From assembly GCA_023957115.1 (NCBI GenBank), contig JAMLHN010000005.1, positions 1 through 64,000 of the forward strand: DNA of 64,000 bases, in the 5' to 3' direction. The stretch's first letter is position 1; every line of letters starts with the position of its first letter. Under the pieces are notes generated by a model. That model did no database searches and was not told the DNA's origin. It saw nothing but the letters and a program-made list of their open reading frames with translations. Both the position numbers and the translations under genes were made by a program. Positions 1 through 64,000 of the stretch are shown here, in pieces. Origin of the DNA: Thermomicrobiales bacterium (GTDB lineage Bacteria > Chloroflexota > Chloroflexia > Thermomicrobiales > UBA6265).

Positions 1-120
1 GCTAGCGGTCCCCCGCGGCTCCGGCCATGGTTCTTTTGCTGTCGCCGCCGCCCGTGGGCGGGCCGCTACTCTATCCCCAAGCGATTACCCGATTACCAGG
101 CGATTGCCCGGATTTCGTAT
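1..120. repeat. M1 MITE-like element, right part, cut by window edge
   Basis: The segment ends with ATTGCCCGGATTTCGTAT (103-120), matching the right end of the inverted-repeat family M1 seen at 46885-46994 and 55471-55637. It also shares the internal CTATCCCC block (71-78). The left end lies outside the window. The terminal T of the element is the first base of the complementary stop codon of the S9 peptidase. Confidence 0.55.
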
Positions 121-2066
121 CAGGACCCAGGGCTCGAATTGTCTTCGTCTGCCGCGCTTTCCGGTTTCAGCCATTTCTCGAACCAGTCCCCAATGCGCGT
201 AAGCAGATCGATCTGGTGATTGCGCTCCTTGAACCCATGTGGCTCACGCGGATAGCGCACGAATTCGACTGGCACATCGAGCACCTTGAGCGCGCGGTAC
301 ATCTCCGCGCCCTGGGTCACGTGCACGCGGTCGTCCGCTTCCCCGTGGACGATCAGCGTTGGGGTGACGCAGTTGGTGATGTGCTTGATGGCCGACGATT
401 CCCAATACTCATCGAGATGATGGTAGGGCTGTCCCGGGTAGTAGGAGAGATTGGCGGATGGGATATCGTCGGTGCCGTGATCGGAAATCATGTTCGAGAG
501 TCCGGCGCCCATAACGGCCGCCTTGAACATCTGCGTGCGCGTAATCGTGTAGGCGGTCAGATAACCACCCCAGCTCCAACCGCCGACACCAAGCCGTTCC
601 GGATCGGCGATCCCCCGGTCGACCAGCGCCTGGGCTCCGGCAATCACATCGCGCATCTCACCACCGCCGACATCGTCGATCAGCCGGCGCTGAAATTCCG
701 ATCCGCGTCCGGTACTGCCTCGCGGATTCGGAGTGAGCACGGCGAATCCACGAGAGACCAGGTACTGGGTCCAGTCATGCCAGTCGAGGAAGCAGTTGTC
801 CTGCCATTGCCAGCTTGGGCCGCCGTGAATCTGGACCACGAGCGGCAACGGAGCGTCGTCGTCGCGTTCCGGCAGGGTGAGCAGGCCGAAGATCTCCAAA
901 TCGTCCGATTGCCACGAAATCGTCTCGCTGGGAAGCAGCTTGCCAGCGAAGTCCTTTCCGAACTCGGTGAGCTTTACCGGCGCTTCGGCATCCTCAACCA
1001 GGTAGATTTCCTCCGGGACATCGCTATCCGACCAGAGTACCGCGACCGATTCGCCGTTCGGGGTTACCGATGGAGTGTAGGGAAACGCTCCATTGCTGGT
1101 CAGCTCGTCCGGCAGAATCGACGTCCGTTCGCCGGTCCGCACATCGAACCGGTAGAGTCCGGTGTGGACCCCTTCGGCGGTGTGTATGGCCACGGCGCCT
1201 TCGATCTCGTCGAGTGGCCGAATCCCTTCGACATTGCCGGGAAATTCGGGCAGGAGATCGACACAGGCGCCGGATTCCAGGTCGACCAGATAGATCGATT
1301 CGGCCGGATGCGCCCGGAATCCATTCTTGCGGATGGCAAGCGCCAACCCGTTCGGCCCAGTCACGAAGACCGGAAACATCGGCGTTTGATCGAACTCGAC
1401 CAGATGGCGCGGTTCAGCGCCCTCGCGGTCGACGAGCCAGATATCGCCCCGCGCCATCGGAGCATCGAATCCCGTCTCTTCGGACGTGAGATAGGCAATC
1501 TGACTGCTGTCCGGTGACCAGGCATAGTCCCAGAGCTCGCGATCTCCGGAGTCCACCTCGCGCTTCTTGCCCGTTTCGACATCGAGCATGAAAAGCCGGT
1601 TGTAACGTGGCTCTCCGTCGACCACGATCGCATCGTCGCGCTTTTTGTTCTTTTTCTTGCGTTTCTTCGTTTCTGGCTGCCGCCGAAGGACGGCCAGCTC
1701 GGCGCCATCTGGCGACCACTTCAGGGCTTCCAGCTCGCCGTCGATCTTGCCGAGCGCGGTGGCTTCGCCGCCATCGAGCGGCAGAAGGAAGATTTGCGTC
1801 TTCTTCTCATCGTTGCGATTGGAGAGGAATGCGAGCTTCGTCCCGTCGGGAGAAAACGCCGGCTCGCTATCGACTGCTGCGCCGGAGGTAAAGGCGCGTG
1901 CCGGCTCCCTGTTTCGCGAGAGCCAGATGGCTTTGCTCGCCGATTCTCCCTTGTAGCCCCAGGGTGCGACCTCGAAGGCCACCAGCGATCCATCCCGGCT
2001 GATCACCGGGGTCCTGGGCACCGTTCGATCGACGATCTTCTTTGCCTTGAGTGGGTTTTGCGTCAT
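120..2066 (-). CDS. S9 family prolyl oligopeptidase-type peptidase
   Basis: Serine peptidase of the S9C (acylaminoacyl-peptidase) type, about 648 residues. The N-terminal two thirds has repeated WSPDG/FSPDG-like strands typical of the beta-propeller that gates substrate entry. The C-terminal third is an alpha/beta-hydrolase domain with nucleophile motif GWSWGGY, acid motif HGEADDRV and catalytic His in EPHGF, so the triad is complete. The start at 2066 is preferred over an upstream ATG because GGAG lies 5 nt before it and the protein then opens at a normal family N-terminus. No signal peptide is seen, so the enzyme is probably cytoplasmic and acts on peptides. It contains a Lys-rich stretch near residue 190. 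The stop codon TGA abuts a repeat element. Confidence 0.9.
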   Translation of the reverse strand: MTQNPLKAKKIVDRTVPRTPVISRDGSLVAFEVAPWGYKGESASKAIWLSRNREPARAFTSGAAVDSEPAFSPDGTKLAFLSNRNDEKKTQIFLLPLDGGEATALGKIDGELEALKWSPDGAELAVLRRQPETKKRKKKNKKRDDAIVVDGEPRYNRLFMLDVETGKKREVDSGDRELWDYAWSPDSSQIAYLTSEETGFDAPMARGDIWLVDREGAEPRHLVEFDQTPMFPVFVTGPNGLALAIRKNGFRAHPAESIYLVDLESGACVDLLPEFPGNVEGIRPLDEIEGAVAIHTAEGVHTGLYRFDVRTGERTSILPDELTSNGAFPYTPSVTPNGESVAVLWSDSDVPEEIYLVEDAEAPVKLTEFGKDFAGKLLPSETISWQSDDLEIFGLLTLPERDDDAPLPLVVQIHGGPSWQWQDNCFLDWHDWTQYLVSRGFAVLTPNPRGSTGRGSEFQRRLIDDVGGGEMRDVIAGAQALVDRGIADPERLGVGGWSWGGYLTAYTITRTQMFKAAVMGAGLSNMISDHGTDDIPSANLSYYPGQPYHHLDEYWESSAIKHITNCVTPTLIVHGEADDRVHVTQGAEMYRALKVLDVPVEFVRYPREPHGFKERNHQIDLLTRIGDWFEKWLKPESAADEDNSSPGS

Positions 2067-2130
2067 TGGTACTCCATCGTGCGTGGCACTCGGGCCACAA
2101 AGCTGTCTCGTTCTCATCTCGATGCCGGTG

Positions 2131-2215
2131 TTGTCACGCTGAGCGCCAGCGAGGAACCTCGTCTTCACTGACCCGGAACGACGAAGAGATCCTTCACTTC
2201 GTTCAGGATGACAAC
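2131..2215. repeat. Dispersed repeat upstream of the S9 peptidase gene
   Basis: This gap carries GAGATCCTTCACTTCG followed by TTCAGGATGACAA and, further left, GTCACGCTGAGCGCCAGCGA. These are variants of a repeat type common in intergenic DNA of soil bacteria (from memory, not searched). Comparable text (GAGATGCTTCGTTCC then TCAGCATGAC) occurs at 46759-46782 and (GAGATTCTTCC then GTCAGAATGAC) at 62745-62769. Confidence 0.45.
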
Positions 2216-2232
2216 GCGGAGCGCCTGATTGC

Positions 2233-3885
2233 TTACCTCTTCGAAATCGATGACATCGCCGTTCCGGCCGAGATGTTCTCGGGATCGACGACGACGTCGA
2301 TCACACTGATACCCGGGTTGGCGATGGCCGCCGCGATCGCATCGGCGGCCTGATCGTTCCGCTCGACTCGGAACCCCTGGCCACCGAACGCTTCGGCATA
2401 CTTGACCAAATCGGGCGTCCAGATATCGGTGCCGCTGACCCGGCCCGGGAATTCGCGTTCCTGATGTGCACGGATAGTGCCATAGATGCCATTGTCGAAA
2501 ACGACACAGATGACGTTGAGCTTCCGTTGCGCAGCGGTTGCCAGCTCATTGGCGGTCATCAGAAAGCCACCATCGCCCGAAAGCGAGACCGAGGGGAACG
2601 CGGAATCGTTCACGATGGCCGCGGCCACGGCCGACGGAACGGCGTACCCCATCGCCCCCGAAACCGGTCCCAGGAACGTGCCTGGATGTGTGAACGAACC
2701 GTACCGCTGGGTCCAGGTCCAGAAGTTTCCAGCATCGCTGGTCAACACCGATCGATCGGGGAGCTGCCGGCTCAGCTCTCGCATGACGACGGCTGGATCG
2801 ACCCCGTGGGCGGTGCTGACGCTTGATGCATCGAGCACGGCGGTCAGCTTCGCCTTGAGCTCCTGTTGCTCGGCTGACCGGTCTGGCCAGGAGACCGTTT
2901 GCGCGGCATTGGCGAGCGTCGCAATGGCGACGCGGGCATCGGCCGCGATCCCAATGGCCGCGGGGTAGGTCTTGCCCACCGTTTCGGGATCGATATCGAC
3001 ATGGATCAGCGTTGTGCCCGGTGTTGGAACCGTGTAGCCGAGGGTCGTGGTTTCGTTCAGGCGTGCGCCGATCGCCAGGATCACATCCGCGGTTGCCATT
3101 CGCTCCCGAACCACCGCTGGCGTCCCAAACGAGAGCGAGCCGAGTGAAAGTGGGTGATCGGTCGGGAACGCATCGAGCCGCCGGAATGCGGTTGCGACCG
3201 GAATCCCGGTCTGCTCGGCAAATGCCACCAGCGGGGCAACTGCTCCAGCACGAAGCACACCGCCACCGGCGATGATGACCGGTTGTTTGGCGTTCTTCAG
3301 CAGATCGATGACCTGCCCGGCAACGTCCGCCGCCACCGCGGTTTCGATCGGAGCGGTGCTGGGGAGATCGGGTTCCGGAACCTCCTCATCGAGGATATCG
3401 CCACGCAGGACGATGCCGACCGGTCCGGGTCGTCCACTCATGCTCATCCGGTAGGCCTCACTGACCAACCGGGGAAGCTCGGACGCGCTGGGCGGTTCGA
3501 CCGACCATTTGGTGATCTCGCCCAGGAACGGCGCCAGCTCGACCTCTTGCAGCGCTTCGCGATGCCGGAACGGCGTCTCCACCTGACCGACCATCGCCAG
3601 CATTGGAGTCGAATCCTGGTAGGCGGTGTGAATGCCGATTGCCAGATTGGCCGTCCCCACTCCACGGGTGCCCATACAGATCGACGGTTGTCCGATCAGC
3701 TTCGCGGCCGCGTCGGCCATGAATGCGGCGCCGCCTTCGTGCCGGCAGGTCACCAGCTCGATCTCCGGGGTCTCGTAGAGCGCATCGAGCAATCCGAGGA
3801 AACTCTCGCCCGGCACGCCGAACGCGTACTTCACCCCTCGGTCGCGCAGCAGCCGCGTTGCGGCAAGACTCGATCGGATCACCAT
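2233..3885 (-). CDS. Thiamine diphosphate-dependent enzyme, acetolactate synthase-like
   Basis: A 550-residue protein with the three-domain ThDP fold: N-terminal Pyr domain (about 1-170), central Rossmann-like domain (about 185-320) and C-terminal PP domain (about 360-540). The PP domain holds the cofactor motif, which opens with GDGGF and ends with FDNG. Glu50 in CRHEGG is the conserved cofactor-activating glutamate. Canonical glyoxylate carboligase carries Val there, so despite the neighbouring hyi and tartronate-semialdehyde-reductase genes this is not a textbook Gcl. Substrate is unknown: 2-oxo acid decarboxylation or carboligation is all the fold supports. AAGGAG lies just upstream of the ATG. 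It is transcribed away from hyi, across a 267-bp repeat-filled gap. Confidence 0.88.
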   Translation of the reverse strand: MVIRSSLAATRLLRDRGVKYAFGVPGESFLGLLDALYETPEIELVTCRHEGGAAFMADAAAKLIGQPSICMGTRGVGTANLAIGIHTAYQDSTPMLAMVGQVETPFRHREALQEVELAPFLGEITKWSVEPPSASELPRLVSEAYRMSMSGRPGPVGIVLRGDILDEEVPEPDLPSTAPIETAVAADVAGQVIDLLKNAKQPVIIAGGGVLRAGAVAPLVAFAEQTGIPVATAFRRLDAFPTDHPLSLGSLSFGTPAVVRERMATADVILAIGARLNETTTLGYTVPTPGTTLIHVDIDPETVGKTYPAAIGIAADARVAIATLANAAQTVSWPDRSAEQQELKAKLTAVLDASSVSTAHGVDPAVVMRELSRQLPDRSVLTSDAGNFWTWTQRYGSFTHPGTFLGPVSGAMGYAVPSAVAAAIVNDSAFPSVSLSGDGGFLMTANELATAAQRKLNVICVVFDNGIYGTIRAHQEREFPGRVSGTDIWTPDLVKYAEAFGGQGFRVERNDQAADAIAAAIANPGISVIDVVVDPENISAGTAMSSISKR

Positions 3886-3900
3886 TGACTCCTTAACTGG

Positions 3901-3940
3901 GGAGTTAGGAGTTAGGAGTTAGGATTTGGGAGTTAGGAAT
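3901..3940 (+). repeat. Heptamer array, family F1 (unit GGAGTTA)
   Basis: Five consecutive 7-nt units, GGAGTTA three times then GGATTTG and GGAGTTA, lie 15 bp upstream of the ThDP enzyme start. The facing array at 4045-4082 is on the other strand, so the pair could fold into a large imperfect hairpin enclosing about 100 bp. Confidence 0.8.
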
Positions 3941-4044
3941 GCGTGTCCCAGACACTATTTCTCAGAGGGTGTTTGAAAGCCCAACAAGGTCGACCTGCTC
4001 AGGACATAGCCCCCCCATGACTCAGGATCTGTTCAGATACGCTC

Positions 4045-4082
4045 TAATTCCTAACTCCTAACTCCCAATTCCTAGCTCCCCA
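4045..4082 (-). repeat. Heptamer array, family F1, inverted copy
   Basis: Reads TAACTCC TAACTCC CAATTCC TAGCTCC on the plus strand, the complement of the 3901-3940 array, with the same 7-nt spacing. It sits 70 bp upstream of hyi. The 3941-4044 spacer shows no gene. Confidence 0.75.
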
Positions 4083-4152
4083 TTTGACCTCTGTTCGCTC
4101 CCCCGCATAGGATGGCGCGACAGATGCGCTGACCACGTTGCGGGAGAGCTCG

Positions 4153-4938
4153 ATGCCCAAGTTTGCCGCCAATTTGACGATGTTGTACCAGGAGTATCCG
4201 TTGTTGGAACGGATCGAGCGCGCCGCGTCCGCTGGATTCCGGGGAGTCGAGATCCTCTACCCCTATGGAGCGGACCTCGATGCGATCAAATCGACCCTCG
4301 ATGCACACGATGTCGAGCTGGTGCTTTTCAATATTCCAGCCGGAAATGTCGATGCCGGCGACCGGGGGTTCGCCAACGATCCGCGCAGGGTCGATGAGTA
4401 CCGCGCCGCGGTCGATCTGGCGCTTACCGTGCAGCGATCCCTGCCTGCGCCGAGATTCAATACGCTCGTTGGGCGGAGGCTCCTCGATGTTCCCATCGCC
4501 GAACAGTTTGCGACCGTCCGGGAGAATCTCCGGTATGCGGCAGATGCGACCGCGAAGCAGGGCGTAACGCAGCTCGTCGAACCGCTGAACGCGATCGACA
4601 CGCCAGACTTCCTGGTTCCGACCTCGACCCAGATGCTCGTCTTGATCGAAGAGATCGGTCACCCGAACCTGCGGTTGCAGTACGACTTCTATCATCAGCA
4701 ACGGATGGAAGGAAATCTGATGGCCTTCTTCGCCGGCCATATTGGGCAGATCGGACACATTCAGATTGCGGATAGCCCCGATCGACATGAACCCGGCACC
4801 GGCGAGATCAACTATGACTACGTCTTCGACCAGCTCGATACGCTGGGCTACGATGGCTGGGTGGCGCTGGAATACAAACCGGTGACGACCACCGAAGCCA
4901 GTCTCGGCTGGCTGAAACGATTCGGGTATGACGTTTAG
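4153..4938 (+). CDS. hyi: Hydroxypyruvate isomerase (Hyi), xylose-isomerase-like TIM barrel
   Basis: A 261-residue single-domain TIM barrel of the AP endonuclease 2 superfamily, the usual size for Hyi. It starts MPKFAANLTML and has family landmarks GVEILYPY, metal-ligand region LVEPLN with Glu, LQYDFYH with Asp and His, and a C-terminal ALEYKP with Glu. Hyi interconverts hydroxypyruvate and tartronate semialdehyde in the cytoplasm. The ATG at 4153 has GGGAG 8 nt upstream, and an in-frame ATG 15 nt earlier lacks one. The next gene downstream encodes a tartronate-semialdehyde-reductase-type enzyme, which supports the role. A heptamer array begins at the TAG stop. Confidence 0.85.
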   Translation: MPKFAANLTMLYQEYPLLERIERAASAGFRGVEILYPYGADLDAIKSTLDAHDVELVLFNIPAGNVDAGDRGFANDPRRVDEYRAAVDLALTVQRSLPAPRFNTLVGRRLLDVPIAEQFATVRENLRYAADATAKQGVTQLVEPLNAIDTPDFLVPTSTQMLVLIEEIGHPNLRLQYDFYHQQRMEGNLMAFFAGHIGQIGHIQIADSPDRHEPGTGEINYDYVFDQLDTLGYDGWVALEYKPVTTTEASLGWLKRFGYDV

Positions 4939-4966
4939 CAGCCGGCAGGTAGCAGTCAGCACGTAG
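4936..4966 (+). repeat. Heptamer array, family F4 (AGCAGNC-like), starting at the hyi stop codon
   Basis: From the TAG stop the sequence runs in 7-nt steps: AGCAGCC GGCAGGT AGCAGTC AGCACGT. Related arrays follow the stop codons of dapB (23813) and the VOC epimerase gene (56518). Confidence 0.55.
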
Positions 4967-5042
4967 ACTCTCTCGTCGGAGTGACCCACAGCCAATTTTA
5001 GAGTTCGGACAGCGTGTCATAACCAGGGGAAGGAACGACATC

Positions 5043-5951
5043 GTGGCGGAAACAGTTGGATTCATCGGGCTTGGCATCATGGGCAAGCCTATGGCGCGTC
5101 ATCTGGCCAATGCCGGATATGATGTCGTCATCCATACCCTGAATCGGGAAACGATCAGCACCTTCACCGCGGAGTCGAACAAATTCATCGCGGCGAGTAC
5201 GCCGAAGGACGTCGCTGAAAGAGCCAAAACGGTCATCACCATGTTGCCCGATTCCCCCCAGGTGCGCGAGGTTGCCTTGGGAGAAAACGGTCTGATCGAG
5301 GCGATGGGCGAGGGATCGTTGCACATCGACATGAGCACGATCGCTCCCGCCACGGCCATCGAGGTATCTACTGCGCTGGCCGGAGTGGGCGCGCACGCGC
5401 TGGATGCGCCGGTCAGCGGTGGAGAAGCCGGCGCCGTCAACGCGGCGCTGAGCATCATGGTGGGCGGCGCGGAGTCGGATGTCGAGCGCGCCATGCCGCT
5501 TTTCGAGAAGATGGGCAAAACCATCGTCCACGTTGGCGCATCGGGTGCGGGTCAGGTTGTCAAAGCCTGCAATCAGGTGATGGTTGCGGTCAACTACGCC
5601 GCTATGAGCGAGGCATTGATCCTCGGCGCGAAAGCCGGGGTCGATCCGGAGAAGATTCTCCAGGTGCTCGGTGGCGGCTTGGCCAATAGCCGCGTGATGG
5701 AGCTCAAGGGCCAGAATGCGATCAGCGGCAAATTTGCCCCCGGGTTCCGGGTCGACCTGCATCGCAAGGATCTCAACATCGCCATGAACGCCGGCAAGAC
5801 GACCGGCGTCCCCTTGCCGGTGACTGCACTGGTGCAGCAATTCTTCGAAGCATTGACGGTGGCCGGTCGCGGCGATCTCGATCACTCGTCGCTCATTACG
5901 ATCTATGAGGATCTGGCGCATTATCGGATCGGACAGGATCTAGAAGCCTGA
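5043..5951 (+). CDS. 2-hydroxy-3-oxopropionate (tartronate semialdehyde) reductase family dehydrogenase
   Basis: A 302-residue beta-hydroxyacid dehydrogenase. The N-terminal Rossmann domain opens GFIGLGIMGKPMA (NAD(P) binding), the substrate loop is DAPVSGGEAGA, and the catalytic Lys lies in GQVVKACNQ. The all-alpha C-terminal domain includes KDLNIAM. The combination fits GarR/GlxR, which reduces tartronate semialdehyde to glycerate. 3-hydroxyisobutyrate dehydrogenase is the main alternative and cannot be excluded by motif. The GTG start is preceded by GGGGAAGGA. With hyi 104 bp upstream it forms a plausible hydroxypyruvate-to-glycerate pair. Confidence 0.85.
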   Translation: MAETVGFIGLGIMGKPMARHLANAGYDVVIHTLNRETISTFTAESNKFIAASTPKDVAERAKTVITMLPDSPQVREVALGENGLIEAMGEGSLHIDMSTIAPATAIEVSTALAGVGAHALDAPVSGGEAGAVNAALSIMVGGAESDVERAMPLFEKMGKTIVHVGASGAGQVVKACNQVMVAVNYAAMSEALILGAKAGVDPEKILQVLGGGLANSRVMELKGQNAISGKFAPGFRVDLHRKDLNIAMNAGKTTGVPLPVTALVQQFFEALTVAGRGDLDHSSLITIYEDLAHYRIGQDLEA

Positions 5952-6019
5952 TGCCGGCCCTCTTGTCTCGGCAAGCCCGGGGAACACGGCCGGAATCCTG
6001 ACAATCCAGGGAGTCTCTG

Positions 6020-8146
6020 ATGGGGCTGCAACCAGTGCGTGCACGGCTGTTTGGATCGGTCGATTTGCGCTTGGGAGCGGCCCCGCTCCAGTTTTCCCGC
6101 CGGGATGCGCGTGGCCTCTTGCTCCTGTTGCTGTCCACTCCAACCCACCGGTTGGGTCGGGAGGCTGTGCTCGACGCGCTTTGGCCGGACGTCCCTCCGG
6201 ATTCCGCGCGGAACTCGCTCTACAAGGCGCTCCACGCGTTGCGACGGGCGCTCGAGCCCGATCTGCACGCCGGACGTGCGTCCAGCTTTGTCGTCGTCGA
6301 ACACGATACGATCGGACTGCATCCCGATGCGGATATCCGGATCGATGTCGACCATTTCGAAGCGCTCTTGCGGCAGGCCGAAACAGCGGCCGATCCGCGC
6401 GAGCTCTTGCGAACCGCGCTCGATCTGTATCGGGGACCCCTGCTGGGTGACGACCCTCGTTTCGACTGGGCGCGAACACGACAAACGGCGTTGCGGAATC
6501 GCGTTCGACAGGCAACGCTGCGGCTTGCTCGAATCGAGCTCGAGCATGAGAACGGAATCGCGGTCATTGGGCGGCTGCACGCGTTCCTGGAAGACGACCC
6601 GTTCGACGAAGACATGCAGCGAGTGCTGCTGCGTGCCTATAGCTCCAGCGGCCAGCACATTGCCGCGCGGGAGCATCTGGCCTGGACCCGCGAGTTCTTC
6701 GAGCAGGAGCTTGGCGTTTCTTTCGACATCGATGACGACGAGATCGCTCCCGCGCCCTCGGTCTTGTCAGGACATCGAGCGCACACCCCGGCCTATGGTT
6801 TGCCCGGACTTCCAGGCGAGACGATTGGACGCGAGCGCGAGATCGATTCGATCATCGCTCGATTGATCGCCCCCGGTGTCCGGGAGATCACCGTGCTTGG
6901 ACCCGGTGGGGTGGGCAAGACACGGATCGCCATCGAGGTTGCGCATCGTGCGTTGCCGCATTTTGCCGGTGGTCTCCTGTGGGTAGAACTCTTCACGGTC
7001 CAGGATCGGGAGCTCGTCTTTGCGGCGATCGGTCGTGTCCTGGGACTTGCAGGGCAGGCCGGCGGTCTCGAACGCACACTGGTACTGGCTGCAATTCGGC
7101 GGATGGGACGTTGTTTGATCGTGCTCGACAATCTCGAGCATCTCCCCGGGGTGGAGCAGTATGTGGCAGACCTTCTGCGCGAAGCGCCGGAGGCACGCAT
7201 TCTGGCAACCAGCCGCTCGCCCTTGCGTATTCGCGCCGAGGTGCAGATTCCGCTCGGTCCGCTCCCGCTGCCCAGCGATAACAGTCCGGACTCGGTCCGG
7301 CGCAATCCGGCGGTACAGCTCTACCTGCGACGGAGCGCGGATTGGAACGGAACGGTCGAGCCGTATTCGCCCACCGAGCTTGCCCAGGTGGCGGATCTCT
7401 GCCGGCAGCTCGATGGGCTTCCCCTTGCAATCGAGCTGGCTGCGTCCCGGTCGCACGAGATCGAGATTTCGGAGATCCTCGCCCAGACGTCCAGCCGGTT
7501 CGCCCTTCTCCGCGACGGCCCGGTCGATCTTCCGGATCGTCAACGCACGTTGGAAGCGACGGTGGGCTGGAGCTGCCGCCTGCTCCTCGATCGCGCGGAC
7601 GAGGAGAGCCTGGAGGCCGAACGGATTGCGTTGCTCGTGCGCGATCGGTTTGCGCTTCCGTGGTCGGCGTTGATGCGTTCCTGGATCGCCTGGGAGCGCG
7701 GCAACGACCGCCGTTCCATCGAGCTAGGCGCGCTGGCAGCCGAGCGGTTTCGGGATGCCGGGGACGAGCGAAATGAGATTCACGCGTTGGTTCCGATCGT
7801 GGCCAGTCTCAACCGACTTGGCAATTCGGATGCCGTCGTGACCGTCCGGGAGATCGCGCGCAACATGATCGAATACCCATCCGATATCGTGCTTGCCCTG
7901 GGACTCACGCCAGTTGCGGAGACGGTCTGGAGATTGCGTTGCGACGAGCGGGCTCGTCCAATGCTGGCGGGCGCTGAGCTCGCGGCCGAACGCGCGGCGG
8001 TTCCGCGTATCGGCATCACGACCAGATACCGTAATTCTGTGAAGGAGCGGGTCGAATCGGTCGATCGCGCCGGTGCGCCGTGGCCGCGTATCGAGCCACT
8101 TGCCGCGCTCGATCTGGCCATTGCCGCCGTTGCCGATCTGGGATAG
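6020..8146 (+). CDS. BTAD-domain transcriptional regulator with NB-ARC-like ATPase, internally shortened
   Basis: A 708-residue SARP/AfsR-type protein. Residues 1-95 form an OmpR-like winged helix (the LDALWPD region), and about 100-235 the BTAD helices with LARIELEHENG. Residues 270-520 are a STAND ATPase with Walker A GPGGVGKT (near 292), Walker B CLIVLDNLEHL (near 364), ATSRSPL and GLPLAIELAASR. After LEATVGWSCRLL (near 523) the expected second winged-helix and first TPR region is missing. The text jumps straight to TPR-like sequence (GNDRRSIELGALAAERF). An internal in-frame deletion of a few hundred codons is inferred. AGGGAG 7 nt before the ATG supports the start. Its target genes are unknown. 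Confidence 0.8.
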   Translation: MGLQPVRARLFGSVDLRLGAAPLQFSRRDARGLLLLLLSTPTHRLGREAVLDALWPDVPPDSARNSLYKALHALRRALEPDLHAGRASSFVVVEHDTIGLHPDADIRIDVDHFEALLRQAETAADPRELLRTALDLYRGPLLGDDPRFDWARTRQTALRNRVRQATLRLARIELEHENGIAVIGRLHAFLEDDPFDEDMQRVLLRAYSSSGQHIAAREHLAWTREFFEQELGVSFDIDDDEIAPAPSVLSGHRAHTPAYGLPGLPGETIGREREIDSIIARLIAPGVREITVLGPGGVGKTRIAIEVAHRALPHFAGGLLWVELFTVQDRELVFAAIGRVLGLAGQAGGLERTLVLAAIRRMGRCLIVLDNLEHLPGVEQYVADLLREAPEARILATSRSPLRIRAEVQIPLGPLPLPSDNSPDSVRRNPAVQLYLRRSADWNGTVEPYSPTELAQVADLCRQLDGLPLAIELAASRSHEIEISEILAQTSSRFALLRDGPVDLPDRQRTLEATVGWSCRLLLDRADEESLEAERIALLVRDRFALPWSALMRSWIAWERGNDRRSIELGALAAERFRDAGDERNEIHALVPIVASLNRLGNSDAVVTVREIARNMIEYPSDIVLALGLTPVAETVWRLRCDERARPMLAGAELAAERAAVPRIGITTRYRNSVKERVESVDRAGAPWPRIEPLAALDLAIAAVADLG

Positions 8147-8261
8147 CCCTGGAAGATTTCTGGAAGATCTGGCTGGTACAAGTGGGCTCTGTCCTTGAGT
8201 ACCGGTCGGTTGCCGTGGATCGAACGTTGCGGTGGCCCCGGGGAGGTTTCGGAGGTCGTTC

Positions 8262-9158
8262 ATGGTTGCGTCATTTGGGCGCCTGCGCATGCTCCTGTTG
8301 GTTGTTGCCATCACTTTGCTGGCGGCTCCCGTCCTTTCTCTTTCCGCGCAAGATGCCTCGCCGGAGGCAGATGGCTCGTTGCTCGGAGCGCTGGGCCTGC
8401 CGGTGCTTGAGATAACCGTTACGCCGGATGGAGTCGAACGTCCAACCGAGATCGTCGCTGGGCCACAGCTGTTGGTTATTCATAACCAGATCGAAGGACC
8501 GCTCACCTCAACGTTTGCGGTGCTGCCGGATGGGATTACTGACGAACAGTATCTGGAAGCCGCTTCGAGCGAAGGTCCGCTGCCGGATTGGCTCGGAGAC
8601 GCAGTGATTGCTGGCGGACTCGACCAGGATCCGGGGACGACGGCTTCGGCGATCATTGATCTTGCCCCCGGCACCTGGTCGGTGGTGCTGACCAGCGATG
8701 GTGCGGAAGTGGCCGAACCCGTCCTGCAACTCACCGCCGCCGGCGAAGTGCCCGATGGCGCGACCGATTCGATCCCAACCGATCTCGTCGTAAATCTGGG
8801 CGAGTATGTCTTCGACTTCCCGGATACCGTGCCGGCAGGTCCGCAGATCTGGCAAGTGACCAACTCGCACACGGTTCCGCATCACCTCATTCTCTTCGGC
8901 GCTGACCGGCTTTACACGGCGGACGAAATCACATGCGGACTCGCGGCGTTGTTCATGGGTACGCCCCCGGCAGAAGATGGCTTCGTCCCAGCGGCGTTCG
9001 TTCTGGGGACGTCGCTCATTAGCGGCGGCGTCTCGACCTGGATCGAGGCCGATCTCGAACCTGGCTACTATGTCGCGATTTGCTTCCTGCCCGATCCGGG
9101 CGGCGAGGATCCGCATGCCTTCATGGGTATGGTCGATTCCTTCGAAGTGACCGCATGA
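8262..9158 (+). CDS. Secreted cupredoxin-like protein
   Basis: About 298 residues. The start at ATG 8262 is chosen because GGAGG lies 7 nt upstream. It opens with a Sec signal peptide with hydrophobic core MLLLVVAITLLAAPVL and probable cleavage before QDAS. The C-terminal half looks like a cupredoxin barrel: YVFDFPDTVPAGPQIW, then NSHTVPHHLILF, and finally GYYVAICFLPD and DPHAFMGM. This gives His, Cys, His and Met in the order used by type 1 copper sites, although spacing differs from plastocyanin, so copper binding is unproven. The N-terminal half is not recognised. The neighbouring gene also encodes a small secreted protein, suggesting a cell-envelope pair. Confidence 0.75.
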   Translation: MVASFGRLRMLLLVVAITLLAAPVLSLSAQDASPEADGSLLGALGLPVLEITVTPDGVERPTEIVAGPQLLVIHNQIEGPLTSTFAVLPDGITDEQYLEAASSEGPLPDWLGDAVIAGGLDQDPGTTASAIIDLAPGTWSVVLTSDGAEVAEPVLQLTAAGEVPDGATDSIPTDLVVNLGEYVFDFPDTVPAGPQIWQVTNSHTVPHHLILFGADRLYTADEITCGLAALFMGTPPAEDGFVPAAFVLGTSLISGGVSTWIEADLEPGYYVAICFLPDPGGEDPHAFMGMVDSFEVTA

Positions 9159-9246
9159 GCACGATGAAGGCTGGCAGATAGAACCCTTCAGTAGATCCCG
9201 CAAGCTTTTTCGGTCACGAACCGCATTCCGAACGAATGGAGAAGAG

Positions 9247-9786
9247 ATGGACTTCGGGTTCCGGGTATCCCGTATCGACTCGATACGGCTGGTGGCGAGT
9301 GCTGCCCTGTTCAGTCTGTTGCTTGCCATTACGCTGACGGCAACTCCGCAGGTGGGTGCCCAGGACGCGGAGTCCACCGTGGATCATCCGCTCGTTGGTT
9401 CCTGGATCATCGTTGCCGATGGGGTTCCTTCGATCGTCTCGCTGTCCAGCGATGGCCTTGTGAGTGATATCGAAGCCACCGGGGAAGTTGGGCTTGGATC
9501 GTGGGCAGCCACGAGTCCCACCTCAGGTAACGTAACGTTTGGATTCTTCATCGACTTTCACGGGACCCCCGCGGCGGTCGTTATTCGAGCCAGTCTGGAC
9601 TATGACGAATCGAGCGACAGCGTCAGTGCGACCTACTCAGTGACTGGACAAACGCTCGAAGGATCGGTCTTGTTCACTGAAACCGGAGTCGCGGACGCGA
9701 CCAAGTTCCCGGCTGAAGGTCCTGAAAGCGGCGGCGCCGCGATCCCCGGACTCATCGTCGGAACCGTGGCAACTCCGGAGAGTTAA
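9247..9786 (+). CDS. Small secreted protein of unknown function
   Basis: A 179-residue protein with a clear signal peptide (hydrophobic stretch LVASAALFSLLLAITL) and likely cleavage before QDAES. The mature part contains HPLVGSWIIV, an FGFFIDFHG strand and VSATYSVTG, suggesting a small beta-barrel or lipocalin-like fold. No family is recognised with confidence. GGAGAAGAG precedes the ATG. It follows the cupredoxin-like gene by 88 bp on the same strand and ends at a strong terminator. Confidence 0.75.
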   Translation: MDFGFRVSRIDSIRLVASAALFSLLLAITLTATPQVGAQDAESTVDHPLVGSWIIVADGVPSIVSLSSDGLVSDIEATGEVGLGSWAATSPTSGNVTFGFFIDFHGTPAAVVIRASLDYDESSDSVSATYSVTGQTLEGSVLFTETGVADATKFPAEGPESGGAAIPGLIVGTVATPES

Positions 9787-9819
9787 GGGCGGAGGGCAGC
9801 TCGATTAGCTGTTGAGCCT

Positions 9820-9878
9820 GGCCGGGATCCAGAACGAGCGTTGTCGACGTTCGTTTCTGGATTCCGGCCCCGTTTTCT
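9820..9878 (+). terminator. Rho-independent terminator between convergent genes
   Basis: A long stem pairs GGCCGGGATCCAGAA (9820-9834) with TTCTGGATTCCGGCC (9855-9869), one G-T wobble, followed by CCGTTTTCT. The T-run is on the plus strand, so it terminates the 9247-9786 transcript. It faces the 3' end of the RraA-type gene. Confidence 0.75.
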
Positions 9879-10623
9879 ACTGCTCGAACCGGTACGCCTC
9901 GCGCTCCGACGTCATCTGCTCGGTCTTGTACGTCTCGTATTCGGCTCGGGTCGCGTCGTTGGCCGGATAGGTGCCGGGAAGCGGCGCCCCACCTTCGATC
10001 TTCTTCAGAATGAACGCCTCGAATGCCTCCTGCTCGGCAGCCGGCTCGGCAATCTCCGCGGCCAGGTGACGCGGGATCACGACCACGCCCTCTTCGTCGC
10101 CGACCAGAATATCTCCGGGAAAGACCGCAACCCCCGCGCAACCGACCGGGACATTGATGTCGACCGCGTGATGCACCGCCAGGCTGATCGTGGCGGACGC
10201 GCCGGCCGCGAAGACCGGAAAGCTCATACGCGCGATCTCGGGAGAATCGCGAAACGCGCCGTCGCTCACGATCGCGGCCGCGCCTCGTGTCATCGCCCGA
10301 GTGGTCAGGATGCCGCCACCGTTCGCGGCCCGGAGATCGCCACGGCAATCCATCACCAGCACCTGACCGGGACCGACCGATTCGATCGCATTCCGCTGCG
10401 GGTGATTGGGGTCTGCAAACGCGCTGACCACATCCAGATCCTCGCGGGCGGGAATGCTGCGCAAGGTCACTGCTTCTCCCACGAAACGGCATGCCTCCGG
10501 GTTGAGGGGGCGAACCCCGTTCAGGAAGGTGTTACGAAATCCCCGCTGAAAAAGCTGCGTCGTGATCGTGGCGGTGCTCGCCCGCGCCAACGCTTCGAGC
10601 ACGTTGGGTGCGACAGGATCCAT
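9877..10623 (-). CDS. RraA family protein (HMG/CHA aldolase-like)
   Basis: About 248 residues of the RraA/4-hydroxy-4-methyl-2-oxoglutarate aldolase fold. Landmarks are VGPGQVLVMDCRGD, then GGGILTTRAMTRGA and VSDGAFRD carrying the Arg-Asp pair that positions substrate and metal, and GDILVGDEEGVVVIPR near the end. The start MDPVAPN at 10623 is chosen because AAAGGAA lies 7 nt upstream. Members either cleave 2-oxo acids to pyruvate or modulate RNase E. With no RNase E gene nearby and a divergently transcribed HpcH-type aldolase next door, an aldolase or decarboxylase role is more likely. Substrate unknown. Confidence 0.82.
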   Translation of the reverse strand: MDPVAPNVLEALARASTATITTQLFQRGFRNTFLNGVRPLNPEACRFVGEAVTLRSIPAREDLDVVSAFADPNHPQRNAIESVGPGQVLVMDCRGDLRAANGGGILTTRAMTRGAAAIVSDGAFRDSPEIARMSFPVFAAGASATISLAVHHAVDINVPVGCAGVAVFPGDILVGDEEGVVVIPRHLAAEIAEPAAEQEAFEAFILKKIEGGAPLPGTYPANDATRAEYETYKTEQMTSEREAYRFEQ

Positions 10624-10704
10624 TTGAAATTTCCTTTCAACCATCCGGCGGTGAGTCTGCCACAATGCCGCCATTCGATTCGTCTGTACGGGAGGGTACG
10701 GAAA

Positions 10705-11478
10705 ATGGCAACCAACACGCTGAAGCAAAAACTGGCCGCGGGGAACTGGGTAAGCGGCCCCATCGTCGAAGAGATTCGCACGGTCGGCGGTGTCAAGATG
10801 CTGGCGCTGGCCGGACACGACTTTCTCTGGTGGGACATGGAGCACAACTTCTACGATTGGGACTCACTTCTCCACATGGTGCAGTTCACCCATCTGTTCG
10901 GGATGACGCCGCTGGTGCGTGTGACCGACCTGTCCTATGCCAATGTCGCGCGGGCGCTCGACACCGGCGCCCAGGGAATCGTCATTCCCCGGGTCGACAA
11001 TGCCGATCAGGCCGAGCAGGCGGTCAGCTACGCCAAATACCCGCCCCGCGGTCGTCGCGGCGCGGGCGGTATGGCCCGGAACAACTACGAGAGCAAGACC
11101 CCGCTCGAATCGGTCGAAGAAGGCAATGCCGAAACGATGGTCGTGCTCCAGATCGAGCATCCGGACGCTATCGAGGAGCTGGACGCCATTTGCCAGGTCG
11201 ATGGCGTCGATGTCATCTGTGTCGGGCCGCAAGACCTTTCGGTCAACATGGGGATTCACGGGCAGTTCGGCAGTCAGGAGTTCCAGGCAGCTATCGGCCG
11301 GATCAACGAGATCTGCGCCAAGTACGACAAACCGGTCGGTATGGTCAGCCGCGATGCCGCCTCGTTCAAGACCTGGAACGATCTCGGTTGCCGGTTCCTC
11401 GTCTGCAACAGCGATCTCAGCCTGATCTTCCAGCAGGCATCGCGTGACCGTCAGACCCTGGAAGAGGTGATCGGCTAA
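10705..11478 (+). CDS. HpcH/HpaI family class II aldolase
   Basis: A 257-residue metal-dependent pyruvate aldolase of the HpcH/HpaI (2-keto-3-deoxy acid) type. It shows FLWWDMEHNFYDW with the active-site acid/His pair, PLVRVTD, GAQGIVIPRVDNADQAE, the metal ligand Glu in LQIEHPDAIEELD and Asp in VGPQDLSVNMG. Such enzymes reversibly split 4-hydroxy-2-oxo acids into pyruvate and an aldehyde. GGAGG sits 8 nt before the ATG at 10705. A longer open frame upstream overlaps the RraA gene and is not credible. Its stop codon overlaps that of the penicillin acylase gene. Confidence 0.87.
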   Translation: MATNTLKQKLAAGNWVSGPIVEEIRTVGGVKMLALAGHDFLWWDMEHNFYDWDSLLHMVQFTHLFGMTPLVRVTDLSYANVARALDTGAQGIVIPRVDNADQAEQAVSYAKYPPRGRRGAGGMARNNYESKTPLESVEEGNAETMVVLQIEHPDAIEELDAICQVDGVDVICVGPQDLSVNMGIHGQFGSQEFQAAIGRINEICAKYDKPVGMVSRDAASFKTWNDLGCRFLVCNSDLSLIFQQASRDRQTLEEVIG

Positions 11479-13892
11479 TCAGCTGGTGCAAGCGTTGTTC
11501 GGGAGACTGCCTGCCGAACGACCGCATCCCACGCGAATGGAAGCTCGAAGTACTCGCCCCCGATATGCCGGTCGATCTGATCGGCGTAGTGGGGGCTCCC
11601 GGCGTGACCGGATTGTCCTGGCCAGCTTACCGATTCGGTGGGCGCATCCGGACCCAGACTCGCGACGATTCGGTAGATTGGCCCGATGCGCGTATCGAAC
11701 GACCCCGGTGGGAGATAGAACGCACTGTTGAGCACACCCGGTCCACCTGGGTGCGGCGTGGGCACGAGATCGAAGAATTCATGCTGGAGCGGTGTCCGGG
11801 CAACGGGATGAACCGTGCCCAGACGATGAATCCGGCCCCATTGCCATGTCTCGGGAGCATTGCCCAGCCGATCGGTCAGCCAGTCGAGCGCTTCGGTCAT
11901 CGCCATGGCCATGGTTTCCAGCCGTTGCGCGTCGGATTCGAACCAGCCGGTCGGGTCACCGTGCAACAGGGCGCTGCTCAATCCCCATCCGCTATCCTGC
12001 ACCAGCTGTGCCAGCGCTTCGGGAAACCGCACTCGGACCACATGCTGGTGCCACCGCCAGAAGAAGACGGCAAAGATGGCCGCTCCTGGAGCATCGACCG
12101 AGTAATCGAAACCCCAACTGCGCAAAATGCGCGCCGGCTCTTCGAAACGAGAATCGTTCGCCGATTCGAGCAATGCCAGCAACGGAGGGAGCGCGCGTTC
12201 AGCCCGACCGGAGCGCACATCGTTCTGCATCGCGCGAAACGTCTCGACTGCATGTGGTTTCAGCTCTTCGAGCAAGCGCTCTGCCCGAGCCGCCCGGTCT
12301 TCCACGGTCCAGGTGCCGAAAAGGGGATAGGGGAAATCGGGCGGCGCGGTCGGATTGTTGGCGCTCGACACATGACCACTCGCCGGATCGATCGCGTTCG
12401 GAAGCCCTTCGAACGGAATAGAGCCCACCCAGGCGTCACTGGGATCGTTCGCATCGCGATACCCGCGATGGACGCGGCCCCGAAGTGGTAATGCTCCGGT
12501 GCATTGATAGGCAATCGATCCGTTGTCGTCGGCCAGCACATAGTTCCAGGTGGGACAACGGATCCACGAAAGCGCCTGCCGTCCTTCCTCGATGGTGTTC
12601 GCTCGGCTGAGATCGAGAAACGCCTTCGGTTCGTCCGAAACCTCGAATCCGACCCAGGCGAGCGAGAGTGCGGTCTGAGCTCCTCGTTCCGCGGGCCAGA
12701 GATTTCGCGGATGCGCGGCTTCGGTCACCAGATGGTCGACGATCGGCCGCCCATGCGCGAACCGGACGTCGAGTCGATGCTGCGCTTCCCCTTTGACCGC
12801 GATCTCGACCGGCCGATGATCGATATCGACCCAGGTATCGCCATCGAGATAGCGGTTCGAGTTCTCCGGATCGAGCCGCTCGATATAGAGATCGCGTTGC
12901 ATACAGATGTTGTTGGTGATGCCCCATGCCAGATGCCGGTTCCGACCCAAACGCGGAATGGGCGTCCCCGCATACGTCGTCCCCGCGACATCCAAGCCGG
13001 CTCCGTGGAGATGGACTTCGTAGAAGTCGGACGGAACCGCGTAGTAGACGTGCGGATCGGAGCCAACCATCGCATGGCCGTCTGCGGAGAGCGATGGAGC
13101 GATGGCCCAATTGTTGCTTCCACCCGGCTCCTGCGGTCCCCAGGCGAGCTCGGCCGGATCTGCCACCGGCAATCCTGGCCAGCGCGGTTCCGGATCGTAC
13201 GCGCCGGGCGGCACGATGTAGGTGATCGGACCGTCCGGTTGGTAGAACTCGGCTTCCCGTTCGCCAATGACCGCGCGGACGCATTCGGGATTCGAGATGA
13301 CCGGGAGCCGTCCGGTGAGATACCAGAACCAGCGTCGCAGGATCGCCAGCGAATCGACCGGCGACCATGGCTCGGGTTCGTATCCAAGCAGCTCGAATTC
13401 GACTGGAAGCCCGGCCGGCAACGTCGCTATCCAGGCGTTGCAGCCGTCCGCGAACGCCTGGAACATCTCCTGACAATCGGGTTGCGACGCGTCGAATGCG
13501 GCAGTGGCAATCGTCGAGAATCCTAGGGTATGCGCGACGATGTCCTCATTCAGCTTCTCAGGACCGAAGATTTCCGCGAGTCGTCCATGCGCCCACCGGC
13601 GAAGATAGTCGAGCTGCCAGAGGCGATCCTGCGCCTGCGCGTAGCCGTGTGCGAAGAAGAGATCGTACGCACTGTCCGCGGCAATATGTGGAATACCGCG
13701 CTTGTCGCGCAGGATCGTTGCGCCCGTACGAACGGCGGAGGTGACATCGGTGGGACCGAGGCCGGCTTTTTCGGTCAGATAGCGTTGGATCAGACGTCTC
13801 GATTCCGACTCGGATCGTTCCGGCGCCTCGGCAAACGACCGTCGATCGGTAAGGAGATCGAGCGCCACCAGACGCTCAGCCTCGGTCAACAT
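11475..13892 (-). CDS. Penicillin acylase family protein (Ntn hydrolase)
   Basis: An 805-residue precursor of the penicillin/acyl-homoserine-lactone acylase family. The predicted catalytic nucleophile is Ser259 in GGSNNW, the residue exposed as the new N-terminus of the beta subunit after self-cleavage, with about 258 residues before it forming alpha subunit and linker. Other family marks are RDKRGIPHI, AHGYAQAQDRLWQ, GTTYAGTPIPRLGRNR with WGITNN, and SWPGQSGHAGSPHY near the end. No signal peptide is visible, unusual because many relatives are exported, so it may act in the cytoplasm on amides or N-acyl compounds. It converges on the HpcH aldolase with overlapping stops. Confidence 0.88.
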   Translation of the reverse strand: MLTEAERLVALDLLTDRRSFAEAPERSESESRRLIQRYLTEKAGLGPTDVTSAVRTGATILRDKRGIPHIAADSAYDLFFAHGYAQAQDRLWQLDYLRRWAHGRLAEIFGPEKLNEDIVAHTLGFSTIATAAFDASQPDCQEMFQAFADGCNAWIATLPAGLPVEFELLGYEPEPWSPVDSLAILRRWFWYLTGRLPVISNPECVRAVIGEREAEFYQPDGPITYIVPPGAYDPEPRWPGLPVADPAELAWGPQEPGGSNNWAIAPSLSADGHAMVGSDPHVYYAVPSDFYEVHLHGAGLDVAGTTYAGTPIPRLGRNRHLAWGITNNICMQRDLYIERLDPENSNRYLDGDTWVDIDHRPVEIAVKGEAQHRLDVRFAHGRPIVDHLVTEAAHPRNLWPAERGAQTALSLAWVGFEVSDEPKAFLDLSRANTIEEGRQALSWIRCPTWNYVLADDNGSIAYQCTGALPLRGRVHRGYRDANDPSDAWVGSIPFEGLPNAIDPASGHVSSANNPTAPPDFPYPLFGTWTVEDRAARAERLLEELKPHAVETFRAMQNDVRSGRAERALPPLLALLESANDSRFEEPARILRSWGFDYSVDAPGAAIFAVFFWRWHQHVVRVRFPEALAQLVQDSGWGLSSALLHGDPTGWFESDAQRLETMAMAMTEALDWLTDRLGNAPETWQWGRIHRLGTVHPVARTPLQHEFFDLVPTPHPGGPGVLNSAFYLPPGSFDTRIGPIYRIVASLGPDAPTESVSWPGQSGHAGSPHYADQIDRHIGGEYFELPFAWDAVVRQAVSRTTLAPAD

Positions 13893-13969
13893 GAATTTCC
13901 GCCTCTATTCCTCGGGTGTGTCTGATCGTGCTTTTGGCAGGGTACCGAAGTCGCGAGATAATCGCTTGC

Positions 13970-15004
13970 TCAACTCGGGTCGTTTCGGAAATGGTCGAAC
14001 GCTCCACGCCGAACTGGTTCGAGCCGGCCGTCGAGCGTGCGTGCGTGCAAGCGGGGACTCGCGGAGACGTCGTCGATCTGACCGATGACGGTCAAGGTGC
14101 TCTCGAAATCCGAAAGCGCCTGCGTCAAGCCGTCGATCCGATCCGGTGGCACAGTCAAGAGGAGCTCGTAGTCCTCACCCCCGCGGGTGGCGAAGTCGAG
14201 CCATCGATCGGGGAAGAGTGCGCGTACCGACGCGGCGACCGGAAGCTGGGCCAGATCGATCGTCGCATCGACCCCGCTGGCGGTCAGAATCTTGGGAAGA
14301 TCGCCGAAGAGTCCGTCGCTCAGGTCCATGGCCGCGGACGCATGGTGCTCCAGGGCGTGCCGCCCGGCCCGAACTCGGGGTTCCGGTCGGGTGTGGGCCG
14401 CTACGAGGAGCGGCGCCGTGGTGGCAGTCCGCCGGGGATCGTCCGATTCCAATTGCAGCAGAGCCAGTCCCGCCGCTGCCGCTCCCAAGGTACCGGTGAC
14501 GCAGATGACGTCTCCCGGTTGTGCGCCGCTTCGGGTGAGATAGCGTCCCCGGCGAGATTCCCCGAGTACGGTGACGTGGATGCCGAAGTCGCGCGGCGCC
14601 CGTACGATATCGCCACCAGCCACGACGACCCGCTCTCGTTGCGCGATACGCCCCATCCCACGATAGAGTTCCTCCAGATCGGCAACCAGCTCGTCGCCGG
14701 TCAAGACCAGCGAGACCGTCGCCAGGCCCGGCTGTCCACCCATAGCTGCGATATCCGAGATATTCACGGCCAGTGACTTCCAGCCGAGATCGTCCCAGGT
14801 GGTCCAGTCGGTGCGGAAATGGATGGTATCGATCAATGAATCGGTCGTGATCAGGATGGCTTCGCCGATATCCGGACGCCAGACGGCGGCATCGTCTCCG
14901 ATGCCTTCCGCGATACGAGCGTCGGCGCGGGCCGCGGCGGGCAATGCGTCCCGCAATCGGTCTATGAGATCGAATTCGGAGATATCGCGGACTCGTTCAG
15001 GCAT
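13970..15004 (-). CDS. thiL: Thiamine-monophosphate kinase
   Basis: A 344-residue ThiL, the normal size. It phosphorylates thiamine phosphate to thiamine diphosphate using ATP. Motifs are GIGDDAAV (metal and phosphate binding), TTDSLID with HFR shortly after, KSLAVNISDIAAMGG, VAGGDIVRAP and MDLSDGL in the C-terminal half. Its start overlaps the end of the upstream glycosyltransferase gene by 8 nt, so the two are translationally coupled. The product could serve the ThDP enzyme at 2.2-3.9 kb, but there is no direct link. Confidence 0.92.
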   Translation of the reverse strand: MPERVRDISEFDLIDRLRDALPAAARADARIAEGIGDDAAVWRPDIGEAILITTDSLIDTIHFRTDWTTWDDLGWKSLAVNISDIAAMGGQPGLATVSLVLTGDELVADLEELYRGMGRIAQRERVVVAGGDIVRAPRDFGIHVTVLGESRRGRYLTRSGAQPGDVICVTGTLGAAAAGLALLQLESDDPRRTATTAPLLVAAHTRPEPRVRAGRHALEHHASAAMDLSDGLFGDLPKILTASGVDATIDLAQLPVAASVRALFPDRWLDFATRGGEDYELLLTVPPDRIDGLTQALSDFESTLTVIGQIDDVSASPRLHARTLDGRLEPVRRGAFDHFRNDPS

Positions 15005-16118
15005 CTTCGACCGCCTTGCGATACGACGCCGCGGTCAACGCGGCGGTTCGGTTCCAGGTGAATTCCGCTGCCCGCACCGGACCGGATTCGTGCAGCCGCT
15101 GCCGGAGCTCGCCGTCGTGCAACACCACCGCCAGCGCCGCGGCAATCGAATCCGCATCCGGATTGCAGAGATAGGCGGCGTCTCCGGCCACCTCCGGGAG
15201 TGACGACCGGTTGGACGCGATCGACGGTGCTCCGCAGGCGAGCGCCTCCAATAACGGTAGCCCGAATCCCTCATAGTGTGACGGCATGACGAAACAGTCG
15301 GCCGCCGAGTACCAGGCTGGCAGCTCGGAGTGGGGCACGAAATCGACGAATCGGAGCCGGTCGCCAAGCCTCGATTCCGCGACCGCCCGATCCAGCTCGT
15401 CGGGTTTCCAACCGGCGCCTCCGGCATGGATCAGCTCGTGCGGGACCGAGTCTTTGATCTTGGCGAATGCGCGCACCAGCGCGGCCAGATTCTTGCGTGG
15501 TTCCCGGTTTCCAACAGCCAGAACGAAGGGCCGGGTGAGCTCATTCGCTTTTCTGAAATCGGCAATGGCTTCCGCGGAGGACCGGCGAAAGCGTGCGTCG
15601 ACTCCGAGCGGGGTGACATCGATTCGATCAGCATCGACGTTCAGGAGCTCGATGACATCTTGTTTGGTTGCCTCTGAGACCGCGATGACCCGCGTTCCGT
15701 TGCCGGTTGCGGACCGCACCGCACGGGTGAGGTGGAGGGCACGCCCTTTTGGCACCTGTTCCGGCCAGCGGAGAAACGCCAAATCGTGAATGGTGACGAT
15801 CCCCGGTACTGGCAAGCGGGCCGGTAGCGCGAACGCCGTTCCGTGAAAGAGATCGACCTTTTCGGCACGAATTGCGCGGGGCAGCCCGATCTGTTCCCAC
15901 CCGACCCGCAACGCCTTGTTGCCCGTGAACGCTGGCGTTGCGTGGATCGTGAACTGGCTTTGCGCGTCGATTGCCGTTGGATTGGCGAAGACCACCAGCT
16001 CGTCGTTGGGCATGGCTGCTGGCAAGGCAGAAAGGAGGCCGCGAACGTAGCGGTCGATCCCTGATTGCCGGTACCCCGCCTCGTTCGAGAGCAGGAGTCC
16101 ATTGATTCCGATTCGCAT
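14997..16118 (-). CDS. Family 4 glycosyltransferase (GT-B fold)
   Basis: A 373-residue retaining GT4 enzyme. Its N-terminal domain starts [12 protein letters not shown] and contains a [13 protein letters not shown] acceptor-site helix. The C-terminal nucleotide-sugar domain has [31 protein letters not shown] and the signature [14 protein letters not shown]. The start at 16118 is backed by AGGA and by homologous family N-termini. Longer upstream reading is low quality. Sugar donor and acceptor cannot be told from sequence. It overlaps thiL, a combination without obvious metabolic logic, so co-transcription may be incidental. Confidence 0.87.
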
Positions 16119-16318
16119 AATCGTCCTGTCGATTGCTCGGTCGAACTCTTCGCGGTCGCAAGATGGTATTCTCGCGGCTACTTCGTTTGCCTGCGCGCTG
16201 ACCCTCAGCGCGATTTTGCCGCCCCAACAGGGAGTGGAATCTTCTGACTGCTGATACTGCCTCTGGTAAGCCGAAACGGATCCGGCGTAAGAAACCGGTC
16301 GAACAGGTCGAATCTGCC

Positions 16319-19240
16319 GTGGAAGTCCCCGTTCTCGCCGAGGATCACGTTCCCGCACCTCGATTCGTCCCGACAAAGAAACAGCAGGCGGCCATCGATC
16401 AATTCGCCGCGCTTTACCCGTTTCCGCTCGATACCTTCCAGCAGGAAGCCATTGCCGCCTTGGTCGATGGCGATTCAGTCATGGTTGCGGCGCCAACCGG
16501 TACGGGCAAGACCGTGGTTGCGGAGTATGCGGTCTACTCCGCGTTTCGTCGTACCGGACGGGTGATCTACACCACCCCGATCAAGGCGCTCTCCAACCAG
16601 AAATTCCGCGATCTGCGCCAACTCTACGGGGATCAGGTCGGGTTGCTGACCGGGGACGTGACCGAAAACAAGAACGCTCAGGTCGTCGTCATGACCACCG
16701 AAGTGCTGCGCAATATGTTGTTGCAGACACCGTGGGATGTGGACGATGTCGACACGGTCATCTTCGACGAGATTCATTTCTTGGCCGATCCGGAACGCGG
16801 GACGACCTGGGAAGAGTCGATCATTCTCTGTCCCGATCACGTCCAGCTGGTTTGCCTTTCGGCGACCGTTTCCAACGCTGAAGAGATCGCCGGGTGGATC
16901 GGCCGGACGCACCGGCCGGTCCGGCTGGTGACGCATTATGAGCGCGCCGTTCCGCTGTCGCTCTACTACTTTGTCGATTCCAGGCTCCACATGGTCGTCG
17001 ATCCCAATGGCGAGGTCGTCAAGACCTTCCCCAATACCGGGGGAGAGGCGAGACGGCAGGTCGGACGGCGAACCGCCCAGCGGGGACGGTCGGAGCAGGA
17101 CGCGCCGACCATGGACGAGCCGTTAGCGCACGAGATCATCGACGAGCTGGCCGCGCGGGATATGCTGCCGGCGATCTATTTCCTCTTCAGCCGCAACGAT
17201 TGCCAGGTTTTTGCCGAGCGGTTGGCCGCAATTCGTTCGGGTCTGGTCGACGAGGCGCAGGAAGCGCGCATCGAAGCGGTCATCGCAGCGACACTTGCCG
17301 CGCTCCGTCCGGAAGACCACGAGCTCGAACAGGTAAAGATCATCACCCGGCTCGCGCGACGGGGGATCGGCTTTCACCATGCCGGTCTGCTGCCGATCCT
17401 GAAGCAGCTTGTCGAAGTCCTGTTCGGTATGGGCCTCATGCAGGTCGTCTTTGCGACCGATACGCTGGCCCTGGGCGTGAACATGCCGGCCCGGACGGTC
17501 GTCGTCGGCCGGATGAGCAAATGGGACGGGCGCCGTCGCCGGGTGCTGAAACCAAACGAGTTCCAGCAGATGGCTGGCCGGGCCGGACGCCGCGGAATGG
17601 ATGCCTTTGGGCATGTGGTCGTGCCCTATTCGCCGTGGCTGCCGTTCCGAGAGATGCTGACTATCGCCACCGGCCCGTTGGAACCGGTCCGATCGGCGTT
17701 CGCGGTTCGCTACAACACGGTGCTCAATCTCTGGGACCCGCCGCACGGCGACCGCGTGCGCAACATGCTGCAGCAGAGCCTGGCCCAATATCAGGCCGGA
17801 GAGCGGATTCGCCAGCTCGAAGACGACATCATCGAGATCAGCGGGGACATCATCGGTGTTCGCAAGGGATGTCTGATCGGGCTCGCCGATGGTGACGACC
17901 TGCTCGAGGACTACCGGCTGCTCATCAGTACCCGGACAACGGCTGAGCAGAAGGAACGTCGTATCAGCCAGCAGATTGCGGAGATCGAACGGTCGCTGGA
18001 ATCCGCCCCCTGGCCCGAACCGGGCCGCCAGGCGCTTCGAAAAGTCCTGCGGACCGCTCAACCCGGTCTGATCGTCCACGATCGCAGTCGTGGTTGGGGG
18101 GTTTATCTTGCGCGGACACCGGCTGGTGTCGGGCTTTTTCTCTTCGATCGCTCGGTTCAGGTCGTGCCCGAATACCGCTCCATCGACTACGTCTTCGATC
18201 AACCGGTCGAGCGGGTACCCGAGGGATTGATCGCGACGGACGGCCCGGCTGAAGACGTCGTCGCGCTCAAACTGGTCACCGGGCGGCAATTGTCTGCCCT
18301 TTGGACGCGAGTCAAAAAGCTCGGGTTGCCCGATCTGGCCGCAATGCGGCGCGAGCATCGCAAGCGTGAGGAAGAACGCGTTGCCACTGAGCTGGAAAAG
18401 GTCACGCTGGCGTTGACCGAAACCCGCGAGCAGATCGCGGCCATGGACGACACGCGCGCGAACCACCCCTGTCACACCTGCACCGTACGGAAAGAGCATC
18501 GGAACAACCTCCGCCGGGCGGACAACCTGGAAAAAGAGCGTAGCTTGCTGGAGGACGTGCTCGAACGAGAGAGCGACGCCGAGGAGGCGCGCATCCGGGG
18601 TGTGATTCGCGGGATCCGCGAGGTGCTCAATCGGTTCGGGTATCTCTATCGTGGGTATCCGACCGAAAAGGCCGACATGCTCGCCAGCGTCTTCGACAAC
18701 GACGCGCTCATTCTCTGCGAGCTGGTCGACCGGGGCGTGCTCGACAAGCTTCCGCCGGAAGATCTGGCGGAGGTTTTTTCCTGGTTCAGCTTCGATCGCG
18801 ATTTCCGGTATTCGAATCAATTCATCTTGAGCCGGGAGCTGATCGCGCTTCGCCGCCGTCTCGACGATATCGAGCGCGCGGTGCTCGGTGAAGAGCGGGA
18901 CAACGGACTCTACATCTCCGAAGGACACAATCCGAGTTTCTACGGCGCCGCCAAGGCCTGGACACAGGGACAGACGATGGTCGAGATCTGCGAGCAGATC
19001 GAGCTCTCCGAGGGCGATCTGGTGCTGACCTTCAACAAGACGATCGATCTGTTGCGTCAGGTGCGCGAGATGCTGGCCGATGTGCTTCCGGAAAACCCGT
19101 TGCGGTTTGCCCTGCGCGATGCCGAGCGCCTGATCCGGCGCGACATCGTCGAGCAATCGCTGACGCTCGGATTCGCTCCGCTCCAGCTCGAGGGCGCGGA
19201 TCCCGAGGAGGTGGCCGAAGAACCGGTCGACGAGATCTGA
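16319..19240 (+). CDS. Ski2/Dob1-like DEIH-box RNA helicase (HelY type)
   Basis: A 973-residue superfamily 2 helicase. Residues 35-230 hold motif I APTGTGKT, motif Ia TTPIKALSNQ, motif II DEIH and motif III SAT. A second RecA domain has FHHAGLLP, ATDTLALGVNMPART and motif VI QMAGRAGRRG. A Lys/Glu-rich coiled segment (near 680-760) contains HPCHTC, and a C-terminal DSHCT domain spans about 800-960. Relatives unwind structured RNA with 3'-5' polarity. The GTG at 16319 has only a weak upstream AGG. The frame stays open back to a CTG at 16244 with GGGAG 9 nt upstream, adding a basic tail GKPKRIRRKK, so the true start may be non-canonical. Confidence 0.9.
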   Translation: MEVPVLAEDHVPAPRFVPTKKQQAAIDQFAALYPFPLDTFQQEAIAALVDGDSVMVAAPTGTGKTVVAEYAVYSAFRRTGRVIYTTPIKALSNQKFRDLRQLYGDQVGLLTGDVTENKNAQVVVMTTEVLRNMLLQTPWDVDDVDTVIFDEIHFLADPERGTTWEESIILCPDHVQLVCLSATVSNAEEIAGWIGRTHRPVRLVTHYERAVPLSLYYFVDSRLHMVVDPNGEVVKTFPNTGGEARRQVGRRTAQRGRSEQDAPTMDEPLAHEIIDELAARDMLPAIYFLFSRNDCQVFAERLAAIRSGLVDEAQEARIEAVIAATLAALRPEDHELEQVKIITRLARRGIGFHHAGLLPILKQLVEVLFGMGLMQVVFATDTLALGVNMPARTVVVGRMSKWDGRRRRVLKPNEFQQMAGRAGRRGMDAFGHVVVPYSPWLPFREMLTIATGPLEPVRSAFAVRYNTVLNLWDPPHGDRVRNMLQQSLAQYQAGERIRQLEDDIIEISGDIIGVRKGCLIGLADGDDLLEDYRLLISTRTTAEQKERRISQQIAEIERSLESAPWPEPGRQALRKVLRTAQPGLIVHDRSRGWGVYLARTPAGVGLFLFDRSVQVVPEYRSIDYVFDQPVERVPEGLIATDGPAEDVVALKLVTGRQLSALWTRVKKLGLPDLAAMRREHRKREEERVATELEKVTLALTETREQIAAMDDTRANHPCHTCTVRKEHRNNLRRADNLEKERSLLEDVLERESDAEEARIRGVIRGIREVLNRFGYLYRGYPTEKADMLASVFDNDALILCELVDRGVLDKLPPEDLAEVFSWFSFDRDFRYSNQFILSRELIALRRRLDDIERAVLGEERDNGLYISEGHNPSFYGAAKAWTQGQTMVEICEQIELSEGDLVLTFNKTIDLLRQVREMLADVLPENPLRFALRDAERLIRRDIVEQSLTLGFAPLQLEGADPEEVAEEPVDEI

Positions 19241-19325
19241 TCGCGCTCAGCCGATCTATTCCATCCTGCGGTAATCGGTGAGAGAATGGCCTTGCCAGAG
19301 ATATCGTCAAGTCAGGAGGATCGCA

Positions 19326-19649
19326 ATGAGTGCAAGCGACTATCAGGCGATGGTGAGCAGTGAAGTCTATTCATCCGATGGGTCCAATGTCGGACATGTC
19401 TCCGAGATCGTCGATCAGGATGGCACGGCGGTGTTTCTTCAGGTAAAGGACAATGGCCTGTTCGGGATCGGCGCGGAGAGCTTCCTCGTGCCGGTCGATG
19501 CAATTGCCAGTACCGAAGAAGGTAAAGTCACGGTCAACCGTACGGCCGAAGACTTGGTCGGTATTCCGGCGCATGACGGGCACGAGCCGAAATCCCCGAG
19601 CTATTTCGAGTCGCTCTACGCGTGGTGGTGGCGGGCCGACGCGAATTAG
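19326..19649 (+). CDS. PRC-barrel-like small protein (DUF2171-type), copy 1
   Basis: A 107-residue soluble protein opening with a PRC-barrel-like beta fold: VYSSDGSNVGHVSEIV, LQVKDNGLFGIGAESFLVP and VTVNRTAEDLVG. An acidic tail ends YAWWWRADAN. PRC-barrel proteins often bind RNA or other proteins, but nothing here fixes a role. AGGAGG is 6 nt before the ATG at 19326, a strong ribosome site. A paralogue is encoded 1.0 kb downstream at 20678, with the shared core GFGAE/GIGAE-FLVP. Confidence 0.8.
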   Translation: MSASDYQAMVSSEVYSSDGSNVGHVSEIVDQDGTAVFLQVKDNGLFGIGAESFLVPVDAIASTEEGKVTVNRTAEDLVGIPAHDGHEPKSPSYFESLYAWWWRADAN

Positions 19650-19939
19650 GCTGCGCTGGGAGCTGGGAGGATGCATCCCGGTCATCTCGACCGGGGCGAA
19701 GCGAAGTGGAGAGATCTCTCGTTTCCCGCAACTCAGTTTCCAGACCGGAGTCCACGTTTCGGGCTACGAGAGATTCCCGTGCCACTTCGCCCAGGGGCAG
19801 GCGCTCGACAAGCTTGGAATGACGGTGTCGTCGTCCGCGCGGAGCCCCGGGATGATCGTTCCGCAAATGGCTGAAGAACACTCTTCTTGCCGCTCGCGGT
19901 CCTTCTCAGGACCCAGGGCTCCAGACTCAGGACATCGTC
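19650..19939. repeat. Repeat-rich convergent intergenic region
   Basis: No gene is seen. It opens with a short F1-like heptamer stretch (GCTGGGAGCTGGGAGG, 19659-19674). GTGGAGAGATCTCTCG (19708-19723) and GAGAGATTCCCGTGCCAC (19768-19785) form an imperfect inverted repeat. CAGGACCCAGGGCTC (19907-19921) is an F2 heptamer run. Confidence 0.5.
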
Positions 19940-20470
19940 CTATGCTGCTTTCGGATCGTCCACGCTCTGCGCGGTGATCGGACCGTTCTCCTCGACCTTC
20001 AGGATGCCCCACATTCCCGCGGCCTCGTGCCCGGGAATGTCGCACCAGAAGTAGTAGGTTCCGGCAGGGGCGTTGATGGTGGTTTCGCCGGTTTCGCCCG
20101 GCTGGACCGCGAGATTGATATCGAGATTCTCGACATCCTGGTTGTTGTGATCCGAAATGACGAAGGTGTGTTCGGCGGCTCCAACGTTGTGGAAGATGAC
20201 CTTCACATCAGTGTCAGCCGGAACGGTCAGCAGGTTGGCGCCAAAGTAGATGTCATGCATATCGTCTTCGATGCAGTTGGCCTCGGCTGCCGGCGTGCCG
20301 GCCGGGGAGCCTTTGGTTTCGGACGCCATTGCGCATCCGGACGTGCCGCTTGCCGGAGTCGAGTCGGCCGCCTGGGCCGCACCCCAGAGCAGGGACACGG
20401 TCAGCAGGGTACATCCCAGACCGATGGCAAGCGCGATTGCACGCAGGCGCGCAGGCACAGGGAAATTCAT
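19940..20470 (-). CDS. Secreted plastocyanin/azurin-like cupredoxin
   Basis: About 176 residues with an N-terminal signal peptide (AIALAIGLGCTLLTVSLLWG, then AAQA). The mature domain is a type 1 copper protein: His in AEHTFVISDH, then Cys, His and Met in YFWCDIPGHEAAGMWG, the classic C-x-x-x-x-H-x-x-x-x-M cluster. It would carry electrons outside the membrane. The linker after the signal peptide is rich in Ser, Thr and Ala with three Cys residues (SGCAMAS, EANCIEDD), possibly an anchoring or disulfide region. ATG 20470 has AAGGAG 8 nt upstream. It lies between two PRC-barrel paralogues on the opposite strand. Confidence 0.88.
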   Translation of the reverse strand: MNFPVPARLRAIALAIGLGCTLLTVSLLWGAAQAADSTPASGTSGCAMASETKGSPAGTPAAEANCIEDDMHDIYFGANLLTVPADTDVKVIFHNVGAAEHTFVISDHNNQDVENLDINLAVQPGETGETTINAPAGTYYFWCDIPGHEAAGMWGILKVEENGPITAQSVDDPKAA

Positions 20471-20677
20471 AGAGACACTCCTTGTCTCATTTGGCGGAAG
20501 GGGCTGATTGGGCTCGATTCCGTCGACCATTCGGAACGCGAGGATGCGTTCCGGTTCGGGTAGGAGGGGCGATGCGTCTCACGAACGCGCAAATGTACGC
20601 GCCGGGCGCCATCGGGCACTACCATTCCCTGAATGATAGTTGGGAATCCACTGGATTGACCGAAAGGATCGCGCGAA

Positions 20678-21136
20678 GTGCGTGGAAAACCATGGGGTGA
20701 GAAAGAATCCGATCCTGTGCGTCCGCACTTCGACGCTCAGAATCCTCCCGTCTATGAGGATGTCGAATCGCTTCGCTGGAAGGTGCTGGTCGATAACACC
20801 GGCGAGCGTGTCGGTACCATCGAAAACGTGGAGGCCGACGAGGATACGGGTCGGGTCGAGTTCATCCAGATTGGGCGAGGCGGGTTCCTTGGATTTGGGG
20901 CCGAGCGGTTTCTCGTTCCATTGACAGCCATCGAGACGATAGACGAGAAGCAAGTCGCGATCGATCGGTCCTTGCGCCAGCTGGATGGCGTTCCTCCATA
21001 TGAGATCGACCGAATGAACGACCCGCACTACCGTGCGAAGGTGCGCGCCTGGTGGAGCGTGATGGCGCCGGAGCCCGAAGCGGTCGTACTGGAGCAGGAC
21101 GATTCGGTAGACATAGAGCCCCGAACGCCGCCTTGA
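20678..21136 (+). CDS. PRC-barrel-like small protein, copy 2
   Basis: 152 residues from a GTG start with AAGGA about 9 nt upstream. The core WKVLVDNTGERVGTIENVEA, GGFLGFGAERFLVPLTAIE and VAIDRSLRQLDGVPPYE matches the 19326-19649 protein position for position, so they are paralogues, this one with an N-terminal extension and a C-terminal acidic tail. It ends VKAWW-like (VRAWWSVMAP) where copy 1 has YAWWW. Function unknown. A small soluble beta-barrel adaptor is the most that can be said. Confidence 0.72.
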   Translation: MRGKPWGEKESDPVRPHFDAQNPPVYEDVESLRWKVLVDNTGERVGTIENVEADEDTGRVEFIQIGRGGFLGFGAERFLVPLTAIETIDEKQVAIDRSLRQLDGVPPYEIDRMNDPHYRAKVRAWWSVMAPEPEAVVLEQDDSVDIEPRTPP

Positions 21137-21271
21137 AGGGCCGCGGGGCGCCGGGCGACGCAGGCGGGGCGAATCCTTGTTTGGCCACCGGTGGTGCTGA
21201 CTCGAATGCTGTGGCGTCACCGGCCCAGGAGACGGCGTCAGGCGCCTTGACTCCCCGGACCGTCAACCTGA

Positions 21272-21317
21272 TCGACTCGTAGTGGCGTGGAGATCGTTCC
21301 ACGCCACTACGAGTCGA
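21272..21317. repeat. Perfect 20-bp hairpin
   Basis: TCGACTCGTAGTGGCGTGGA (21272-21291) is followed by the 6-nt loop GATCGT and its exact complement (21298-21317). No T-run follows on either strand, so it is not an ordinary terminator. The rest of 21137-21535 shows no gene. Confidence 0.8.
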
Positions 21318-21535
21318 GTCCGTAACCCCATGGAGGCGGAGACGCAGATCGCAGTGCGAAAATCCCAACTCCTGGGCGTGTTCGAAACGCCGAACGTGAT
21401 ATCCCCTCCGAACCGGACTTCGGATCATCGGGCCGTTTCTACCTGGCCATTGGTCTCGCCGGTCTTCTCCTGCCCCGGACGCCGGGCTCCGGACGCATTT
21501 GCCATCCCGTATGAATCCCAGCTCCTCATACGCAA

Positions 21536-21565
21536 TTGACAACGTCATCCATGTCCTGCTAGCGT
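21536..21565 (+). promoter_or_regulatory. Candidate promoter for the T-box/dapAB transcript
   Basis: TTGACA (21536-21541), 18-nt spacer, TAGCGT (21560-21565). The predicted start near 21572 falls just before the T-box stem I. Confidence 0.5.
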
Positions 21566-21574
21566 ATACGCAAT

Positions 21575-21881
21575 CCAGAAACGCTAAGGCGTCGAGGAGG
21601 ACGAGTACCCGGACAGGTGGACGCAGAGAGCCGCGGTTGCTGCGAAGCGGTGTCGGTCGGTCCGGGGAAAAAGACCTCTGAGCTTCGCTCCGAACGGCCA
21701 GTTGGCCAAGTAGGCGGCGACGGGGGCCGAAAGGCCAAGGGACTCCCGTTACAGAGTCGCCGCATCGCCCAACCGAGGCCGTGCGGTAAAGCGCCTCGCA
21801 TGTCCTCCATGCGAGGAAGTGGGGTGGTACCACGGGCCCAGACACCGCTCGTCCCCAGCCGGGGCGGCGGTATTTTTGTTT
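21575..21881 (+). promoter_or_regulatory. T-box leader, lysine specifier, upstream of dapA-dapB
   Basis: Hallmarks of a tRNA-sensing T-box are all present. Stem I has GACGAGTA (21600-21607), and CCCGGAC (21608-21614) pairs with GTCCGGG (21660-21666). AGAGAG (21625-21630) is the distal bulge motif. The specifier loop reads GAAAAAGA (21667-21674): the pattern GAA-N-NNN-A gives AAG, and AAA is the only other in-register reading, both lysine. A 9-bp stem III (21794-21802 with 21808-21816) precedes the T-box GGGGTGGTACCACGG (21821-21835). Its UGGU bulge would pair with an ACCA tRNA end. CCCC at 21853-21856 can pair with the T-box or with the terminator. Uncharged tRNA-Lys should therefore switch on lysine/diaminopimelate synthesis. 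Confidence 0.9.
21844..21881 (+). terminator. T-box intrinsic terminator
   Basis: The stem pairs ACCGC-CG-CCCC (21844-21856, with two bulged Ts) with GGGG-CG-GCGGT (21861-21871), loop AGCC, then ATTTTTGTTT. It is mutually exclusive with the T-box antiterminator. Confidence 0.85.
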
Positions 21882-21940
21882 CTCCAATCCGGAAGACGGT
21901 GTCACGTTCGGCGTTGTGTTGAAGCGCGCGGAGGTGACGT

Positions 21941-22126
21941 ATGTACCGCAAACCTGGACCACTCCTTTCGAAAATCGCTCGCTCCAAGCGCAGGGCGCGC
22001 TGGCAGGTCGCCAGTCGCGCCGAAACCGCCATCGTCTATCGCCGTTTCTTTGGCCGACAACGAATGAGGCGCAATGCGCCAGGAGTGTTTTTCGATGACC
22101 ACCTCAGGTTCGACCCCAACGATTAG
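21941..22126 (+). CDS. Possible 61-residue Arg-rich leader protein ahead of dapA
   Basis: The frame opens MYRKPGPLLSKIARSKRRAR and is strongly basic over its first 45 residues (RRFFGRQRMRRN), with an acidic end. Its ribosome site GGAGGTGA (21930-21937) is a near-complete anti-SD complement, placed 6 nt (from GGAGG) before the ATG, better than that of dapA itself. It starts 60 nt after the T-box terminator and runs 32 nt into dapA in another frame, so its translation could open the dapA start. No family is recognised. Whether it is a protein, a coupling device or chance is open. Confidence 0.4.
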   Translation: MYRKPGPLLSKIARSKRRARWQVASRAETAIVYRRFFGRQRMRRNAPGVFFDDHLRFDPND

Positions 22127-23024
22127 CCAGCGCCTGACCGGCGCCTTCACCGCACTCATTACTCCCTTCCGAGACGGAGCGATCGACGAACGCGCCTTGC
22201 GTGAATTGGTCGAGTTCCAGATCGGCAGCGGGATCGACGGTCTCGTCCCCTGTGGAACCACTGGCGAATCGGTCACGATGACGGACGCGGAGCATGCTCT
22301 TGTCATCGAGACGGTGATCGACCAGGTCGCTGGACGCGTGCCCGTCATTGCCGGAACCGGCACCAACAACACGCGGGTCACCATCGAGCGGACACGCCAT
22401 GCGCTGCACGCCGGCGCCACGGCCGCGCTTGTCGTGGTGCCCTATTACAACAAGCCCACGCAGGAGGGATTGATCGCGCATTACACCGCGATTGCGGACG
22501 CGGTCGCTCTGCCGATGGTGCTCTACAACGTGCCCGGCCGCACCGGTATCACCATGAGCGCCCAGACGACGATCGAGCTTTCGCGGATTCCAGCGATTGC
22601 CGCAACCAAGGAGGCCGCCGGCAATCTCGATCTGGTAACCGAGATCGTCAACGAGACGCGGGACGATTTCATCGTGCTGTCCGGTGATGATTCCCTCACC
22701 CTGCCGATGATCAGCGTCGGTGCGCGCGGCGTCATCTCGGTCCTTTCGAACATCCTCCCGGCCGAGGTTGCTGAGCTGACCCATCTTGCCAACGCAGGCG
22801 ACTTCGCGGCGGCGCGCCGCCAGCACCTGCGGCTCTTCGATGTCATGCGTGCGATGTTCACCGGAAACAATCCGACCGCGGTCAAGACCGCCGCCGAGCT
22901 GATGGGTATCTGCTCCAGCGAGGTGCGGCTGCCGTTGACGCGACTCAACGAAAGCCAGTACCGGATCGTCGCGCACGCGGTTGCTCCGTGGGTGGCGACG
23001 ACGCAGTCGCTGGCGGCGGACTAG
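22095..23024 (+). CDS. dapA: 4-hydroxy-tetrahydrodipicolinate synthase
   Basis: A 309-residue DapA, class I aldolase TIM barrel. It condenses pyruvate with aspartate semialdehyde, the first committed step to diaminopimelate and lysine. Motifs: LITPFRDG, VPCGTTGES (substrate-binding Thr-Thr), YYNKPTQEG with the catalytic Tyr, NVPGRTG, and the Schiff-base Lys in AATKEAAGN. ATG 22095 with AGGAG 9 nt upstream is preferred over an ATG 21 nt earlier. It lies 214 nt after a lysine-type T-box terminator and overlaps dapB by one base. Confidence 0.95.
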   Translation: MTTSGSTPTISQRLTGAFTALITPFRDGAIDERALRELVEFQIGSGIDGLVPCGTTGESVTMTDAEHALVIETVIDQVAGRVPVIAGTGTNNTRVTIERTRHALHAGATAALVVVPYYNKPTQEGLIAHYTAIADAVALPMVLYNVPGRTGITMSAQTTIELSRIPAIAATKEAAGNLDLVTEIVNETRDDFIVLSGDDSLTLPMISVGARGVISVLSNILPAEVAELTHLANAGDFAAARRQHLRLFDVMRAMFTGNNPTAVKTAAELMGICSSEVRLPLTRLNESQYRIVAHAVAPWVATTQSLAAD

Positions 23025-23815
23025 TGGCTCGCACGACCGGCATCCAGTCCGAGCCGTTGCGCATTGGCATCGCCGGTGCGACCGGCCGGATGGGACGGGA
23101 GATCGCCACAGCCGCCCAGAGCTGGGCCGGCGTCGAGATCCGGGGTGGATTGGTTCGCCCCGGATCTCCGGCGCTCGATAGCGATGTTGCGATCCCGCTT
23201 TTCACCGATCCAGTGGCGTTGTCGGCGGTGGTCGATGTCGTGATCGACGTTTCGACGGCAGCCGCCACTCCCGGGATTGTGGAGGGCGCTCGGCAATCCG
23301 GAACACCCCTCGTCTGCGGGGTTACGGGACTCGATGGCCACGGACGCGCAACGCTCGAATCGGCTGCCACCGAGATCCCGGTGCTCTATGCTCGCAACCT
23401 GAGCACCGGGATTGCGGCGCTGCTCGACCTGCTGCCTCGGCTCCTGGCGGCGTTGCCAGATGCAGACGTGGAGATCGTCGAAATGCATCATCGGGGCAAG
23501 AAGGATGCCCCGTCTGGCACCGCCGAAGCACTCGCTGAAGTCATCGTGCAGGCTCGCGCCGAGCTGGACGGCCAGCGAATCGTTTACGGACGGCAAGGCG
23601 TTGCGCCGCGCCAACCAAGCGAGATCGGGATGCACTCCCTGCGCGGGGGCGCCAACAGCGGAGAGCACACGGTGCTTCTCGCGACCGGTGGCGAGGAGAT
23701 CCGCATTGGCCATCGCGCCCTTAGCCGCCGGACCTTTGCCGATGGCGCCCTGCGCGCCGCGGTGTGGATCGTCCGCCAGCCGCCCGGGCTCTACGCGATG
23801 GCGGATGTGCTGTAG
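23024..23815 (+). CDS. dapB: 4-hydroxy-tetrahydrodipicolinate reductase
   Basis: 263 residues from a GTG that shares its G with the dapA TAG stop (TAGTG), so translation is coupled. The Rossmann domain has GIAGATGRMGREI. The C-terminal substrate domain carries the DapB signature EMHHRGKKDAPSGTA with the catalytic His and Lys. A second substrate loop includes SLRGGANSGEH. It reduces the dapA product using NAD(P)H in the diaminopimelate/lysine pathway and shares the T-box control. A heptamer array starts at its stop codon. Confidence 0.95.
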   Translation: MARTTGIQSEPLRIGIAGATGRMGREIATAAQSWAGVEIRGGLVRPGSPALDSDVAIPLFTDPVALSAVVDVVIDVSTAAATPGIVEGARQSGTPLVCGVTGLDGHGRATLESAATEIPVLYARNLSTGIAALLDLLPRLLAALPDADVEIVEMHHRGKKDAPSGTAEALAEVIVQARAELDGQRIVYGRQGVAPRQPSEIGMHSLRGGANSGEHTVLLATGGEEIRIGHRALSRRTFADGALRAAVWIVRQPPGLYAMADVL

Positions 23816-23905
23816 CAGGCAGCACGCGGCATGCAGCACGCAGATCCAGCGGCGGGAGAAGCGTTCAGTTCGCGCAAATTGCAGAATGATTGGCACACGG
23901 TTCTC
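23813..23905 (+). repeat. F4 heptamer array at the dapB stop, then a solo M2 end
   Basis: From the TAG stop the text steps in sevens: GCAGCAC GCGGCAT GCAGCAC GCAG (23820-23844). AATTGCAGAATGATTGG (23877-23893) matches one end of MITE-like family M2 (62682-62698) without a visible partner end. The rest up to 24002 has no gene. Confidence 0.5.
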
Positions 23906-24002
23906 AACGAAGCGCGAGATTTGGCGGAGAGGTTCCCCAGATTGAAATCAGGGGCGCCCCGGGCGAAGCCGCTCCGCGGCTGAACACGAGAGGGCAGACA
24001 CG

Positions 24003-25369
24003 CTAATGGTTACAACTTAAGCTCAGATCCCCGCGTACGAACGTTTGGCGGAGGTCGTAGCGCACCAAGAACCCCGCTCGTCGCTTTCCCACCGTGCATG
24101 CGCGTGACCTGCTCGCTCCCGCGCCACCCCACCCATCCGCCGAGGAGTTCGATGCGCACCTGACGCTGCTGATCTATCCGGTGGCGCTCGGCATCTGGAG
24201 CCGGGCCCGAGGAGCAAGCTGCGTGACCCGGGTGCCGGCTTGCCGGTCTGGTCGGGATTTTGCTGTCACTGGTCTGGCGACAGATACACCTCGGTGACGG
24301 TGCTCAAGCAGATGCTGACCCGCGAACCGCTGCTCGGCCGAGCCGACCACGGTCTCCCAGCCAAGCCATCTCTCAACGGTTGAATACGTTGCCGGCGGCC
24401 TTGTTTGCCCGGCTGTGCGAATCGGTCACCCAGCCTGCGTGCGCGTGCCGCGCAGCGTTCCGACCTTCATGCCGAGTTGCTGGCAGCACTGGCACCGGCG
24501 TACCAGCGGAGTCTGGATCACGGACAGTAGCCGGCTCGAAGCGGTCTTCAAAGAAATCGAAGGCCTGCGCCACGGACGGGATGTGCCGGATGGGCGGCAC
24601 GCCTGGTGACGGTGCTGGATCTGGGCAGCCATCTGCCGGTGCAGGTCTGGGTGCACCCGAGTGCCACCGTCAATGACTGCCAGATAGCACCGCCAAACTG
24701 CAGGCGTGCACCCCATCCGGCACGATTGTGGTGCTGGATCGGGGGCTTTCGACCTTTTGCCAGCTTCGATGCGCTCACGGAGGCCGGCAGTGCGGTGGTG
24801 GACGCTGACCGCGAACTGGACATACGAGGTCGTGGAGACGCTGAGCAGCAGCGCGACCCACCTCGACCAGCAGGTGCGCCTCGGTCGCTTTCGTTCCAGT
24901 CCGTGCCAGCTTCCGGTGCGACGCATCGGTCGGCTCGATCAGAAACAGTGGCACTGGTGGCACCACCGAGCTGATCCGGAGCGGATCTCGGCCGAGCAGG
25001 TGATCGCTCTGTTCACCCAGCGCTGGCGCCTGAAAGATGCGTTCTTGCAGTCGCCGACTTGCATGATTATCTGGGGCAGCACCGCCAATGCAATTGCCCT
25101 ACGGGTGCGGACTGGTCCTGATGTACGCCACGCTGGTGGATCTGTGCGGCGAGTTGGGACAGGCGCTGGCGGTGTCGGCGGAGCGGATCTCGGTCAGGTT
25201 GACCTTCCGCAGTCTGTAACTATGCCCGACGTGCCAGCAGGGCGAAAGACCCGCGGGCTGATCGCCTGGCTGGGTATTCTCTGCAAGGGGATCTGGGATT
25301 GGTCAAACGGCACCGCGCGCGCCTCGCCAGGCGGGGCCAGAACAGATGCGCTTAAGTTGTAACCATTAG
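24003..25369 (+). mobile_element. IS4-like insertion sequence, decayed inside, intact ends
   Basis: The element is bounded by perfect 20-bp terminal inverted repeats, CTAATGGTTACAACTTAAGC at the left (24003-24022) and its complement at the right (25350-25369). It is flanked by an exact 8-bp direct repeat CAGACACG (23995-24002 and 25370-25377), the target-site duplication. Length is 1367 bp. Inside are pieces of an IS4-superfamily transposase in three frames. The intact ends and duplication mark a single clean insertion. The broken gene means it cannot move by itself now. Assignment to IS4 rests on the DRG and RWRLKDAF motifs. Confidence 0.85.
24060..25345 (+). pseudogene. IS4-family transposase, multiply frameshifted
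   Basis: Recognisable pieces succeed one another in different frames: VLDLGSHLPVQVW (near 24607-24650), then IVVLDRGLSTF (near 24727-24760, the second catalytic Asp in DRG), then FASFDALTEAGSAVV (near 24758-24802) in another frame. Later come LFTQRWRLKDAFL and IIWGSTANAIALRV in frame 1 (near 25008-25100), and finally a C-terminal LGILCKGIWDW (near 25275). At least three frame changes are needed to join them. The usual Glu of the RW-x-x-E-x-F/AF block is Lys here, so the catalytic triad is also broken. The exact start is not resolvable. Confidence 0.8.
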
Positions 25370-25514
25370 CAGACACGCCCTCGGCTACGACCGATCGGTT
25401 CGTCGGGCAGATACGCGGGACTCTGGACGCTGGACCTCCATCCCAGTCGACTAGAATTCAGTGGCAACAATTTGCCCCATTGCACCGGCGCCGGCCGAGA
25501 GGAGCTCCGCAACG

Positions 25515-27554
25515 ATGAAGCTCGCGACTGATATTGGCGGGACGTTTACCGACCTTGTCTATTTGGACGAGACCACCGGCGACTACTTCCTGGCCAAGTC
25601 GCTTTCCACCCCTCCGCACTTCTCCCGTGGAATCATGGATGCGATCCACAAATCGGATCTCGATCCAGGAGCGGTGACCGGTTTCGTGCATGGCGCGACG
25701 GTCGTCATCAACGCGCTTACCGAGCGCAAGGGGGCAAGGACTGCGCTCGTTACCACGGAAGGATGTCGCGATGTGCTCGAGATCGGGCGCGCCAACCGTC
25801 CCGACATCTACAACATGCGCTTTCGCAAGCAACCACCATTCGTCCCCCGCGAGCTCCGGTTCGAGATCGCCGAGCGTATGAACTACAAGGGCGAGGTCGT
25901 GACGGAGCTCGATATGCGCACCGTCGATACGGTGGCGAAGCAGATCGAGGCGGAAGCGTGCGAAGCCGTCGCGGTGTGTTTGCTCCATTCCTATGCCAAT
26001 CCGGACCACGAGCTCAAGGTTGCCGCTCGTTTGCGGGAGCTGCTACCGAACGTGCTCGTGACCGCCTCGTCCGAGATCACCCGTGAATGGCGCGAATACG
26101 AGCGCACCAGCACGGCGGCGCTCAATGCCTACGTGCAACCGGTGGCGGCCGCTTATCTGCGCCAGCTCGCGACGAGCCTGAATGAGGAAGGGATCGAGGC
26201 TCCGGTCGATATCATGAAGTCGAACGGGGGCACCTCCAGCCTCGACTTCGTCGCCGAGCAACCGATCCACCTGGTCGAATCTGGACCGGTCGGCGGCGTC
26301 ATCGGCGCGGCGGCGCTCGGGAAGCTGATCGGCGAGCCGAATCTGATCACCATGGATATCGGTGGCACGACTGCCAAATGCTCCCTGATCGAAAACGGCG
26401 ACTACAAGATCACCACGGAGTACCGGATCGAACGGGACGACCGCTCGGCGGGATATCCAATCAAGGCGCCGGTGGTCGACATCGTGGAAATCGGCGCCGG
26501 CGGTGGCTCGGTCGCCTGGATCGATGTGGGGGGCGCGCTCAAGATCGGACCGCGGAGTGCCGGTGCGTCGCCTGGACCGGCCAGTTACGGTCTCGGTGGG
26601 ACCGAACCGACGGTCACCGATGCCAATCTCATCGCCGGGCGTATCAATCCCGACTATTTTCTCGGTGGCGAGCTGAAGCTCGATCTCGCAAAGGCTCGGG
26701 CTGCCTATCAGCCGATCGCCGACGCGCTGGGCGTGTCGATCGAAGAGACCGCCATCGGTGTGATCCGTTTGGCCAACGCCAACATGATCAACGCGCTCAA
26801 GCTCGTCTCCGTCCGGCGAGGATATGACCCGCGCGAATTCGCCCTGATTGCTTTTGGTGGTGGTGGATCGATGCATGCCGTCGCTCTGGCAAGCGACCTG
26901 CGGGTCGGCAAGGTCATCATTCCGGTTGCGCCCGGACACTTCTCCGCATTCGGCATGATGATGTCGGACGCCATGCAGGACTACCTGTTGACCGCGCTGA
27001 CCAGCTCGGTCGAGGAGTCGCGCGGGCGGGTGGGGACGATCTTCGAGGATCTCGAATCCCAGGCAATCGACTATTTCCTGGCCGCCGGTTTCGATCGTGG
27101 TCAGATCGAGCTGATTCGCTCGCTCGACATGCGTTACAACGGACAGGAGCACACGGTGCGCGTGCGCGTACCGGATGGCGAGCTTGATTTCGAGACGCTC
27201 AACGATCAGTTCCATGCGGCACATGAGAAGGCCTATACGTTCCGACTGCCGTCCGGAGTCGAGATCGTCAACTACCATGTGTCCGCGGTCGTTCCCACCA
27301 CCAAGCCGGCGTTGGCGGAGCTGCCACCGGGTACCGGGCAACCGCCGCTGAAATCGACGCGGACGGTCGATTTCGATACCTGGGGCATCCTGGAGAGCGC
27401 GGTCTACGAACGGACCGATCTCTTCCCCGGCTGCATCTTTCACGGGCCGGCCATCATCGAAGAAGCCGCGGCATCGACCGTCGTGCCGCCCGGCGTACGC
27501 GGAACGATCGATCCGATTGGCAATATCGTTCTGACGATTGGAGACGAGGCATGA
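25515..27554 (+). CDS. hyuA: Hydantoinase/oxoprolinase subunit A
   Basis: A 679-residue N-methylhydantoinase A/5-oxoprolinase alpha-type subunit. The ASKHA-fold nucleotide-binding motif TDIGGTFTDLVY opens the protein, a second phosphate loop lies in MDIGGTTAKCSLI, and IGAGGGSVAWID and ASPGPASYG are the usual mid-protein blocks. ATG 25515 is chosen as the conserved family start, with GAGAGGAG about 11 nt upstream. These enzymes open cyclic amides such as hydantoins or 5-oxoproline at the cost of ATP. The partner subunit overlaps by 4 nt. The downstream proline dehydrogenase hints at a ring-opening/amino acid role. Confidence 0.92.
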   Translation: MKLATDIGGTFTDLVYLDETTGDYFLAKSLSTPPHFSRGIMDAIHKSDLDPGAVTGFVHGATVVINALTERKGARTALVTTEGCRDVLEIGRANRPDIYNMRFRKQPPFVPRELRFEIAERMNYKGEVVTELDMRTVDTVAKQIEAEACEAVAVCLLHSYANPDHELKVAARLRELLPNVLVTASSEITREWREYERTSTAALNAYVQPVAAAYLRQLATSLNEEGIEAPVDIMKSNGGTSSLDFVAEQPIHLVESGPVGGVIGAAALGKLIGEPNLITMDIGGTTAKCSLIENGDYKITTEYRIERDDRSAGYPIKAPVVDIVEIGAGGGSVAWIDVGGALKIGPRSAGASPGPASYGLGGTEPTVTDANLIAGRINPDYFLGGELKLDLAKARAAYQPIADALGVSIEETAIGVIRLANANMINALKLVSVRRGYDPREFALIAFGGGGSMHAVALASDLRVGKVIIPVAPGHFSAFGMMMSDAMQDYLLTALTSSVEESRGRVGTIFEDLESQAIDYFLAAGFDRGQIELIRSLDMRYNGQEHTVRVRVPDGELDFETLNDQFHAAHEKAYTFRLPSGVEIVNYHVSAVVPTTKPALAELPPGTGQPPLKSTRTVDFDTWGILESAVYERTDLFPGCIFHGPAIIEEAAASTVVPPGVRGTIDPIGNIVLTIGDEA

Positions 27555-29245
27555 CCGCGACCACCCTCGACCCGTTCACGATCGAAATCATCAAAGATGG
27601 GCTCAACGTCATCGGTGACGAGATGTTCGTCTCGCTCCAGCGCACCAGCAAGAGTCCGATCATCTACGAAGTGCTCGACTACTGCTGTGGGATTACCGAC
27701 GAGAAGGGACAGCTGCTTGCCCAGGGGAACGGCGTGGCCGGTTTCCTGGGGACCCTGACCTTTGCGGTCCAATCGGTGCTCGACAAGTTCGGTCCGGAGA
27801 ATCTGAAGCCGGGCGATATCTTCATTACCAACGACCCCTATACCGGGGGCGGAACGCACCTCTCGGATGTCTCGCTGGTCATGCCGATCTTCTACCGGGA
27901 CGAGCTGGTTGCCTTTTCGGCCAACAAGGCGCACTGGACCGAGGTCGGTGGCAAGGACCCTGGGTCCTGGACGACCGATTCGACCGATGTCTTCCAGGAA
28001 GGCTTGCAGTTTCCCTGTGTGCGACTCTTCTCCGCTGGAGAACCGAACGAGGCGCTATTCGATGTCATCGGCGCCAACGTTCGCACGCCCGATATGAGTC
28101 TCGGCGACGCCTGGGCCCAGGTCGCCTCCTGCCGGCTGGCGGGGCTCCGTTTCCAGGACCTTTGCGACAAGCATGGGCTCCCGGCGGTGAAGGAGGCGAT
28201 CGACATCCTGCTCGACTACGGTGAAGCCATGGTCCGGCAGGAACTCGGGAAACTCCCGTCCGGCGTCTACGAAGCCGATGATTGGATCGATGACGATGGC
28301 ATCACTTCGGAGCCACATCATTGCCAGGTCAAGGTGACCGTCACGGCGGACAAGTTCATCGCGGACTTCACCGGTTCCGCGCCACAAACGCAGGGCCCGA
28401 TCAACTGCACCTGGACCGGACTCGTCTCAGCCGTTCGCCTGATCTTCAAAGCGTTGACCGATCCGCATATCCCCGCCAATGAGGGGACTTTCCGGGCGCT
28501 GGAGGTCATCTGTCCTCCCGGTACCGTCCTGACCGCCGAGCGGCCCGCGCCGGTCTCGACATATTGGGAGACGATGATCTTCGCCGCCGATCTGGTCTGG
28601 AAGGCACTGGCGCCCGCGGTGCCCGACCGGCTTTCGGCCGGTCATTTCCTGAGCGTCTGCGGCGATGTCACATTCACGATCCACCCCGATACCGGCAAAC
28701 CTGCCATCCTGGTCGAACCGAACGCGGGTGGCTGGGGCGCCTCCATCGACCAGGACGGCACCAGCGGTCTGGTCTGTGTCGGAGACGGTGAAACGTACAT
28801 TCTTCCCCTCGAAGTTACCGAAGCGATCTACGGTATCCAGGTCGACCGGTACGAGTTCAACCTCGCTCCCGGCGGAGAAGGCAAATATCAGGGCGGCCGC
28901 GGGCTCGTTCGCGACTACCGCATCCTCAGCGATCAGGGGGGCTTCATCACCGCGACCTTCGGACGGCATAAATTCCATCCGTGGGGGGTCGATGGGGGAC
29001 GGAACGGATCGATGAATGCGGTCCAGATCCGCTTCGCGGACGGGCGCGAACCGGTCACGGTGGGCAAGACGGCCCGGTATCCGCTCAAGAAGGGCGATGT
29101 TGCCCGTCTCATTACTGGTTCCGGAGGCGGTTGGGGCGATCCAGCCGCACGTGACAAGGACGCCGTCCGCGCCGATCTGCGCGCGGGATTGATCAGTGCG
29201 GAAACCGCCCGGGACGTGTACGGGTTGACCGGCGAGAAAGCGTGA
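27551..29245 (+). CDS. hyuB: Hydantoinase/oxoprolinase subunit B
   Basis: A 564-residue HyuB. Recognisable blocks are the N-terminal DPFTIEIIKDGLNVIGDEM, RTSKSPIIYE with the family Ser, NDPYTGGGTHLSD (metal and substrate region), FTGSAPQTQGPIN, AGGWGASIDQDG and GSGGGWGDP near the end. It forms the hydrolase partner of HyuA. Its ATG overlaps the hyuA stop (ATGA), and its own TGA overlaps the GTG of the next gene, so three proteins are translated from one message. Substrate (hydantoin, 5-oxoproline or another lactam) is not decidable from sequence. Confidence 0.92.
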   Translation: MTATTLDPFTIEIIKDGLNVIGDEMFVSLQRTSKSPIIYEVLDYCCGITDEKGQLLAQGNGVAGFLGTLTFAVQSVLDKFGPENLKPGDIFITNDPYTGGGTHLSDVSLVMPIFYRDELVAFSANKAHWTEVGGKDPGSWTTDSTDVFQEGLQFPCVRLFSAGEPNEALFDVIGANVRTPDMSLGDAWAQVASCRLAGLRFQDLCDKHGLPAVKEAIDILLDYGEAMVRQELGKLPSGVYEADDWIDDDGITSEPHHCQVKVTVTADKFIADFTGSAPQTQGPINCTWTGLVSAVRLIFKALTDPHIPANEGTFRALEVICPPGTVLTAERPAPVSTYWETMIFAADLVWKALAPAVPDRLSAGHFLSVCGDVTFTIHPDTGKPAILVEPNAGGWGASIDQDGTSGLVCVGDGETYILPLEVTEAIYGIQVDRYEFNLAPGGEGKYQGGRGLVRDYRILSDQGGFITATFGRHKFHPWGVDGGRNGSMNAVQIRFADGREPVTVGKTARYPLKKGDVARLITGSGGGWGDPAARDKDAVRADLRAGLISAETARDVYGLTGEKA

Positions 29246-30180
29246 CGACGATGGCGATCGATCTCAATCCCTATTTCCGCAAGCTGATCCTGGTTGCAAC
29301 CCATAACCCCGTGGTGGCGAAGATCGTCAACGCCTATGGGATGCGGCTCGGCGCATCCCGTTTCGTTGCCGGCGAGTCGTTCGATGAATGCGCGCCGAAG
29401 TTGCAGCAGCTCAATCGGGACGGTTTCAAATGCAACACCACCATTCTTGGCGAAGCGATCACCGATCGCGCGCTCGCCAATCAGGTGACCGACGACTACA
29501 TCAGCATTCTCGATCGAATCGAGCGGGATGGGATCGAGTGCAATCTGGCGGTCAAGCTCACCCAGATGGGACTCAATATCGATGAGGAGCTGGCCTACGC
29601 CAATATCGAGCGGCTCGTTCGGCACGCGTGGGCGAAGGGTAACTTCGTCCGCATCGATATGGAGGACTCGCCGCTGGTCGATGTCACGTTGCGTATCTAC
29701 ACGCGTCTGCGCGACGCGGGATACGACAATGTCGGTACCGTGCTCCAGTCGTACCTCTATCGCACGGGGGACGATTATGAGGGGTTGATCCCGTATCGAC
29801 CCAATCTGCGGATCGTGAAGGGAGCCTATCTCGAACCGCCAACTGTCGCCTATCCCAGTAAATCCGATGTCGATGCCCGGTACCTCATTCTGACCAAGGA
29901 CATGCTGGCCCACAACGTCTATACCGGTATCGCCACCCATGACACCAAGATCATCGATGCGGTCATCGAGTACGCAAACCGCAACGGCATCTCCCGCGAC
30001 ACGTTCGAGTTCCAGATGCTCTATGGAATCGCCACCAACTTGCAGAAAGACCTCGTCGCGCGTGGGTACACGGTTCTGATCGCAACCCCGCACGGTCCGC
30101 AGTGGTACTTCTACCTCATGCGCCGTCTCGCCGAACGCCCGGCAAATGTCTTGTTCTTCCTGAAGAACCTCTTCCGTTGA
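29242..30180 (+). CDS. Proline dehydrogenase (monofunctional, FAD-dependent)
   Basis: A 312-residue TIM-barrel PRODH of the small bacterial type. It oxidises L-proline to pyrroline-5-carboxylate and passes electrons to the respiratory chain. Seen: LAVKLTQMGL, VRIDMEDSPLVD, TVLQSYLYRT, LRIVKGAYLE, ATHDTKII, and the C-terminal YLMRRLAERPAN, whose paired Arg residues hold the substrate carboxylate. The usual Arg of the LYGIR block is Ala (LYGIATN), a deviation worth noting. It starts with GTG overlapping the hyuB stop, and an ATG 9 nt inside is an alternative. Operon context suggests feeding of proline-like products into glutamate. Confidence 0.88.
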   Translation: MTTMAIDLNPYFRKLILVATHNPVVAKIVNAYGMRLGASRFVAGESFDECAPKLQQLNRDGFKCNTTILGEAITDRALANQVTDDYISILDRIERDGIECNLAVKLTQMGLNIDEELAYANIERLVRHAWAKGNFVRIDMEDSPLVDVTLRIYTRLRDAGYDNVGTVLQSYLYRTGDDYEGLIPYRPNLRIVKGAYLEPPTVAYPSKSDVDARYLILTKDMLAHNVYTGIATHDTKIIDAVIEYANRNGISRDTFEFQMLYGIATNLQKDLVARGYTVLIATPHGPQWYFYLMRRLAERPANVLFFLKNLFR

Positions 30181-30284
30181 CCTCCGAAGCCGGTTGGGAC
30201 GGCCCCTGTTCGGATGAATTGCACCGGCATCCGGGCGTTGGGACACCAGGGTAACCACAGGGAGTTGCCCCTACCGGTTGGTGG
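30181..30284. other. Short convergent gap with a GGGTAAC/GTTGCCC hairpin
   Basis: GGGTAACCACAGGGAGTTGCCC (in two arms, 30249-30255 and 30264-30270) can fold with one wobble pair. No gene and no T-run are seen, so termination here is uncertain. Confidence 0.3.
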
Positions 30285-31370
30285 TCACGCGACGCGGAGG
30301 TTGTCGATCGCGGCGAAGTCCCAGGCGATGCCGATTCCGGGATCGCTTGGGGCGATGGCGTAACCGCCGGTGATTTCCATGCCGTGTGTGATGAGGCGGC
30401 CGAGCTGCGGGATGTGCTCGACATAGAGCGCGTTTGGAATGGCGGCGGCCAGACTGACGTGTAGCTCCATCAGGAAATGCGGCGCGACCTTGACGTTGAA
30501 CGATTCGGCGAGATGCGCGGTCTTGAGCCAAGGCGTGATTCCGCCGATACGCGCGACATCGACTTGCACGATGCTGCACGCGCCCGACGCCAGATACTCA
30601 CGAAAATGGCTCAGCGAATAGATGCTCTCGCCGACCGCGACCGGAATGCTGGTCGAACGGGCAAGCTCGACATGACCGCTCATATCCTCGGCCGGCATCG
30701 GTTCCTCGAACCAGTAGAGATTCAGCGGTTCGAAGAGATGCGCGCGCCGCTTGGCTTCGGCATGGGTAAATGACTGGTTCGCATCGACCATCAGATCGAT
30801 ATCGGGACCGATCGCGTCGCGCACGGCGGTCAACCGCGCGAGGTCTTCCATCGGGTTTGGTTTCCCGACCTTGACCTTTACCCCGGGCCATCCTCGGTTC
30901 ACCGACTTCTTCGCCTCCGCGACGATGACGTCGATGTCCATGTTCAGCCAACCGCCTTCGGTGTCGTAGAGTGGCACGCGCTCGCGGTAGCCGCCGGCAA
31001 GGAGCCAGAGCGGTTGCCCCGCATCCTTGCATCGGAGATCCCAGAGCGCGGTATCGACCGCGGTCAACGCCAGGCTCGTGATCGCGCCGACGACGGTGCC
31101 GTGGGTTGCCCAGAAGAGCTTGCTCCACAAGCCTTCGACCTGTCGCGCGTCTTCACCGATCAGCCGGTGCAGCAAATCCTCCCGCAGCAGTGAAACGATG
31201 GCGCGGCCACCGGTGCCGATGGTGTAGCTGTATCCGGTGCCAGTCAACCCATTGTCGGTCTCGATCTGGACAAAGATGGTCTCCTGTTTGGTGAATTGCT
31301 GGATGGCGTCGAAGCGGACCACTTCCGGTTCTAGATCGACGAGGAATGCCTCGGCGCGAACGATTTTCAT
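30285..31370 (-). CDS. Enolase superfamily (mandelate racemase/muconate lactonizing) enzyme
   Basis: A 361-residue enolase-superfamily protein. The N-terminal capping domain is followed by a beta-barrel with the general-base motif VKVKVG (K-x-K), metal ligands Asp in VDANQS, Glu in FEEPM and Glu in VGESIY, and a His in APHFLMELH. This places it nearer the mandelate racemase subgroup, whose members commonly dehydrate sugar acids, than the MLE subgroup. GGAG 8 nt upstream fixes the start at 31370. The start overlaps the stop of the AOR gene (ATGA). With an AOR and a sugar ABC system in the same divergon, an aldonate dehydratase role is likely but unproven. Confidence 0.88.
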   Translation of the reverse strand: MKIVRAEAFLVDLEPEVVRFDAIQQFTKQETIFVQIETDNGLTGTGYSYTIGTGGRAIVSLLREDLLHRLIGEDARQVEGLWSKLFWATHGTVVGAITSLALTAVDTALWDLRCKDAGQPLWLLAGGYRERVPLYDTEGGWLNMDIDVIVAEAKKSVNRGWPGVKVKVGKPNPMEDLARLTAVRDAIGPDIDLMVDANQSFTHAEAKRRAHLFEPLNLYWFEEPMPAEDMSGHVELARSTSIPVAVGESIYSLSHFREYLASGACSIVQVDVARIGGITPWLKTAHLAESFNVKVAPHFLMELHVSLAAAIPNALYVEHIPQLGRLITHGMEITGGYAIAPSDPGIGIAWDFAAIDNLRVA

Positions 31371-33301
31371 TCTGCTGCTCCAGTCGGTGCGAGGACATCG
31401 GGCGCGAGGTACCCCTCGTCCACCGTCCATTCGAGATGATGGGTGACGAGTGTTTCGTAGATCGGGCGTGCCCGATCGTCCCATCCCATCATGCGGTACC
31501 AGGTTTTGATTGCCCGCGTGAACGCATCACGGTCGATACGATGCCCGGCCCAGATACCGGAATCGATCGGATCGTTGAAGAACCGGTCCGGCAGCGTGTC
31601 CGCTTCCGGACCGATGCCTTCCCGCAGGTTGTAGAGATGCATGAGCTGGATACGACGCTCGCCAATCCGCATGATCTCGTAGTTCGATGTGTTCCAGCCG
31701 GTGACTGCCGTCAGCATGGCCGCCATTTGCTCGAAGCTGAGCAGCCGTACCGGCGCGATCGCGAAGATGCAGAAATCGAGCGCATCGGCCGCCGACCAGA
31801 GCGTGTTCAGGGCGGTGTAGTTGCGCACCTTTTGCGGCGAGATTTCGTCCATCGGCATCCGCTCGAAGATACCGAGCGTGCGCGAGTTCTCCAGTGCATG
31901 GCTCCAGCCCGCTTCATCGAAATCCCAGTCGTGTTCGGCAATATCGAAACGCGGTCCGATCGGCGCGGTCGCATATCCGAACGCCAGGCCGGTCTGCGTG
32001 CGCGGTTCGAACGGAACCAGCTCGAGCCCTTTCACCTGCATCGCGTAATCGGGCGCGCCATTGCCCAGTTGGTCCGCGGCCCGTTTGCTTCCTTCCGCGA
32101 GGAGGTCACCGACTCCCGCGCGATGACCAATCGCCTCGATCAACTCCAGAACACCAGCTGTGTCTCCGAATCCGGGGACGTCGTGGGCGATCTCCGGTGA
32201 AAGCAATCCCCGCTCGCGACACTCCATCGCCATCGCGATCGTGAAGCCGAGCGAGGTCGGGTCCATACCCAGCTCGTTGCAGCGGATGTTGGCCGCCAGC
32301 ACCGTATCGAGCTCGGTCGTCCCGATGACCGGTCCCATGGAACCGGTGATCTCTTGATGGATCCCCCCGGAACGGGGATCGAATCGGTCGTCATCACCCG
32401 CGCCAAAACGCTTGATGCAATCGTTTGGGCATCCGGGACAGGGAGATTCACCCGCGTACCGGCGCATGAACCGGTCGGGATCGTAGGCGCTGGCAGCGGC
32501 GAACGCACTGATGGAGTAGTTCTCCGCCGCGATCGCGGTATCGCCGGTCATCAAATGCACCCAGGCGGCAAAACCGGGCGGTTCGAGCTGCCATCGGGTC
32601 AGATCGTTGACGCGTACCCGATCGGCGTAATAACGGGTGAGCTCGTCGCAACGATCGGGATCCGCAACCGGGGGAAGCGATCCCCCGCGAATCACGATGG
32701 CTTTCAGCCGTTTCGAACCGGCGACTGCCCCCATACCCATGCGGGCCGCCTGGTGATTGCGGTCGGACACGATGCTCGCGAACCGGACCAGCCGCTCACC
32801 GGCGGGGCCGATGGCGGCGACATGCGCGTCCGCGCCATATCGTTCGCGCAACGCCTCGGTGACCGTGCCGGTCGTGGCTCCCCAAAGCGATTCTGCCGGT
32901 TGGAGCGAGACGGCGCCATCGTCGATGACGAGCACGACCGGCTCCGATGCTCGTCCACGAATCACGATGGCGTCGGCGCCGCTTCGCTTGAGCGCGATCG
33001 CGAACGGTCCTTCGCAGCGGGTCTCGCCGATGCCTCTGGTGAGGGGACTCTTGCCCGCCACCGTAAAGCGGGCCAACCCCGCATACGGATGCCCTGCCAC
33101 AACACTCGACGTAACGATAAGGAGATTCCGCGGATCGAAGGCATCGATGCCGGCTGGCGTTTCCCGAAGCAGGAGCTCGGTTGCCAGCAATCCACCTCCG
33201 GCATAGGTGCGCCACCAGCGGTCGTCGCGTGTTTCGTGGGCGGTCGCGCCTGTCGACAGGTCGATGCGCAGTAACCGGCCGCTATATCCGTATCGCTCCA
33301 C
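31367..33301 (-). CDS. Aldehyde:ferredoxin oxidoreductase family protein (W/Mo pterin enzyme)
   Basis: About 644 residues, the size of AOR-family enzymes. The N-terminal domain (about 10-210) opens GYSGRLLRIDLSTG with YAGGGLLATELL, and RFTVAGKSPLTRG follows. SPCPGCPNDCIKRF (near 300) gives the C-x2-C-x3-C set, and ALDFCIF the distal fourth Cys, of a 4Fe-4S cluster. The enzyme oxidises aldehydes to acids using a tungsto- or molybdopterin. The GTG at 33301 is chosen because GGAG lies 8 nt upstream and the family N-terminus begins there. It sits between the genes for a sugar-binding protein and an enolase-superfamily enzyme, an unusual setting for an AOR. The preferred metal cannot be told. Confidence 0.9.
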   Translation of the reverse strand: MERYGYSGRLLRIDLSTGATAHETRDDRWWRTYAGGGLLATELLLRETPAGIDAFDPRNLLIVTSSVVAGHPYAGLARFTVAGKSPLTRGIGETRCEGPFAIALKRSGADAIVIRGRASEPVVLVIDDGAVSLQPAESLWGATTGTVTEALRERYGADAHVAAIGPAGERLVRFASIVSDRNHQAARMGMGAVAGSKRLKAIVIRGGSLPPVADPDRCDELTRYYADRVRVNDLTRWQLEPPGFAAWVHLMTGDTAIAAENYSISAFAAASAYDPDRFMRRYAGESPCPGCPNDCIKRFGAGDDDRFDPRSGGIHQEITGSMGPVIGTTELDTVLAANIRCNELGMDPTSLGFTIAMAMECRERGLLSPEIAHDVPGFGDTAGVLELIEAIGHRAGVGDLLAEGSKRAADQLGNGAPDYAMQVKGLELVPFEPRTQTGLAFGYATAPIGPRFDIAEHDWDFDEAGWSHALENSRTLGIFERMPMDEISPQKVRNYTALNTLWSAADALDFCIFAIAPVRLLSFEQMAAMLTAVTGWNTSNYEIMRIGERRIQLMHLYNLREGIGPEADTLPDRFFNDPIDSGIWAGHRIDRDAFTRAIKTWYRMMGWDDRARPIYETLVTHHLEWTVDEGYLAPDVLAPTGAAE

Positions 33302-33375
33302 GATGAATGCTCCGGATTCGCAAACGGCGGCGGCCCGGTGGCCGCCGCCGCTGGGCAGGTCAGTCGCTCGTGAGA

Positions 33376-34434
33376 CTACTCGCAGTCCATGTAGTTCTCG
33401 GCGAAGGATGTCTGGATACCGTCCGTGATCTCCTTGAGATTGTCGGCGTAGGTGTCGACCGTCGTCTCGTCGATCAGGAAGGTGCCCGAGTCGATGAGAA
33501 ACGGCGAATCGGCATTCATCTGGCAGCTGTGACGCAGCTGATCCAGCGCCCAACCGGCGATGTAGGCCTGGCCGTACGGGTTCTGGGCCATAGTGCCGAC
33601 CAGATAGCCTTCGCGAATTGCATCGAGCACGATCGGGTCATCGTCGATACCGACCATCTTGATTCGCTTGTCGCCAAGGTTGCGCAGCGCGGTGGCGGCA
33701 ACGGTCGAAGGAACGTACGCGGTCGAGACGATACCGTCGATCTCGCTCGCCGATGCGGCCAACAGGGCGTTGATCTTGTTGTCGGCCTCTTCCTGGCTAT
33801 CGATGTCGGCCAGGTGCTGCATCAGGGTGACCGCCCCGTCGGTCTCGGCCACGGCTTGCTCGACCGCCGCCATGCGAAGCTGCGTGTTCGGATCGACCAG
33901 GAATCCGGTCAGGTGAACGATGGTGCCTTCGCCGCCCATCGACTCGATCAGTGACTTGGTGGCCAGGTAGGCGGAATTGGCGACATCGGTTGCGATGCAG
34001 AACTGCGCCTGCGATGGCTCCGATGTGCACCCGCCGACGAGCACGGTCGGGATGTTCTCATCCATCAGCTCTTCGACGGTGCTGTTGGTGCCGTTGGCAT
34101 CGCCGGGGAAGATGGCAAACGCGTTGTAGCCCTGCGCCTGCAGTGTCGAAATGAGCTCGTTCTGCGCGTCGAGTGTCCATTCCGTCGGCGACTTGAAGGT
34201 GCTGTCACCGAACCCGAAAGCCGCCTGCGAATCCGCGATTGCTCCCTCCATTGGGGCGAAGTACGGATGTGGTCCTCCTGGAACCACGGCGACTGTGGTC
34301 TCCGAGTCGTCATGTTCCACTGCGGGTGCGGCTTCCTGGCGCGCGTCCTGGGCGAACGCCGAGGTCGCCATACCAACTACGAGCAGGAACGCGATCACCA
34401 GGCTCGCGTACCGATTCAATCCCTTGACGTTCAT
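33376..34434 (-). CDS. Sugar ABC transporter substrate-binding protein
   Basis: A 352-residue periplasmic-binding-protein type I (ribose/xylose-like) receptor. It has a Sec signal peptide with core LVIAFLLVVGMATSAFA and probable cleavage before QDARQ. There is no lipobox Cys, so it is not an ordinary lipoprotein. The mature part has AVVPGGPHPYFAPM, AFAIFPGDANGTN, IPTVLVGGC, DGIVSTAYVPSTVAA and MVGIDDDP, the alternating strands of this fold. GGAGGAG lies 7 nt before the ATG. It is the first gene of the leftward operon with AOR and the enolase-superfamily enzyme, and divergent from its permease and ATPase genes. Ligand unknown. Confidence 0.88.
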   Translation of the reverse strand: MNVKGLNRYASLVIAFLLVVGMATSAFAQDARQEAAPAVEHDDSETTVAVVPGGPHPYFAPMEGAIADSQAAFGFGDSTFKSPTEWTLDAQNELISTLQAQGYNAFAIFPGDANGTNSTVEELMDENIPTVLVGGCTSEPSQAQFCIATDVANSAYLATKSLIESMGGEGTIVHLTGFLVDPNTQLRMAAVEQAVAETDGAVTLMQHLADIDSQEEADNKINALLAASASEIDGIVSTAYVPSTVAATALRNLGDKRIKMVGIDDDPIVLDAIREGYLVGTMAQNPYGQAYIAGWALDQLRHSCQMNADSPFLIDSGTFLIDETTVDTYADNLKEITDGIQTSFAENYMDCE

Positions 34435-34534
34435 CCGTTGCTCCTCCTCATCGAAGCGCTCCGCCCAATGGCGGCAACCCAAGAGCGACCGGCCATCCTG
34501 CTCATGCAGGCGCGTACATGTATTTGACGGTCGT

Positions 34535-34551
34535 TCGTATGCTGTATACGA
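34535..34551. promoter_or_regulatory. Candidate GntR operator
   Basis: TCGTAT-GCTGT-ATACGA is a perfect 6-bp inverted repeat in the 155-bp gap between the sugar-binding-protein gene and the divergent gntR gene, matching the GTAT/ATAC half-site style of FadR/FCD-type GntR regulators. A further ATACG half-site lies at 34560-34564. Confidence 0.55.
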
Positions 34552-34589
34552 TATATCCCATACGTTGAACACGCAAACAGGATCGGGTC

Positions 34590-35333
34590 ATGGCGGCCGA
34601 CCGGTCGACGACGAGCGAAATCAATCTGCGTCTCGGTGATGAGCTCTTCGCCCGATTCGTACCTCCATCGACTGAATCGTTCCCCAGCGTGGCGGAGACG
34701 GTCTATGACCAGCTCTGGCGCCGGATCGTCAATCGCGAGTTCCGTCCGGGCGACCGGCTGGTCGAGGACGCGCTGGCGAATGAGCTCGGCACGAGTCGCA
34801 CGCCGGTACGTGAGGCGCTTTTGCGACTCGGCCAGACCGGTTTGGTGCAGGTCAGCAGCCGCAAGGGCTTTTCGGTTCCGGTCATCACCCCGGACGACGT
34901 GGTCGAGCTCTACGATTTGCGGGCGGCCCTGGAAACCTATGCGATCCGGCGGGCGACACCGCTGATCTCCGATGAAGAAATCGAGATGCATCGCAACTCG
35001 CAGGAAGCCGTCTTGCGACAATCGGAGGAGCGTGACACGGCCACCGCCGAGGCGTTTTTTCGCGCCGACCTGGCATTGCATTCCGTGCTCCATTCGTTGG
35101 GCGGGAATGCGCGCAGCGCGCGCATCCTCTCGGAAGTGATGGGGCAGCTCAGCCTGATCAGCATGCGGGCCTCGCTCATTCCGGAGCGGAATCAGCTTGC
35201 AATTGCCGAGCATCATGTGATTCTCGATGCGCTTGCGGCGCGCGACCCGGAGACGGCGGCGGAGGCCATGGCAGCACATATCGAAGCGGTGAAGACGCGG
35301 TCGCTGGCCGACCTGGAAGGAGGCGTTCGTTGA
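34590..35333 (+). CDS. GntR family regulator, FCD (FadR) subfamily
   Basis: 247 residues. The winged-helix DNA-binding domain (about 30-105) contains VYDQLWRRIVNREFRPGDRL, the recognition helix LGTSRTPVREAL and wing GLVQVSSRKGFSV. An FCD ligand domain (about 115-240) has ELYDLRAALE, then FRADLALHSVL and EHHVILDALAARD supplying metal-binding Asp and His residues. FCD regulators usually sense carboxylates or sugar acids. It heads the rightward operon of two permeases and an ATPase and faces the sugar-binding protein/AOR operon, so it most likely represses both. The next gene starts inside its stop codon. Confidence 0.9.
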   Translation: MAADRSTTSEINLRLGDELFARFVPPSTESFPSVAETVYDQLWRRIVNREFRPGDRLVEDALANELGTSRTPVREALLRLGQTGLVQVSSRKGFSVPVITPDDVVELYDLRAALETYAIRRATPLISDEEIEMHRNSQEAVLRQSEERDTATAEAFFRADLALHSVLHSLGGNARSARILSEVMGQLSLISMRASLIPERNQLAIAEHHVILDALAARDPETAAEAMAAHIEAVKTRSLADLEGGVR

Positions 35334-36334
35334 ATCTCGCCTTGCGAATGCTCGATCGGACCGGGTTGCTCGCGGTCATCGTCGTCTTCTGGGCGATCTT
35401 CGTCGTCTTTGCCGATGGGTTTCTGAATCGGGTCACCATCTTCGGGCTTAGTCGAACCGTTGCCGTCACCGCGGTCATCGGTCTGTCGCAGATGGTGGTG
35501 CTGGGGATCGGCCAGATGAATCTGGCGGTCGGCGCCATCGGCGGGATGATCGGGGTTTTTACCGGTTGGCTGATGCAAAGTGTCGGTTTGCCCGTCTGGG
35601 CCGCGGTCATCGTTGCGCTGCTCTTTGCCGCCTTCGTCGGCTGGGTCAACGGCATCATCATCACCAAGACCGGGATCAACTCGTTCATCGTGACGCTCGG
35701 TATGGCGAGCGTGATTACCGGGCTGGTCTTCATCCTGACCAAGGCCGAGGCGTTTCGCGATCTCCCCGACGCGTATACGTCGTTCGGCAAGGTGCCTTGG
35801 GTCGAACTCGGCTGGTTGGAGCTTTCTCCGCTCATCTTCATTGCCGTCGCGATTGCGATCGTGATGGCGTTGGTCTACAAGCGAACGACGTTTGGACGCT
35901 GGATGCTGGCCACCGGCGCAAACCCGCGGGCGGCGGAGCTTTCCGGCGTGCCGGTCAATTTCGTTGTTCAAGCCACCCACGCGCTCTCCGGATTACTGGC
36001 CGGAGCGGCCGGAATCATGATCGTCTCCCGGTTGGGCTCAGCCCTGCCGAGTATCGGCGAGAACTGGCTCCTGCCCTCGTTCGCCGCGCCGATCGTCGGT
36101 GGCACGTTGCTGAGCGGTGGAGCCGTTGCGGTCTTTGGAACGTTGCTCGGCGCGCTCTTGATCGAAAGCGTCTCGGTCGGCTTGACGTTGATGAACGTGC
36201 CGAGTTTCTGGATTCAGCTCTTCATCGGCCTGGTGTTGCTGCTGGCGGTGTTGATCGACCGGGCGCGCACGGTTGCGGTGGCGCGCGGGCAACGTGGTGT
36301 CCGGCAGACGCCGGCGGGAGCGACATCCGGATGA
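35330..36334 (+). CDS. Sugar ABC transporter permease 1 (RbsC/AraH type)
   Basis: A 334-residue integral membrane permease with about 8-10 hydrophobic segments, including LLAVIVVFWAIFVVFADGFL, FIAVAIAIVMALVY and LFIGLVLLLAVLI. The family loop GRWMLATGANPRAAELSGV and the WLLPSFAAPIVGGTLLSGG block are typical. It starts with TTG overlapping the gntR stop (TTGA), with GGAGG 6 nt upstream. It probably pairs with the next permease as a heterodimer carrying the sugar delivered by the 33376-34434 binding protein. Confidence 0.9.
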   Translation: MNLALRMLDRTGLLAVIVVFWAIFVVFADGFLNRVTIFGLSRTVAVTAVIGLSQMVVLGIGQMNLAVGAIGGMIGVFTGWLMQSVGLPVWAAVIVALLFAAFVGWVNGIIITKTGINSFIVTLGMASVITGLVFILTKAEAFRDLPDAYTSFGKVPWVELGWLELSPLIFIAVAIAIVMALVYKRTTFGRWMLATGANPRAAELSGVPVNFVVQATHALSGLLAGAAGIMIVSRLGSALPSIGENWLLPSFAAPIVGGTLLSGGAVAVFGTLLGALLIESVSVGLTLMNVPSFWIQLFIGLVLLLAVLIDRARTVAVARGQRGVRQTPAGATSG

Positions 36335-37326
36335 GCGCGGTCGCACTTCACCAAGCGTCGTCGAGCCGGCTGCAATCGCTTGCGAACAAGGAATGGGCAT
36401 GGCTGGCGGGCATCATCCTGCTGATGTCGGCCGTCTTGACGATCCTCGAGCCCAATTTTCTGACCCAGTTCAACTTCTACGTGCTCTTGCGCGGGATTGC
36501 CGTGACGCTGATCGTCGCCTACGCGCAATTGATGGTGCTCGTCGTCGGACAATTGAACCTCTCGGTGGGCGCGACCGGCGGCATGGTCGCCATTTGTACC
36601 GGCGGCATGATGGAAGTCTGGGGATTGCCGACCGTCATCGCCGTTGCCCTCGGCTTGCTCATCGGCGTGGGCGCCGGTTTGGCGAACGGCCTGCTCACCA
36701 CCCGCACCGGCATCAATGGCTTCATCATTACCCTGGCGACCGCGAGCGCCTTCACCGGAGTGACCATCGGGCTCAACGACGCGAAACCCTGGTACAACTT
36801 GCCGAAACGGTTCGTCGAGTTCGGACAGGGGCGTATTGGCCCGTTCCCCTATATCGCGATCGTTACCATCATCGTCGGAATCCTCCTCTGGGTCCTCTTC
36901 GAGCGAACCCTGCTGGGCCGGCAGATTCTGGCGGTGGGCGGGAATCAACGTGCCGCCGAGCTTTCGGGTATTCCGGTCGATCGCATCCTGGTGATCGTCT
37001 TCGTGCTTTCGGCCATTCTTTCGAGTATCGCCGGCATCATCCTGATGGCGCGTCTTGGTTCGGCCCAACCGTCGATTGGGTCCGACTGGTTGCTGCCGTC
37101 GTTCGCCATTCCCATCGTCGCGGGCATCGCGCTGTCGGGCGGCTCGGCGCCGGTCATCAATACCGCGCTGGCGGCCCTGCTCATCGCCTTGATCGACAAC
37201 GGACTGGTGCTCACCAAAGCCGATCCCTACTGGATCCAGTTCCTGCTTGGGTTGATCATCCTGGTCGCGGTGGGACTCAACCGCCTCCGGGCGGTCCGCG
37301 AAGCGAAACGGACGACCGCGTCATGA
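36331..37326 (+). CDS. Sugar ABC transporter permease 2 (RbsC/AraH type)
   Basis: 331 residues, a paralogue of the preceding permease with the same layout: LIVAYAQLMVLVVGQLNLSV, TRTGINGFIITLATASAFTG, GRQILAVGGNQRAAELSGI and WLLPSFAIPIVAGIALSGG. Its ATG overlaps the upstream stop (ATGA) and its own stop overlaps the ATPase start, so the three transport genes are translationally coupled. Two distinct permeases per ATPase suggests a heterodimeric channel. Confidence 0.9.
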   Translation: MSAVALHQASSSRLQSLANKEWAWLAGIILLMSAVLTILEPNFLTQFNFYVLLRGIAVTLIVAYAQLMVLVVGQLNLSVGATGGMVAICTGGMMEVWGLPTVIAVALGLLIGVGAGLANGLLTTRTGINGFIITLATASAFTGVTIGLNDAKPWYNLPKRFVEFGQGRIGPFPYIAIVTIIVGILLWVLFERTLLGRQILAVGGNQRAAELSGIPVDRILVIVFVLSAILSSIAGIILMARLGSAQPSIGSDWLLPSFAIPIVAGIALSGGSAPVINTALAALLIALIDNGLVLTKADPYWIQFLLGLIILVAVGLNRLRAVREAKRTTAS

Positions 37327-38879
37327 GTACCACCCTCGAAGCCCCGCCTCAGACGTACGCGCTCGAGCTGCGTGGAATCCGTAAGGCATTTCCCGGCGTG
37401 CAGGCGCTCGATGGGGTCGATCTGGTGATGCGGCCCGGTGAGATTCACGCGCTCGTGGGCGAAAACGGGGCCGGCAAGAGCACCTTGCTCAAGATCATCA
37501 CCGGGATCTATCGACCCGATGAAGGCACACTGGAGGTCGACGGGCAATCCAGGGCGTTCGGCTCGCCCCGGGACTCCCTCCATGCCGGTATCGGGATCGT
37601 GCACCAGGAACGCAACCTGATCCCGAAATTCTCGGTTGCCGAGAACATCACCCTCGAACAACCCCCGGTTCGCAACGGTCAATGGATCGACCGTGACCGG
37701 ATGCGCACCGAATCGGAACGCTGGCTGGATTTGCTCCAGATTCCGATCGATCCCGAGCGATCTGTCGAGGACCTGAGCGTTGCCCAGCGCCAGCTGGTCG
37801 AGATCGCGAAAGCGTTGTCATTGGAGAGCCGCATTCTGCTGCTCGACGAACCAACCGCCTCGTTGACGCCACACGAAACCGCGGTGCTCTTCGAGATCCT
37901 GCAACGCCTGCGGGATGACGGCGTGGCAATCCTCTTCGTCAGCCACAAGCTGGAAGAGATCTTTGCCATTTGCGACCGGGTGACGGTGCTGCGCGATGGG
38001 AAGGTCGCCGCGCTCGACCGGGATCTCCGCGAGCTCGACCGAGACCAGCTCGTCACCTTGATGATCGGCCGCTCGGAACACGTTGCTGAGTTTCCGCAAC
38101 GCGATCTCTCCGAGGCTCCGGTCGTCCTCGAACTCCGCGATGTCACCTCGGCTGCCGGTCCGACCGACATCGATCTGGCGCTCCACAAGGGCGAGATTCT
38201 CGGGCTTTATGGACTCGTCGGCGCGGGCCGTACCGAGCTTGCGCGGACGATCATCGGCGATGTACCGATGACCTCCGGAGAAATTCTGGTCGACGGTCAA
38301 TCTGCCATCATCAGTGACGCGCGCGCTGCGCTGGAGAGGTACCGAATTGGCTACGTCTCCGAGAACCGCCAAACCGAGGGACTCATCCTGAGCCATTCGG
38401 TGCTGGCGAATGTGGCCATGACCGTCTGGTCCCGGCTCGCCACCTGGTTGGGTTGGATTCAACCCGGTGCGGAACGAAGCGCGGTTGGACCCTTCATCGA
38501 CCGCCTGCAAGTCAAAACCCCATCGCTGGAACAACAGGTCGGCAACCTCTCCGGCGGGAATCAACAGAAGGTCAGCCTGTCGAAATGGCTGGCGGCACAG
38601 ACTGCCATCTTGATCGTCGACGAACCGACGGTCGGGATCGATGTCAAAACCAAGCACGAGCTGCACGAGCTCATCTGGGAACTGGCCAACCAGGGACTTT
38701 CCATCCTCCTGATCTCCAGCGATATGCCGGAGATGGTCCAGCTTGCCGACCGGATCGTGGTCATGGTCGACCGCCGCGTGGCCGGCTCCCTCCCCAACAA
38801 CCGCAACTACGACGACATGAGCCAGCAAATCATGTCCCTCATCCACCGGCGTGCCGACCCCCCGGACACCCCAGCCTAG
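37323..38879 (+). CDS. Sugar ABC transporter ATPase, double-domain (RbsA/MglA type)
   Basis: 518 residues with two fused nucleotide-binding domains. Domain 1 (about 12-245) has Walker A GENGAGKST, signature LSVAQRQLVEIAKAL and Walker B ILLLDEPTASL. Domain 2 (about 260-505) has the degenerate loop GLVGAGRTE in place of a Walker A, as is usual for this family, and signature LSGGNQQKVSLSKWL. It powers uptake of the sugar bound by the divergently encoded receptor. The ATG overlaps the permease stop. The following 700 bp hold only repeats. Confidence 0.92.
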   Translation: MSTTLEAPPQTYALELRGIRKAFPGVQALDGVDLVMRPGEIHALVGENGAGKSTLLKIITGIYRPDEGTLEVDGQSRAFGSPRDSLHAGIGIVHQERNLIPKFSVAENITLEQPPVRNGQWIDRDRMRTESERWLDLLQIPIDPERSVEDLSVAQRQLVEIAKALSLESRILLLDEPTASLTPHETAVLFEILQRLRDDGVAILFVSHKLEEIFAICDRVTVLRDGKVAALDRDLRELDRDQLVTLMIGRSEHVAEFPQRDLSEAPVVLELRDVTSAAGPTDIDLALHKGEILGLYGLVGAGRTELARTIIGDVPMTSGEILVDGQSAIISDARAALERYRIGYVSENRQTEGLILSHSVLANVAMTVWSRLATWLGWIQPGAERSAVGPFIDRLQVKTPSLEQQVGNLSGGNQQKVSLSKWLAAQTAILIVDEPTVGIDVKTKHELHELIWELANQGLSILLISSDMPEMVQLADRIVVMVDRRVAGSLPNNRNYDDMSQQIMSLIHRRADPPDTPA

Positions 38880-38882
38880 GCT

Positions 38883-38899
38883 TCTGCGGGAGTTGGGAG
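38883..38899 (+). repeat. Short F1 heptamer stretch
   Basis: GCGGGAGTTGGGAGTTGTG-type sequence right after the sugar ATPase stop, two to three 7-nt units. The interval 38900-38999 carries a TCTCGACC/GGTCGAGA inverted repeat (38917-38924 and 38959-38966) and no gene. Confidence 0.4.
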
Positions 38900-38999
38900 T
38901 TGTGCTCTCGTTGTCTCGACCGAAGTGGCAAGGAAGTCTCGCTGCTTTGGTCGAGACGGCGGAATAGCCAATACCGGACCCGGGTGATTACGAAGGAGT

Positions 39000-39203
39000 C
39001 TTATACGGAATCCGGGTGAACGCTACGGGACGGTATGGCGTCGATTCGCCGCGTTCCCAACGTTGAAACGCTGGGCTAACACTCCTTCAGTGCGTACGTT
39101 CACGAACGCACGACGTGATCCTCCGTGACCATCCAGCGCTCGTTGTCAGCACTTGTCGGGGCGTCGTTCGACTATCCCTTCGTAGTCATCCGGATTCCGT
39201 ATT
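39000..39203. repeat. M1 MITE-like element, interleaved with M3
   Basis: The left end TTATACGGAATCCGGGTGA (39001-39019) and right end TCATCCGGATTCCGTAT (39186-39202) are inverted with one mismatch. The right part shares the CTATCCC block (39168-39174) with the other M1 copies. It contains one arm of M3. No coding frame is convincing. Confidence 0.6.
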
Positions 39204-39225
39204 AGCCCAGCGTTTCAACGTTGGG
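39056..39225. repeat. M3 inverted-repeat element
   Basis: A perfect 24-bp inverted repeat: arm 39056-39079, beginning CCCAACGTTGAAACG, and its exact complement at 39202-39225. The 122-bp interior carries a smaller hairpin, GTGCGT (39090-39095) with ACGCAC (39106-39111). The right arm begins where M1 ends. Confidence 0.65.
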
Positions 39226-39498
39226 GAATCGAGTCCTGCTCCACAAAGCGCTCTAATATCCTTTGGTTCGTACCTACGCGACAGCGCGGCGTCGTTCATC
39301 CTGAACGTCCACCGTCCGTTGTCCAGACGTATCTGCACGTCACCCGAACTCCTCGGGCGTGTTGAAACCTCGACGACGTGCCTCTGCCCGCCCTGGATTC
39401 GCCCAGAAGCCGTCCGCTCACGCCCCCAACAGCAGTCCCTGGACCGTCGCAGGACCCAGGGCTCAGGACGCAGGCCCTTCTCAAAAGAGCGCCCATCC
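39226..39498. other. Gene-free interval with F2 heptamer run
   Basis: No convincing gene. CAGGACCCAGGGCTCAGGAC (39451-39470) is a 7-nt-period F2 repeat like those at 121-133, 19907-19921 and 43019-43036. Confidence 0.4.
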
Positions 39499-39527
39499 TT
39501 GAATAGGGTACCCCAGTAGGGTAGTAT
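39499..39527 (+). promoter_or_regulatory. Promoter with embedded CsoR/CstR-type operator
   Basis: TTGAAT (39499-39504), a 17-nt spacer, then TAGTAT (39522-39527). The inverted repeat TACCC-CAGTA-GGGTA (39509-39523) fills the spacer and overlaps the -10 element. GGGTACCC (39506-39513) is a second adjoining palindrome. Repressor binding would block RNA polymerase directly. Confidence 0.7.
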
Positions 39528-39589
39528 TCACTTACGAAAGATAATGCCGGCAAAGCTGGCGTTTCGGCTACAGGCACGGAGTATCCCGG

Positions 39590-39868
39590 ATGGCAAACAT
39601 CTCCCAACTCTCCGAAGAGGAGCGCAACGACATCGTTCAGCGGCTCAAGCGCATCGAAGGGCAGGCGCGGGGCGTGCAGAAAATGGTGGATGAAGATCGT
39701 GAGTGCGGCGACATCCTCACGCAGCTCGCATCCATCCGCGCCGCGGTCAATAGCCTCAACGGCGAGCTGTTGGAGGCGTATCTCCTCCGTTGTATCCAGA
39801 ACCCGGACGATTTTGGCTCTCCCGAAAAAGCGGTGCAGCAGGCTGTACGGGCGTTGGTCCGCAGCTAA
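39590..39868 (+). CDS. CsoR/FrmR family repressor with Cys-Tyr-Cys site (CstR-like)
   Basis: A 92-residue all-helical DUF156 repressor opening with the family helix (IVQRLKRIEGQARGVQKMV). Cys39 (RECGD) and Cys68 (LLRCI) are 29 residues apart, as in all CsoR/CstR proteins. The position equivalent to the copper-ligand His of CsoR is Tyr64 (EAYLLRC), so Cu(I) binding should be lost and a thiol-only site remains, the pattern of persulfide sensors such as CstR. The downstream dioxygenase-rhodanese fusion, the classic CstR target, supports this. GGAG lies 8 nt before the ATG. It is probably autoregulated through the operator in its own promoter. Confidence 0.88.
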   Translation: MANISQLSEEERNDIVQRLKRIEGQARGVQKMVDEDRECGDILTQLASIRAAVNSLNGELLEAYLLRCIQNPDDFGSPEKAVQQAVRALVRS

Positions 39869-39888
39869 CCACTGAGAAGGATTCCACT

Positions 39889-41280
39889 ATGATCATCGAT
39901 CGTGTTTTCACCCCTGGGCTTGCCCAGGTTGCCTATCTCGTCGCGGACGAACGCACCGGTGATGTCTCCGTCATCGATCCCCGGCGTGACGTTCAGGTTT
40001 ACCTCGACTGGGCGAACGAACGGAATCTCCGAATCAGCGCCATCCTCGAAACGCACGTTCATGCGGACTTCGTTTCCGGTGCGCTTGAGCTTCACAACGC
40101 AACCGGCGCGCCCATCTACTCGAGTCAGCTCGGCGATCAGGAATTCGATCATCGGCGACTGCAGGATGGCAATCGGGTCTCGGTCGGTGAGCTCATCCTT
40201 GAGGCCCGTTGGACTCCCGGCCATACGCCCGAGCACATCGTCTTCCTTCTCTTCGATCCAGCGTCGAGTGAGTCCCCACAAGCCATGTTCAGTGGCGACC
40301 TCATCTTTGCCGGGGAGGTTGGCCGTCCAGACCTGCTCGGCGCGACACACACCGAACGGCTTGCCCGGCAGCTTTTTCAAACGCTCACCCATCGGATCGC
40401 GGATCTCCCCGACGATCTGGTGATCTATCCCGGGCATACGGCCGGATCGGCGTGCGGCCGCAAGATTGGCGATGCTGCCGCGACGACTCTGGGCGCTGAG
40501 CGCCAGTTCACGTATGCATATCAGTTCGACAACGGAGCCGACTTCGTACAGGGCATCATGGACGAGATGCCGGCTCCGCCGCCGTACTACCCACGTATGA
40601 AGCTCGTCAATCGCGTTGGGCCCGATCCGATCGCATCGTTGCCCGCGGGCGAAGCCATGACCGTCGACGAGGTCAGCGCCGCGGTTGCCGCCGGCGCCTT
40701 GATCGTGGATGCGCGTGACGAGCGATCCTTCGACCGGGCGCACATTCGCGGCTCGTTCTACGCCGGTTCGGGCGTGGATTTCGTCGCCTGGGTTGGGTGG
40801 CGCGCGCCCTACGATCAGCCCATCGTCCTGCTGCTCGATCGAGATGAGGATTACCAGGCTTTCCAAACCGAGCTGCATCGAATCGGTATCGACGCGGTGG
40901 CTGGGTACCTGGATGGCGGTATCGATGCCTGGCTCGATCGCGGGCAACCCGTCGACCGATTGCAGGCGCTCTCGCCGGAGCAATTCCAATCGATGCTCCA
41001 GGCTTCCGATGATGTCGTGCTGCTCGATGTCCGTAGCCGGGACGAATGGAAATTGGGTCATATCGAGCGGGCACGCAATGAGTTCGCGGGAGACATCTCG
41101 GCGGGCGCTGAGGTCGAAACCGGTGACGCCGAGATCGTCATGCTGACCTGCGCCACCGGATATCGCTCGCGTGTCGCGGCCAGCATGCTGGAGTCGCGGG
41201 GCGTCGCGAGCCTCGTCCAGCTCGATGGTGGCATGGACGCCTGGGATGCGGCCGGGCTCCCAGTTGCCTACGATCGATGA
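39889..41280 (+). CDS. Persulfide dioxygenase-rhodanese fusion (CstB-like)
   Basis: 463 residues in three parts. Residues 1-235 are a metallo-beta-lactamase-fold persulfide dioxygenase with THVHADFVSG, TPGHTPEH, SGDLIFAGEVGRPD and YPGHTAGSACG supplying iron ligands. Residues 255-350 form a rhodanese-like domain with no catalytic Cys (LLLDRDED in the loop). Residues 365-460 form an active rhodanese with Cys421 in TCATGYRS. This order, dioxygenase, pseudo-rhodanese, rhodanese, is that of CstB from Staphylococcus, which oxidises low-molecular-weight persulfides and gives thiosulfate. ATG 39889 has GAAGGATT upstream. It is the second gene of the operon, 20 bp after the repressor. Confidence 0.9.
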   Translation: MIIDRVFTPGLAQVAYLVADERTGDVSVIDPRRDVQVYLDWANERNLRISAILETHVHADFVSGALELHNATGAPIYSSQLGDQEFDHRRLQDGNRVSVGELILEARWTPGHTPEHIVFLLFDPASSESPQAMFSGDLIFAGEVGRPDLLGATHTERLARQLFQTLTHRIADLPDDLVIYPGHTAGSACGRKIGDAAATTLGAERQFTYAYQFDNGADFVQGIMDEMPAPPPYYPRMKLVNRVGPDPIASLPAGEAMTVDEVSAAVAAGALIVDARDERSFDRAHIRGSFYAGSGVDFVAWVGWRAPYDQPIVLLLDRDEDYQAFQTELHRIGIDAVAGYLDGGIDAWLDRGQPVDRLQALSPEQFQSMLQASDDVVLLDVRSRDEWKLGHIERARNEFAGDISAGAEVETGDAEIVMLTCATGYRSRVAASMLESRGVASLVQLDGGMDAWDAAGLPVAYDR

Positions 41281-41290
41281 GGATGGGGTG

Positions 41291-41641
41291 ATGAGTTTCC
41301 TGAGCAGAATCTTCGGCCGCGTTCCGGCGGTCGCGGAGATCGATGTTCCGGCCACAGCCGCTGCGCTCAAAGACGGTACGGCCCAGGTGGTCGATTGCCG
41401 GATGGAACGGGAATGGAGCTCTGGTCACATCAAGGGTTCGACGCTCATTCCACTTGGCTCGATCGAATCGCATCTGAACGAGCTCGATCGCGAGCGTCCG
41501 GTCATCGTCGTTTGCCGGTCGGGGCATCGAAGCTCGATTGCCGCCCGGCAGCTGATCTCGGCTGGGTTCGTCGATGTGAAGAGCATGAAGGGTGGCATCA
41601 ATGCCTGGTCGCGTACAGGCAACACGCTTGTCTCATCCTGA
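41291..41641 (+). CDS. Single-domain rhodanese, copy 1
   Basis: 116 residues with a short N-terminal segment MSFLSRIFGRVPAVAE, then a rhodanese fold: VVDCRMEREWSSGHIKGST and the active-site loop CRSGHRSS with the persulfide-carrying Cys, ending GGINAWSR. It transfers sulfane sulfur to acceptor thiols. GAGGATGGGG precedes the ATG, 10 bp after the fusion gene. It is closely similar to the next gene in VIVVCRSGxRSxIAARQL and DVKSMxGG, a tandem duplication. Confidence 0.88.
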   Translation: MSFLSRIFGRVPAVAEIDVPATAAALKDGTAQVVDCRMEREWSSGHIKGSTLIPLGSIESHLNELDRERPVIVVCRSGHRSSIAARQLISAGFVDVKSMKGGINAWSRTGNTLVSS

Positions 41642-41699
41642 CCCGAGTACCCTTCGCAGAGTGATGACGAGACATGACGAGAACAAGGTGGAGAAATAG

Positions 41700-42035
41700 A
41701 TGAACCCAGGACGCTCGGCCCTCGATCCATTGGAAGTCGACGTCGCGACCACCGTCGCTGCACTCGATGATCCAGGTATTCAGATCGTCGATTGTCGGGA
41801 GCAGGACGAATGGGATGCCGCGCATGTCGACGGGATGACCCTGATGCCGCTGGATACCATCGGCCAGCGTCTCGACGAGCTCGACAAGAACAAACCGTTG
41901 ATCGTCGTTTGCCGCTCAGGACGCCGAAGTCTGATCGCTGCCCGGCAGCTGGCTGCCATCGGCTTCACAGATGTCAAAAGCATGAATGGCGGCTTGATCG
42001 CCTGGACGGAACAGGGACATCCCCTGGTTTTCTGA
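41700..42035 (+). CDS. Single-domain rhodanese, copy 2
   Basis: 111 residues: IVDCREQDEWDAAHVDG, active-site loop CRSGRRS, and GFTDVKSMNGGLIAWT at the end. It lacks the N-terminal extension of copy 1. GGTGGAG lies 7 nt before the ATG. The loop has Arg where copy 1 has His (CRSGRRS versus CRSGHRS), which may tune acceptor preference. It belongs to the same persulfide operon. Confidence 0.88.
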   Translation: MNPGRSALDPLEVDVATTVAALDDPGIQIVDCREQDEWDAAHVDGMTLMPLDTIGQRLDELDKNKPLIVVCRSGRRSLIAARQLAAIGFTDVKSMNGGLIAWTEQGHPLVF

Positions 42036-42053
42036 ACGAAAGGAAAGAGAAAG

Positions 42054-42482
42054 ATGACTGCCGGAACCAGCGCGCCAGTTGCGCTCGAACCGCGCGCAAC
42101 CCTTCCCGTCCCCATCGACGATGCACTCGACGCGACGACCGAAGCGCTCAAAGCCGAAGGTTTTGGCGTGTTGACGAAGATCGACGTCCGGGCGACCATG
42201 CAGGAGAAGCTGGGCGAATCGTTCGATCCCTATCTGATTCTGGGCGCCTGCAATCCCAAGTTGGCGCATACCGCGCTGAGCACCGATCCCGATGTCGGAT
42301 TGCTTCTCCCTTGCAACGTCGTTCTGCACGAGCAGAACGGCTCGACCACCGTCTCGATCCTCGATCCCGCGACCATGTTTGCGGCGGCAATCGACCGGCC
42401 GGAGCTGGAACCCGTCGCCCGCGAGGCTGGCGAATGCCTGCAACGTGTCGCCAGCGCTCTCGCCGCACAGGGCATCAGGTAG
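42054..42482 (+). CDS. DUF302 domain protein
   Basis: 142 residues of the DUF302 family: LDATTEALKAEGFGVLTKID, LGESFDPYLILGACNPKLAH, LLLPCNVVLHE and DPATMFAA. Two Cys residues (ACNP and LPCNV) are well placed for a thiol or metal role. The family often travels with rhodanese, persulfide dioxygenase and sulfur-sensor genes, and its biochemical role is not established. AAAGGAAAGAGAAAG precedes the ATG. It is the last gene of the CstR-type operon, 18 bp after rhodanese copy 2. Confidence 0.85.
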   Translation: MTAGTSAPVALEPRATLPVPIDDALDATTEALKAEGFGVLTKIDVRATMQEKLGESFDPYLILGACNPKLAHTALSTDPDVGLLLPCNVVLHEQNGSTTVSILDPATMFAAAIDRPELEPVAREAGECLQRVASALAAQGIR

Positions 42483-42540
42483 GACGTCTTTGAGGAAAGT
42501 CCAGGGTCCAGTACTCAGTGTCCAGAGCGACGCGCGCGAT

Positions 42541-42563
42541 CCTAACTCCTAAATCCCAACTCG
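42541..42563 (-). repeat. F1 heptamer array
   Basis: TAACTCC TAAATCC CAACTCG units in 7-nt steps at the end of the persulfide operon, just before a convergent hairpin. Confidence 0.6.
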
Positions 42564-42602
42564 TCATTCCGCTTCGGGCGTCGCCGCAAGCGGAATGACG
42601 AG
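42560..42602. terminator. 15-bp hairpin at the 3' end of the LysM gene
   Basis: CTCGTCATTCCGCTT (42560-42574) pairs exactly with 42588-42602. It spans the last codons and stop of the LysM gene and lies 78 bp after DUF302, so it could end both convergent transcripts, though no T-run follows. Confidence 0.45.
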
Positions 42603-42890
42603 CTCCTGACCGACGAAGATGTTGTCCTGACTCTCCAGATTATTCGCCTGGATGATCGCATCCCAGGTGACATGGAACATATCGGCAATCCCGGACAATG
42701 TATCTCCCTCCTGCACCACATACCGGCTCTCGGTCAAGCGAGGTGTCGGTGAAAGGGCAATCGTCACCGTCACGATGGTGAACACGGGCTCGTTTGCCAG
42801 CTCGTCGCCGTCATCGGACGACGACCGGTCGAGCTGCGCGCACCCCACCACCAGCACCATCGCCAGAAGCACTGCCCCCCATGCCGTCAC
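42564..42890 (-). CDS. LysM-domain lipoprotein
   Basis: A small envelope protein. A hydrophobic signal segment AVLLAMVLVVGC ends in a lipobox Cys, followed by a Ser/Asp-rich linker, then a LysM peptidoglycan-binding module (YVVQEGDTLSGIADMFHVTW, then IIQANNL and IFVGQELVIPL). The start is uncertain: the frame is open to an ATG at 42977, but that stretch runs through a 17-bp perfect palindrome, so the GTG at 42890 (108 residues) is preferred although no good ribosome site is seen. The last codons lie inside a hairpin. Confidence 0.7.
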   Translation of the reverse strand: MTAWGAVLLAMVLVVGCAQLDRSSSDDGDELANEPVFTIVTVTIALSPTPRLTESRYVVQEGDTLSGIADMFHVTWDAIIQANNLESQDNIFVGQELVIPLAATPEAE

Positions 42891-42900
42891 ACGAGTAGGA

Positions 42901-42938
42901 GCCCCCCTCCTCTCCCAGGATTGGGAGAGGAGGGGGGC
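42901..42938. repeat. Perfect 17-bp hairpin at the LysM gene start
   Basis: GCCCCCCTCCTCTCCCA (42901-42917), 4-nt loop GGAT, and the exact complement (42922-42938). It lies 11 bp upstream of the preferred GTG and would occlude the ribosome-binding region on the minus strand. Confidence 0.85.
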
Positions 42939-43016
42939 AGGGGGGCGGTGAGGGTCGAGATGCCGCTCTTCGATCATTCTTCCTTAGGACGCATTCCTAC
43001 GTATGACCCGCCCGTG

Positions 43017-43046
43017 ATTCTCTCAGGACTCAGGACCTCTAACTCA
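43017..43046. repeat. F2/F1 heptamer run at the nitrilase gene stop
   Basis: TCTCAGGACTCAGGACCTC steps in sevens and joins CTAACTCAG. The minus-strand CTG AGT TAG codons at its edge form the end of the nitrilase-family gene. Confidence 0.5.
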
Positions 43047-43890
43047 GCACCACCGATTCATCCGGCCAGCGATAGAGATCCGCCTGCCGGTTCTCGACCG
43101 AGGGCACCTGCCGCCGCACCTTCTGAATGTGATCCCGGTCGACCGTCGTTGTCACTACGCATTCCCGATCGGGGGCAGTCGCAACGACCGTTCCCCACGG
43201 ATCGGCGATCAACGACCGGCCATAGCACCATTTACCTGACGAGTCCGGCCCGAACTGGCCGCAGGTCACCATGTAGACCTGGTTCTCGATCGCCCGAGCG
43301 CGGATCAGGACCTCCCAATGGTCCTTCCCGGTCGTCATCGTGAACGCGGCCGGAAGCACGATCACCTCGGCGCCGTGCAAGCGCAGAATGCGGAAGAGCT
43401 CCGGGAACCGGAGGTCATAGCAGATCGCCAGTCCGACCGTCACGCCGTCCAGATCGAAGGTCACAATCTCGTCCCCCCGCTGGACCGTGTTCGATTCACG
43501 GTACGAGGCGACACCATCGAGCACGACATCGAACATGTGGATCTTGCTGTATTTGGCGACGATCTCACCGCTGGGATCGATGACCACCGTCGTGTTGAAC
43601 AGTTTCGGTTCGCCCTCTCGCTGCTCCAGAATGCTGCCGCCATGCACGTAGATCCCATGCTGGCGGGCCTTTTCCGCCAACGCGCCGGTGACCGGCCCGG
43701 GGATGGATTCGGCGTTCGGCCGGTTCCCGGCTTCGTCACCGAGATACGTCCAGATCTCGGGAAGCACCACCAACCGCGCTCCGGTCGCGGCCGCCTGATC
43801 GATCAATCGCAAGGCGGTGTCGATATTTGCCGCTTTGTCTTCGCCGGAGTTCATTTGCAGGACGGCGACATCGAAGGCTGTGCTGGTCAT
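43039..43890 (-). CDS. Nitrilase superfamily carbon-nitrogen hydrolase (Nit-type amidase)
   Basis: A 283-residue alpha-beta-beta-alpha hydrolase with the full Glu-Lys-Cys triad: Glu in VVLPEIW, Lys in YSKIHMFD, Cys in AICYDLRFPE. FDVVLDG and GRSLIADPWG are family blocks. The CYDLRFPE form and length fit the Nit/omega-amidase branch, which hydrolyses deaminated glutathione or 2-oxo-dicarboxylate amides. The exact substrate is inferred only. ATG 43890 has AGGAG 8 nt upstream. It is divergent from the class II aldolase gene and ends inside a heptamer repeat. Confidence 0.9.
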   Translation of the reverse strand: MTSTAFDVAVLQMNSGEDKAANIDTALRLIDQAAATGARLVVLPEIWTYLGDEAGNRPNAESIPGPVTGALAEKARQHGIYVHGGSILEQREGEPKLFNTTVVIDPSGEIVAKYSKIHMFDVVLDGVASYRESNTVQRGDEIVTFDLDGVTVGLAICYDLRFPELFRILRLHGAEVIVLPAAFTMTTGKDHWEVLIRARAIENQVYMVTCGQFGPDSSGKWCYGRSLIADPWGTVVATAPDRECVVTTTVDRDHIQKVRRQVPSVENRQADLYRWPDESVVLS

Positions 43891-44118
43891 GGTGACGGCT
43901 CCTGGTGAATGACTGGGTCGAACCTGTGCCTGGATCATAACACTGCGGATCGAATGCTTTGCGGGAGCGGCAAACTCTTCTATTCTTTACCGGATACGTG
44001 GTTGTTCCAGTTCCTGGTTACCAGCCCGTTCCACTCGCGAACCATGAGAACTCCAGGTGCTGGCGATCGTGAACATGATCCTGGACGACCAACGAGGCAA
44101 GGAAGGAATCCGCTTACC

Positions 44119-45225
44119 ATGACCGATACAACGATCAAGCGACCGGCGCCGGAAGCGCCGAATGCGTTGCGCGACTGGTTTACGAACGGACTGCGCGCCG
44201 AAATCGAATCTCGGGGCCTGCCGGTCATCCAGGGGGACGAGCCGGCCGAACGCGGCGGTATCGCGCTCCATCCAATCGACATCGATGCGCCCAAGAGCTT
44301 CCGACGCAAAAACCGCGCGGTCTTCGTGGTGGGGATTGGCGAGAGCAAGGGCGTCCCTGAGATCCCGCTGGCGACCCTCTATCCGCTCCAGCTTCGGTCG
44401 CTGGGCAATATCTTCATTCTGCTGATTCCGGACGGTACGCATGGTGGCGTCGAGGCGTTCGTCTCGACCCTCGAGCAGGGTTCCTATTCCTTCAAGTATT
44501 GGGGTGACGATCAGGCGTTTTTCACCGAGGTTGCCGATCGGCTGACCCCGCTGGCCACCTCGACGCTCATCATCGAAAACGAGTTCGTTCCAGATCTGGA
44601 ACCGGAGCTCTGGGGTGGTGACGAAATCACTGCCTCCATCACCCGGGCGGGCAAGCTGCTCGATGAGCTCGACCTGCTGCCGTCACCCTTCCCGATCGAT
44701 TCGTACCTGCCCGAAGCCGATCTGCGTCATCTCAAGCAGATGTTCAACATTGGCGGTCTGAGCTATGGCAACGTCAGTGCCCGCAAAGACGATCTCCGCT
44801 TCTGGATGAGCGCCAGCGGGGTCGACAAGACGAAGTTGGAAGAGATCGGTCCCGAGATTCTGCTGGTGACCGACTTCATCCCCGAGCGCCGGGCGATGCG
44901 CTTGAGCGTTCCGCCCAATGTCACGCCGCGCCGTGTTTCGGTCGATGCCATCGAGCATTTCATGATCTATCGCGAGCATCCCAGCGTCGGCGCCATCCTG
45001 CATATTCACGCCTGGATGGAGGATATTCCCTCGACGCGCATCAACTACCCTTGCGGCACGATCGAGCTCGCCACCGCGGTGGCCGACCTGGTTCGCCAGT
45101 CGCCGGATCCCGGTCATGCCGTGATTGGATTGCGCAATCATGGATTGACGATCACGGGTGAGTCGCTGGATGAGATCTTCGCGCGCATCGACGGCAAGAT
45201 CCAGCGCCAGGTTCCGATGGCCTGA
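44119..45225 (+). CDS. Class II aldolase/adducin domain protein with extra N-terminal domain
   Basis: 368 residues. The C-terminal part (about 195-360) is a class II aldolase/adducin domain: GGLSYGNVSARKDD, the zinc ligands HIHAW (two His) and GLRNHGLT (third His). The N-terminal 185 residues (FRRKNRAVFVVGIGESKGVP, GNIFILLIPDG, SFKYWGDDQAFF) are not part of that fold and are not recognised. Relatives cleave or epimerise sugar phosphates, or are decarboxylases. AAGGAAGGA precedes ATG 44119, and a longer upstream reading is unlikely. The next gene encodes a zinc dehydrogenase on the same strand 87 bp away, so a polyol or sugar-acid pathway is possible. Confidence 0.82.
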   Translation: MTDTTIKRPAPEAPNALRDWFTNGLRAEIESRGLPVIQGDEPAERGGIALHPIDIDAPKSFRRKNRAVFVVGIGESKGVPEIPLATLYPLQLRSLGNIFILLIPDGTHGGVEAFVSTLEQGSYSFKYWGDDQAFFTEVADRLTPLATSTLIIENEFVPDLEPELWGGDEITASITRAGKLLDELDLLPSPFPIDSYLPEADLRHLKQMFNIGGLSYGNVSARKDDLRFWMSASGVDKTKLEEIGPEILLVTDFIPERRAMRLSVPPNVTPRRVSVDAIEHFMIYREHPSVGAILHIHAWMEDIPSTRINYPCGTIELATAVADLVRQSPDPGHAVIGLRNHGLTITGESLDEIFARIDGKIQRQVPMA

Positions 45226-45312
45226 TCGGACCGGCGAACCGATTCGACGGGCAATGGTGCGCTTCGTGGCTGTTCGCCGCGAAGCGCCTTTTGCGAGAAG
45301 GGATGTCCCGCG

Positions 45313-46563
45313 ATGAGCAAGGCGCTCCAGTACAAATTCTCGATTCCGAACTTCGTTGCCGTGCGGGCAGCCGATCGGCTGCCTGGCCGGATGCTGGAAT
45401 CCGGCCGGATTCCGGGGCTCAGCGAGATTGAGCGCGGGCAGGTGCCGCTTCCCAGTCCCGCCTATGCCCGATTGAAGCCGCTGCTCACCGGGATCTGTGG
45501 CAGCGACATCTCCATGCTTACGAATCGGGCCGGACCGGCGCTCACGCCGTTCACCTCGTTTCCCCTGACACCTGGACACGAGGTCGTGGCCGAGATCGTC
45601 GAGCTTGGTGATGAAGCCGCCGAGATAGACGGGATCTCGGTTGGTCAGCGGGTCGTGCTCAATCCGGTGATCTCCTGCTACATGCGCGGGCTGGAGCCTT
45701 GCCGCATGTGCCGTACTGGCGAACCGGGACTTTGCACCCGAACGGCCGAAGGATCGCTCTCCCCGGGAATGCTCACCGGCTTCTGCCGCGATCTTCCCGG
45801 TGGCTGGAGCACCGATATGGTCGCCCACTGGAGCCAGCTCGTTCCCATCCCCGATGAGATTTCCGATGAGGTTGCCGTCCTGATCGAACCGTTCAGCGTT
45901 GCCGTGCACGCGGTGCTCAAGGACCCGCCCCCCTCCTATGCCAAGGTGCTGATCATCGGATGCGGATCGATCGGTCTCTTCGTCCTGGCTGCGATGCGCA
46001 TGATGGGGATCAAGAGCGACGTCACCATTTTGGCGCGGCACCCATTGCAGGCAGAGATGGCGACCGCCCTGGGAGCCGATCATGTCCTGCGCGGCGAATC
46101 GGCCGGTGACGCCGCGGTCAAGATCGCCGGGGCCAAGAAATACAAACCGATCAAAGGCAAGCCAACCTACGCCGGTGGATTCGATTGGGTCTACGATTGC
46201 GTCGGTTCCACTGCCAGTGTCGATGACAGCCTGCGCGTGGCCGGACCGCATGGACATGTGGTCATGGTCGGGTGCGCAGCCGAGACGAACCACCTCGATC
46301 TCACCTTTGTTTGGAACCGCGAGCTCCAGGTTACCGGCTGCTATGTCTATGGACGCGAGAACTCGATGGAAGGCAAGCCGCACACGTTCAAAGTTGCCAT
46401 GGAGCTCATTCTTGGGCACCCGGGTCGATCTTTCACGCCTGATCACCCACCGATTCACCCTCGATCAATGGCAGGACGCCATGCAGGTCAGTCTCGCTCG
46501 CGGCAAGCACGGCGCCATCAAGACTGTCTTCGATATGAGGAGTTAGGAGTTGGGGCGTGTTGA
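45313..46563 (+). CDS. Zinc-dependent alcohol/polyol dehydrogenase (MDR), C-terminus frameshifted
   Basis: An MDR dehydrogenase. Catalytic-zinc motifs are GICGSD and PGHEVV, the structural zinc lobe has Cys residues through SCYMRGLEPCRMC and GLC, and the NAD-binding loop is IIGCGSIG. Reading on gives 416 residues, but after MELILG the frame turns to Pro/His/Arg-rich nonsense. The plus-one frame continues with the expected end, TRVDLSRLITHRFTLDQW, AMQVSLARGKHGAIKTVF and MRS, stopping at 46546. One extra G in GGG at 46414-46416 explains it: a real frameshift mutation or a sequencing error. The correct stop TAG lies within a heptamer repeat. Confidence 0.85.
   Translation: MSKALQYKFSIPNFVAVRAADRLPGRMLESGRIPGLSEIERGQVPLPSPAYARLKPLLTGICGSDISMLTNRAGPALTPFTSFPLTPGHEVVAEIVELGDEAAEIDGISVGQRVVLNPVISCYMRGLEPCRMCRTGEPGLCTRTAEGSLSPGMLTGFCRDLPGGWSTDMVAHWSQLVPIPDEISDEVAVLIEPFSVAVHAVLKDPPPSYAKVLIIGCGSIGLFVLAAMRMMGIKSDVTILARHPLQAEMATALGADHVLRGESAGDAAVKIAGAKKYKPIKGKPTYAGGFDWVYDCVGSTASVDDSLRVAGPHGHVVMVGCAAETNHLDLTFVWNRELQVTGCYVYGRENSMEGKPHTFKVAMELILGHPGRSFTPDHPPIHPRSMAGRHAGQSRSRQARRHQDCLRYEELGVGAC
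46540..46556 (+). repeat. F1 heptamer array over the dehydrogenase stop
   Basis: AGTTAGGAGTTGGGG: the TAG (46544-46546) that ends the corrected dehydrogenase frame is part of the first unit. A further F1 stretch, ATTAGGAGTTGGGATTTAG, lies at 46676-46694. Confidence 0.55.
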
Positions 46564-46699
46564 AATGGGTCCGGAGCCCGAGGAGACCGAAGCAACGAGT
46601 TTCGGAGTCTCAACGGCATGAAGCACCCGAAACGCGGCGCCCATCGGGCCGCACGATGGGCTTTTCAAACACGGATTAGGAGTTGGGATTTAGAGCGAA

Positions 46700-46814
46700 T
46701 TTCAGAATGGTTGACCCTCCAGCGGAGCCGGGCCGTTGCGGACCACCCGCTGCGGGGGAGATGCTTCGTTCCTCAGCATGACAAGCGGATATTGCGGGGA
46801 CAACCATTCTGAAA
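46700..46814. repeat. M2 MITE-like element
   Basis: TTTCAGAATGGTTG (46700-46713) and its exact complement (46801-46814) bound a 115-bp segment. Related arms occur at 62682-62698 and 62789-62804. The interior has the GAGATGCTTCGTTCC repeat. No gene. Confidence 0.6.
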
Positions 46815-46884
46815 ACGGCTGTAGGAACGAACCCATCGTCGGGTCGAGCCCAAAACCAACTCAAGATCCGGAAATTCCTAACTC

Positions 46885-46994
46885 CTATACGGAATCCGGG
46901 TGAACACACCAGGATGCGGCACGATCAGTTCACCACCGCCGGCACCGGGCCGGCGGCTGCGCTATCCCCGAGCAATCACCCGGATTCCGTATAG
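46885..46994. repeat. M1 MITE-like element, full copy
   Basis: CTATACGGAATCCGGGTGA (46885-46903) and its perfect complement (46976-46994) enclose 72 bp containing the palindromic GCCGGCACCGGGCCGGC. The element is 110 bp, too small to code for a transposase. F1 heptamers flank both sides (46875-46885, 46996-47014). Confidence 0.75.
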
Positions 46995-47004
46995 CTCCTC
47001 GATC

Positions 47005-47535
47005 CTAACTCCTCGTGAACCGATCCCAATGCACTAGCTCGTCCAGCGGTTTTCGGCCACCGAGCTTGGCGGGGCGGGCGGTTTCGGCTGGATGCCCGAT
47101 CGCGACTGCACTGTAGACCGACCAGTCGCCGGGGACCTGAAGCGCCTCGTGCGCGATTCGTTGTGCCGAATCCGAGCCGAACGTCACGATTCCCGCGCCC
47201 AATCCCAAGGCTTGCGACGCCAGCAGAATTCGCTCATCGACCCGGCCAAGATCGTACGCATGCGCATACCGATCCGATCCCGCCGTCAACACGACGATGA
47301 CGATCGGCGCCTTGGGAAGCCAGAACGTGAACATCGTCGCTTTGGCCAACTTGGCAATTGTCTCGGGATCGCGCACCACCAGGAATTGCCATGGCTGCCG
47401 GTTGCTGGCGCTCCCGGTCCAACGCATCGTCTCGAGCACAGCCCCAAGATCGTCATCGCTTACCGGATCGCTGGTGAAATCACGCGTTTGTCGTTGTCCC
47501 GTCAGAAAGTCGAGATACTCCGCTCCGCTTGGCAT
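47005..47535 (-). CDS. Nitroreductase family FMN protein
   Basis: 176 residues of the NADH:FMN nitroreductase fold. FLTGQRQTRDFTSDPVS near the start and MRWTGSASNRQPWQFLVV are the FMN-binding blocks, DERILLASQALGLGAGIVTF is the central helix and AVAIGHPAE the late strand. GAGGAG is 6 nt before ATG 47535. Relatives reduce nitro compounds, quinones or flavins, and physiological substrates are usually unknown. The gene ends AGG AGT TAG, inside a heptamer repeat. Confidence 0.88.
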   Translation of the reverse strand: MPSGAEYLDFLTGQRQTRDFTSDPVSDDDLGAVLETMRWTGSASNRQPWQFLVVRDPETIAKLAKATMFTFWLPKAPIVIVVLTAGSDRYAHAYDLGRVDERILLASQALGLGAGIVTFGSDSAQRIAHEALQVPGDWSVYSAVAIGHPAETARPAKLGGRKPLDELVHWDRFTRS

Positions 47536-47550
47536 CGGCCACTCCTCTGA

Positions 47551-47588
47551 GTTCCTAACTCTTAAATCCCAGCTCCTAACTCCAAATC
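47551..47588 (-). repeat. F1 heptamer array over the small membrane protein stop
   Basis: TAACTCT TAAATCC CAGCTCC TAACTCC in 7-nt steps. On the minus strand one unit provides AGT TAG, the end of the 47576-47731 gene. Confidence 0.65.
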
Positions 47589-47731
47589 TGCTGGGCAATG
47601 ATGAAAATGATGATCGCCACAACGATGACGAACCCGATGATAAGGATTGCCTGGCAACCGCGGGCGGCCACGGCAACGTCTTCAGGAGAACTTCCTCGAC
47701 CTTCTGGGGCGTCGTCTTCTGGAAAACTCAA
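47576..47731 (-). CDS. 51-residue single-pass membrane protein
   Basis: The frame starts TTG at 47731, overlapping the TGA stop of the phosphatidyltransferase gene (TTGA), a common coupling arrangement. The protein has an acidic N-terminal half (PEDDAPEGRGSSPEDVAVA), then one Cys and an uninterrupted hydrophobic helix AILIIGFVIVVAIIIFII, ending AQQIWS. The composition (acidic tail, one Ile/Val-rich helix) looks like a small regulatory subunit of the membrane enzyme encoded just upstream. No separate ribosome site is seen, so translation would depend on coupling. The stop TAG is supplied by a heptamer repeat. Confidence 0.5.
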   Translation of the reverse strand: MSFPEDDAPEGRGSSPEDVAVAARGCQAILIIGFVIVVAIIIFIIAQQIWS

Positions 47732-48324
47732 GGGGTGGCTGCGTCTTTCTGCGACTCACGCCAGACATGGATCATCCGCATGAGGGCGGTCAAATTGGTG
47801 GCGATGGCCAGGATGATGAGCGCCCACATTGGCCGGTCGATGATCAGGCCAAGCGAAAGCACAACCACACGCTCTGGCCGAGCCAGAATCCCGACCGATG
47901 CTTTCCAGTCCGCGGCTTCGGCGCGGGCGCGGGCATAACTGACCATCACCGCCCCGGTCGCCGAGAGGAGCACCAGCAAGGCGCCCCATTTCCAGTCGTC
48001 GGTCCCGAGCAGGTACCAGAGCAACCCGACGTAAACCACGATCTCGGAATAGCGATCAACGGTCGAATCGAAGAATCCACCGAACTTGGATGTCTTGCCG
48101 GTCGAGCGGGCGACCGCGCCGTCGAGCATATCGAACGCACTGGAGAAGAGCAGTAACACGCCGCCGAGCTGCCCGCGTCCCGACGCGATGATGGCGGCCA
48201 CGATGCAATTCAGCAGAAATCCGGCGATGGTGAGCATGTTCGGCGTGATGCCGAATTTGCCAAGGAACGCTCCGACCACCAGCAGCCTCGCCCGTGCCCA
48301 GGTCCCTAATCGCTCAGAAATCAC
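47728..48324 (-). CDS. CDP-alcohol phosphatidyltransferase (PI/PG-phosphate synthase type)
   Basis: 198 residues, several membrane helices, with the full family signature D-x2-D-G-x2-A-R-x8-G-x3-D-x3-D (DMLDGAVAR then GGFFDSTVD). It swaps CMP of CDP-diacylglycerol for an alcohol head group. The N-terminus ARARLLVVGAFLGKFGITPN is like that of phosphatidylinositol-phosphate synthases. The partner gene upstream is a PimA-like glycosyltransferase, so a mannosylated inositol lipid is likely. The start is GTG with GGGAG 7 nt upstream. The small membrane protein gene overlaps its stop. Confidence 0.9.
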   Translation of the reverse strand: MISERLGTWARARLLVVGAFLGKFGITPNMLTIAGFLLNCIVAAIIASGRGQLGGVLLLFSSAFDMLDGAVARSTGKTSKFGGFFDSTVDRYSEIVVYVGLLWYLLGTDDWKWGALLVLLSATGAVMVSYARARAEAADWKASVGILARPERVVVLSLGLIIDRPMWALIILAIATNLTALMRMIHVWRESQKDAATP

Positions 48325-48349
48325 ACCGTTACTCCCACCCGGCCGGCCA

Positions 48350-49471
48350 TCACGTCGTTACGGCGGCGCCCGATCGCGCATAGACATCCAGTACGCGCTG
48401 CGCGACACGGGGCCAACTATAGTGATCGGCCGTCTTCTGCCCTGCCGCTACGAGCTGGGCGCGCAATTCCGCATCCGCCAGCAATCGTACGATAGCCAGC
48501 GCAATCGCTGAAGAGTCCCGCGGGGGCACCAGCAATGCGTCCTTGTTGTTGGTCGCTACGCTGGCATAGCCGGGGATATCGCTTGCCACCACGGGCTTCA
48601 TCGACGCCATCCCCTCCAGGAGCACGATACCGAAGCTCTCCCGATGGATCGAAGGGGCGCAGAAGACATCGCAGCTCGCATAGTAATGCGGCAGACTCTC
48701 CTGCGAGACCTCGCCCACGAACTCGACATTGCGAATCTGATACCGGTCGATCGTTTCGGCGAATCGCTCGCGGTGTCCCGGACCCACGACCATCAACTTC
48801 GCATTCGGGAACTGCTGGTGCACCAGTGGCATGGCGCGCAGAAGATATTTGAACCCTTTGCGCGCCTCGTTGTACCGGCCGACGAACAGGATGCGCGGCG
48901 TCCCAGGGCTGACCCAGGGAAACGGTTCGATGTGATTGCCGAAACGTTCCACATCGATGCCGTTGGGCACGACATCGTAGTGTCCGGCGAAGTACTGCAG
49001 CATATGTTGCCGGGCCGGTTCGGAGACGCAGATCTTGCCGTTCAGGCGATTCATCAGAATGGAGAAGTACGGCTTCAGCATCCCATACCAAGGGTTCGTG
49101 TCGCGGGCCGCATGGAAGGTGGCAACGTTTACCGTGCGGGAATTGAGCAGCACCATATACGGGAGAAGCGGCGTCATCGGTTCGTGGCAATGGATGACAT
49201 CGAACTTCTCGTACTGCAGGATCTCTTTGATCACGTTGTACAGCGTGACATCGAACATCAACCGGGCCTTGGAGCCATTGGCCGGAATGGGAATGGTGCG
49301 GCCGACCCCATAGAATCCCTCGTTGATCTCGACACCGCCTTGCCGCGCCTTTGGCGCCAGCACCACCACCTCGTGCCCCAGACGTTCGAATTCGCGTTTG
49401 AGGTTTTCGATGTGCTGCGCCACACCCCCGGGGTGCGACATGTCATATGGGGTGACCTGCGCGATCTTCAC
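48350..49471 (-). CDS. PimA-like family 4 glycosyltransferase
   Basis: About 373 residues. It begins VKIAQVTPYDMSHPGGVAQH, very like phosphatidylinositol mannosyltransferase PimA, whose Gly-Gly loop contacts GDP-mannose. DVIHCHEP, VVPNGIDVERF, ILFVGRYNEARKG and ESFGIVLLEGMA are GT4 blocks. The GTG at 49471 matches the family start. A TTG at 49495 would add eight residues. It lies 25 bp before the CDP-alcohol phosphatidyltransferase gene on the same strand, the gene pair expected for making and mannosylating phosphatidylinositol. Donor sugar is inferred from similarity only. Confidence 0.88.
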   Translation of the reverse strand: MKIAQVTPYDMSHPGGVAQHIENLKREFERLGHEVVVLAPKARQGGVEINEGFYGVGRTIPIPANGSKARLMFDVTLYNVIKEILQYEKFDVIHCHEPMTPLLPYMVLLNSRTVNVATFHAARDTNPWYGMLKPYFSILMNRLNGKICVSEPARQHMLQYFAGHYDVVPNGIDVERFGNHIEPFPWVSPGTPRILFVGRYNEARKGFKYLLRAMPLVHQQFPNAKLMVVGPGHRERFAETIDRYQIRNVEFVGEVSQESLPHYYASCDVFCAPSIHRESFGIVLLEGMASMKPVVASDIPGYASVATNNKDALLVPPRDSSAIALAIVRLLADAELRAQLVAAGQKTADHYSWPRVAQRVLDVYARSGAAVTT

Positions 49472-49613
49472 GGGCGCGCGATCCTGGTTGTACAAGTCAG
49501 ATGTGCTTCCAGCGGTTCAACCATGCGGGTTCCCTTCCGGTCCCGGATGATACCGCGAAACGGGTCCGGAGGCCGGAGGCCGGCATCCTGAGAAACGAGT
49601 CATCCGATTGGTG

Positions 49614-49727
49614 GGTTAGGAGCTGGGATCTCGGAGCTCGGAAGTTCGTGCTCCTATCCCATTCCGGTCGACCTCACTGTCCGATCGATCGCGCCCCGAA
49701 GACTCTTGCCTTTTGCCTCTTGCCAAT
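49614..49727. repeat. F1 and F3 heptamer stretches
   Basis: GGTTAGGAGCTGGGATCTCG (49614-49633) is F1-like. TTGCCTTTTGCCTCTTGCC (49707-49725) is family F3, repeating every 7 nt and related to the 56560-56588 array on the other strand. No gene lies between 49496 and 49746. Confidence 0.5.
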
Positions 49728-49746
49728 TTCCGAACCCGTCCAGGGC

Positions 49747-50744
49747 TTACGACCCCGTCAATTCTCCCGCGTAGTGGCAGGCGACGAGGTGATTCGGGAC
49801 GATCTCGCGCAAGAGTGGGACTTCGGCGGCGCATTGGTCGGTGGCGTACCGGCATCGGGTCCGAAACCGGCATCCGCTGGGTGGATTGACCGGACTGGGC
49901 GGATCTCCGGTCAGCAGGATCCGGTCCCGGCGCGCCCGGGGATTCGGAACCGGCGCCGCCGCCATCAACGCCTGGGTATACGGATGGAGCGGATTGTGGA
50001 AGATCTCCTCGGTCGGGGCTTGTTCGACGATCTTGCCGAGGTACATGACGGCGACCGCGTCAGAGATGCTGCGCACCACGCCAAGCTGGTGACTGATGAA
50101 GAGGTAGGCCAATCCCTTCTCTTCCCGCAGCCGGGCCAGCAGTTGCAGAATCTGGGCCTGGACCGAAACATCGAGCGCGCTGACCGCCTCGTCCGCCACG
50201 ATGAGCTCGGGATCGACCGCCAGCGCCCGGGCAATGCCGATGCGTTGCCGCTGACCGCCGGAAAGCTCGTTGGCGAACCGGTTGCGGAACTGATCGTTGA
50301 GTCCCACGGTGTGCAGGAGCTCCCGTACGCGGTTGGACCGTTCCGACTTCGGCACGATCTTGTGAAATGCCAGCGCCTCTTCCAGTGTCTGCCCGACCGA
50401 CATGCGCGGATTCAGCGAGGAGTTCGGGTCCTGGAAAACGATCTGTAGCTGCTTGCGCCGTTCGCGCATCTCGTTGGTGTTGTTGGGGTCGATCTGCTCC
50501 CCGCGGAACGCTACCACCCCTTCGGTTGGCTGTTGCAGGTAGAGAATGCACCGGCCGGTCGTGGACTTGCCACACCCGCTCTCGCCCACCAATGCCAGGG
50601 TTTCGCCCTCGCGGATGGAGAGATCGACATCATCGACCGCACGCACCACCTGAGCCGGGTGCCCGCGCATGCGATCGAAGAATCCACCGCGCATCGGAAA
50701 GTGCTTTACCAGGCCCTGGACCTGGAGCAGGGGAGGCGCTTCGC

Positions 50745-50748
<4 letters not shown>
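49747..50748 (-). CDS. Oligopeptide/dipeptide ABC transporter ATPase (DppF type)
   Basis: 333 residues. Walker [11 protein letters not shown]-loop [10 protein letters not shown], signature LSGGQRQRI, Walker [14 protein letters not shown] and the H-loop SHQLG are all intact. The C-terminal peptide-transporter extension [18 protein letters not shown] has the Cys cluster that can bind an Fe-S centre in this family. FFDRMRGHP is an insert typical of DppF-type subunits. Its ATG overlaps the preceding ATPase stop (ATGA). It is the last gene of the five-gene peptide uptake operon. Confidence 0.93.
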
Positions 50749-51763
<1,015 letters not shown>

Positions 51764-51764
<1 letters not shown>

Positions 51765-52657
51765 TACTTGTTTGCCTGCCGGGGATCGAGCACGTCCCGC
51801 AGCCCATCGCCGAGCAGGTTGAACCCGAGGACTGCGATCAGGATCGCGACGCCGGCCCCGACCGCCACATGGGGAGAGGTCAGGAGCACCGCTCGGCCCT
51901 CACTGAGCATCGTGCCCCAGTCGGGCGTCGGTGGCTGCACACCCAGACCCAGAAACGAGAGCGCGGCGATATCGAGCATCGCGAACGCGAGGTCGAGACT
52001 CGTGACGACGATAACGGACGAAAGGGTGTTCGGCAGGATATGGCGAAAAACGATACGTCGTTGCGGGTAGCCCATCGCCCGGGCGGCTTCGGTGTAGACC
52101 ATTTCCTTCTGAACCAGCGTGACGCTGCGCACGACGCGAGCCGCAAACGGCACATAGAGAATGCCAAGTGAGATGATGACATTGCGCAACGATGGACCGA
52201 ACGCGGCTACCACGGCGAACGAGAGCAGCAGCGGAGGGAAGGCGAGCATGAGATCGAAGAACCGCATGATGACCGCGTCGACCCGGCCGCCCTTGTACCC
52301 GGCCCAGATACCGAGCGGAACCCCGATTAGCTCCGAGATGATGACGACGCCCAGCGCGCCGCCTATGGCAACCCGGGCGCCATAGATCAATCGACTCAGG
52401 ACATCGCGGCCGTTCTTGTCGGTTCCCAGCAGGTATTCACCGCCGGGGCCTACCAGACTGGCCGAGAGGTTTCCGTCCAGGGGATCCTGAGGCGCCAGAA
52501 TCGGCGCGAAGATGGCAATGAGGATGAGCGACAGGACGATGACCAGACCGACGACGGCTTTCGTGTTCCGGCGAAAACGCCAGACGAACATCGAAAGCGG
52601 TGTTGGGGGCGCCTGATCGGCCGGTATCGATTGGATGCCTGCGGCGTCGATCTCCAC
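51764..52657 (-). CDS. Dipeptide ABC transporter permease (DppC type)
   Basis: 297 residues, an N-terminal OppC-type cytoplasmic lead with VWRFRRNTKAVVGLVIVLSL as the first helix, then a periplasmic loop with LGTDKNGRDVLSRLIYGAR and five further helices. The EAA-type loop EAARAMGYPQRRIVFRHILP contacts the ATPase. It ends GDGLRDVLDPR, the family signature. Ten bp separate it from the DppB-type gene. Confidence 0.93.
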
Positions 52658-52666
52658 GGGCGGCCC

Positions 52667-53602
52667 CTAGTACCGGATACGCGGATCGATGACCGCGTAC
52701 AGAATGTCGACAATCAGATTGACGAGAATGAAGATGGCGGCAATGAAGATCGTCGCCCCCTGCACGATCGGGTAATCACGAACCTGCACGGCCTGCACGA
52801 TCAATGACCCAAGCCCGCCGATACCGAACGTGTATTCGATCAGCACCGTACCGACCACCAGAGCCCCAAATTGCAACCCGGCCACCGTCACGATCGGGAT
52901 CATCGCATTGCGGAACGCGTGCTTCATGACGACAGTGCGGGCCGAAAGCCCTTTCGAACGCGCCGTCTCGATGTAGTCCTGCGAAAGCGCTTCGATCATG
53001 GCCGAGCGCGTCAATCGGGTGGTGACGCAGGCGAGCGAGAAGCCCAGGGCGAGTGAGGGGAGGGCAAGGTGCTTGACGGTATCCCAACCGCCATCCCCCT
53101 CCCCCAGCGCCGGTAACCAATTCAGTTTGTATGAAAAGAGCAGGATCAGGATGATGCCGGTGAAATAGACCGGTGACGATGCACCGATCAAAGAAAATAT
53201 CGTGGCGCTGAAATCGACCCACGTATTCCGCCGTAAGGCGGAGATGATCCCGAGGGGTATGGAGATGATCATGGAGAGGAGAAAGCTGGATATGACCAGC
53301 TGGGCAGTGACGTTCAGCCGCTCCAGGATCAGCGTATTGACGTCGGCTCGCTGGCGAAACGATCGTCCCAGATCGCCTTGGGCCAGATCCTTGACCCAGT
53401 AGCCGTACTGGACGAGCACCGGTTTGTCCAACCGGTATTGGACCCGGATGTTTTGCAGATTCTCTTCGGTGATTCGCTGGTTCCCCACGATGATGCGGGC
53501 CGGATCTCCCGGTACGAAGCGCAGCATGAGAAAGACCACCGATGCGACGATGAACATCAGTGGAATCATCGTGAGAAGACGCGTGATGATGAGCCGTGCC
53601 AT
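52667..53602 (-). CDS. Dipeptide ABC transporter permease (DppB type)
   Basis: 311 residues, six predicted membrane segments. It opens with an OppB-type first helix (LTMIPLMFIVASVVFLMLRF) followed by the conserved VPGDPARIIVG loop. The ATPase-contact loop is YIETARSKGLSARTVVMKHA, and the end is VNLIVDILYAVIDPRIRY. It forms the membrane channel with the DppC-type subunit. There is a 73-bp gap to the binding-protein gene. Confidence 0.93.
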   Translation of the reverse strand: MARLIITRLLTMIPLMFIVASVVFLMLRFVPGDPARIIVGNQRITEENLQNIRVQYRLDKPVLVQYGYWVKDLAQGDLGRSFRQRADVNTLILERLNVTAQLVISSFLLSMIISIPLGIISALRRNTWVDFSATIFSLIGASSPVYFTGIILILLFSYKLNWLPALGEGDGGWDTVKHLALPSLALGFSLACVTTRLTRSAMIEALSQDYIETARSKGLSARTVVMKHAFRNAMIPIVTVAGLQFGALVVGTVLIEYTFGIGGLGSLIVQAVQVRDYPIVQGATIFIAAIFILVNLIVDILYAVIDPRIRY

Positions 53603-53675
53603 GTGATGGGCCTGTCATGCCAGGGAAGCGGGTCGTCCACGGCGACGACCCGCCTCCCTGCGGTCGAATCGAGTC

Positions 53676-55331
53676 TTACTCGGCGACGGTGGTCATGTCG
53701 CGGCCAAACGAGTCCCAGTACCAGAGCGGGCTGATCTCATATCCAGTGAAGGTGGCGGACATCGGCATGAACCACTTGAAGTGTTCGTGGAAGACCATCG
53801 GTGCGTCTTCGGCAATGAGCTTCTGTGCGTCGATCAGGAGTCCGTTGCGCACGTCCTGGTCCAGCTCGGTCTCCGTCTGCTGCAGCAGCTCGTCCACCTG
53901 AGGGTTGCTGTAGTACGAGTGATTGTTCTGCGGCGGGAAATTCCAGCTGGCGAAGAGCGGAATCAGGTTCCCCGAGGCATCCGGGAAGTCGGACGCCCAC
54001 TGGGAGTTCATCATCCCTTCATAATCGCCCGCCTGTTGCAGCGTGATCATGTCCGCGTAGGAATACTGGACGATGTTCATTTCGATGTTGAGTTCCTTGA
54101 GGGCGTCCTGAATGGCGACGGCCATCGGAATCCAGACATCGTTCGGCGCAATCACGTGGTAGTCGAAGGAGAAGCCGTCCGGCTGGCTCGATTCGGCCAG
54201 GAGGGCCTTCGCCGCCTCGACATCGTACAGCATCGGCTCCAGCTCGCCCTCGGCGCTGCCCGGCATGTTTTCCGGTACGGCCGACTGGCGCGCCTGCACA
54301 CCGGTTTCCTTGATGATGGCGTCCATGATCTCTTGATGGGGGATGGCCATGGCAACCGCGCGGCGAACGTTGACGTCATCGAACGGCGGCTTGTCGCAGC
54401 GGAACGCGGAGTAGTTGATCGTGTAGCCAACAACCTCGTTCCAGTTGACGTTCTCGAAGCCCAGAATGGTTTCGATCTGGTCGGGCGGAACCTGCGTCAG
54501 CGAGTTCACCTCATCGTTCTTGAGCGCGGTGACGCGGGTGGTGCCTTCTGGCACGATCTTGTAGATGAACCTGTCGAGGTAGGGCTTGCCGTCCTGCCAG
54601 TAGTCCTCGAACTTCTCCAGCTCGATCTCAGAGCCGGCGTCCCATTTCACGAACTTGAACGGACCGGTGCCGACCGGATTGCGGAGGAGATCGATTCCAT
54701 ACTCCTCGATCGCGGATTTCGGGATGACATGGCCGGCTGTGGTCATCGCCACGAACTGGAAGAGCGCGCTCGGCTCGGAGAGCGTGATCGTCAGGGTCGA
54801 TTCGTCCGTCGCCTCGATCGTCTCGACCGGATCGAAGAACCAGGCCATCGGGCTGGCGACCTCTGGATCGCGCACCCGCTCCAGGGAGGCGAGCACATCG
54901 TCCATGGTCATCTCTTCGCCGTTGTGGAACTTGATGCCCGACTTGATCTTGTAGATATAGGTAAGCGCATCGGGGTGCTCGTAGCTTTCCGCCAGCAACG
55001 GTTCCATCGAACCGTCGGGCAGCCCCTTCATCAGACCTTCGCTGATGTTACAGACAACCGGATTCGCGGTGAAGTCATAGGAGAGCGCCGGCTCGAGCCC
55101 GCGTACGTCGCCTTCCAGCGCGAAGGTGAAGGTGCCCCCGTCCTGCGCCAGCACACTGAGACCGGGAAGGAACGGCATTGCTCCACCGGCAACCGCGCCA
55201 GCGGCAAGCGCGCCTGCTCCAACCTTGAACAATCCTCGCCGTGAGATTGCCTGCTGATGCAGCGAATTGAAATAGGCACTCATCTTTCGATCGTAGTCTC
55301 GGCCGGTAAGCCGTTTGGGTGCGCTCGACAC
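53676..55331 (-). CDS. Peptide ABC transporter substrate-binding protein, Tat signal
   Basis: About 551 residues of the family 5 extracellular solute-binding proteins. A twin-Arg signal ISRRGLFKVGAGALAAGAV followed by AQDGG indicates folded export through Tat. PLLAESYEHPDALTYIYKIK and VRRAVAMAIPHQEI are family blocks. The GTG at 55331 has AAGGAG 8 nt upstream. The ATG at 55283 would also keep the Tat motif but has no ribosome site. The receptor lacks a lipobox. It is the first gene of the dipeptide/oligopeptide operon. The ligand may be peptides, nickel or another family 5 substrate. Confidence 0.9.
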   Translation of the reverse strand: MSSAPKRLTGRDYDRKMSAYFNSLHQQAISRRGLFKVGAGALAAGAVAGGAMPFLPGLSVLAQDGGTFTFALEGDVRGLEPALSYDFTANPVVCNISEGLMKGLPDGSMEPLLAESYEHPDALTYIYKIKSGIKFHNGEEMTMDDVLASLERVRDPEVASPMAWFFDPVETIEATDESTLTITLSEPSALFQFVAMTTAGHVIPKSAIEEYGIDLLRNPVGTGPFKFVKWDAGSEIELEKFEDYWQDGKPYLDRFIYKIVPEGTTRVTALKNDEVNSLTQVPPDQIETILGFENVNWNEVVGYTINYSAFRCDKPPFDDVNVRRAVAMAIPHQEIMDAIIKETGVQARQSAVPENMPGSAEGELEPMLYDVEAAKALLAESSQPDGFSFDYHVIAPNDVWIPMAVAIQDALKELNIEMNIVQYSYADMITLQQAGDYEGMMNSQWASDFPDASGNLIPLFASWNFPPQNNHSYYSNPQVDELLQQTETELDQDVRNGLLIDAQKLIAEDAPMVFHEHFKWFMPMSATFTGYEISPLWYWDSFGRDMTTVAE

Positions 55332-55470
55332 TCTGCTCACTCCTTCGAACTGGTCATGCGTCAATTGATCAATCGCAACGTTGCGACGCCAACATTTCCT
55401 CATGTTTTGGCATTAGCGGATGATGGTACTCCAATGATCGAGAACTCAGCATCCCCAGATGCGAAAACCC

Positions 55471-55637
55471 CTTATACGGAATCCGGGTAAATACACAAGG
55501 ATGTCTCCCCCGTGTCTCCGAACACCTGTTACCCATGTCTCCGGTCCGCGCACCCTGTGCCGGCGGTGCTTCGCCGGCACAGGGCCGGCAGCTATCCCAT
55601 ACCTTGTATCCCCAAGCAATCACGCGGATTTCGTATC
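55471..55637. repeat. M1 MITE-like element
   Basis: Left end TTATACGGAATCCGGGTAA (55471-55489), right end TCACGCGGATTTCGTAT (55620-55636), plus the shared CTATCCC block and a palindromic GTGCCGGCGG/CCGGCAC centre. About 165 bp. The right end reads into the TGA stop of the SdpI-like gene. Outside it, 55332-55470 shows no gene. Confidence 0.65.
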
Positions 55638-55995
55638 ACGTTCCCTTCTCTTCGGCGAGTTGTCTCGCCATCCTGGTACACACGATCAGCGAGTAGATCG
55701 GGCCCACGATGCAAACGGCGACCACCACGAAGACCACCGCCGTCTGTCTGGCCTCGTTGTGCGCAAACACGATGCTGACAACCCCGAGCAGCAGGAGGAT
55801 TGTCCCGGTCACGAGCAAGTGGCGCCCCGACCGTGCGTTGACTGGATTCCAGATGGCAGGATCGTCGAGTGTCTGCCGAGTCCGAAACCCGTAGATCAGA
55901 TTCGGCTTCACGCGTTCACGCCAGAGCGGATACCCCACAAGGATAAAAATTGCGCCGGTCAGAAACGCCAGGAGTGACGCGGTCCAAGTGTTCAT
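55636..55995 (-). CDS. SdpI family membrane protein
   Basis: 119 residues with three hydrophobic helices (LLAFLTGAIFILVGYPLW, LLVTGTILLLLGVVSIVF, VVFVVVAVCIVGPIYSLIV). The cytoplasmic motif NLIYGFRTRQTL, then WNPVNARSGR, is the SdpI signature found in immunity and signalling proteins of the Bacillus SdpC toxin system and in many unrelated small membrane proteins. No toxin gene is near, so an immunity role is not supported. The ATG at 55995 has only a weak ribosome site. The stop TGA sits on the M1 element boundary. Confidence 0.8.
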   Translation of the reverse strand: MNTWTASLLAFLTGAIFILVGYPLWRERVKPNLIYGFRTRQTLDDPAIWNPVNARSGRHLLVTGTILLLLGVVSIVFAHNEARQTAVVFVVVAVCIVGPIYSLIVCTRMARQLAEEKGT

Positions 55996-56064
55996 CGTTC
56001 ACCGATCATACTGGCGGCGGATAGAATCGCCCCATTGAAACGTCGCTGTCGGGAGGAACGTGGC

Positions 56065-56520
56065 ATGGCAAAAGTCAAAAAGGTCGATCACATCGCGATT
56101 GCTGTCAAGAGCATCGACGAATCGCGTTCGTGGTTCGAGCAGGTCTACGGAGCTCAGTATCTGGGACAAAAGGAGAATGTCGAGCAGCAATACATCGTTG
56201 CCTATTTTCTGATGGGCGAGAGCCTGATCACGATGCTGGAGGGAACGACTCCAGAAAGCTTCGTGACCCAGCATATCGAAAAGCGGGGCGAAGGGATTCA
56301 GCATGTCGGGGTCGAAGTCGACGATCTGGATGAGTTTCTTGCCAAGGCCAAGGAGCTGGGCGCTCGTGTCTCGGCCGAGCGTACCCTGGACGGTATTCGC
56401 AAGGAAGCGCTGATCTCGCCGAAGAGCGCATTCGGCATCATTCTGCAGCCGATCGAGTGGCTCGGCGAGCTGTCCAGCGAACCCCACCACGAACGGATCA
56501 TCAAGGCCGGTGGACTGTAG
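56065..56520 (+). CDS. VOC-family methylmalonyl-CoA epimerase-like protein
   Basis: A 151-residue glyoxalase-fold protein. KVDHIAIAVKSIDESRSWF supplies the first metal His, IQHVGVEVDDLDEFLAKAKE the second His in the repeat half, and GIILQPIEW a late strand position. Length and the DHIAIAV/QHVGVEV pair fit methylmalonyl-CoA epimerase, which equalises the 2R and 2S forms in propionate and branched-chain degradation. Other VOC enzymes cannot be excluded. No mutase gene is visible. GGGAGG lies about 8 nt before the ATG. F4 heptamers begin at its stop. Confidence 0.82.
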   Translation: MAKVKKVDHIAIAVKSIDESRSWFEQVYGAQYLGQKENVEQQYIVAYFLMGESLITMLEGTTPESFVTQHIEKRGEGIQHVGVEVDDLDEFLAKAKELGARVSAERTLDGIRKEALISPKSAFGIILQPIEWLGELSSEPHHERIIKAGGL

Positions 56521-56590
56521 CGAGCAGGCGGCAGGCAGCACGCGGCACGCAGATTCAATTAGGCAATGGGCAAAAGGCAATAGGTGGGAT
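56518..56590 (+). repeat. F4 then F3 heptamer arrays after the epimerase gene
   Basis: From the TAG stop, GCAGGCAGCACGCGGCACG (56532-56550) repeats with 7-nt spacing like 23820-23844. AGGCAATGGGCAAAAGGCAA (56561-56580) continues in sevens as family F3. Confidence 0.6.
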
Positions 56591-56644
56591 CATGCCGTTC
56601 CCGGCCAAGCTTCTGCTGACTGCATAACTCTGTGGGCTGCGTGC

Positions 56645-57787
56645 TCAGCCCAAACCGAGCTCCGCCAGAATTTCGGCGGTGTGCTCGCCATGCTTCGGAG
56701 GGTGACGCCGGACGCTGCTCGGATCGGCCGAGAATTTGATGGGGATTCCCGGCATCTTGAGCTCCGGGATATCGGGATGCGGGACCTGCGCGACGTATTC
56801 CTGGTATTCGACCTGCGGAAGCGCCAGTGCCTGGGCAAGATCGTGAATCGGGCTGCAGGGAATACCGGCGGCGTCCATGATCGTTGCCCATTCGGTCGCG
56901 GATTTCGACGCGAGAATGTCGATCAGGATTGGATCGAGCTCGGGGCGGTTTGTCACCCGGTCCGGATTACGTGCGAACCGGGGATCGTCGATCAGCTCCG
57001 GGCGTCCGACCAGCTCGCAGAACTTGGCCCAATGGGAATCGAACGCGATCGCCACCACCAGAAACCCATCACCGGTCGGATACCCTCCATAAGGTGAGAC
57101 CGACGGATGATGCGATCCGGTACGGCCCGGAACATTGCCGGTCGCGAAATAGGCGACCGCATGGTAGGTCATCCAGGCGATGGTGGTGCCGAGCAGGGAG
57201 ACATCGATACGCTGGCCCTCACCCGTGCGCTCGCGTTGGTAGAGCGCGGCCAGAATGCCGCTCAACGCCGCTGCCCCGGTGCTCAGATCGACCACCGAGG
57301 TGCCGGTTCGCACGGGCTCGCCCGCAGCTTCTCCCGTGATGCTCATCAATCCCGCATAGGCCTGGATCAGCAAGTCGACCCCGACCCGGTCCTTGTCCGG
57401 ACCTTCGCGACCCGCCGCGGAGATCGCGCAGTAGATCAGCCTGGGATTGAGCTCGTGCAGCCGTTCCCAGCCGAGGCCCCACTTTTCCATCTGGCCTCCG
57501 CGGAAGCTCTCGATCAGAATGTCCGACCGAAGCGCGAGCTCGAGCCCGATCTGCCGGTCTCGCTCGGTGCTGAAATCGAGCGTGATCCCGCGCTTGTTCC
57601 GGTTGGTCGACATGTAATAGGTGGATTGGCCGTTCCAGATGGGAGGGAATCCCCGGGTCGTGTCGCCTGAAACGGGATCTTCGACCTTGATGACGTCGGC
57701 GCCCATGTCGCCCAGATTCATTGCGGCATAGGGGCCGGCAAGAGCGCGGCTGAGATCGAGTACGCGAATTCCGTCGAGTGTTCCCAT
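56645..57787 (-). CDS. Family III CoA transferase (CaiB/BaiF)
   Basis: 380 residues with the interlocked CoA-transferase fold. GIRVLDLSRALAGPYAAMNL opens it, LGDMGADVIKVEDP follows, and the Asp of VGVDLLIQAYAGLM is the candidate acyl carrier. SPYGGYPTGDGFLVVAIA and a C-terminal GEHTAEILAELG are usual. Such enzymes move CoA between carboxylic acids in anaerobic aromatic, carnitine, oxalate or bile-acid metabolism. The substrate is not decidable here. It is divergent from the CoxL-like gene. Only a weak ribosome site is seen before ATG 57787. Confidence 0.88.
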   Translation of the reverse strand: MGTLDGIRVLDLSRALAGPYAAMNLGDMGADVIKVEDPVSGDTTRGFPPIWNGQSTYYMSTNRNKRGITLDFSTERDRQIGLELALRSDILIESFRGGQMEKWGLGWERLHELNPRLIYCAISAAGREGPDKDRVGVDLLIQAYAGLMSITGEAAGEPVRTGTSVVDLSTGAAALSGILAALYQRERTGEGQRIDVSLLGTTIAWMTYHAVAYFATGNVPGRTGSHHPSVSPYGGYPTGDGFLVVAIAFDSHWAKFCELVGRPELIDDPRFARNPDRVTNRPELDPILIDILASKSATEWATIMDAAGIPCSPIHDLAQALALPQVEYQEYVAQVPHPDIPELKMPGIPIKFSADPSSVRRHPPKHGEHTAEILAELGLG

Positions 57788-58035
57788 GAAACCTGCGAGC
57801 CTTGTCGTTCGAGAAGAAGGGCCGTTTCAGGAGATGGTAGCCGACCCAGCAAGACACCATCTCGTATGACGGCTCTACTCGGGCCGTGTGAGCCAGGACG
57901 CGCGATCCCTCTGCACGCACGCCTGGTCTGTTCCGCTCGCGCGGCTGGGTTACCTGCCAACGTCGTACAATTCCCCGCACACGAATCCGGGCCATTTTTG
58001 GACAGATGGATTGAAGAACGCAGGAGTTCGCAACC

Positions 58036-60393
58036 ATGGTGCTCAGTAGTTATGTCGGCGCTTCGGTAAAACGAAAAGAAGATCCGCGCCTCATTACGGG
58101 ATCTTCGACCTATGTCGATGACATCAAGCTGAGTGGCACGGTTCACGTCGCCTTCGTCCGTAGCACCTACGCCCATGCAAAGATCAAGGGGATCGACGCA
58201 GCGGCCGCACTGGCGGTGCCGGGCGTCATCGATGTTTTTGATGGCAAGGCACTGAAAGCCATCCTCAAGGATTTCTATGCCGTGGAGCCGGCGGGCGAAA
58301 CCGGGCACGAGACCTACGATGAGAGCGGTGTCGGCGTCGATTCGAACATCATTCCCAACGTGCATCCCCTGGCGATCGACAAGGTGCGCTACATCGGCGA
58401 TCCGATCGTCGCGGTTGTCGCAGAGACGGTCCAGATCGCACAAGACGCGGCTGAGCTGGTGGAGGTCGACTACGAAGAGCTGCCCGCCGTCATCGATCCC
58501 TATGAGGCGATCAAGGACGGAGCGCCGCAGCTCTATGCCAGAGTCAAGAACAACATCAGCGTGCGAGAAGCGAGCGTGCATGGCGACGTCGAAACAGCCA
58601 TGGCGAACGCCGCGATCAAGGTGAAGACAAAAATCCGCGAGCCGCGTTGCCACGGGGTGCCGATGGAAACCCGTGCCGTGCTGGCGGCGCCGGATCCGAT
58701 AACGCGGGGCATCACCTTCTGGAGCTCGACACAGGCGCCGCACTGGAATCGCAACTCGATTGCCGATGCGCTTGGGCTGAGCCAGAACCAGGTGCGTTGC
58801 ATCGCCCCTGAGGTCGGGGGCGGGTTTGGTGTCAAGATCGGCGCCTATCCCGAGGACTACATCATCTCGGCGCTGGCGTTCAAGCACCACCGGCCGGTCA
58901 AGTGGATCGAAACGCGGTCTGAGAGCTTCCTGGCCACCAATCATGGTCGCAATCAATGGGCTGAGTTCGAGATCGGGGCGGATGAGAAGGGCAAGATTGT
59001 CGCGCTCAAGGCGCGCGTGCTGCTCGATTCCGGGGCCTTCCCGAAGGCGCTCGATCTGGCCTGGTGCACCTGGGTCATGTCGACCGGACCGTACAAGATC
59101 GAGAACGTCGACTACGAGGTCGTCGGCGTTTACACCAACACCATGGCCAACGGCGCCTATCGTGGCGCGGGACGTCCCGAAGCGACCTTCTATCTCGAGC
59201 GTTTGCTGGATATGGTCGCCGACGAGGGTGGGCTCGACCCGACCGAGGTTCGCAAAGTCAATTTCATCCCCCCGGACGAGTTCCCATTCATCACCCTGAC
59301 CGGGGAGAGCTACGACTCCGGTGAGCACCAGAAGGCGCTCGACAAGGCCAAGGAGCTCATTGGATACGACGAGCTGCGGGCCGAACAAGCTCGGTTGCGC
59401 AAGGAAGGTCGCTATCTGGGAATCGGCGTGGCGTCCTATGTCGAGATCTGCGGGTTCGGGCCGTTTGAAAGCTCGACGGTCCGAGTCGAGAAAGGTGGTC
59501 AGGTCACAATCTACACCGGTATCTCACCGCACGGTCAAGGACAGGAGACCACCTTCGCCCAACTGGCGGCCGAGTATCTGGGCGCCGACTTCGACACGGT
59601 TGAGGTCTTCCACGGCGATACCGCCAATACCCCGCAGGGAAACGGCACCATGGGGAGCCGTGGGCTCGCGACCGGTGGCGCGGCGCTGATGATGTCGATC
59701 GACAAACTGCGCATCAAGGCATGCCAGATCGCGGCGCACATTCTCGAAGCGTCGGCCGAGGATATCGAGCTCAAGGACGGCACGTATCAGGTCAAGGGCG
59801 TTCCCGATCGGTCGGTAACCCTGGCGGAGATCGCCGACAAGGCGTATTCGGATGACCTGCCTGAGGGCATCGAGCCTGGGTTGGATACGACGGACTTCTT
59901 CAAGGTTCCCGAGGAAACGTTCCCCTTCGGGTCGCATATTGCCGTGGTGGAAGTCTTCCCGGAAACCGGTGAGATCAAGCTGACCCGCTATGTCTCGGTC
60001 GACGATTGCGGCAATATCATCAGCCCGAATCTGGTGACCGGTCAGGTTCATGGCGGCCTGGCGCAGGGCATCGGACAGGTGCTTTGGGAAGAGCTGCACT
60101 ACGATAGCAACGGCGAGCTGTTGACTGGTACGCTCAACGACTATGCCTTGCCGAAAGCCCAGTTCTTCCCCGAGTTCGAAACGCACCACACGACCACGCC
60201 GACCTATATCAACCCGCTCGGCGCCAAGGGGATCGGTGAAGCGGCGACGATTGGATCGACTCCCGCTACCGCGAATGCCGTCATCGACGCGCTTGAGCCG
60301 TTCGGCATCACCCACATCGACACCCCGTTCCCGCCCGAGAAGATCTGGCGGGCCGTCCGGGACGCCACAGCCACCGCCTCCGCCGCGGACTGA
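58036..60393 (+). CDS. Molybdopterin xanthine/CO dehydrogenase-like large subunit (CoxL form II)
   Basis: A 785-residue XDH-family molybdenum subunit. The N-terminal half has VGASVKRKEDPRLITG, then GTVHVAFVRSTYAHAKIKG. EVGGGFGVKIGAYPED is a cofactor loop. The active-site loop is AYRGAGRPE, the form II signature, not the AYRCSFR of true carbon-monoxide dehydrogenase, so CO oxidation is not supported. The catalytic Glu lies in GIGEAATIG. The medium (FAD) and small (2Fe-2S) subunit genes that normally accompany it are absent on both sides. AGGAG lies 9 nt before the ATG. The substrate may be an aldehyde, purine or N-heterocycle. Confidence 0.9.
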   Translation: MVLSSYVGASVKRKEDPRLITGSSTYVDDIKLSGTVHVAFVRSTYAHAKIKGIDAAAALAVPGVIDVFDGKALKAILKDFYAVEPAGETGHETYDESGVGVDSNIIPNVHPLAIDKVRYIGDPIVAVVAETVQIAQDAAELVEVDYEELPAVIDPYEAIKDGAPQLYARVKNNISVREASVHGDVETAMANAAIKVKTKIREPRCHGVPMETRAVLAAPDPITRGITFWSSTQAPHWNRNSIADALGLSQNQVRCIAPEVGGGFGVKIGAYPEDYIISALAFKHHRPVKWIETRSESFLATNHGRNQWAEFEIGADEKGKIVALKARVLLDSGAFPKALDLAWCTWVMSTGPYKIENVDYEVVGVYTNTMANGAYRGAGRPEATFYLERLLDMVADEGGLDPTEVRKVNFIPPDEFPFITLTGESYDSGEHQKALDKAKELIGYDELRAEQARLRKEGRYLGIGVASYVEICGFGPFESSTVRVEKGGQVTIYTGISPHGQGQETTFAQLAAEYLGADFDTVEVFHGDTANTPQGNGTMGSRGLATGGAALMMSIDKLRIKACQIAAHILEASAEDIELKDGTYQVKGVPDRSVTLAEIADKAYSDDLPEGIEPGLDTTDFFKVPEETFPFGSHIAVVEVFPETGEIKLTRYVSVDDCGNIISPNLVTGQVHGGLAQGIGQVLWEELHYDSNGELLTGTLNDYALPKAQFFPEFETHHTTTPTYINPLGAKGIGEAATIGSTPATANAVIDALEPFGITHIDTPFPPEKIWRAVRDATATASAAD

Positions 60394-60427
60394 GCCGTCC
60401 CATCGCAACATTTGCCGTGACGTGAAG

Positions 60428-60460
60428 ACAGCGGTCCGGATTTCCGGACCGCTGTTTGTC
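60428..60460 (+). terminator. Terminator after the CoxL-like gene
   Basis: ACAGCGGTCCGGA (60428-60440) pairs perfectly with TCCGGACCGCTGT (60443-60455), giving a long stem with a tight loop, followed by TTGTC. It lies 35 bp after the stop codon. The T-run is short. Confidence 0.7.
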
Positions 60461-60663
60461 TCCAGCCGCCGTCCCGGCTGAAACGGGGCGACTTGGGGAG
60501 GTCTCTGGGTGGACGTAGCATTCGTGTTCGCCGGCCGTCGTAACTCTCATGAACGTTGCGCTCATTCCTCCACCTCGGTCCAACCAGAGGCAGTTGCCAG
60601 CCACACGCGGTCCCGGCTTCTCCCGGGTTAGATGCGATGGCCCTGCTTGCCAAGGCGGGCGAC

Positions 60664-60691
60664 TTGACAGAATTGCGAAATTCGCTAAGGT
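60664..60691 (+). promoter_or_regulatory. Candidate promoter of the 60.8-62.4 kb gene
   Basis: TTGACA (60664-60669), a 16-nt spacer, TAAGGT (60686-60691). The -35 box is perfect and the -10 box is weak. It lies 92 bp upstream of the ATG with a good ribosome site at 60783. Confidence 0.35.
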
Positions 60692-60782
60692 AAATTCACC
60701 GAACATCCCGAGTCGAGTTGATTTCTGGCTTGCGCCGATCGCTTGAGTTGTCGTGGTGACGCTCACGCCAGAGGGAGAAATC

Positions 60783-60910
60783 ATGCGTAGTCCTCGATTG
60801 ATTCTCAGGCTGCCACTCACAGCATGCTGCTCGCATTGTCATTCGCCCTGGGGGACGGATCGGCACAGGAGAATGCCTCGCCGCCGACGCTGCGCCCCGA
60901 GGAGGCATGA
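60783..60910 (+). pseudogene. Signal-peptide segment split by frameshifts, upstream of the propeller gene
   Basis: ATG 60783 has an excellent ribosome site (AGGGAG) and reads MRSPRLILRLPLTA, the start of a secretion signal, then loses sense. A second frame from 60824 gives MLLALSFALGDGSAQENASP, the hydrophobic core and a typical AQ-E cleavage site, ending TGA at 60910. The long gene starts in a third frame at 60907. Two indels would join them into one secreted protein. Decay or sequence error are the alternatives. Confidence 0.45.
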
Positions 60911-62376
60911 CAGCGTTGGCACGGGAGGTATTCATCTCCGAGGAAAAGATCAACACGTACTTGCAAGGGGCCCCGCTGATCAGCGCAGACGGGTCGACCG
61001 CGATTTTCGCGATCAATCGCAAGGATGGTCCCAATGGAGAACTCGTTGGCCATGTCTATCGGATGCTGCTCTCGAGCGGCGTGCCTCAGGAGGTTGGGGT
61101 CGTCGGCTCGAGTCCCCAGCTCGACGTTAGCAGAGACGGACAGACCATCCTGATTCGAACCTTGCCGAACACCGGAAACAAGCTCTATGTGGCTGACCTG
61201 GCCCAGAACAATCTTGTGCTCGAGGAAGACGGCGGCACCGAGCTGACCGATGCGGTGTTGAACCAAGAAGGGCGCGTCATCTATTTCACGATTCGGAGAG
61301 ACACGAAAATCGTTGGAGTCGACGAGCCCGTTCGCGCTGGGCTCTGGGCCATCGATGCGGCCGGTGGCAATCTGCGGCCGGTGGTCTTGCTCGACGATAT
61401 TCGGGATCTGGTTGGCGCCGATGAGGGCGACCAGCTGACGGTTCCTGAGATCTTGACCATGGGGATCTCTGCCGTCGCCGATCGCGCCGTGTTCGCGATT
61501 CGGAATGACACGAAGGGTGAATGGTATGTCATCTCGTCGTTGGGAGATGGGGGTGAGACGCAGCTCCTTCATGGCCCCTCAGAATTCGTCTGGCGAGTCA
61601 CCATGTCCGGCAGCGGATCGACGGTGTTCATTGCCGATGTCGTCCTGGGAGATGAGTCGCGTACGCCGCGATTCACCATAGTTGGACCCGCGGGCGGAAG
61701 TCCGCGGGAGCTGCCACCGATGATCGCTGGCGGCACAGGTGTTGGCAGCCGCGGTCTCATGCTGAGCTACGACGGCTCGATATTGCTTGGGGGTGGCACG
61801 GGCTTGATGATGTACACGGCCGACGGCGTCGTTCGTTCGATGCTGTCGAATTGCGCGCAGCTCACGAATGTGCCGAGTTATCTCGAAGCCGCAACGATGA
61901 GCAGCACCGGCCACCATGTGCTCTTCCTGGGTGCTTATCCTGGAGGCAGCCGGCTTGTCGTCATCGAGGTGCAAACGGATGGGGCGCTCACCGCGCCCAA
62001 TGACAACCAAGTCACGGTCGAGCCTGCGGCGATTGAGGCCGGCGCCGCCGATACGCTGACGATAACGGTCGAAGAACGGGCAACGCCCGCAAGAGTCTGC
62101 GCTACCTTGCGCCGTGGGACCGACGTGCTTGCGGGGCCGCTCGACCTGAACGACGAAGGAAGAAACGGGGACGAAGTTGCCGGGGATGGCGTCTACACCC
62201 GTGATGAAGTCGTGCTCCCTGCGTCGATCGATCCTGGGGATTTGACCGTCCGGGTAGCGATCGAGGTCGACGATCCGGATGGCTATCGAACGACGACCAT
62301 GTTCGATCTGACCGAGCGTCTGACCGTCACCGAGCGGAGGGCGCTGGCGAATCCTGGCATAGCTGGCATGGCCTGA
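60907..62376 (+). CDS. Beta-propeller-like (TolB-type) protein with C-terminal Ig-like domain
   Basis: 489 residues from the in-frame ATG. Repeating blades are suggested by PLISADGSTAIFAINR, SPQLDVSRDGQTILIRT, AVLNQEGRVIYFTIRR and MLSYDGSILLGGG, spaced roughly 50 residues apart. The last 120 residues have a beta-sandwich with NDEGRNGDEVAGDGVYTRDE, a calcium-type loop common in extracellular proteins. Without a signal peptide the protein would be cytoplasmic. The split signal directly upstream suggests that it was, or is, secreted. No catalytic site is seen. The function is unknown. Confidence 0.72.
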   Translation: MTALAREVFISEEKINTYLQGAPLISADGSTAIFAINRKDGPNGELVGHVYRMLLSSGVPQEVGVVGSSPQLDVSRDGQTILIRTLPNTGNKLYVADLAQNNLVLEEDGGTELTDAVLNQEGRVIYFTIRRDTKIVGVDEPVRAGLWAIDAAGGNLRPVVLLDDIRDLVGADEGDQLTVPEILTMGISAVADRAVFAIRNDTKGEWYVISSLGDGGETQLLHGPSEFVWRVTMSGSGSTVFIADVVLGDESRTPRFTIVGPAGGSPRELPPMIAGGTGVGSRGLMLSYDGSILLGGGTGLMMYTADGVVRSMLSNCAQLTNVPSYLEAATMSSTGHHVLFLGAYPGGSRLVVIEVQTDGALTAPNDNQVTVEPAAIEAGAADTLTITVEERATPARVCATLRRGTDVLAGPLDLNDEGRNGDEVAGDGVYTRDEVVLPASIDPGDLTVRVAIEVDDPDGYRTTTMFDLTERLTVTERRALANPGIAGMA

Positions 62377-62661
62377 GCCGCTGCGAGCACGATCTCGACA
62401 GGCCGGAGCTCACCGATTTGACCACTGCATGTATTCGGCGTCTGAGAGATCAGGCGGGACCGGCGGCGCGGACGTCGCGGTACGCGCGTTCACCAATACG
62501 GGACCTTCGACTGGCTTGGATATGGCGTTCCCGGGGGGATGCCAGGCGGGAGCGGGATGAGTCATGCCGCGGCCAGTCTTGCCCTGCCGGGCAAACTTGC
62601 GCTCAACCCCCCGTGCGCCGGCCCCATCCGAAACGGTTGCCCATTGAGTTTTGGGAAACCT
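62377..62661. other. Interval without a convincing gene
   Basis: A 44-residue frame at 62430-62564 reads AFTNTGPSTGLDMAFPGG near its end, which could be a remnant of a secreted protein. No ribosome site or start supports it. Nothing else is seen. Confidence 0.3.
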
Positions 62662-62825
62662 CGTCGCGTCGCCATTACAGCGGATTGCAGAATGGTTGGC
62701 ACGTCGTTGGAGGCGTGCGGCGTCGGAATGCCCACTGCGGCGGGGAGATTCTTCCTTCGTCAGAATGACAACCGGGGTTTCGGAGCGTCAACTATTCTGA
62801 AATCGGCTGTAATGGCGACGCGACG
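62662..62825. repeat. M2 MITE-like element, largest copy
   Basis: CGTCGCGTCGCCATTACAGC (62662-62681) is exactly repeated inverted at 62806-62825. The match continues inward (62682-62698 against 62789-62805) with a few mismatches. Length 164 bp. The interior has the GAGATTCTTCC...CAGAATGAC type repeat. 62826-62967 shows no gene. Confidence 0.75.
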
Positions 62826-62967
62826 GACCAATCGGCAATGGCTACGGTTTCGGTCTGTGCTGTAGAGGCGTCGGTGCAGTCCTGGAGAACCAGGTCGATG
62901 TCCGAACACGCCTCGCCTCGTGGTAGGTTCCATATCAGGAACTCCCGCGAACGTGTCCCGATCTCGC

Positions 62968-64000
62968 CTACCCGGCCCGGCGACCTGCACCGCGTGTCAC
63001 GAACGCCAGGCCGCCCAGAAGCGCGCCGGCGATCAGGGCAAGGAACCAGTAGCGAGGCACTTGAGCCAAGGGAGAAACGCCCACACCCGGAAGACTGGTC
63101 GCATCTTTGACGCTGGCGATTGCCTCCGCATCGACATCTTCGGCCACCAGCGAGGTGAATGAAACGCCCGAGAACGAGCCGCTGGAGGTGTAGAGCGCGC
63201 CGGCATCGCCGACCAGCTCATCGGTTACCAGACCGCCGGTGGCCGATCCGCCAGGTCCGCCCGCTCCGTCGGTCGAACCTCCGCTGCTCGACGTGACGCC
63301 TTCAGAAACCATCGCGGTGCCGGCGCCGTATCTGATGATCACGCGTGTCACGGTTCCCGGTGCGATCTGGAATGTTGTATTCGCCCCGGTGAGCCCCTCG
63401 GTCAGGGTGTGTGCGCCCGCCGTGCCCGTGGCGGGAACTCCCTGGATCGATTCGACCCCGTCGCGGCCAAGTTTCAATGAAGGGATAGAATCGCCGGTTG
63501 CCAGACCGATCTGAATCGTGGCATCGCCCGCGAAACAGCTCGATCCACCCAGATCCGAGGCCGATGCGCTGGCGCCAGGGGCGAGCGCGACGACGCTCGT
63601 GCCGCTGCCAGTCAGACAGTAGAGGGCCGCCACCGTCAGCGTGCCGTTTCCTTCGGTCGATTCGACCGTTGCCGTCACCGTTGGAGGCGCGCTCGTCGCG
63701 GTCTGCGTTGGAGCAGGCGGCGTTGCCGTCGAGGTCGCCGTGGTGGCCGGTGATGTTGCGGTGCGGGTTGGACTGGCCGATGCAGTGTGCGTTGGAGCAG
63801 CCGTTGCCGTGCGTGTCGGACTCGCGGTTGGGGACGGTGGCACCGGGGTATTCGTCCTGGTTGGCGTCATCGTCGCCGTTGCGGTTGCCGACGGCTCCGG
63901 GGCAGCAACGATATTGAAGAGATGAATGGTGACGTCACCGTCGTACGTCGTATCGAGCGAGACCGTAGCCGAAGTGAGATCGACCGAGACAATCGTGCCG
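62968..64000 (-). CDS. Surface-anchored Thr/Pro-rich protein, 5' end beyond the window
   Basis: The frame is open through the right edge, so the start lies outside. It enters with a beta-domain (GTIVSVDLTSATVSLDTTYD, then VTIHLFNIVAAPEP). A mucin-like linker of about 70 residues follows, nearly all Thr, Pro, Ala and Ser with TPTRT/SPTRTA repeats. The next globular part (YCLTGSGTSVVAL, SSCFAGDATIQIG) has two Cys that may bridge. A C-terminal helix FLALIAGALLGGLAFV and the basic end TRGAGRRAG anchor it in the membrane. The layout suggests an outward-facing stalked protein. Confidence 0.8.
   Translation of the reverse strand, partial: GTIVSVDLTSATVSLDTTYDGDVTIHLFNIVAAPEPSATATATMTPTRTNTPVPPSPTASPTRTATAAPTHTASASPTRTATSPATTATSTATPPAPTQTATSAPPTVTATVESTEGNGTLTVAALYCLTGSGTSVVALAPGASASASDLGGSSCFAGDATIQIGLATGDSIPSLKLGRDGVESIQGVPATGTAGAHTLTEGLTGANTTFQIAPGTVTRVIIRYGAGTAMVSEGVTSSSGGSTDGAGGPGGSATGGLVTDELVGDAGALYTSSGSFSGVSFTSLVAEDVDAEAIASVKDATSLPGVGVSPLAQVPRYWFLALIAGALLGGLAFVTRGAGRRAG

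Follow-up and report, generated by a model that had tools for sequence, protein, structure and literature searches.

A CsoR-family repressor with tyrosine at the metal position probably controls a reactive-sulfur detoxification operon in a Thermomicrobiales bacterium

The window analysed here, a stretch of 64,000 nucleotides from a Thermomicrobiales genome of the Chloroflexota, the phylum correctly surmised in the original prediction, contains five same-strand genes led by a CsoR-family repressor, which probably form an autoregulated operon for the detoxification of reactive sulfur, governed by a repressor that would sense persulfides or polysulfides. We favor this reading because the repressor retains its pair of cysteines and has lost both the Tyr38 and the His64 of copper sensors, the operon is co-conserved, its enzymes keep their catalytic residues and the operator lies inside the promoter. 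It builds on the genes, the catalytic residues, the operator-promoter layout, the conservation and the separation from copper-type proteins that are documented below. Circuits of this kind have already been described in Staphylococcus, under CstR, and in Streptomyces, under ScCsoR.

Table 1. The putative reactive-sulfur operon and its predicted control elements, with positions in the window
Feature	Position	Strand	Basis
Predicted sigma70-like promoter: -35 TTGAAT (39499-39504), 17-nt spacer, -10 TAGTAT (39522-39527)	39499-39527	+	Best match in the 200 nt upstream
Predicted CsoR-type operator GGGTACCCCAGTAGGGTA, in the promoter spacer and reaching the -10 box	39506-39523	+	Conserved in orthologs; shuffles
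CsoR-family repressor, 92 aa, E38/C39/Y64/C68	39590-39868	+	PF02583, E 2.7e-25; alignments
CstB-like fusion, 463 aa: persulfide dioxygenase domain, inactive rhodanese, active rhodanese	39889-41280	+	Pfam, 3r2u/3tp9, conservation in 15 relatives
Rhodanese, 116 aa, active-site CRSGHRS	41291-41641	+	PF00581, E 2.2e-20
Rhodanese, 111 aa, active-site CRSGRRS	41700-42035	+	PF00581, E 2.3e-18
DUF302 protein, 142 aa, at the 3' end of the operon	42054-42482	+	PF03625, E 2e-26

Pfam profile searches recover the repressor, the fusion, the two rhodaneses and the DUF302 protein in the order given by the original prediction, with 20, 10, 58 and 18 nt between successive genes from 5' to 3'. Downstream, on the minus strand (42564-43938), lie genes for a LysM-domain protein and a carbon-nitrogen hydrolase, which are apparently unrelated to the operon. 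The fusion combines a metallo-beta-lactamase fold with two rhodanese domains and is collinear with the PDB entries 3r2u (a metallo-beta-lactamase family protein, which we take to be the S. aureus CstB; 223 bits) and 3tp9 (304 bits). The catalytic Cys is missing from its first rhodanese domain and present in the second as C421 (LTC421ATGYRS). Across 15 fusion sequences, one of them cut by a contig end and another with a broken C-terminus, we found conservation of H56, H112, D137, C189 (in the GSACG motif after the dioxygenase domain) and C421 of the C-terminal rhodanese; the middle rhodanese has a Cys in none of them. The first three of these residues presumably correspond to the iron-site positions of the ETHE1-type dioxygenases. 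The CstB-like succession of dioxygenase, inactive rhodanese and active rhodanese that had been read from the sequence alone is thus upheld by both the collinearity and the key residues. CstB (3r2u) and the PDO-rhodanese fusions share this domain order and these residues with the window protein, although their identity to it is about 35-40%. The fusion is by itself unremarkable, since about 140 near-full-length versions were present among the matches listed from a 400-genome sample of Chloroflexota, mostly away from any CsoR gene.

Orthologs of the repressor, with 48-100% identity, occur in eight of the 32 genomes of the family, the window's own included, and the check on related genomes proposed with the original prediction finds the CstB-like gene adjoining the repressor in seven of these (the window and six others). 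Most of these loci, some of which are cut by contig ends, have further rhodanese and DUF302 genes; at the eighth locus a DUF302 gene stands beside the repressor and the fusion is absent. DUF302 genes recur near related repressors in Actinomycetota as well as near the orthologous repressors of the family.

The control region points to autoregulation. The palindromic core of the predicted operator, TACCC-N5-GGGTA (39509-39523), falls within the promoter spacer, and a bound repressor would consequently cover the promoter; the start given for the locus by the original prediction (39499) is exactly where the predicted -35 box begins. An operator is recognizable at all eight orthologous loci, and at seven of them a search of the upstream 200 nt for the best sigma70-like promoter selects one whose spacer, of 17-18 nt, contains it. 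The arrangement reads TTGAAT-AGGGTACCCCAGTAGGG-TAGTAT in the window, TTGACA-GGGGTACCCCCCTACCC-TATGAT at locus L331 and TTGATT-ACCCTACCCCCCTAGGG-TATGAT at L328. Similarity to the L328 site exceeds that of 1000/1000 dinucleotide shuffles in the window (for the 29-nt site) and at L143, L326 and L331. The shuffle score is weaker at L327 (205/1000, with the motif in the other orientation), L330 (62/1000) and L329 (59/1000), yet TACCC/GGGTA-type motifs are visible in each of them. The operator without mismatch occurs once in the assembly, and a search of the assembly for a wider regulon with up to three mismatches returned 11 sites, fewer than the 38 obtained with the reversed control. The additional sites are thus not above chance, and this lack of a wider regulon is a point against the proposed reading.

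We posit that the reduced repressor, as a tetramer, would sit on its own promoter, at the palindrome flanked by the -35 and -10 boxes, and block RNA polymerase. Persulfides or polysulfides, on accumulating, would react with C39, which might then become linked through a di- or polysulfide to C68 of a neighboring subunit, or might remain a persulfide aided by C68; the modified repressor would leave the DNA and allow transcription of the operon. The fusion would oxidize low-molecular-weight persulfide, yielding sulfite and perhaps, via its C-terminal rhodanese, thiosulfate, the two separate rhodaneses would move sulfane sulfur, and the DUF302 protein could act as a helper. In this scheme Y64 would not bind a metal; it would flank the dithiol site as an aromatic side chain for which Phe can substitute. 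The effector, the chemistry and the release from DNA are inferred from CstR and ScCsoR. In ScCsoR both Cys are needed, Cys37 is persulfidated and polysulfide releases the protein from an ATACC-N6-GGTAT operator that serves dioxygenase and rhodanese targets (PMC7533328), and in CstR di- to tetrasulfide links form between Cys31 and Cys60 (PMC9774590).

Alignment with solved CsoRs places C39, Y64 and C68 of the repressor in register with the Cys-His-Cys of the copper CsoRs; the protein thus has the CstR-type feature of a Cys pair with no metal-binding His in between. The copper-sensor set of Tyr38, C39, His64 and C68 is not matched, with E38 and Y64 standing in for two of its members. In copper sensors, Cu(I) binding is coupled to release from DNA by a hydrogen-bond network that probably includes both the His and the Tyr preceding the first Cys, the residues concerned in the M. 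tuberculosis CsoR being Tyr35, His61 and Glu81. The loss of both Tyr and His is consistent with a protein that has given up metal allostery.

We then compared 183 distinct CsoR-family proteins, these being the best matches to the window protein in a 400-genome sample of the phylum and in named GTDB genomes; as the sequences are related and were picked by similarity, the counts that follow are descriptive rather than independent trials. Tyr38 was always paired with His64 (107 proteins), and a copper-type P-ATPase lies no more than 2.5 kb from 79 of these 107, not one of which adjoins a thioredoxin gene; nor does any other of the 107. Of the 76 proteins without Tyr38, just one has such an ATPase neighbor, which, together with the precedents of ScCsoR and CstR, argues for a sulfur sensor; 42 adjoin a thioredoxin gene on the same strand whose product has a CxPC site, and up to 10 lie near dioxygenase or rhodanese genes. 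Residue 64 in these 76 is Tyr in 40, His in 17, Gly in five, Phe and Met in four each, and Asn, Val and Cys in two each. As far as sequence comparison goes, the retained Cys pair, the missing Tyr38 and His64 and the rarity of ATPase neighbors in the absence of Tyr38 support the thiol-based, non-copper sensor originally predicted. The accompanying suggestion that Tyr is a new occupant of the His position is not supported, Tyr being the commonest residue there among the non-copper-type relatives sampled. Relatives with His64 and no sulfur genes nearby, which taken formally would speak against the prediction, do exist among the 17 non-Tyr38 proteins with His64, but seven of the 17 are thioredoxin-linked and none lies near an ATPase, so that His64 alone does not imply copper. 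The non-copper class appears to be better recognized by its loss of Tyr38, and the residue before the first Cys accordingly reads a copper as opposed to a thiol context better than the metal position does.

Two roles for Tyr64 were considered and set aside. It is not diagnostic of persulfide sensing, or special to the window operon, as most Tyr64 relatives adjoin a thioredoxin gene rather than sulfur-oxidation genes and position 64 varies; and it is unlikely to be a ligand that requires its hydroxyl, because the eight orthologs alternate between Tyr (six) and Phe (two).

Thirty of the 40 Tyr64 genes are paired with a PF00085 thioredoxin gene, in the order trx-csoR or csoR-trx, and 26 of these 30 have a TACC-N5-8-GGTA motif upstream, as against 0.6 expected from shuffles. 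The typical site of the thioredoxin-linked genes is TACCCCCAGGGGGTA, a TACCCC/GGGGTA palindrome placed at or after the -10 box. Loci at which the Tyr64 gene lies directly beside a canonical thioredoxin include L154, L163, L165, L183, L186, L010, L016, L152, L153 and L241. The literature searches made found no published description of Chloroflexota Tyr64 trx-csoR operons. We tentatively suggest, with rather more doubt than confidence, that the Chloroflexota repressors with Tyr or Phe at position 64 and without Tyr38 constitute a distinct, undescribed CsoR branch, which would sense thiol oxidation or persulfidation via C39 and C68, with the aromatic residue tuning the site, and would mainly control thioredoxin, the window operon being one specialized output. 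The trx-csoR operons in complete Chloroflexota genomes offer direct access to thiol sensing by the family.

This prevalence of thioredoxin among the neighbors of Tyr64 relatives counts against a sulfur-specific reading, as it equally fits a general sensor of thiol oxidants or disulfide stress, whose C39-C68 pair would react no more readily with persulfides than with peroxide, hypohalous acids or electrophiles, which would likewise oxidize it, and for which the sulfur enzymes would be one output. The Thermus thermophilus protein TTHA1953, which likewise has Cys39 and Cys68 and controls a thioredoxin and sox genes, lends it further weight: its DNA binding is lost with H2O2 or Cu(II) and not with NaHS, a caution against taking persulfide as the signal (PMC10318464). 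The thioredoxin linkage does not separate this alternative from the persulfide reading because thioredoxin also removes persulfides (PMC7533328). Against a general thiol-stress sensor, every operon gene in the window and in the family handles sulfane sulfur rather than peroxide or disulfides, and both CstR and ScCsoR are reported to answer to sulfane sulfur; we therefore hold it to be unlikely, if worth keeping in mind.

A copper sensor, which would bind Cu(I) via C39, C68 and another ligand and have the sulfur genes as a copper response, is very improbable. Membership of the CsoR family and the resemblance of the operator to a copper-type site, ATACCCCTATGGGGTAT, near a CopZ-like gene of the same genome speak for it, but His64 and Tyr38 are both absent, neither the window operon nor its orthologous loci contain a copper gene, and a separate Tyr38/His64 CsoR exists in the same genome (C13). 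The site ATACCCCTATGGGGTAT, found upstream of the CopZ-like gene (L345 around 1498-1518; G000:C12:127384), is probably the operator of this copper-type paralogue, and cross-binding between it and the window operator is possible given how close the two sequences are. A sensor of formaldehyde or another electrophile, akin to FrmR, is scarcely credible, for although five of the eight orthologs (L143, L326, L327, L328 and L330) begin with Met-Pro-Ser, recalling the Pro2 that FrmR crosslinks to Cys35 (PMC5016687), residue 2 of the window protein is Ala, all eight retain C68 and the operon lacks a formaldehyde dehydrogenase.

Returning to the putative persulfide-sensing repressor, a tree based on about 85 columns places the window protein and its family orthologs, with weak support, inside a Chloroflexota group with mostly Tyr, Phe or Met at position 64. 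On the same short alignment, the AU test rejects a single clade with the dioxygenase-linked proteins of Actinomycetota (p 5e-5), and one with the Bacillota CstR-like proteins is unsupported though not clearly rejected (AU p 0.06). The former result suggests that CsoR-type repressors came to control persulfide oxidation, by independent origin or by acquisition, in more than one branch. In the Actinomycetota sample the non-Tyr38 proteins mostly have Gly64 and never Tyr64, and many have DUF302, dioxygenase or rhodanese neighbors. We also observed a dioxygenase with three rhodanese domains beside a Gly64 repressor (L039:4814-6520, Actinomycetota), a CoA-disulfide-reductase-like/rhodanese/TusA/DsrE fusion beside an Asn64 repressor (L072:5451-7982, Bacillota) and Met64 genes (L149:5840-10749 and L150) that lie ahead of genes for a 4Fe-4S/NrfD protein and for a molybdopterin oxidoreductase of the polysulfide-reductase or sulfite-dehydrogenase type. 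Position 64 thus appears to vary by lineage once metal sensing is lost, being Asn in CstR, Gly in most of the Actinomycetota proteins, an aromatic residue here and Met in some relatives.

Finally, the predicted circuit finds parallels in three characterized regulators. TTHA1953 resembles the window repressor in its Cys pair and in its control of sulfur genes; metals under reducing conditions do not release it, and it differs in that its sox targets lie far from the regulator gene and its operator, TACTATACCTTGGTATGGTA, has no long G/C tract (PMC10318464). ScCsoR (SCO0620) of Streptomyces coelicolor is likewise a two-Cys CsoR-like repressor, adjoins a PDO-rhodanese gene and a rhodanese, uses a palindromic TACC/GGTA operator and itself answers sulfane sulfur (PMC7533328). 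Its circuit, in contrast, has a TauE exporter, separate promoters and a dioxygenase with a single rhodanese, and its Actinomycetota relatives, mostly with Gly64, form a separate lineage. The CstR of the cst operons of S. aureus and Enterococcus faecalis shares with the window protein the CsoR fold family, the Cys pair and the absence of His at position 64, as well as the lack of Tyr38, the CstR structure sequence 7mq1 having Asp38 where the window protein has E38. These operons, too, place rhodaneses, and in S. aureus also the CstB fusion, under the repressor, and the palindromic G-tract operator overlapping the promoter that is typical of them is also predicted here. What sets the window-type operon apart from them is its DUF302 gene and the Tyr or Phe at position 64, where 7mq1 and its Bacillota relatives have Asn.
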